Virus record (IMG/VR): IMGVR_UViG_3300010403_000061
Span: 1-21,730 of that record
Strand: one strand, 5' to 3'
Length of the DNA: 21,730 nucleotides
DNA from: a virus
The translations under genes were made by a program, and so were the position numbers. The notes beneath the pieces are model-generated. The model searched no databases, was not told the origin of the DNA, and was given only the letters and a program-made list of their open reading frames with translations. The first letter of the stretch is position 1. Each line of letters opens with the position of its first letter. This document shows, in pieces, positions 1 to 21,730 of this stretch.

Positions 1-1
1 G

Positions 2-82
2 TGGAGCGGGATGGTGAATAGGCGTTTAGATGCGTGGACGCAAGTCGTTGAGAAGTTGTTAGAAGTTGCGACGAGATCCTAA
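2..82 (+). CDS. 3' end of an upstream gene (partial)
   Basis: An open frame enters at the left edge and ends at TAA 80-82, giving 26 codons that end in ..EKLLEVATRS. The stop lies just before a good ribosome site (AAAGGAG, 81-87) for the next gene, which fits the close packing seen elsewhere. It is too short to recognise, and its start is outside the window. No function can be offered. Confidence 0.4.
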   Translation, partial: WSGMVNRRLDAWTQVVEKLLEVATRS

Positions 83-97
83 AGGAGAATGCCCTAA

Positions 98-367
98 ATG
101 ACAATCCAAGAGATCGTTCATGAATTAGATGGCTTAAAGGATTTTACCAATGATCATGGCCGCGCAGTAATCGAGCATCTGAAAGCCGAGATCCATCAGC
201 TCCTAGAAAAGCCAGTGGTGAAGGCAGCCGTTATCCCCAAAGAAGAACCTAAAGAGGAGTTTATCCCGGTCAATCGCCGGTCCCCAGAGAAAGATCCAGG
301 TGAAAAAGAACAGATCCTAGCGGAATCTTTGCTTAAGACTCATGCCCACAAAAAGAAGTCCAAGTAA
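98..367 (+). CDS. Small hypothetical protein, 89 aa
   Basis: The start is well supported: AAAGGAG at 81-87 lies 10 nt before the ATG. The protein is charged. Residues 1-37 look helical (MTIQEIVHELDGL then an amphipathic stretch), followed by a Pro/Glu/Lys-rich region and a basic tail (HAHKKKSK). I recognise no domain. The opening MTIQE recurs in the gene at 915. The 3' end overlaps the next gene by 26 nt. It is probably a cytoplasmic phage accessory protein. Confidence 0.6.
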   Translation: MTIQEIVHELDGLKDFTNDHGRAVIEHLKAEIHQLLEKPVVKAAVIPKEEPKEEFIPVNRRSPEKDPGEKEQILAESLLKTHAHKKKSK

Positions 368-548
368 AGCCGTACTCAGGCCCTATCCCGATTGGATTTG
401 TTTGGATTGCGGGAATCGTTATGGCAAGCACGGAAGTGGCGTTTCGACGGTTCATGAGGGTGTTTGTCCTGTTTGTTTTAAATTTAAAGCGATAACGCAG
501 CCCCGCGATTTTGGCTATCCCAAGATTAAAGGATTTGACCTTCCATGA
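342..548 (+). CDS. Small zinc-ribbon phage protein, 68 aa
   Basis: Two CxxC pairs (Cys20/Cys23 in WICLDCG, Cys42/Cys45 in CPVC) with His38 between them make a four-cysteine zinc ribbon. After them comes the phrase TQPRDFGYP. The order W-I-C-x-x-C-G-x-x-Y-G, H-E-G-x-C-x-x-C, then P-R-D-F-G is, from memory, typical of short zinc-binding proteins of tailed phages with no assigned role. It overlaps the previous gene by 26 nt, and its TGA overlaps the next ATG (ATGA). Structure and metal binding are inferred from the cysteines. Function is unknown. Confidence 0.7.
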   Translation: MPTKRSPSKAVLRPYPDWICLDCGNRYGKHGSGVSTVHEGVCPVCFKFKAITQPRDFGYPKIKGFDLP

Positions 549-712
549 CGCTGTACTGCATCCATAAGCCTTATGTCTTTGCCATGCCGCAAGTGATCTA
601 TAAGAAGGATTCGACCGTAGAGATTCCCGGCGTGATTCGCTGTGAGCGCTGTGATTCGAGTTGGGGGGACGCTGACCCTGAGCCCAAGGTAGCTATCGGG
701 ACTATCGAATAA
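545..712 (+). CDS. Tiny Cys-rich protein, 55 aa (paralogue of the gene at 2074)
   Basis: This frame is short enough to be missed by common size cut-offs. It starts at an ATGA overlap with the previous gene and ends at TAATG, where the next gene begins. It has YCIH (Cys5, His7), then CERC (Cys33, Cys36), three residues, Trp40, two residues, and ADPEP followed by K-V-A-I-G-T. The same arrangement with the same spacing (CxxC-x3-W-x2-ADPEP-[KR]-V-x-I-G-T) occurs in the protein at 2074-2268. That supports both being real, related zinc-binding proteins. Function is unknown. Confidence 0.7.
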   Translation: MTLYCIHKPYVFAMPQVIYKKDSTVEIPGVIRCERCDSSWGDADPEPKVAIGTIE

Positions 713-918
713 TGGTCCAGGAGAAAGTAAGGTCGCATGTACTGGTGGTGCGGGAAGGCGAAAGCGTGAGGTACGTGGCCTATGGGAACAAGCCAGCTTT
801 GACGACTAATCTCGATCATGCCCGGCGTTATACGCGCCTAGCCAGCGCTCAAATTGCACTTAGAAAGCTGCGCTACATTAATCCGCAAGAGCTAAAGATT
901 GAGGCGATTGACGAATGA
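712..918 (+). CDS. Small hypothetical protein, 68 aa
   Basis: It starts in a TAATG overlap with the preceding gene and ends in an ATGA overlap with the next, so translation is probably coupled. The N-terminal half looks beta-rich (HVLVVREGESVRYVAYGNKPALT) and the C-terminal half helical and basic (ARRYTRLASAQIALRKLRYI). The order, 'value displayed, then a row of A/R/L helix', resembles small phage proteins seen in accessory runs, but I cannot name a family. The minus-strand reading frame over this region (598-819) is judged a shadow. Confidence 0.55.
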   Translation: MVQEKVRSHVLVVREGESVRYVAYGNKPALTTNLDHARRYTRLASAQIALRKLRYINPQELKIEAIDE

Positions 919-1034
919 CTATCCAGGAGTTAGCCGAAAAGATCGTTGAAGCTTTCCATGAAGCTCCCCTATGGGCCGAGCAGAAGGCGATAGAGAGTTT
1001 GCTTAGGCAATATCTAGCTGAGATGAAGCCATGA
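915..1034 (+). CDS. Tiny hypothetical protein, 39 aa
   Basis: The frame lies exactly between two ATGA junctions (915-918 and 1031-1034), which is the main evidence that it is translated. It reads MTIQELAEKIVEAF at the start, then a mostly helical, acidic sequence. MTIQE matches the start of the gene at 98, and LAEKIV matches residues 5-10 of the next gene, so local duplication of N-terminal segments is possible. No domain is recognised. Confidence 0.5.
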   Translation: MTIQELAEKIVEAFHEAPLWAEQKAIESLLRQYLAEMKP

Positions 1035-1327
1035 CTGCTAAGCTGGCTGAGAAGATTGTTGCTCTAGGAAAACAGATTGGCGTAGAGCTTAATGGCCCTG
1101 TTTTCTATTCGCAACTCGAATCCCTTCTCTCCGCCGCTTTGGATGATGCGAGGTATGATGCGTTGCGAATCATTAAAGAAAACTGGAATGAGGCTTTGGC
1201 ATTGGCTCAATCAAAAGCCTACGAAGATGCGGCGCAGATTGCTGAAGTTGAATCGAGAGGCTGGGATACTGTTGGCCAGCGCATCGTTGAAGCGATCCGA
1301 GCTAAGGCGGCTAAGGTGGGGAAGTGA
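1031..1327 (+). CDS. Helical hypothetical protein, 98 aa
   Basis: It starts at ATG in an ATGA overlap with the preceding gene. The whole protein looks alpha-helical and rich in Ala, with a regular heptad-like spacing (LAEKIVALGKQI, ALAQSKAYEDAAQIAEV, RIVEAIRAKAAKVGK). There is no Cys and no recognisable catalytic motif. Only two nucleotides separate its stop from the start of the 39-aa gene at 1330. It may form a small helical bundle or coiled coil. Function is unknown. Confidence 0.6.
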   Translation: MTAKLAEKIVALGKQIGVELNGPVFYSQLESLLSAALDDARYDALRIIKENWNEALALAQSKAYEDAAQIAEVESRGWDTVGQRIVEAIRAKAAKVGK

Positions 1328-1329
1328 AA

Positions 1330-1449
1330 ATGACATTTTATATCGAATGGACAACCTGCCTTTTCGGGGTGCGCTATGGCCGCGGAGATATGCTTCAAAG
1401 TTTCCAACTTTGTTTTGGTCCATTTTCGATTGTATGGAATTGGGAATAA
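1330..1449 (+). CDS. Tiny hypothetical protein, 39 aa
   Basis: ATG 1330 follows the preceding stop by 2 nt and lies just after GGGGAAG (a possible ribosome site, 1318-1324). The stop TAA at 1447-1449 shares its last A with the ATG of the next gene. The sequence (MTFYIEWTTCLFGVRYGRG, then a hydrophobic end FGPFSIVWNWE) is rich in Trp/Phe and could be a beta hairpin or peripheral membrane peptide. I have an impression of similar peptides in other phage accessory regions but cannot name a family. Confidence 0.5.
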   Translation: MTFYIEWTTCLFGVRYGRGDMLQSFQLCFGPFSIVWNWE

Positions 1450-1757
1450 TGACAAACCAAGAACTCAACGAAGCCGTGGCCCGGAAGCTGGGGTGGAAAG
1501 AACTGGGTGGGCGTTGGAGTAGCCCTGGATTAACAGGTTGGAAGAATATTGAATGCCCCGCCTACTCCACCTCCATCGAGGCGGCGTGGGAGATTGTGGA
1601 GCGGATGGAATACATGACATTAAGGCATCGTTATGGTCTTGGTTTGAAAGGTTTCGTATGCCAAGTAGATAGAAATGGGCAAATGGTTGCCAACGAAGAA
1701 GCCGACACCGCCCCGATGGCGATTTGCAAGGCGTTCTTAAAACTTGAAACACCCTAA
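1449..1757 (+). CDS. Probable phage ABA-sandwich domain protein, 102 aa
   Basis: I place the start at ATG 1449 (TAATG overlap), not at the upstream in-frame ATG 1092, because the upstream part lies over the genes at 1031 and 1330 in another frame. The protein opens MTNQELNEAVARKLGW. It continues with a Trp-rich stretch, then a central YSTSIEAAWEIVERM helix, a beta region and an end reading ADTAPMAICKAFLKL. 'Leading helix with KLGW, xAYSxS...AAW.IVE, then ADTAPxAICRAxL' is the pattern I associate with the phage ABA sandwich family, small proteins of unknown role in phage accessory regions. Family assignment is from memory. Confidence 0.7.
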   Translation: MTNQELNEAVARKLGWKELGGRWSSPGLTGWKNIECPAYSTSIEAAWEIVERMEYMTLRHRYGLGLKGFVCQVDRNGQMVANEEADTAPMAICKAFLKLETP

Positions 1758-1950
1758 ATCCCGCTGGCATCCTTTACCCGGAATGAAGGGCATCATGTGG
1801 AACTCCTGCGCGGCTTGTTACAAGAACGCGATTAGGCGGTGCGGGAAAAGAACCATTATTGCTATTCAAAATGAGAACGTAGAGCGCTATCACAATCAGC
1901 ATGGCCATTACATCTTAAAGGGTGATGGCCTATACGTTCGAAGAAAATGA
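1744..1950 (+). CDS. Small basic Cys-containing protein, about 68 aa
   Basis: The longest start is TTG 1744, overlapping the previous gene by 14 nt. An in-frame ATG at 1783 would give 55 aa and is equally possible, as neither has a strong ribosome site. The protein has Cys22/Cys25 and Cys33 with many basic residues (RRCGKR, YVRRK) and a His-rich centre (RYHNQHGHY), so weak zinc or nucleic-acid binding is possible. No family is recognised. After its stop comes a gap that may hold a structured RNA. Confidence 0.45.
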   Translation: MKHPKSRWHPLPGMKGIMWNSCAACYKNAIRRCGKRTIIAIQNENVERYHNQHGHYILKGDGLYVRRK

Positions 1951-1954
1951 TTTT

Positions 1955-2068
1955 GACCCTGGATGTAGTGGTAAGTCGGGTTCTCAGCCTTCGGGTGACT
2001 GAGTCGAGTAAGCGGTATTCTTAATTGAGAGCTATGGGAACCGGGATTGGGGAATCCCCGGCAGGGTC
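1955..2068 (+). ncRNA. Candidate structured RNA (tRNA-like closing helix)
   Basis: The segment almost fills the gap between two small genes. Its ends, GACCCTG (1955-1961) and CAGGGTC (2062-2068), are perfectly complementary over 7 bp. Inside, CTCAG (1983-1987) pairs with CTGAG (1999-2003) around an 11-nt loop containing CCTTCGG. CCGGGATT (2041-2048) pairs with AATCCCCGG (2053-2061), one C bulged, around GGGG, and abuts the closing helix. AGTGGTAA (1967-1974) resembles a tRNA D loop. It fails as a tRNA because the loops are 11 nt and the region between the inner stems is too long. The closing helix covers AGGG (2063-2066), the best ribosome site for the gene at 2074, so it could also be cis-regulatory. 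Inferred from sequence only. Confidence 0.4.
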
Positions 2069-2073
2069 TAGAT

Positions 2074-2268
2074 ATGGCTAAATCAAAGCAGCCCGTTCGA
2101 TCATTTAGGGTGTATTGCAAGCATCAGTGGACCCTATGGCAAAAGGAACCAGGCCGTTCCCCCTATACGTATAAGAATTGTTTGATCTGTAAGGAGCAAT
2201 GGGAGAAAGCAGACCCAGAGCCCCGCGTAGTCATCGGAACATTCTCATCTCGCGATTTAATTCTATAG
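2074..2268 (+). CDS. Small Cys-rich protein, 64 aa (paralogue of the gene at 545)
   Basis: I choose ATG 2074; TTG 2047 in the same frame lies inside the candidate structured RNA. The protein is basic at the N terminus (MAKSKQPVRSF). It then has YCKH (Cys15, His17), CLIC (Cys36, Cys39), Trp43, ADPEP (46-50) and R-V-V-I-G-T. This is the same spaced set of residues as in the 55-aa protein at 545. A four-ligand zinc site (C-x-H plus CxxC) is plausible. Function is unknown. The stop is followed by about 160 nt without a gene. Confidence 0.7.
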   Translation: MAKSKQPVRSFRVYCKHQWTLWQKEPGRSPYTYKNCLICKEQWEKADPEPRVVIGTFSSRDLIL

Positions 2269-2278
2269 ACGGGCGCAC

Positions 2279-2307
2279 TTGACGAATAATAGTTTTGGTG
2301 TTAGCCT
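2279..2307 (+). promoter_or_regulatory. Candidate sigma-70-type promoter before the terminase leader
   Basis: TTGACG (2279-2284, one mismatch from the -35 consensus) is followed after 17 nt by TAGCCT (2302-2307, a weak -10 keeping the key T, A and final T). Transcription would begin near 2314, just before the first stem at 2325. The -10 is poor, so this is tentative. Its position at the start of the longest gene-free stretch and before the packaging genes gives it some weight. Confidence 0.3.
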
Positions 2308-2324
2308 AATGCCGTTGCACAAAA

Positions 2325-2424
2325 CCCATTGCCTTTTGAGACAACCATTTTCCGGTTGCCCTCCAAAGGCTTTTTTATTTTGTCTCACGCAATGGGGCAA
2401 CCGACTAGGAGCGAAAGCTTCTAG
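2325..2424 (+). ncRNA. Pseudoknotted leader RNA upstream of terS
   Basis: Nested stems are CCCATTGC 2325-2332 with GCAATGGG 2389-2396, and TGAGACAA 2337-2344 with TTGTCTCA 2380-2387 (8 bp each, perfect). The loop they enclose contains CGGTTGCCC (2353-2361), complementary over 9 nt to GGGCAACCG (2395-2403) directly after the outer stem. Seven of these pairs do not compete, giving an H-type pseudoknot. A separate hairpin, 2405-2424, has an 8-bp stem (one G-T) capped by GAAA and buries AGGAG (2407-2411). It could be a cis-regulatory leader, a small RNA or part of a packaging (cos/pac) site. I could not match it to a known family. Confidence 0.6.
2331..2381 (+). terminator. Possible intrinsic terminator (alternative fold)
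   Basis: GCCTTT (2331-2336) can pair with AAAGGC (2365-2370), immediately followed by TTTTTTATTTT (2371-2381). The stem is only 6 bp with a 28-nt loop, so on its own it is weak. It uses bases that also belong to the outer stem of the pseudoknotted leader, so the two folds exclude each other, as in attenuators. This is tentative. Confidence 0.25.
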
Positions 2425-2430
2425 CTCGTT

Positions 2431-2943
2431 TTGGATTCCAAAGAACTCACCAACCTTGGCAAAACTGACGCTACCGCTCCTCTCGTAGTCGGCAATACCG
2501 TATTTGATCCCCTCACATTCGCTCCTAAGATTGTTAAGTTCTCCCGCAAGCAATACCTCTTCCTCAACAACTACAAGCTAGGTATACCCCTCGAAGAAGC
2601 CGCCGCTAAGTCCGATCTCACCCTAGAACAAGCCGAACGATTCTTAGATAAGCCGGATGTGAGGGCGTGGCTAGAAGACCGCGCCCTTATGAATCACATT
2701 AAAACGGAGTGGGAAGAACCCGCCAAGTGGTGGCATATGGGCAACGAAGTGCTGGAAGGACGCCGGGAATTCTCTAAAAGCCAGCAAGTCGTCTGGGAAA
2801 ACTTCGGGGACCGGATCGTTCCCAAAAAGGGAACTCCGTCCGATAGTTCCCCCAAAATCACGATCAATATCAATCCTGAAGCAGTTAAAGAAGCTTTTAA
2901 GCGTCAAGAATCCATCGATACAGAGGCCACTAATGAAATGTGA
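2431..2943 (+). CDS. terS: Terminase small subunit
   Basis: It recognises phage DNA and loads it onto the large subunit for packaging. The 170-aa protein has an N-terminal helix-turn-helix-like region: FSRKQYLFLNNYKLGIPLEEAAAKSDL, roughly 37-63, then a second helix and WLEDRALMNHI near 80-90. The central part, EWEEPAKWWHMGNEVLEGRREF, is predicted to oligomerise. The C-terminal tail ITININPEAVKEAF is typical for binding the large subunit. The only start after stop codon 2422-2424 is TTG 2431. The sole nearby ribosome site (AGGAG, 2407-2411) is 19 nt away and inside a hairpin, so initiation is unusual. Its position two genes before the large subunit supports the call. The homology is from pattern, not a search. 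Confidence 0.75.
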   Translation: MDSKELTNLGKTDATAPLVVGNTVFDPLTFAPKIVKFSRKQYLFLNNYKLGIPLEEAAAKSDLTLEQAERFLDKPDVRAWLEDRALMNHIKTEWEEPAKWWHMGNEVLEGRREFSKSQQVVWENFGDRIVPKKGTPSDSSPKITININPEAVKEAFKRQESIDTEATNEM

Positions 2944-3238
2944 GTATGGGATTTGCCTCTTATGCGAGAAGGATTTGATGGTGAGTTGCAAATCATGCGG
3001 CCATAAAAAGCCCGGAAATAACTATACCGAAGTTCTGCTCGATTTAAATAACGGATCGAAGATGCCGATAGCGACCTGCCTTGATTGTAAAGACAAAATT
3101 GCTCAAGCCGACAAAATCGACATCCTAAGAGCCGTCAGAGACGGCTGGACTAAAGAGCATGACAGCATGAACTGGTCAAAAGAAAAGCGCGATCACTACT
3201 GGAAATCTCATGGCGAGTCTATCCTCAAAATCCTCTAG
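2933..3238 (+). CDS. Cys-rich zinc-binding protein, 101 aa
   Basis: It starts 11 nt before the end of terS, so translation is probably coupled. Eight cysteines cluster in the first half (Cys3, Cys8, Cys11, Cys19, Cys22, Cys49, Cys52 in CxxC or near-CxxC pairs, plus His24). This suggests a treble-clef or double zinc ribbon. The C-terminal third is helical and charged (DGWTKEHDSMNWSKEKRDHYW). It is not recognised as HNH: the usual HNH residues are absent. It may be an accessory to terminase or a regulator. Function is unknown. Confidence 0.65.
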   Translation: MKCEYGICLLCEKDLMVSCKSCGHKKPGNNYTEVLLDLNNGSKMPIATCLDCKDKIAQADKIDILRAVRDGWTKEHDSMNWSKEKRDHYWKSHGESILKIL

Positions 3239-3632
3239 CATCGCCAAAGCGCTAGTGGGTCAAAAGTTACCGGCTTATCTGTCGGAGCCAGGCCTTCAGC
3301 AGCCCGCCGAGATGAGGGCCTTACAAGCTTTGAATACGGTCGGTGCTGGGATGGGTGCGGGTCAATTGGGCGGCGGGATAGGGGCGATTTTAGCGGGTAT
3401 GGGAAAGATGGCTCCAAGGGTATTGGCACAGCAAGCGGGAGCGATATTCCCGGAAGGAGCAGGAATTCCCAAGGGTAGGGAAGCAGTAAAAGAATTTTTC
3501 GATATATTGCCCGAATCGCAAAGGGCCTACAAAACCAACGAAGCGCTTCATGCCTTCCATTCCGAAATGATGGATTGGCCGCGTGTGCTGCAAGACAAGT
3601 GGGCGTTGTTAAAAAATCAGGCGGGGAATTGA
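3210..3632 (+). CDS. Ala/Gly-rich hypothetical protein, 140 aa
   Basis: It starts 29 nt inside the previous gene. The N terminus (SLSSKSSSIAKALVGQKLP) is polar. Residues about 43-66 are a Gly/Ala-rich hydrophobic run (VGAGMGAGQLGGGIGAILAGMG) followed by KMAPRVLAQQAGA. The rest is mixed helical. Such a run followed by [SA]P-R-x-L resembles, from memory, the C-terminal domain of large Ala/Gly-rich phage virion proteins, of which the gene at 20792 looks like an example. It may be a detached piece or a membrane-active virion peptide. It overlaps the terminase large subunit start (TTGA). Confidence 0.55.
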   Translation: MASLSSKSSSIAKALVGQKLPAYLSEPGLQQPAEMRALQALNTVGAGMGAGQLGGGIGAILAGMGKMAPRVLAQQAGAIFPEGAGIPKGREAVKEFFDILPESQRAYKTNEALHAFHSEMMDWPRVLQDKWALLKNQAGN

Positions 3633-5164
3633 ATACTGAAGTCAGCTTAGATCAAGTTCGAGAAGCTTGTAAGAAAAGTCTCTACTTTCTTTGTACCCAG
3701 ATTTTAGGGTTCAAGGATTGGGATACGGTTCATGACGATATTGAGAAAGTCCTAAACCGGAAGTCCCGTAAGAAAATGATCTTGATTCCCCGCGGCCATC
3801 TGAAGACCTCCGTAGTCACTAAAGCCTATAGCATCCAGCTTCTTTTGAGAGATCCTAACATCAGAATCTTGATCGCGAACCAAGTCTGGGATAAAGCGCG
3901 GGAAATGCTCTATGAAATCAAGCAAATGCTCTCCGATAAATCAGATCTCCCTAAACTTTTCGGGAACTTCGTCTCCGACCGATGGCGAGAAGATGACATC
4001 GTCATTAAGCAGCGAACCAAAGGACTTGCCGCCCCGACCATTGGTACAAGCGGAGTGGAGGCTGAACTTACATCTTCTCACTACGACGTTATCTTCCTGG
4101 ACGACTTGCAAGGGCTCCAAAACTACCAAACCCCAGAACAACGCGAAAAAGTAAAGCGCTACTACCGGAGCATGATGGATTTGCTGGAGCCGGGAGGCCT
4201 TCTGATTGTCATTGGTACGCGCTGGCATTTAGATGACGTGTATCAATACATCATGGACAACGAAGCTGAATACTTTGACGTGACGGTTAGGAAAGTGATT
4301 GAAAAGGGCAAAATCATCTTCCCCAAGAAATTCAATAAGAAGTTTGACCGGACGCTCAAGGCCTGGGTTGAAACCAAAGAGCCCACCATGGACTTTATCG
4401 AATATCTCAAGAAGCGTCCTTCCGAAGAATTCTATTCGCAGTACATGAACGATCCCATCGACTCCGAAAACCAGATCTTCAAGAAAGAATACTTTCGCTA
4501 CTTCGAACGTAGGCCCGAACGCCTCTTTGTAGGCATGACCATTGACCCGGCTATTTCCGAGAAGCAAAGCGCCGATTTCTTTGCCATTCGGGTAGACGCC
4601 ATGGATGAGGATTACAACATCTACGTTCTGGACTATTTAAGGGGTCATTGGAAGATCGCCGAGTCTGTAGACAACGTTTTTACGACTTACGTGAAGTGGA
4701 AGCCGTCCGTAGTGGGGCTTGAAACAGTCGCCTATCAGAAGGCTTTGAAGTATGTGATGGAAGGCGAAATGAGGAAAAGAGGCATCTTTTTCCCGATCAC
4801 GGAGCTTAAGCGCAATACCAACGAAAGCAAAGAATTCCGTATTAAGTCCTTGGAATCCTTTTACCGGGAGGGAAAAGTTTTTCATGCGAGTTGGATGGAA
4901 GGACGCGAAATGGAGCAGGAGCTTCTCCAATTCCCTAAAGGCAAAAACGACGACTTGATCGATGCTGGGGCATCCATGCTCGAAGTTTTGGTTCCTGGCG
5001 ATTCACTGGCAGCCAGTGACATCCCTGCCGGTAGTTGGGAAGACGAATTCCAAAAAGCTATCGGGCGTAGTCGCCGGGGCGACTTTTTCCATGAATCGCT
5101 TAACTGGCAGCCGCCAGCCCAAGAGCAACACGGTAAATCCTGGTGGGACAAAGTAAACCCGTGA
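3629..5164 (+). CDS. terL: Terminase large subunit
   Basis: This is the ATP-driven DNA packaging motor and nuclease. I choose TTG 3629 (511 aa), which forms a TTGA overlap with the preceding stop and follows GGCGGGG; GTG 3599 and TTG 3575 are in frame upstream. Positions from this start: Walker A-like PRGHLKTS 54-61; Walker B VIFLDD 154-159; coupling motif GTRWH 196-200. The RuvC-like nuclease has Asp306 in TIDPA, Glu365 in GLETV and Asp441/442 plus Asp445 in KNDDLIDA. Both ATPase and nuclease parts are complete, and length is normal for the family. The portal gene follows after 91 nt. Activity is inferred from motifs. Confidence 0.95.
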   Translation: MNTEVSLDQVREACKKSLYFLCTQILGFKDWDTVHDDIEKVLNRKSRKKMILIPRGHLKTSVVTKAYSIQLLLRDPNIRILIANQVWDKAREMLYEIKQMLSDKSDLPKLFGNFVSDRWREDDIVIKQRTKGLAAPTIGTSGVEAELTSSHYDVIFLDDLQGLQNYQTPEQREKVKRYYRSMMDLLEPGGLLIVIGTRWHLDDVYQYIMDNEAEYFDVTVRKVIEKGKIIFPKKFNKKFDRTLKAWVETKEPTMDFIEYLKKRPSEEFYSQYMNDPIDSENQIFKKEYFRYFERRPERLFVGMTIDPAISEKQSADFFAIRVDAMDEDYNIYVLDYLRGHWKIAESVDNVFTTYVKWKPSVVGLETVAYQKALKYVMEGEMRKRGIFFPITELKRNTNESKEFRIKSLESFYREGKVFHASWMEGREMEQELLQFPKGKNDDLIDAGASMLEVLVPGDSLAASDIPAGSWEDEFQKAIGRSRRGDFFHESLNWQPPAQEQHGKSWWDKVNP

Positions 5165-5255
5165 ATGGGTTGATCATTTTTAGCCGGACAGAGAAAGATT
5201 TCAGGTTTTGGACGGGCGTAGTAAACGTACTTACAAAAGAAAGAACCCTTGAACA

Positions 5256-7070
5256 ATGGCTGCATCTGAACCCATCGGTAAATTAAAAGAAGCTCAACAA
5301 GTGAAACGCTGGCAGGACCGCCTAGCGGTTTCCCGGCGCTGGCTTGACCAAACAGCGGAAAACGAACGCTGGAAGATGTATTTGGATGAGCTGGAAGGTA
5401 AATACGACGTGGTTCTGGGGAATGTTCAGGTTCCGCCTATCGGTGAGATCTTTGCTTACCGGGACGCGGCTATCGCCAATCTTTACTTTAAAGACCCCTA
5501 TATCGCGGTCAACGCCAAAAAAGACGCAACCATTTTAAGTGCTTACATTCTAGAAGCTGGCGTTAATCATCTTTGGGGCGAACTTAACCTTAAAAGCGAG
5601 CTAGAGCTAGAAATCTCCGACACGATCATGGTCGGTCATGGCTGGAACAAGGTGGGGAACAATACCAAGACGGCCGGTACAGGCCAGAACCTCCAGATTG
5701 TAGAAGACAACATCTACGCTAACCGGGTCAGCTGGCAAGACATGACCATGAACGTAGGGTGCAAGCGGCCCACCTACGACAACATCTGGATTGCACAGCG
5801 CATCTACAAACCCACTGAACAGGTTAAGAAGCAATACGGCGCTCGCGCTAAAGATTTAAACGGATCCACCTATCCTTCTTTAGACCAAAAATACATGAAG
5901 AACATCCTCTACAAAGAGGATTTCAATTATTCAGCTATTCAAGAGATTTGGGACAAAGAAGACCGGATGATCTATACGGTCTGCGACGAGATGATTGATA
6001 AATATCTAGAAGATCCCAAGCCATGGCCAGAGTACATGGATAATTTCCCCTATCAATTTCTGAGCTTCCATGACCTCCCAGACAAAGCTTACCCGCAATC
6101 CGATATCGCTGCCTGGAATCCCCAAGTCCTAGAGAAGATCAAGCTGTTCACGATGATGCTCAACTTTGCCAAACGCTGGAATCGGCAGATGATGATGAAG
6201 AAGGGGACGCTTAACCTTCAAGAGTTAGACAAATTTGAGAAGGGGATCGAAGGATCGATCTTGCTGGCGGCAACGACTGGAGACATCCAGCAGGCCGTGA
6301 AGATGCTGGATTGGGGTTCGATGCCGCCAGATTTCTACATCTTGTTAGACCGCCTGGATGCCTTGATTGACCGGATCCGTGGTCAATCCCAATTTCAGCA
6401 AGGCGGCGTCACCAAGACGGCGACACGGACGGAAGGGGAACTTCAGCTTATTAAAAGCGGGGCTGACGCCCGTACTGACCGTAAACAAGACCGGATCGAA
6501 ACCCACTGTGAGAACATCGCCAGAAACCTTGTTATGCAGATGAAAAATAACTTTGACGTGGAATACATAGCCAAGATCACGGGCAAAGAACCCCCAGAAA
6601 TCATCCAAGCTTTCCAAGCGCAGGGCATCTATGACCCAGCTTCCAGGACTATCAAGTTCAATATGGATGACATTAAGGGCGAATTTGATGTGTCAATCAA
6701 GATGGGTTCGACGCTCCCGCTCAATAAAGAGAACCGCGACCGGGTCTTAAGCAACGTTCTCCAGCAATCTATCCCCTTAGCCGCGGCTCCTAGCATCCCG
6801 CCCTTTATCGCCGAAATTATCAAAGAACAACTTCAGGACTTCGATATTAAAGGCCTAGAGACAGCCTTTGAAGATCAGCAAAAATCCAATGAAGCTAAAT
6901 CGCAAGCTGAAGCTCAAACCACCCAGATTGAAGAAGGCAAAGTTCAAGCTGAAACAGCGAAGCGGCAAGCCCAAGCCCAAGACATTCAGTTGGATTCACT
7001 GATTAAAGGCGTCCAGGCAGCCGGTAAAGCGACGGGTCAATTATTGCCAGAGGAGTCATTAACTAAATGA
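5256..7070 (+). CDS. Portal protein
   Basis: It forms the dodecameric channel at the capsid vertex through which DNA is packed and released. It is 604 aa, within the range of podovirus portals. A stop (5250-5252) lies two codons before ATG 5256, fixing the start. The N-terminal region is helical (ERWKMYLDELEGKYD), followed by a mixed core with PPIGEIFAYRDAAIANLYFKDP and the wing-like stretch SWQDMTMNVGC. In the final 90 residues a Gln/Ala/Lys-rich coiled coil (NEAKSQAEAQTTQIEEGKVQ) resembles the barrel tail of P22-type portals. The order terminase, portal, scaffold, capsid supports the call. The TGA overlaps the next ATG (ATGA). Confidence 0.9.
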   Translation: MAASEPIGKLKEAQQVKRWQDRLAVSRRWLDQTAENERWKMYLDELEGKYDVVLGNVQVPPIGEIFAYRDAAIANLYFKDPYIAVNAKKDATILSAYILEAGVNHLWGELNLKSELELEISDTIMVGHGWNKVGNNTKTAGTGQNLQIVEDNIYANRVSWQDMTMNVGCKRPTYDNIWIAQRIYKPTEQVKKQYGARAKDLNGSTYPSLDQKYMKNILYKEDFNYSAIQEIWDKEDRMIYTVCDEMIDKYLEDPKPWPEYMDNFPYQFLSFHDLPDKAYPQSDIAAWNPQVLEKIKLFTMMLNFAKRWNRQMMMKKGTLNLQELDKFEKGIEGSILLAATTGDIQQAVKMLDWGSMPPDFYILLDRLDALIDRIRGQSQFQQGGVTKTATRTEGELQLIKSGADARTDRKQDRIETHCENIARNLVMQMKNNFDVEYIAKITGKEPPEIIQAFQAQGIYDPASRTIKFNMDDIKGEFDVSIKMGSTLPLNKENRDRVLSNVLQQSIPLAAAPSIPPFIAEIIKEQLQDFDIKGLETAFEDQQKSNEAKSQAEAQTTQIEEGKVQAETAKRQAQAQDIQLDSLIKGVQAAGKATGQLLPEESLTK

Positions 7071-7447
7071 GTGTGTGTACCAATTGCGGCAATCAAAACG
7101 CCTACCACACGCGATCTTGGTATGACGCAAAGCTAGAGCGCATAGAACAGATTTGTAACGGTTGCGGGTTAGACGGAGCAGGCGAATTTGTCCCTGATGT
7201 CTATTTGCCCAAAACGGGCATGACGTTCCAGGCCTTATGTGGGAAAGACGGTAAACCGATTCCCATACAGAGTAAGCGCCATAAGCTTGACGTGATGAAT
7301 TCATTGGGATTAAGAGAACACCCTGATCGGCTCAAGGGACAAAACTGGATTGAAGGATCTAGAGATTATCGGAAGAAGAATTTTGAAGAAGCGAGGCCCA
7401 AGATTAGAGAGGCCTATAAACAGTACCTCAAACGGAAAGGCTCCTAA
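7067..7447 (+). CDS. Zinc-ribbon protein between portal and scaffold, 126 aa
   Basis: It starts in an ATGA overlap with the portal gene. Cys4/Cys7 (CTNC) and Cys30/Cys33 (CNGC) form a zinc ribbon. Then come PDVYL (43-47) and KPIPIQSKRHKLDVMNSLGL, with a basic C-terminal tail. Proteins of this layout are common in tailed phages next to portal genes; the 'CxxC...CxxC...PDVYF, then GK-x-I-x-S-[KR]-x-H-K-x-x-x-[ML]' pattern is familiar to me, but its role is not assigned. It could be a head assembly accessory or a regulator. The next ATG begins 1 nt after the stop. Confidence 0.7.
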   Translation: MSVCTNCGNQNAYHTRSWYDAKLERIEQICNGCGLDGAGEFVPDVYLPKTGMTFQALCGKDGKPIPIQSKRHKLDVMNSLGLREHPDRLKGQNWIEGSRDYRKKNFEEARPKIREAYKQYLKRKGS

Positions 7448-7448
7448 T

Positions 7449-7610
7449 ATGAAAGACAACCCATTAGCGCAAGCCGTTAGAAATTCTAAGCCTGCTCAAT
7501 TTGATATGGCTCGAATGATGCAACTGATTGAAGAAATTCATCAGGCCGTTGTTGAGCAACCGGAACAAAAGAATTCGGAAATCGTAACGACGCAGCAAAG
7601 TCACGTTTAA
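7449..7610 (+). CDS. Small hypothetical protein, 53 aa
   Basis: The frame is open from 7350, but ATG 7449 is preferred: it lies 1 nt after the upstream stop and about 8 nt after GGAAAGG, and the extra residues overlap another gene. It is mostly helical (MARMMQLIEEIHQAVVEQ) with a short polar tail. Placed just before the scaffold, it might be a small head-assembly peptide. No family is recognised. Confidence 0.55.
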   Translation: MKDNPLAQAVRNSKPAQFDMARMMQLIEEIHQAVVEQPEQKNSEIVTTQQSHV

Positions 7611-7624
7611 AAGGAGATTCCAAT

Positions 7625-8515
7625 ATGTCAGACACCGCAGTAGCCAGCCCGACACCTGAAGTGCAAACGGCGAACCCGGCAACGGAACCCGTCCAAACTC
7701 AAGGTACGGCTCCAGCTCAAGGAAGCGAAGCCCCGGCGGCGGCACCTTCCTCAGAGTCATTTTTCAACGGTGACCCTAATAGCCTCCCACCGGAACTTAA
7801 GCCGGCGTATGAAAACATGCTTAAGGACTACAAACAAAAAACGCAGTCCATAGCCGAAGCGAAGAAAAAGGCCGAAAGCTACGACAAGATCAGTAAAGAT
7901 CCTCGATTCGTCGAGTATTGGAATGGTCTGAATCGTCAGGAAAAAGCCGAGTATCGAGAACAGAAAGCAGCCGTTGAGAAGAAGATTGGCGAGAAGATAA
8001 CTGACGAAGAATTCCAGAAGGGTTTCACAGACAAGGAATCATTCTTGGCTATGCAGGAGCGAATCGCTCAGCATGTTCTGGAAAAGTCTCAAAAGAAGAT
8101 CGAGGAATTGGAGCAGTTTAAAACGGTGACGGAAGCCGCCAATATCGTCGAAGCTTTTGCGACTGAAATCGGGGAAGATAAAAAACCTATCCGCCCGGAC
8201 TTCTATGACTTGGATAGCGATGGCCTGATTAGCGGTTATTTGCAAGTAAATGCCAGACCTGGCATGAACCCGCAAGAATACCGCGATCAATTAGATCAGG
8301 CTTACAACTGGTCAAAGCAGATGACCCAGAAGTATTACGAAAAGGGCCGTCAAGACGCTTTGGCTCGTATCCAACAAAAAGCAGCGACTTCCACTAACCC
8401 TCCGACCAATGCGGCTAAGGGTGCTTATACAGGCCCTAATCCGAAGACGCTTTCTGTGCGTGAAGCTATGGAGATGGCCAAAAAAGGTCAGCGCGTTCCA
8501 CAGAATCATGACTAG
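7625..8515 (+). CDS. Scaffolding protein
   Basis: It directs capsid shell assembly and is absent from mature particles. It is 296 aa with an AAAAGGAG ribosome site. The N-terminal 48 residues are Pro/Ala/Thr-rich and disordered. Residues about 60-170 are strongly helical and charged (AEAKKKAESYDKI, REQKAAVEKKIGEKITDEEF, EKSQKKIEELEQF). A helical domain follows, and the tail TLSVREAMEMAKKGQRVPQ is basic and could bind coat. The acidic/Gln-rich composition, coiled-coil middle and position just before the major capsid gene are all characteristic of scaffolds, which are known for low sequence conservation. No protease motif is seen. The call rests on composition and position. Confidence 0.8.
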   Translation: MSDTAVASPTPEVQTANPATEPVQTQGTAPAQGSEAPAAAPSSESFFNGDPNSLPPELKPAYENMLKDYKQKTQSIAEAKKKAESYDKISKDPRFVEYWNGLNRQEKAEYREQKAAVEKKIGEKITDEEFQKGFTDKESFLAMQERIAQHVLEKSQKKIEELEQFKTVTEAANIVEAFATEIGEDKKPIRPDFYDLDSDGLISGYLQVNARPGMNPQEYRDQLDQAYNWSKQMTQKYYEKGRQDALARIQQKAATSTNPPTNAAKGAYTGPNPKTLSVREAMEMAKKGQRVPQNHD

Positions 8516-8526
8516 GGGGAAATAAT

Positions 8527-9501
8527 ATGGCAGCTCCACTTCTACAAAATTATGGCCCAGGGAATGTTGACGAACTCTTAACAACGAGTTTGGTCAATAT
8601 GATCCCCGGCATTCGCGACAACGTCTTTAAGTCAAATCCCGTCTTCAAATGGTTATACGAAGGCAAGGGTGGCGGAAAGATGCGTAAAAAGGGCGGTGCG
8701 GCTCTCTCACATGCAGAAATGTATGCGAAGAATACCACGGCCTTAGCGTACCAACGCTATGACTTGTTAGATACGACTCCTCAAGACGGTCTCACTCGTG
8801 ATCAATGGTCTTGGGCGCAATACGCCGCTACGGTCACCATCGACGGCTTCACGGAACGTGTAGCCAACGCGGGAGACTCCAAGCTGGAAGACTTGCTCGA
8901 AGCCAAGAAGATGCAGGCGGAAGAAAGCCTCTCTTTATTGCTCGAACAGGATATGTTTGCGGCTACTGCTGTCTCTAAGCACATCGAACCCTTAACCACA
9001 ATCGTTGCTACTTCTGGAACGGTTGGAGGTATCAATGGAACGACTAACACTTGGTGGCAGGCATGTGCAGCGACTTCTTCGGGCTCATTCGCAGCGCAAG
9101 GACGTTCTGACTTGACCAACGCATGGAACCTGGTTTCTGTCCAGAATCCTATCGGTGGCCCGGAAATGATCGTTTCCGATCAGACTTCGTTCCAAGCCTA
9201 TGAAGCAAGCTTAGTATCTCAAGAGCGCTTCACTAACAACAAACTGGTCGATATCGGTATTGAGAACCTGGAATTCAAAGCGACTCCCTGGACGTGGTCT
9301 CCGCAGGCTACCTCGGGCGTCATTTACTTGCTGCATTCTAAGGGCCTTGAATTCGTTGTGAATTCGGATACCGACTTCATGACAACCGACTTCGTAACTC
9401 CGACGAACCAAGATGCGCGAACCGCCAAGATCCTTTTGGCCTGTGCGCTCATGTCTGGTAATCGCCGAAAGAACGCGAAACTAACTGGCGTTACTGCCTA
9501 A
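8527..9501 (+). CDS. Major capsid protein
   Basis: It forms the capsid shell. It is 324 aa with ribosome site GGGGGAAA upstream. It opens NYGPGNVDELLTTSLVNM, then IRDNVFKSNPVFKWLYEGKG and YDLLDTTPQDGLTRDQWSW. This pattern (GN-x-DE-LLTT, DN-x-F-x-x-NP, YD-x-LDTTPQDG) is familiar to me from HK97-fold coat proteins of phages with scaffold and portal genes in this order. A long helix follows, LEDLLEAKKMQAEESLSLLL (near 121-140), as expected for the spine helix. The C-terminal half is beta-rich and ends NRRKNAKLTGVTA. No protease domain is attached, consistent with a separate scaffold. Decoration-like genes follow. Confidence 0.85.
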   Translation: MAAPLLQNYGPGNVDELLTTSLVNMIPGIRDNVFKSNPVFKWLYEGKGGGKMRKKGGAALSHAEMYAKNTTALAYQRYDLLDTTPQDGLTRDQWSWAQYAATVTIDGFTERVANAGDSKLEDLLEAKKMQAEESLSLLLEQDMFAATAVSKHIEPLTTIVATSGTVGGINGTTNTWWQACAATSSGSFAAQGRSDLTNAWNLVSVQNPIGGPEMIVSDQTSFQAYEASLVSQERFTNNKLVDIGIENLEFKATPWTWSPQATSGVIYLLHSKGLEFVVNSDTDFMTTDFVTPTNQDARTAKILLACALMSGNRRKNAKLTGVTA

Positions 9502-9514
9502 TAGGAGGTAGTTC

Positions 9515-9751
9515 ATGGCTTCTTTAAGAACACCTACTTCACGCGACGGGGGACAAGGGATTTTCGACATCTTGAAAATTCCAGCCTGCGTTACAGGGGA
9601 CACGGTTAGTTATAAGAACAATGTTTGTGGATGGATCGTCGTGAATCGAACGACAACTGATGCGGTGACGGCTACTTATAGCGCCACGACTCAGTTGTTC
9701 ACGATCACGGTAGCCAATACACCGGACATTGATCTTTACGTCATCGGATAA
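9515..9751 (+). CDS. Small beta-rich head protein, 78 aa
   Basis: AGGAGG lies 7 nt before the ATG, one of the strongest ribosome sites here, suggesting high expression. After a polar start the protein alternates beta strands (ACVTGDTVSYKNNVCGWIVV, TATYSATTQLFTITVANTPD). Two cysteines, at about 25 and 38, could pair. The position directly after the major capsid gene and the high expected yield fit a minor head or decoration protein. There is no motif, so the role is inferred from context. Confidence 0.55.
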   Translation: MASLRTPTSRDGGQGIFDILKIPACVTGDTVSYKNNVCGWIVVNRTTTDAVTATYSATTQLFTITVANTPDIDLYVIG

Positions 9752-9825
9752 GTGCTCGTTATGGGCGAAGGACCGGAGGGCGAAAGCTCCAAGTTACAGC
9801 CTAGCGACGCTAAGGGAGACTCAAA
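9752..9825 (+). promoter_or_regulatory. Leader with two small hairpins before a decoration-like gene
   Basis: GGAG (9775-9778) pairs with CTCC (9787-9790) around a loop ending CGAAAG. CCTAGC (9800-9805) pairs with GCTAAGG (9809-9815), one A bulged, around a 3-nt loop. The second hairpin includes AAGG, the start of the ribosome site AAGGGAG (9812-9818) of the gene at 9826, so it may tune translation. GGGCGAA occurs twice, 15 nt apart. The evidence is weak. Confidence 0.3.
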
Positions 9826-10281
9826 ATGTTAATTCAACAATTAAACAGATCAGATGCAGAAAAGATTCAAATCATCGTTAAAAACGTTGATGGCGGCGGT
9901 TCGATTACAACCGGTATGGGCGCTGCAGTGGTCCAGGCCGGTGCGTCTATCGACGGAATTAGTTCTCTGCGATCCACGGCAGCCCTTTGGAAAGGGTTTG
10001 TCGGCGTAGCGCAACAGGACATTGCCATCAATGGCTTTGGTCTAGTGACCGCGTGGGGATTTGCGAATTCAGTCGCGATCTCAAACGTAGGGTCATCGAT
10101 CACGGTTACAAGGGGCGATTATCTGAAACCTGGCGCAGCGGCAGGGACATTCTTCAGCGGTCAAGCGGCTGACGAAACGCTCTCAACGTTGCTCTATCGC
10201 TCAGTTGTTGCTGCTACGACAGCCGTTGCTATATCGGCTGTGACCGATGGCGGCGTGTCAGGATTCGTTCGAGGTTTGTAA
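9826..10281 (+). CDS. Probable capsid decoration protein, 151 aa
   Basis: The protein is Gly/Ala/Ser-rich and beta-rich. It begins MLIQQLNRSDAEKIQIIVKN, then VDGGGSITTGMGAAV, a central KGFVGVAQQDIAINGFGLVTAWGFANSVAI and SSITVTRGDYLKPGAAAGTFF near the end. The layout (N-terminal AEK-[IV]-x-[IV]-[IV]-x-x-NV-x-G, then 'VGVA...IA.NG.GLV...GF..SV', then 'GDYL.PG') resembles, from memory, small beta-barrel head-decoration proteins. They bind the outside of the capsid lattice. The only ribosome site, AAGGGAG, is partly inside a hairpin. The next gene begins right after its TAA. Confidence 0.6.
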   Translation: MLIQQLNRSDAEKIQIIVKNVDGGGSITTGMGAAVVQAGASIDGISSLRSTAALWKGFVGVAQQDIAINGFGLVTAWGFANSVAISNVGSSITVTRGDYLKPGAAAGTFFSGQAADETLSTLLYRSVVAATTAVAISAVTDGGVSGFVRGL

Positions 10282-10545
10282 ATGACTCAAGCCGAAATTG
10301 TAAACGCTCTTTTAAAAGGGCTGGGATTGAAGCCTACACGGTATCTCTTCCGGTGGAGCCCTTTGCTAAAGAATCCGTTTCATTTCGACTTGTTAGAAGT
10401 TATGCGGTGTGACTCCGATGGGGAGGTGATGACCTATAAAAAGGCAGCATCTCCCCTCGGAGAACACGCTGCTCATAAGATTAAAAGTCCGGGTCGGTTT
10501 AGTTTCTGGGATCTGTTACTAGTCCAACTAAGGGTTATTGAATGA
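10282..10545 (+). CDS. Small hypothetical protein, 87 aa
   Basis: The ATG immediately follows the TAA of the preceding gene, and the gene ends in an ATGA overlap with the next, so it is embedded in the transcript. It opens MTQAEIVNALLKGLGLK. The middle (WSPLLKNPFHFDLLEVM) is aromatic-rich, and the end FSFWDLLLVQLRVIE is hydrophobic and may be helical. No domain is recognised. It stands between the head genes and the glycosyltransferase cassette, so it could belong to either. Confidence 0.55.
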   Translation: MTQAEIVNALLKGLGLKPTRYLFRWSPLLKNPFHFDLLEVMRCDSDGEVMTYKKAASPLGEHAAHKIKSPGRFSFWDLLLVQLRVIE

Positions 10546-11327
10546 CACGTATTGTCCAATCGGAACAATTACAACCTAAAGAAGAAGGCGTTATTCGCGT
10601 TCTGATTGGGTTGCCCCATGAGGGGATGACCGGCTCAGAAGCCTATACCAATCGCCTTCACAATTTTATGGAGCTAGGAAAGTTAGAGGAGCGCGGCAGA
10701 TTCTTAAAAGAGAATCCTCGATTTGAATTCCTCCAGTACACCTGTGGCCGGATGCACGTATTCTTTGCGCGCGAAGAGATGGCTAAACAGGCTATCGCGT
10801 CTGACTGTGATTATCTCTTCATGATCGATGATGACATGATTTGTCCCGACAACCTCTTTGAGAAGCTCTACGAAGCTGATAAGCCCATCATAGCCCCACT
10901 TGCCTTTACGCGGAACTTTCCTCATAAACCCGTTATTTATGCCTGCATTGAAGGATGGGACGCGGTATCTCAGAAAGACTATTTCAGCAACTATGCGGTG
11001 ATGAATTATCCGAAGGATAAATTGCAGGAAGTGGATGCGGTGGGTTACGGTGCTGTCCTGATTAAGACGGAAGTATTAAAGGCCGTCGCTATGCCCAGAT
11101 TCATGAGCACTTGCGGAACAGGTGAAGACATTCTCTTTTGCTACAAGGCAAAAAAAGCCGGGTTTTCGACGTGGGTTGATACGCGTATTAAGCTGGGACA
11201 CGTTAGCCATCCCTTAATCGTTACGGAAGATTACGTTAAAGCGCAATGGAGTGCCCATGGCATGGAAGTAGAAAAGAACTATGGAGCACTTAAACCGAAA
11301 GAAGCCGTTTTGGTGCTGGGTGATTAG
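10542..11327 (+). CDS. GT-A-fold glycosyltransferase
   Basis: It is likely to move a sugar from a nucleotide-sugar donor to an acceptor, with a divalent metal. The 261-aa protein has the nucleotide-binding beta-alpha opening (VIRVLIGLP) and DYLFMIDDDMI with the metal-binding acidic triad Asp96-98. It also has VGYGAVLIKTEVL (167-179), GEDILFCYKAKKAGF (194-208) acting as the catalytic-base region, and DTRIKLGHV with His220 as a further metal ligand. The set fits GT2-type or related GT-A enzymes. The donor and acceptor cannot be read. It starts in an ATGA overlap, and its TAG is followed directly by the next ATG. It is the first of three linked sugar enzymes. Confidence 0.8.
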   Translation: MTRIVQSEQLQPKEEGVIRVLIGLPHEGMTGSEAYTNRLHNFMELGKLEERGRFLKENPRFEFLQYTCGRMHVFFAREEMAKQAIASDCDYLFMIDDDMICPDNLFEKLYEADKPIIAPLAFTRNFPHKPVIYACIEGWDAVSQKDYFSNYAVMNYPKDKLQEVDAVGYGAVLIKTEVLKAVAMPRFMSTCGTGEDILFCYKAKKAGFSTWVDTRIKLGHVSHPLIVTEDYVKAQWSAHGMEVEKNYGALKPKEAVLVLGD

Positions 11328-12608
11328 ATGAATCCGATTATCAGCGTGATTTTGCCTACATGGAACAATCCGCAGTATTTAACGCCATGTGTTCGCTCCA
11401 TCATGGATACAGGTCTATTAAATGGTCTGGGTGAAATCATTATTGTGAACAACGGGAAGCAGCCTATTAGAGAAGAGTTTGGGCATATAAAGGGCATAAC
11501 GGTTTTAGATCCTGGGGAAAACCTTGGCTGGGAAAAAGGCTTGGAACTAGGCGTTAAGCATTCCAAAGCCCCTTTTCTTTGCTTCCAAAACGATGACACG
11601 CATATCCCGATATCTAATGCGAATTTCTACATGCAATTGCTTTACCCGTTTAGTAACGCCAATGTTGCCGCGGTAGGTCCGATTACTACGGTAGCGGCGG
11701 GTTGGCATAGCATTTATCAGCGTTTCCCGCTAAAGACCCCTACCGAAGTGTCTTACCTGATTTTTTTCACGGCGATGATTCGCAGGGCGCATTATGACTT
11801 AGTTGGCGGAATCGATACATCATGCCCAGGCGGTGACGATTTAGATCTATCGATGAGACTCCGCAAGGCCGGCAAAAACTTGGTTCTAACGCCCCGAGCT
11901 TTCCTGATTCATCATGGCTTTAAGACCGGGGAACGGGTTAAAGGCGGCCCGGACAGCGATGGCGGCTGGAATTCACTCCAAATGCGAGACCGGACAAATC
12001 ATTATCTGATCGCTAAACATGGTTTCAAGTTCTATTGGGAAACGGTAAGAGGGCTTCAATATGGGACTCCAGAACCTTCAATAGATTTAGAGGGCAATGT
12101 AGTCAGGTCCATGGCGACGGAAGGCGATATTCTTGAACTTGGATGTGGTTATAGAAAGACAATTGAAAGCTCTTTAGGTATGGACATTATGCCTAAAGGG
12201 GAAACAATTCCGCATGTTCCGGGTGGCTATTCCGTAGCGGATGTAGTGGGGGATGTATCCAAACCTCTTCCCTTTAACGATTTTTCAAAAGACACCCTCA
12301 TCGCTAGGCATATTCTTGAGCACTGCGTGGATACCGTCTCTACTCTTAAAAATTGGAATCGCGTACTTCGGATGGGTGGCCGCATGATCATTGCCGTCCC
12401 CAATCAAGATTTGGGGAACATGATCCCATTAAATCCTGAGCACGTTCACGCCTTCACGCCAGAATCGTTAAAGAGCCTAATGGATTTATGCGGATTTAAG
12501 CAGATTGACTGTATTGATCCTAAAAACGGCGTGTCATTTGTGGGGTGCTACAAAAAGATTTTGCATATCGCTGGAGTCGAGAAAGAGATGGAGATGGCTC
12601 ATGGCTAG
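11328..12608 (+). CDS. GT2 glycosyltransferase fused to SAM methyltransferase
   Basis: It combines two enzymes in 426 aa. Residues about 4-200 are a GT2-type GT-A domain: ISVILPTWNNPQYL (5-18), EIIIVNNGK (36-44), LDPGENLGW (60-68), the metal motif QNDDTHIP (87-94) and the late GGDDLDLSMRLRKAG (168-182). Residues about 250-415 are a class I methyltransferase: the glycine-rich SAM-binding motif DILELGCG (267-274), GMDIMP (284-289), LPFNDFSKDTLIARHILEH (314-332, the post-SAM motif) and LRMGGRMIIAVPN (347-359). Sugar transfer and O- or N-methylation of the same glycan is a natural reading. Both domains look intact. It overlaps the next gene by 8 nt. Confidence 0.85.
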   Translation: MNPIISVILPTWNNPQYLTPCVRSIMDTGLLNGLGEIIIVNNGKQPIREEFGHIKGITVLDPGENLGWEKGLELGVKHSKAPFLCFQNDDTHIPISNANFYMQLLYPFSNANVAAVGPITTVAAGWHSIYQRFPLKTPTEVSYLIFFTAMIRRAHYDLVGGIDTSCPGGDDLDLSMRLRKAGKNLVLTPRAFLIHHGFKTGERVKGGPDSDGGWNSLQMRDRTNHYLIAKHGFKFYWETVRGLQYGTPEPSIDLEGNVVRSMATEGDILELGCGYRKTIESSLGMDIMPKGETIPHVPGGYSVADVVGDVSKPLPFNDFSKDTLIARHILEHCVDTVSTLKNWNRVLRMGGRMIIAVPNQDLGNMIPLNPEHVHAFTPESLKSLMDLCGFKQIDCIDPKNGVSFVGCYKKILHIAGVEKEMEMAHG

Positions 12609-13632
12609 AATTGCCAATTTCTTTGAATCACGGCTTGGGCGAAACGATGGCAATCCCCTTTATGTCCAGGCTTGCTTAAAACGTATGGAGTATTACGGGA
12701 AGCTCTTGCGTGGGTTCCCTATAGATCCTTCCTTATTAAACTGGTTTGCATCTAAGGAACTTGATCCTATCGCAGAACAGGCGGCCAAGGCACTTCTTGA
12801 GACATACGGGGAAACGGTTGAAATCGATCACGTTTACCCCGTTGGAGATATTAGCCCATTTGGGACTTATGACCTAAATATTCATGTGGATTGGGGCGAA
12901 GATGGCTTGGCAGGGATACTCCCTTACAAGCCTTTTGAGACTCCAAAGCCGTTTGCTTATTGGGCGAGTGATACTCATATCAAAACGGGTGCTATTGATA
13001 GCTATGATTATCGGCTTTCCGTCGCTAAGAAGGCTGACTTTGTATTTGTAGCACAAAAGCAAGCCGCGGAGCGCATGAAAAATGACGGCATTCCTAATCC
13101 TATCTGGCTCCCCCATGCCGTAGAGCCGCAAGCCTACCCAAAAATCGACCTTTTAACGAAGAAATATGACGTTTGTTTTGTTGGGCACGTCAATTCTGAG
13201 AACCGAGTTGATGCTTTAGACCGGCTTTTTAAAGAATTCCCCAATTTCTATTACGGACAGCGCCTTTTCGAAGATGCAGCGCGGAAATTCGCTGAATCCA
13301 AGATCGTTTTTAACATCGCCATGACCGATGACATTAATATGCGCTGTTTTGAGGTGATGGCGACGGGTTCATTCCTCTTAACTAATTGGATTCCTACCAT
13401 TGGAGACCTTTTTGAAGATGGGAAGCACTTAATCCTGTACCGATCTTTAGATGAGATGGTGGATAAAGCCAGATATTACATTGCTCACGACGACGAGCGC
13501 GAAAAAATAGCGCAGGCCGGCTACCAAGAAGTCATCTCGAAGCATAAGATCCAAGATCGCGTGAATGTCATGCTCAACGAATTTATGAAATCAAAAAAAC
13601 AACAGGAGGCCTTAGCCCATGCAAGCGTTTAA
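12601..13632 (+). CDS. CgeB-like GT-B glycosyltransferase
   Basis: It is a GT-B-type transferase related to the CgeB / glycosyltransferase group 1 C-terminal family. The frame extends upstream to 12505, but ATG 12601 is preferred, with GGAG 8 nt before it and an 8-nt overlap with the previous stop; the 343-aa product begins MARIANFFE. Notable pieces are FAYWASDTHI (118-127), IWLPHAVEPQAY (168-179), DVCFVGHVNSENRVD (190-204) and NMRCFEVMATGSFLLTNW (246-263, with the phosphate-binding Glu251). GYQEVISKHKIQDRV lies at 307-321. The family moves sugars from nucleotide donors; acceptor unknown. It is linked to the two transferases before it. Its 3' end overlaps the next gene by 14 nt. Confidence 0.8.
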   Translation: MARIANFFESRLGRNDGNPLYVQACLKRMEYYGKLLRGFPIDPSLLNWFASKELDPIAEQAAKALLETYGETVEIDHVYPVGDISPFGTYDLNIHVDWGEDGLAGILPYKPFETPKPFAYWASDTHIKTGAIDSYDYRLSVAKKADFVFVAQKQAAERMKNDGIPNPIWLPHAVEPQAYPKIDLLTKKYDVCFVGHVNSENRVDALDRLFKEFPNFYYGQRLFEDAARKFAESKIVFNIAMTDDINMRCFEVMATGSFLLTNWIPTIGDLFEDGKHLILYRSLDEMVDKARYYIAHDDEREKIAQAGYQEVISKHKIQDRVNVMLNEFMKSKKQQEALAHASV

Positions 13633-14161
13633 GTTAGTTAATGCAGGATTTGTAGATAAAGTCGTTATTTTCGATTCACTGCCAGAAAGATTGCTTAAAG
13701 GAATCAAGACCCGCGAAGTGGCCGGGTTCCCGCGCTCTTGGGCTAAGTTTTTAGCCGATATCGGAAGCCTAAGAGACGTTTTAAGCACGACCACAGAGAA
13801 ACGCGGTCCTGGGGACTATGTTTTTAGTCATGAAAAGATCGGCAGAGAACCTTGCTTCTACGTTCTGGAATATACGGATGTGAACGCAGATAAAGAGTTT
13901 TACCGGGCTATCTCTGAGTTTTTACGGATGAATTGCGATCCCGATGTTCGATTGAAAGAAAAGCTAATCGACATGGCGATAGCCTTAGCTCCTAACTCAA
14001 CATCCTCTTTGGATATTGAACCGGAAGATATCCCGGTTATCGTAGTCAAAGAAAAAACATCGCAAGAAGAATCCAAGATTGTTGGCCAAGACGAGACCAT
14101 TATTATCCCAGAAGCACAAAAAAGACGAGGACGCCCAAAGAAAGTGGCGGTGGAGGCTTAA
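13619..14161 (+). CDS. Hypothetical protein with AT-hook-like tail, 180 aa
   Basis: It begins 14 nt inside the previous gene, with AGGAGG about 10 nt before the ATG. The first 110 residues look mixed alpha/beta (FVDKVVIFDSLPERLLKGI). The middle is acidic (LDIEPEDIPVIVV), and the end is KRRGRPKKVAVEA. The core RGRPKK matches the AT-hook, a minor-groove DNA-binding motif. It lies between the sugar cassette and the neck genes. It may be a virion protein that touches DNA or a regulator; short basic tails like this also occur by chance. The following ATG comes right after its TAA. Confidence 0.55.
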   Translation: MQAFKLVNAGFVDKVVIFDSLPERLLKGIKTREVAGFPRSWAKFLADIGSLRDVLSTTTEKRGPGDYVFSHEKIGREPCFYVLEYTDVNADKEFYRAISEFLRMNCDPDVRLKEKLIDMAIALAPNSTSSLDIEPEDIPVIVVKEKTSQEESKIVGQDETIIIPEAQKRRGRPKKVAVEA

Positions 14162-14464
14162 ATGATTCAGAACTCAGGTAGCCAGGCAATTGTTTCGGGC
14201 ACGGATGCGGTTGTTGGAAGATCAGGTAAACCTGTTCGGGTCTTTGCCGTTAATTTCACGAGTGATGGTACGGCCGGCGTCCTGATCCTCCGTAATGGAA
14301 CTTCGACAGGTGGGACCGCTTTTGTTACAGAAAACGGCGTTGTTAGCTCAGGGAAAACGGTCGAATACGGTACGTCTGGAGTTTCCTTCCCGGCGGGTTG
14401 TTTTCTTGACGTGGATAGTCATGTGACCGGTGGGGTAGTGGTCTTTGCCCAAGAAGGCGTTTAA
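14162..14464 (+). CDS. Small beta-rich virion protein, 100 aa
   Basis: It starts directly after the preceding stop, and its stop shares a base with the next ATG. It is Gly/Thr/Val-rich with alternating strands (GKPVRVFAVNFTSDGTAGVLIL, GTAFVTENGVVSSGKTVEYG, VTGGVVVFAQEGV), a small beta barrel or jelly-roll-like shape. Similar short proteins sit just before neck or adaptor genes in many phages, but I cannot name the family. Role unknown, possibly structural. Confidence 0.55.
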   Translation: MIQNSGSQAIVSGTDAVVGRSGKPVRVFAVNFTSDGTAGVLILRNGTSTGGTAFVTENGVVSSGKTVEYGTSGVSFPAGCFLDVDSHVTGGVVVFAQEGV

Positions 14465-15384
14465 TGGCGACGTTTTTACAGCTACAGCAGGAGTTAGGTG
14501 CTCAGGTCGGCTTAGATCAAACGGTCTCAAGTCAGGCAACATTGCTGAAGCGCTGGATCAATAACGCTCAGCAAACGATACTTCGGGCTTATGAATGGCC
14601 CTTCCTGCGAAGTCCTACTCCTTTAGTTATTCAGACGGTTACGGATATTACGACAGGGACCGTTGCTACTACGGCTGCCTCTACCACGATCACGTTTAGT
14701 AGTGCTCCTTCCGTTTCAGTAGCGGGGCGTTTCATCCAAACTTCAAGCTCAAATGATTGGTACAAGATCACAGCCCATACCGCTGCAACTACAACGGCAA
14801 CGCTTGAAATCGCCGCTATCTATACGGCTGCGGCGGCAACGTATACGGTGAGGAAATTCTATTACTCAACAAGTTCAAGCGTAGACCGGATTATTCAGAT
14901 ATTCCAAGACGTTCAGCCCTATCAACTTCAAGAGACAACGCCCGAATACTTCCAGTCCTTTAACCCAGGGTTCTTGTCTAGCGGAACTCCTCGAATCTAT
15001 TGCATGGCCGGGATTGACGCCTCTACGGGAGCTGGCGTCCCGCAATTCAGGCTTTGGCCTAACCCGGATTCGGTCTTAAACCTCCGAATTGACTATCTAA
15101 CCGTAGCAACGGATCTATCCGCTGATGCAGATGTTTCGGTTATCCCGGCTAAGTGGCATACGACTGCGCTGATTGAAGGAGCTAAGGCTCAGGGCTTGTC
15201 CTTCTTAGACGACACCAGGGCCCAAGATTCCTATGTGATTTTTAAGAACATGATTGAAGAGATGAAAACGGAGTATGAGATAGGTCTTCATCGTCACCGA
15301 ATTATGACTTCAGCCGATAATCAGCCGATTAGCGGAAATCTAGGATTTTTGCCGCTACCCGGCTACTACCCAAGAGGGAGCTAA
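14464..15384 (+). CDS. Head-tail adaptor (neck) protein
   Basis: It probably attaches below the portal and seals DNA inside the head, like P22 gp4 or T7 tail tubular protein A. The N terminus is helical (FLQLQQELGAQVGL; TLLKRWINNAQQTILRAYEWPFLR, near 27-50). Then there is a Thr-rich beta insertion (about 55-135) and a return to helices (PAKWHTTALIEGAKAQGLSFLDDTR). The 'LKRWINNA...YEWPFL' opening with a late W-H-x-x-x-LIEGAKA helix is familiar from adaptor proteins of podoviruses. It is 306 aa, larger than minimal adaptors because of the beta insertion. The neighbouring nozzle-like gene directly follows. Confidence 0.7.
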   Translation: MATFLQLQQELGAQVGLDQTVSSQATLLKRWINNAQQTILRAYEWPFLRSPTPLVIQTVTDITTGTVATTAASTTITFSSAPSVSVAGRFIQTSSSNDWYKITAHTAATTTATLEIAAIYTAAAATYTVRKFYYSTSSSVDRIIQIFQDVQPYQLQETTPEYFQSFNPGFLSSGTPRIYCMAGIDASTGAGVPQFRLWPNPDSVLNLRIDYLTVATDLSADADVSVIPAKWHTTALIEGAKAQGLSFLDDTRAQDSYVIFKNMIEEMKTEYEIGLHRHRIMTSADNQPISGNLGFLPLPGYYPRGS

Positions 15385-16908
15385 ATGGCAGCACGTGGAC
15401 CAGGTGTACCGTTAGCAGATTTTACGGGGGGACTTAATGTCATGGACCCCGAATACAACCTTCCATTAAATCAATCCCCTGATTTAGACAACATTGTTTT
15501 GCAGAAGATGGGATTTAGGAAACGTAATGGCGATTCAGCATGGAATTCAAGCGCGATGGTTTCTAGCGCTACAGCCATTCATGGGATGGGCTACTTCGTG
15601 ACGGATGGCGGAACGGAATTTCTAAATGCCATCGCCGGGACTAAGTTTTTTACTGATTCTGGTCTATCAGGGACCATGACTGATGCAACAGGCGCGATAA
15701 CGATTACAACAGGTCAAAACAATATCTGGAACTCAGTCAATTTCAATAATCTTCAAATTTGGTTCGGGGGAGCTCCAGATTCCCCTTTCAAGTATTCGGG
15801 AACCGGAAACGCAGCAGCTTTGGGCGGATCGCCACCTACAGCCAATAACGTTTTTGGAGCTAATAACCGGATATTTGCCATGAATACAACAGCTAATCCC
15901 TCTCGTATCTTTTGGCCCGTAGTATCCAATCCTGAAGATTGGACTGGAACAGGGTCCGGCAACGCAGACGTTGCGGCATCTGATGGCGATAAGCTGATGT
16001 GTGGGATTGTAACCGGTCCAGATACCGCTATTCTCTTTAAAAATAACAGTACCCACATGATGATTTTGACCCGCCAACCTTTCCCGATCTATCAACTTCA
16101 AAGAGGCGTAGGAATAGCTGGGAAGAACGCCTGGGCTTTTGCCAACGGGGAGATCTACTTTATTACGCCTGGCCTTCGGATGCGCTCAACTACGGATGGC
16201 GTTAACTTTAAGACGTATCCAACCAACATTGATCCCATTTTCGACACGATTAACCCATCACGTATTAGCTTTATTCAGGGGGCTTATTATCAGCAGGAAA
16301 ACTGGATTGTATTTTGTGTGTCTACAGGATCGAATACGACTAACAATTACCTCATTATTTGGGATATAGACCGCGAATGTTTCTTGAGATGCACGACAGG
16401 CTTCAAATCAAACATTCTGGGTATTGTTCAAAATAGGCGCTTATTCGCTGGGCATTACAACGGAAAGCTTTACGAAAAGCTGAAATTGACTGTATTTGCT
16501 GATGCTTCGGAGGCTTCTCCAGGCGCTATCGATGGACACTGGCGTACTCCGTTTAGCAACTTTACGCAAGAAACCGATATCACCATCCATCCCACTTATG
16601 TTGACGTAGTAGCCATAACTGAAAGCGCTTCCACATTAGATATCTCCTACGGATTTGACTTTACTTCCGCTCAAACCACTCAAACCTTTAGCCTTCAGGC
16701 GGTCGGCGGGGTCTGGGATAGTGGTCTGTGGGATACGGCTGTATGGGGCGGCCAGAATGCGACTGTATTACGTCAATTTGTGCTCGGACGCGGAAATCTT
16801 TTCAGTTTCATGCTGCGAAATGCCACGGCTTCCCAAGGTTATACCGTTCAAGGGGCTATGGTCAGAACAAAGAGCGATAAAGCTCGGAAAGTCTTTGCAA
16901 ACACTTAG
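15385..16908 (+). CDS. Tail nozzle / tail tubular B-like beta protein
   Basis: The 507-aa protein is almost wholly beta-rich. It opens PLADFTGGLNVMDPEYNLPL then LDNIVLQKMGFRKRNG, the start expected for P22 gp10-like or T7 tail tubular protein B-like nozzle proteins: 'GGLN....P..L.....P.L.N+....G...+R.G'. Repeated blade-like units continue to about 350 (IWFGGAPDSPFKYSGTG, NRIFAMNTTANPSRIFW, AILFKNNSTHMMIL), then a C-terminal domain from about 380. It starts straight after the adaptor gene. It would build the distal stem through which DNA leaves. No enzymatic motif is visible. Confidence 0.75.
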   Translation: MAARGPGVPLADFTGGLNVMDPEYNLPLNQSPDLDNIVLQKMGFRKRNGDSAWNSSAMVSSATAIHGMGYFVTDGGTEFLNAIAGTKFFTDSGLSGTMTDATGAITITTGQNNIWNSVNFNNLQIWFGGAPDSPFKYSGTGNAAALGGSPPTANNVFGANNRIFAMNTTANPSRIFWPVVSNPEDWTGTGSGNADVAASDGDKLMCGIVTGPDTAILFKNNSTHMMILTRQPFPIYQLQRGVGIAGKNAWAFANGEIYFITPGLRMRSTTDGVNFKTYPTNIDPIFDTINPSRISFIQGAYYQQENWIVFCVSTGSNTTNNYLIIWDIDRECFLRCTTGFKSNILGIVQNRRLFAGHYNGKLYEKLKLTVFADASEASPGAIDGHWRTPFSNFTQETDITIHPTYVDVVAITESASTLDISYGFDFTSAQTTQTFSLQAVGGVWDSGLWDTAVWGGQNATVLRQFVLGRGNLFSFMLRNATASQGYTVQGAMVRTKSDKARKVFANT

Positions 16909-16919
16909 AGGGTACTATC

Positions 16920-17936
16920 TTGGCGATTTCATTCACTATCAGTTACACCTTTACTCCAGGGACCACAATATCATCTTCTCAGGTTAATACAAATTTCTCC
17001 GATGAAGCCAATGTATGGATCGGTCTTGAAGCGCTCACGAAATCATTCGCAGCTCTCCGCGTAGATGCTACGCCAACGACTTCAACAGATGTCGCCATTA
17101 AAAGTTACGTCGATAAACTAAATGCCTATCGCAGGCCTAATCTTCAATTTGGGTCTATCACGACGGTTGCCGTCGAATCTGGTCTGGACGGAACCTCTGG
17201 CGATATTCCGCTTCTTTTCCCAGACGGAACTCTTCGGACTGAAACATCCACTACACGAACGACATTCGATATCACAAGAAACGCTGTACTTGTTACATCT
17301 GGAGCACAATCAGGATTAACGGGAGCAACCTCAGAAGCGACGAACACCTGGTACGCTTTGTACGGTTGTAAAGTTACGGATTCATCTACGTTATGGGTCA
17401 CGGTAGGATCTACGGTTCTGCCTATTCGAGCCAATTTTTCAACGCTCAATACGGCCTATGGAACCAATGGGTGGGTTTATTTGGGTTTGATTCGAAACGG
17501 TGACGGGGCGAGTGCTACGGGCGACATTCTTGCTTTTACGCAAGTAGGTCATATGAGCTTATTCCAGAACGTTTCGGCAGATGCCGGAACCGCATCGGGG
17601 AGGGGACTTCGCCTAGCGGTCGGAACTAGTGCAACATCGCTAACTTACACCTATTCGGCTGGAACATCTGGAGCCGTGATCCCAAATAATATCGGGCATG
17701 CCTATTGGACCGGAACGGTGGCACTCGGTTCTTCCGGTGTAATGGGTATGTCTAACGCTGGCGGAACTTATAACTACTTGAACGTTTCGGGCCAATCCAC
17801 CACAAGCATTTTCCCTTTATGGGCCGTAGCCTCGGACGGCCTGATTCTTACGGGTCCAGCAGCATCCAACTATTCAATCCGCTTGTCAGGTTACATTGAC
17901 AACGTTTTAGGAGTCGGAGCTAACCCAATACTCTAA
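16920..17936 (+). CDS. Tail-fibre-like structural protein
   Basis: The start is TTG 16920 with GAGGG at about 16907-16911. The 338-aa product opens with ISYTFTPGTTISSSQVNTNFSDE, an N-terminal module familiar from phage fibre or spike proteins that bind the tail. A helix-rich collar follows (ALTKSFAALR, KSYVDKLNAYRRP), and then a Thr/Ser/Gly-rich beta region to the end. No catalytic motif, intramolecular chaperone domain or receptor-binding domain is recognised, and it is short for a full fibre. It might be an adaptor to a separate receptor-binding protein, or a short spike. The 3' base overlaps the next gene (TAATG). Confidence 0.65.
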   Translation: MAISFTISYTFTPGTTISSSQVNTNFSDEANVWIGLEALTKSFAALRVDATPTTSTDVAIKSYVDKLNAYRRPNLQFGSITTVAVESGLDGTSGDIPLLFPDGTLRTETSTTRTTFDITRNAVLVTSGAQSGLTGATSEATNTWYALYGCKVTDSSTLWVTVGSTVLPIRANFSTLNTAYGTNGWVYLGLIRNGDGASATGDILAFTQVGHMSLFQNVSADAGTASGRGLRLAVGTSATSLTYTYSAGTSGAVIPNNIGHAYWTGTVALGSSGVMGMSNAGGTYNYLNVSGQSTTSIFPLWAVASDGLILTGPAASNYSIRLSGYIDNVLGVGANPIL

Positions 17937-18139
17937 TGGAAAAGAAAATCGAACCGGATAGAAATTCACCCAGGATAACTCGACCGATCATTATCGGCGA
18001 TTTAACTTTGGCAAGTCCGACAACAGAAACAACGGTCGGGGCAGCTGGAGGAGCATCAGCGTTGCCAGCGACGCCCCTAGGATATGTATTCGTCATGATC
18101 GGCAATACACCGGTCAAGATTCCCTACTTCAATATATGA
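17936..18139 (+). CDS. Small tail-associated protein, 67 aa
   Basis: It starts at the shared base of TAATG and ends in an ATGA overlap with the next gene. The N terminus is charged (KKIEPDRNSPRITRP), the middle is Gly/Ala/Ser/Thr-rich and disordered, and the end is LPATPLGYVFVMIGNTPVKIPYFNI. The ending 'LPATP.GY....I.GT..KIPYYN' is one I associate with short phage proteins near tail genes, function unknown. Probably a virion accessory. Confidence 0.55.
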   Translation: MEKKIEPDRNSPRITRPIIIGDLTLASPTTETTVGAAGGASALPATPLGYVFVMIGNTPVKIPYFNI

Positions 18140-18654
18140 ACGATACGATTACGACTTCTTTGTCTCATGGATTGACCTATAAATCATCTGATCCAACGTT
18201 TTATCTAGCCCAATCTATTCCACCGGGCATGAATGAACAGTTTTCAGATGCGGTTATTGATTTCATGAACTCTTCCGGCCTTCCAAATGGCATTGAGAAA
18301 CAAGGATTCTTTTACCAAACCCTTCAAGCGATTGCTACATCTGCGATCCTAGGGCAAGGCCGTGAGCTTTGGCTAGGCATTCATGATGGGACGCTTTATA
18401 CCTACATCTTGGCATCCATCAGCCCTGATTTTGATGGACGCCTAGCCTATACAGTAACTCAAGCCTGGGTTAAAGAAGATCAGCGTGGGAAGCGATGGGT
18501 CAGAGATGCGTGGCAAAAAGTTAGACAACGGGCGAAAGACACGTTGTGCAGCCATTTCGTGGTTCATTCGACTAAGGCTAATACAGCGGCTTATTGTCGG
18601 TTTTTAGGTAAAGGTTTTCATAAAGTAATCGAAATTTTGAAAGAGGAGATTTGA
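18136..18654 (+). CDS. GNAT-like protein, probable ejection-module member
   Basis: The 172-aa protein has the layout of a GNAT acyltransferase: strand LWLGIHDGTLYTYILASI (79-96), a beta strand LAYTVTQAWV (103-112), the loop-helix EDQRGKRWVRDAWQKV (114-129) where the acetyl-CoA pyrophosphate loop would sit, and FVVHSTKANTAAYCRFLGKGF (141-161) at the end. The loop differs from the canonical [RQ]xxGx[GA], so it may be inactive. In T7-like phages an acetyltransferase-like internal virion protein (gp13) precedes the large ejection proteins, and the same place is occupied here. Function in the virion is inferred by position. Confidence 0.55.
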   Translation: MNDTITTSLSHGLTYKSSDPTFYLAQSIPPGMNEQFSDAVIDFMNSSGLPNGIEKQGFFYQTLQAIATSAILGQGRELWLGIHDGTLYTYILASISPDFDGRLAYTVTQAWVKEDQRGKRWVRDAWQKVRQRAKDTLCSHFVVHSTKANTAAYCRFLGKGFHKVIEILKEEI

Positions 18655-18655
18655 T

Positions 18656-19414
18656 ATGGGCGGAAAAGCTGGACGCGTTGCAACTGGAATTGCCACAGGT
18701 GGATTATCCGAGGCTGCCAGAGCAGCAGCAGGGAATCCAATCGCAAGACGTGCAGGAGCAGCAGCACTCACGGGTGGATTGTCAGAAGTATTACAACAAA
18801 ATCCGTACGGTATTCCTCTTACAAATCCACTGCCTGGGCTCTATAAACATGGCGGGGGTGGAAATTCTTCTGGTGTTTCAGGGCCTTTCTCAGTTGATCC
18901 GGCGCAGTCTGCTTATGATCAGGAAGCGATTAGGACTCTTGGTGAAAAACAATACAAAGATACACTCGGAGCAATCGATAACAATTCATCTGCCCAGCAG
19001 GATTATGCTGCTCAAACTCTTAAACGCATGACTCCAGATATTGAAGAAGGACTCAATTCTCAGCATTTACTCAATTCGTCTGCACTTCATCAAGAACTCG
19101 GGCGACAAGCTTCTAATTTGGCCCAGGATGTGGCATCGCAAAGAGCTAATGCTATTCAATCGGCTTTAACTGGAAAACAAGGCTTTGAGACCGGAGCTTT
19201 GCAGCGCGGTCTTAGCTTAGAAGATTTTGTTAATCAAGCAAATGTCGCAAAGTCTATAGGTGCTCAAATGGCTCCCCAGGTTAGTAATGGCAAGGGGAAT
19301 GCGGTGGCAGGATTAGGCGCTGGCGCAACTGCGGGTGCGGGTTTTGGTCCGTGGGGAGCTGCTCTGGGTGGAGTCGGTGGTGCACTCCTAGGAAGTGGCA
19401 GGAAAGGTAAATAA
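18656..19414 (+). CDS. Probable internal virion (ejection) protein, 252 aa
   Basis: AGGAG (about 18644-18648) precedes ATG 18656. The protein is Gly/Ala-rich at both ends: GRVATGIATGGLSEAARAAAG at the N terminus and AVAGLGAGATAGAGFGPWGA at about 222-241. The helical centre is Gln/Asn/Ser-rich (GEKQYKDTLGAIDNNSSAQQ, ELGRQASNLAQDVASQRANA). The closing Gly-rich hydrophobic stretch could enter a membrane. Composition and place resemble small ejection proteins such as T7 gp14 or P22 gp7, which reach the host envelope with the DNA. The family is not assigned by homology here. Confidence 0.55.
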   Translation: MGGKAGRVATGIATGGLSEAARAAAGNPIARRAGAAALTGGLSEVLQQNPYGIPLTNPLPGLYKHGGGGNSSGVSGPFSVDPAQSAYDQEAIRTLGEKQYKDTLGAIDNNSSAQQDYAAQTLKRMTPDIEEGLNSQHLLNSSALHQELGRQASNLAQDVASQRANAIQSALTGKQGFETGALQRGLSLEDFVNQANVAKSIGAQMAPQVSNGKGNAVAGLGAGATAGAGFGPWGAALGGVGGALLGSGRKGK

Positions 19415-19415
19415 C

Positions 19416-20792
19416 ATGCCTACTCCAGATTTCACAATGAGGGCGGGTAGTTTCCCGATCGAGGCCGTAATTAGCGCAGCTCAACGCAAAGCTGCCCTTG
19501 AGCAGCAAGGCGATGCACAAAATAATCAGCAGATTGTCCAAGGTCTTGAAGCTATTGGAAAAGTTGGTCAATCTTTAGTTGATAAGCGGCTTCAAGTGGC
19601 TCAAGCTTTGGCGCTCGGGAAAGCTCTTAATATCCCAGACGATCAATCTCGCCAAATGACACCTGAGCAAGTGATTCATGCTGGGACAATCAAATCTGGG
19701 GCAGGCTCACCACTTTACTATTTAATGGGATTGCATCCAGAATTGGCTAAGAATCCAGCGTTTATGGCGGCTATGAGTGGAAATCAGCCGCCTACTGCTG
19801 GGGTGAATACGGGCGGTACAACGCCACTAGCCACTTCTCCTAATGGTGCAATGTTAGCTTCAAACGTTACTGCTACTCCTATAGCTCCTGTCGCTGGCGT
19901 GGGGGGAGCGCTGCCTACGGCTACTCCAGCCCCCGTACCCGTTCCTATCGCTGCACCTGGGTCCGTCACTCCGACAGCAGATCCAATGTCTACTTTTCTA
20001 AATATGCCAATGACTAAGGGGCAGATGGCTTCTTTGAAAATGGGGACAGCAGCGGCTGCTGCTAATCGACCTGAGCATGTAATGACTCAGCAACAGGCAC
20101 TTGACGCAGGTATTGTCCCAAAGGAAACACGAATACTGCCTAATGCAAAAGATCCAAATCAATTCACTATTGGCGGGAAAGAAGATCAATTCTATCAGCG
20201 CGAATGGGACAAATTACTTAAAGAGACCGATCCTCTCAACGCTTCTAGCCGAACGCCTCTTGGTATGGCTTCTCGGGCAACTTTCAATGCTAACCGTGCC
20301 CTTAAAACGCTTTTAAATCCTGTTGTAACAAATCAAGAAGCAGGGAACGTTATGGCCGATGTTGCGGGTATTTATCAAAACGGATCGCCTACGCAGTTCG
20401 GGATGAGCCATCAAGCCTATGATTCGCTCTATGGGAAAATTCAGGGAGTTAAGCAACTTATTACGGGAAAACCTACAGATGCTCTACCTAAGGACATTAA
20501 AGATCGTTTAGTGAATGTATTGTCAGACATGAAAGCTACGAATCAGGCCCTTTTAACTCAACGTCTTGATATGACGGAGCACACAAAGAAAGCAGTTATT
20601 AGTCGTTTTCCTGAAGAATGGAAGGAATACCGTGCAATTCTCGAAGGGGATCAGTCCGGGTACAACGGTCTTACGGCAGGCCAAAGCACTGCTCCTGCGA
20701 CGCAAGGTGCTACGCCAGCATGGACAAACGACCATGAACAACGCCTACAAATGCTTTTAGAAAAGCAGAGAAATGGATCATTAAAAAGCTAA
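19416..20792 (+). CDS. Probable internal virion protein, 458 aa
   Basis: I choose ATG 19416 (1 nt after the preceding stop, GGAAAGG upstream) over the in-frame GTG 19395. The N-terminal 75 residues are helical and Gln/Ala-rich. A long Pro/Ala/Thr linker follows at about 125-205 (IAPVAGVGGALPTATPAPVP). A second helical region reads KEDQFYQREWDKLLKETDPL then SRTPLGMASRATFNANRAL and a helix-rich end. I see no lytic transglycosylase or peptidase motif. The layout resembles the middle member of an ejection set (T7 gp15-like), by position only. The stop shares a base with the next ATG. Confidence 0.5.
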   Translation: MPTPDFTMRAGSFPIEAVISAAQRKAALEQQGDAQNNQQIVQGLEAIGKVGQSLVDKRLQVAQALALGKALNIPDDQSRQMTPEQVIHAGTIKSGAGSPLYYLMGLHPELAKNPAFMAAMSGNQPPTAGVNTGGTTPLATSPNGAMLASNVTATPIAPVAGVGGALPTATPAPVPVPIAAPGSVTPTADPMSTFLNMPMTKGQMASLKMGTAAAAANRPEHVMTQQQALDAGIVPKETRILPNAKDPNQFTIGGKEDQFYQREWDKLLKETDPLNASSRTPLGMASRATFNANRALKTLLNPVVTNQEAGNVMADVAGIYQNGSPTQFGMSHQAYDSLYGKIQGVKQLITGKPTDALPKDIKDRLVNVLSDMKATNQALLTQRLDMTEHTKKAVISRFPEEWKEYRAILEGDQSGYNGLTAGQSTAPATQGATPAWTNDHEQRLQMLLEKQRNGSLKS

Positions 20793-21730
20793 TGGATTCC
20801 AATCTTACAGAAGCAGAAGAATTAGAGCTGCTTCAGCTTCAAAAAGCAAAGGCAATGGCTCTTCAGCCTCAGTCATTTGCTGATAAAGCTATCGGCGCAG
20901 TAAAGAACGCCGCAGTCGATTTTGCCACAGACATCACTGGTCCAAAGAATCTCTATAAGAAGTACGGGGAAAGCCTTCCTATGCGGGGAGCCATCTTGGG
21001 GGGATCTGTGGGCGGACCGGTAGGGGCGACGGCTGGCGGTGGCCTAGGCCAGATTGCCAAGAACATGATGGGGATAGCGACGGGTGATCCCAATGCCCCC
21101 ACTACGGCCGGTGCTGCTGCTATTCCGGCTATGGGACAGTCTTTAGCGGCCGGAGTTATGCAGGAGCCGAAAGTATTAAATGCAGTTCCAGGTGTTTCTC
21201 AAGTCGGATCAATGGTTTCTAATTTAGCTTCAAAGGGAGTAAAAGGATTAGCTAAAGCTGGCGAAACGCTTTCAGGCGTTAAGGCAAATATCCTGAAACA
21301 AGCGGCAGAACAAGGATTAGAAACCTATGCTGCTCCATCACTTTCTAAAGCTCAATCGATTTTCTCGGCTGCATTGGGGAAAGAGGGCCAGGAAGCCATG
21401 AAACAATCAGCGAAAGAAGCTTTTGATCCTGCTTTAGGCAAAGCTAGAGATGTGGCGACTAGTATTGGTTCAAAAATTGAAGCAGGGGAACCTATTAGCG
21501 CAATCGAAGCTCTCCAGGCAAGGCAAGCCACTGATCGGATTATTTCAGCTACGCCAGTCACAGATAAAGTATCAAGGGCGGCTCTTTATGACTGGAGAAC
21601 TCAATTTAACGATGCACTATCGAATCAATCCGGTAAGTTAGCTGATGCGTCTAAAACTTATCGAAAAGCAATCGTCAAAGACACCATTTTAAATCCGACG
21701 AGACTCAATAAAAGCGGAGAACCTTCGGCA
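20792..21730 (+). CDS. Ala/Gly-rich virion protein, 5' part (313 codons, runs off the window)
   Basis: The frame starts at TAATG and stays open to the window end, so the product is longer than 313 aa. It starts MDSNLTEAEELELLQLQKAK. A Gly-rich hydrophobic segment lies near 66-90 (AILGGSVGGPVGATAGGGLG), suited to a membrane or an exit channel. A long helical region follows. Towards the visible end come SAIEALQARQATDRIISATP, LYDWRTQFNDALS and NPTRLNKSGEPSA. The 'ALQARQ..D.[IL]IS...V.DK..R..L..WR..F' pattern is familiar to me from large structural proteins of podoviruses. It is the likely last member of the ejection module. The visible part contains no enzymatic motif. Confidence 0.6.
   Translation, partial: MDSNLTEAEELELLQLQKAKAMALQPQSFADKAIGAVKNAAVDFATDITGPKNLYKKYGESLPMRGAILGGSVGGPVGATAGGGLGQIAKNMMGIATGDPNAPTTAGAAAIPAMGQSLAAGVMQEPKVLNAVPGVSQVGSMVSNLASKGVKGLAKAGETLSGVKANILKQAAEQGLETYAAPSLSKAQSIFSAALGKEGQEAMKQSAKEAFDPALGKARDVATSIGSKIEAGEPISAIEALQARQATDRIISATPVTDKVSRAALYDWRTQFNDALSNQSGKLADASKTYRKAIVKDTILNPTRLNKSGEPSA

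Follow-up and report, generated by a model that had tools for sequence, protein, structure and literature searches.

A candidate two-state RNA leader upstream of terS in phages represented by metagenomes

The IMG/VR virus record IMGVR_UViG_3300010403_000061 (21.7 kb; all 21,730 nt were analysed and are referred to here as the window) contains a non-coding gap at 2269-2430 that holds no plausible gene and ends directly at terS, which is followed by terL (3629-5164), the portal gene and the gene for the major head protein. The question raised by this locus is what a cluster of complementary blocks does in such a gap. A preliminary description of the sequence suggested a regulatory leader or a packaging site, among other roles, and fitted the blocks into one pseudoknot. 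The interpretation favoured here, which is given about an even chance, is that the gap encodes a two-state RNA leader (attenuator) heading the late operon of packaging and head genes.

Occurrence and layout of the leader

Relatives were collected from IMG/VR by a terL search followed by terS and terL profile searches, a single terS query beforehand having returned zero relatives. Twelve readable leaders have the layout described below (the window, L002, L003, L007, L011, L013, L016, L017, L022, L071, L073 and L077), and identity to the window's terS is 42-66% in most of the 11 relatives. Searches of GTDB genomes with the terS and terL profiles found no prophage relatives, and neither a DNA similarity search of 50,697 phage records nor an exact-pattern scan of viral contigs found relatives of the leader RNA. 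The nearest named phage, MW202554 (terL about 36% identity), lacks such a leader in its upstream region, and no family in PHROG or Pfam matches the TerS of these phages. The phage group with this leader is little known and metagenome-only.

In all 12 leaders a promoter, the hairpins T1 (except in L003), M and T2 and the terS start codon follow one another in the same order (Table 1). The preliminary description had recorded the complementary blocks and the GAAA-capped hairpin, which stand, and had overlooked the promoter, T1, M and the TTTT of T2 that runs into the TTG start. The promoter of the window has a poor -10 box and falls under the consensus threshold of the prediction tool, which did not call it; boxes of the form TTGAC(A/G) and TAnnnT separated by 16 or 17 nt occur at the equivalent place in nearly all relatives; in L022 the -35-like box is TTTACA. 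The predicted RNA start is at about 2313-2315, and no -10-like pause element was obvious by eye in 2308-2330.

Table 1. Positions of the leader elements and of terS in the window
Feature	Positions	Strand	Description and basis
Sigma70-like promoter	2279-2307	+	-35 TTGACG 2279-2284, 17-nt spacer, -10 TAGCCT 2302-2307; read from the sequence
S1 5' strand	2325-2344	+	Blocks A (2325-2332) and B (2337-2344); helix list, conditional shuffle p = 0.001
T1, intrinsic-terminator-like	2331-2381	+	Hairpin 2331-2370, followed immediately by TTTTTTATTTT
S2 5' strand	2353-2361	+	Block C, within the T1 3' arm; conditional shuffle p = 0.002 in the window
S1 3' strand	2380-2396	+	B' (2380-2387) and A' (2389-2396)
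M, local hairpin	2380-2400	+	UUGUCUCA-CGCAA-UGGGGCAA; excludes S1 but can coexist with T1 and T2
S2 3' strand	2395-2403	+	Overlaps the M 3' arm and the T2 base (2402-2403)
T2, terminator-like hairpin	2402-2432	+	Leader fold, terminator scan
terS (170 aa)	2431-2943	+	Translation; homologues in relatives

An in-frame stop at 2422-2424 leaves the TTG at 2431 as the sole possible start of terS, placing the start codon at the end of the T2 U-tract. Start codons (TTG, GTG or ATG) lie directly after this tract in all leaders except L022. Three more distant relatives differ at this site, the start of terS lying about 6 nt past a sigma70-like -10 box (TTGACT..TAAACT CTTCTC ATG; about 3026-3061 in L023 and L025, about 2990-3028 in L021), which suggests a leaderless terS mRNA in them. 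Two coding explanations of the gap were rejected: a leader peptide, for which an open frame at 2279-2488 exists in the window and L002 but is broken in L007, and frameshifting or bypass into terS, since the upstream genes already end before the promoter.

The DNA upstream of the leader has features of its own. Small cysteine-containing ORFs at 545-712 and 2074-2268, the second of which ends just before the promoter, have no Pfam match and look paralogous, both carrying a C-terminal motif like ADPEPxVxIGT. A stretch of about 110 nt at 1957-2066 is bounded by GACCCTG and CAGGGTC. A tRNA-like element picked out by eye in the fold of 1940-2080 was discarded, as ARAGORN found no tRNA there and the fold was no better than those of shuffled sequences; the tRNA and tmRNA search returned none.

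Terminator-like hairpins and the helices that exclude them

The region 2310-2435 has a folding energy of -43.6 kcal/mol, whereas shuffled sequences average -29.0 (z = -4.35). The three perfect blocks of the preliminary description are exact as given, and the leader (2308-2430) has no further perfect helix that reaches 8 bp. The claim of structure beyond chance is supported, as just 1 of 3000 dinucleotide-preserving shuffles contained at least three such helices. Their arrangement in one H-type pseudoknot is not supported as proposed, as blocks A and C compete for 2395-2396, and formation of A and B (16 bp) leaves the C strand only 8 nt of linker. Blocks A and B instead constitute one long alternative helix, S1, and block C another, S2, and both compete with the two terminator-like hairpins. 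The layouts of HDV-like self-cleaving ribozymes were also considered and did not match in strand order.

T1 has a folding energy of -16.8 kcal/mol in the window (2323-2379), and equivalents of -17 to -24 kcal/mol that end directly at a U-tract are present in 11 of the 12 leaders, L003 being without T1. For M the shuffle test gave p = 0.021 in the window and, across 11 leaders, a combined Fisher p of about 2e-8. T2 comprises an upper stem with a GAAA loop at 2405-2424, which is the hairpin of the preliminary description with one pair found to be G-U, above a short base (CGA 2402-2404 with TCG 2426-2428) and a bulged C2425; a 3-bp base (CGA/UCG or CGG/CCG) under a one-base bulge recurs in several leaders. 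The stem is followed by TTTT (2429-2432) in the window, and in nearly all leaders the base adjoins U4-U8 before the start codon, the mere four U's of the window and several relatives making for a weak terminator. These structures suggest that T1 and T2 would terminate transcription, and a promoter followed by a terminator-like hairpin with a U-tract before the first gene is, as far as structure goes, the arrangement of an attenuator leader.

S1 and T1 are mutually exclusive, both using 2331-2344. S1 pairs the 5' arm of T1 and a few upstream bases with the M region, and is present as a perfect helix of 8-11 bp in 12/12 leaders; that of the window, where block C is the longer, consists of block A extended through B and 2314-2318/2398-2402. 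Its arms have no sequence common to the different phages. Two-sided changes that retain pairing were found at three pairs between L071 and L073 and at one pair between L013 and L071, and clear two-sided changes also separate the window from L002. The helices were out of register in a MAFFT alignment of the leaders, so covariation was assessed by conditional resampling and from hand-picked helix arms, in which pairing is 100% by construction, so that information comes solely from how varied the pair types are. The resampling (1000 resamples per leader, single p-values floored at 0.001) preserved the pairs of T1, M and T2, since T1 and M impose complementarity themselves. S1 was stronger than the resamples in 11/11 leaders tested (each p <= 0.04), with a combined Fisher p of about 4e-18 that is somewhat optimistic because L007 and L011 are closely related. 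The lack of covariation that the preliminary description had named as telling against its stems thus did not arise for blocks A and B, and the leader possesses a mutually exclusive alternative fold with covariation support.

S2 is less widespread, being convincing in about six to eight of the 12 leaders only. The conditional test gave p <= 0.02 in the window, L002, L016, L077, L017 and L007 (Fisher about 3e-5 for the 11 leaders together, against 6e-4 and 8e-3 in a less refined test that preceded it) and no support in L011, L013, L071, L073 and L022, the last four of which lack S2. A candidate S2 was named in eight leaders and overlaps the T2 base in 8/8; its 4-nt loop in L003 casts doubt on the helix there. 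Among the nearest relatives of the window, S2 changes on one side only (to G-U), and covariation therefore supports it less strongly than S1.

The competing folds are nearly equal in computed stability. In the window the S1-fold has -42.7 kcal/mol and the T1-fold -40.9 kcal/mol; the difference, computed for nested folds only, ranges from -1.8 (window) to +6.8 kcal/mol and is within about 3 kcal/mol in 8 of 11 leaders. In a sequential folding run with 14 nt hidden, the probability of T1 was about 1.0 until the 3' strand of S1 emerged, followed by a sharp switch to S1, which was transient in L077 and L007. This switch occurred in the window at an RNA polymerase position of about 2413, when the 3' arm of T2 was still incomplete, and the 3' strand of S2 would emerge at about 2417, ahead of the full T2 3' arm. 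In the sequence fetched (549 kb, of which about 268 kb is distinct; both strands scanned), the pattern of a terminator hairpin whose 5' arm is matched by a perfect complement further downstream occurs in ten terS leaders and at only two sites elsewhere.

A two-state attenuator and its rivals

The constant order of promoter, RNA structures and start codon in 12 phages, together with the strong compensatory change, bears out the suggestion of a regulatory leader. In the proposed attenuator, RNA polymerase would start at about 2314 and, in the default state, the RNA would fold locally as it emerges, forming first T1 with its hairpin and U-tract. Polymerases that escape T1 would be followed by formation of M and then of T2 as a second terminator, so that most would halt and late gene expression would be low. 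Were T1 unformed or bypassed, for example through a phage or host factor that keeps hairpins from the RNA exit channel, its free 5' arm would pair with M as S1, and the 3' arm of T1, likewise free, would pair with the base of T2 as S2 in the window and the relatives closest to it. This second helix is the pseudoknot; it would weaken T2 and so favour read-through into terS. The sequences show the elements themselves, their mutual exclusion, their similar computed stability and their conservation through compensatory change; termination at T1 and T2, promotion of read-through by S1 and S2, the direction of control and the trigger of the switch are inferred.

Several observations count against the attenuator, namely that S2 is missing in four leaders and doubtful in L003, which also has no T1, that the U-tract of T2 is weak in the window and several relatives, that the S1 strand is placed past T1, that six relatives yielded no known Q or antiterminator family, and that the late operon shows no enrichment of internal terminators. 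As a polymerase has already passed the T1 U-tract when it makes the 3' strand of S1, S1 is powerless to save that polymerase from T1.

It is possible, though on the unlikely side, that control lies with an antitermination protein of the lambda Q kind acting on a condensed pR'-tR' unit of promoter, two terminators and late operon, in which case S1 and S2 would be merely the final fold of the read-through RNA. As in the lambdoid pR'-tR' region, where a late promoter and terminator(s) precede the late genes and read-through with the antiterminator Q decides late expression (PMC6606751), the leader has a promoter, a terminator-like hairpin within about 60 nt and then late genes. The more distant relatives L033, L019 and L024 have simpler leaders, in which a single strong terminator lies just before terS or a short way upstream, and Q is known to block hairpins at the exit channel (PMC6606751, PMC9378689). 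However, such a mechanism leaves the compensatory conservation of S1 beyond T1 and M unexplained, and no protein matching PF06530 or PF03589 was found in six relative records, several of which are fragments, other families of such proteins also existing. Internal terminators are not in excess within the late operon, which therefore gives no indication of a need for a processive antiterminator beyond the leader. The terminator-like hairpins of the leader also differ from the terminators of lambda in being part of a bistable RNA whose alternative helix is long-range, and in that the U-tract of the second continues into the terS start codon.

The two terminators may alternatively be coupled by RNA memory, the outcome at T1 freeing arms for S1 and S2 and thereby disabling T2, although this is unlikely and hinges on S2, which is not universal. 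Under such coupling, one decision taken soon after promoter escape would carry over to the second terminator, and entry into the late operon would be all-or-none with no dedicated antiterminator protein involved.

Control of translation, through ribosome access to the start codon after T2, or protection of the mRNA 5' end by S1 is judged quite unlikely. The absence of a Shine-Dalgarno sequence from terS, which many other genes of the window possess, the position of the T2 base immediately 5' of the start codon and the start of S1, in many leaders only a few nt from where the RNA is predicted to begin, would all fit. A translation switch would, however, have no need of U-tracts directly after T1 and T2, which are hallmarks of terminators, and the start codon is unpaired in both folds.

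A gene for a small structured RNA that acts in trans, with a length of about 64 nt if it ends at T1 and about 115 nt if it ends at T2, is improbable, although an RNA stopped at either hairpin would be short and structured, with its own promoter, a compact fold and terminator-like ends. Structured cabRNAs from the terS-terL region of staphylococcal phages, which are sensed by bacterial CBASS cyclases, offer a parallel (PMC10686824), although cabRNA lies inside the terS-terL coding region and lacks the promoter-terminator architecture of the leader. Against a trans-acting RNA, no sequence for target or protein binding is conserved beyond the helices, the longer of the two RNAs would contain a U-tract internally, and Rfam 15 has no match, either in the window at the gathering threshold or, with E values of up to 10 admitted, in 1900-2500.

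Although cos and pac sites are often situated directly before terS, as the leader is, the packaging site suggested in the preliminary description, with inverted repeats bound by TerS, is very improbable, as the S1 arms are wholly different in sequence between phages with similar TerS and TerL, which fits base-pairing and not DNA recognition by a conserved terminase, and the promoter position is fixed; as weak further evidence, three contigs of 41-42 kb (L073, L007 and L077; 41.3, 41.4 and 42.5 kb) end 1-2.6 kb upstream of terS and not here. These contig ends may mark physical genome ends.

Relation to known RNA regulators

Other known leaders resemble the two-state attenuator in part. In the fluoride (PMC11077080) and ZTP (PMC10085676) riboswitches a pseudoknot strand doubles as the base of an intrinsic terminator, and S2 and T2 exclude each other in a similar way. 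The leader differs from these riboswitches in that it has no conserved ligand-binding sequence, that S2 is not universal, and that an extra upstream terminator-like hairpin, T1, provides both strands of the alternative fold. A rough alignment of 11 leaders contains few invariant columns besides the U-tracts that could be nucleotides of a ligand pocket, which does not correspond to a metabolite riboswitch. The put RNA of phage HK022, described as two stem-loops (PMC9378689), is likewise a short structured phage RNA right after a promoter with a possible influence on termination; it differs, by description only, in having no terminator of its own or bistable fold. A description of such a leader was not found in the literature searched, most subscription journals lying outside that search.

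How late genes are kept silent when neither Q nor a late sigma factor can be recognised is an open question for most uncultivated phages. If the attenuator reading is true, a compact RNA switch would head the packaging operon of phages that are represented by metagenomes only, in a design that consists of an intrinsic terminator followed by a strand that undoes that terminator.
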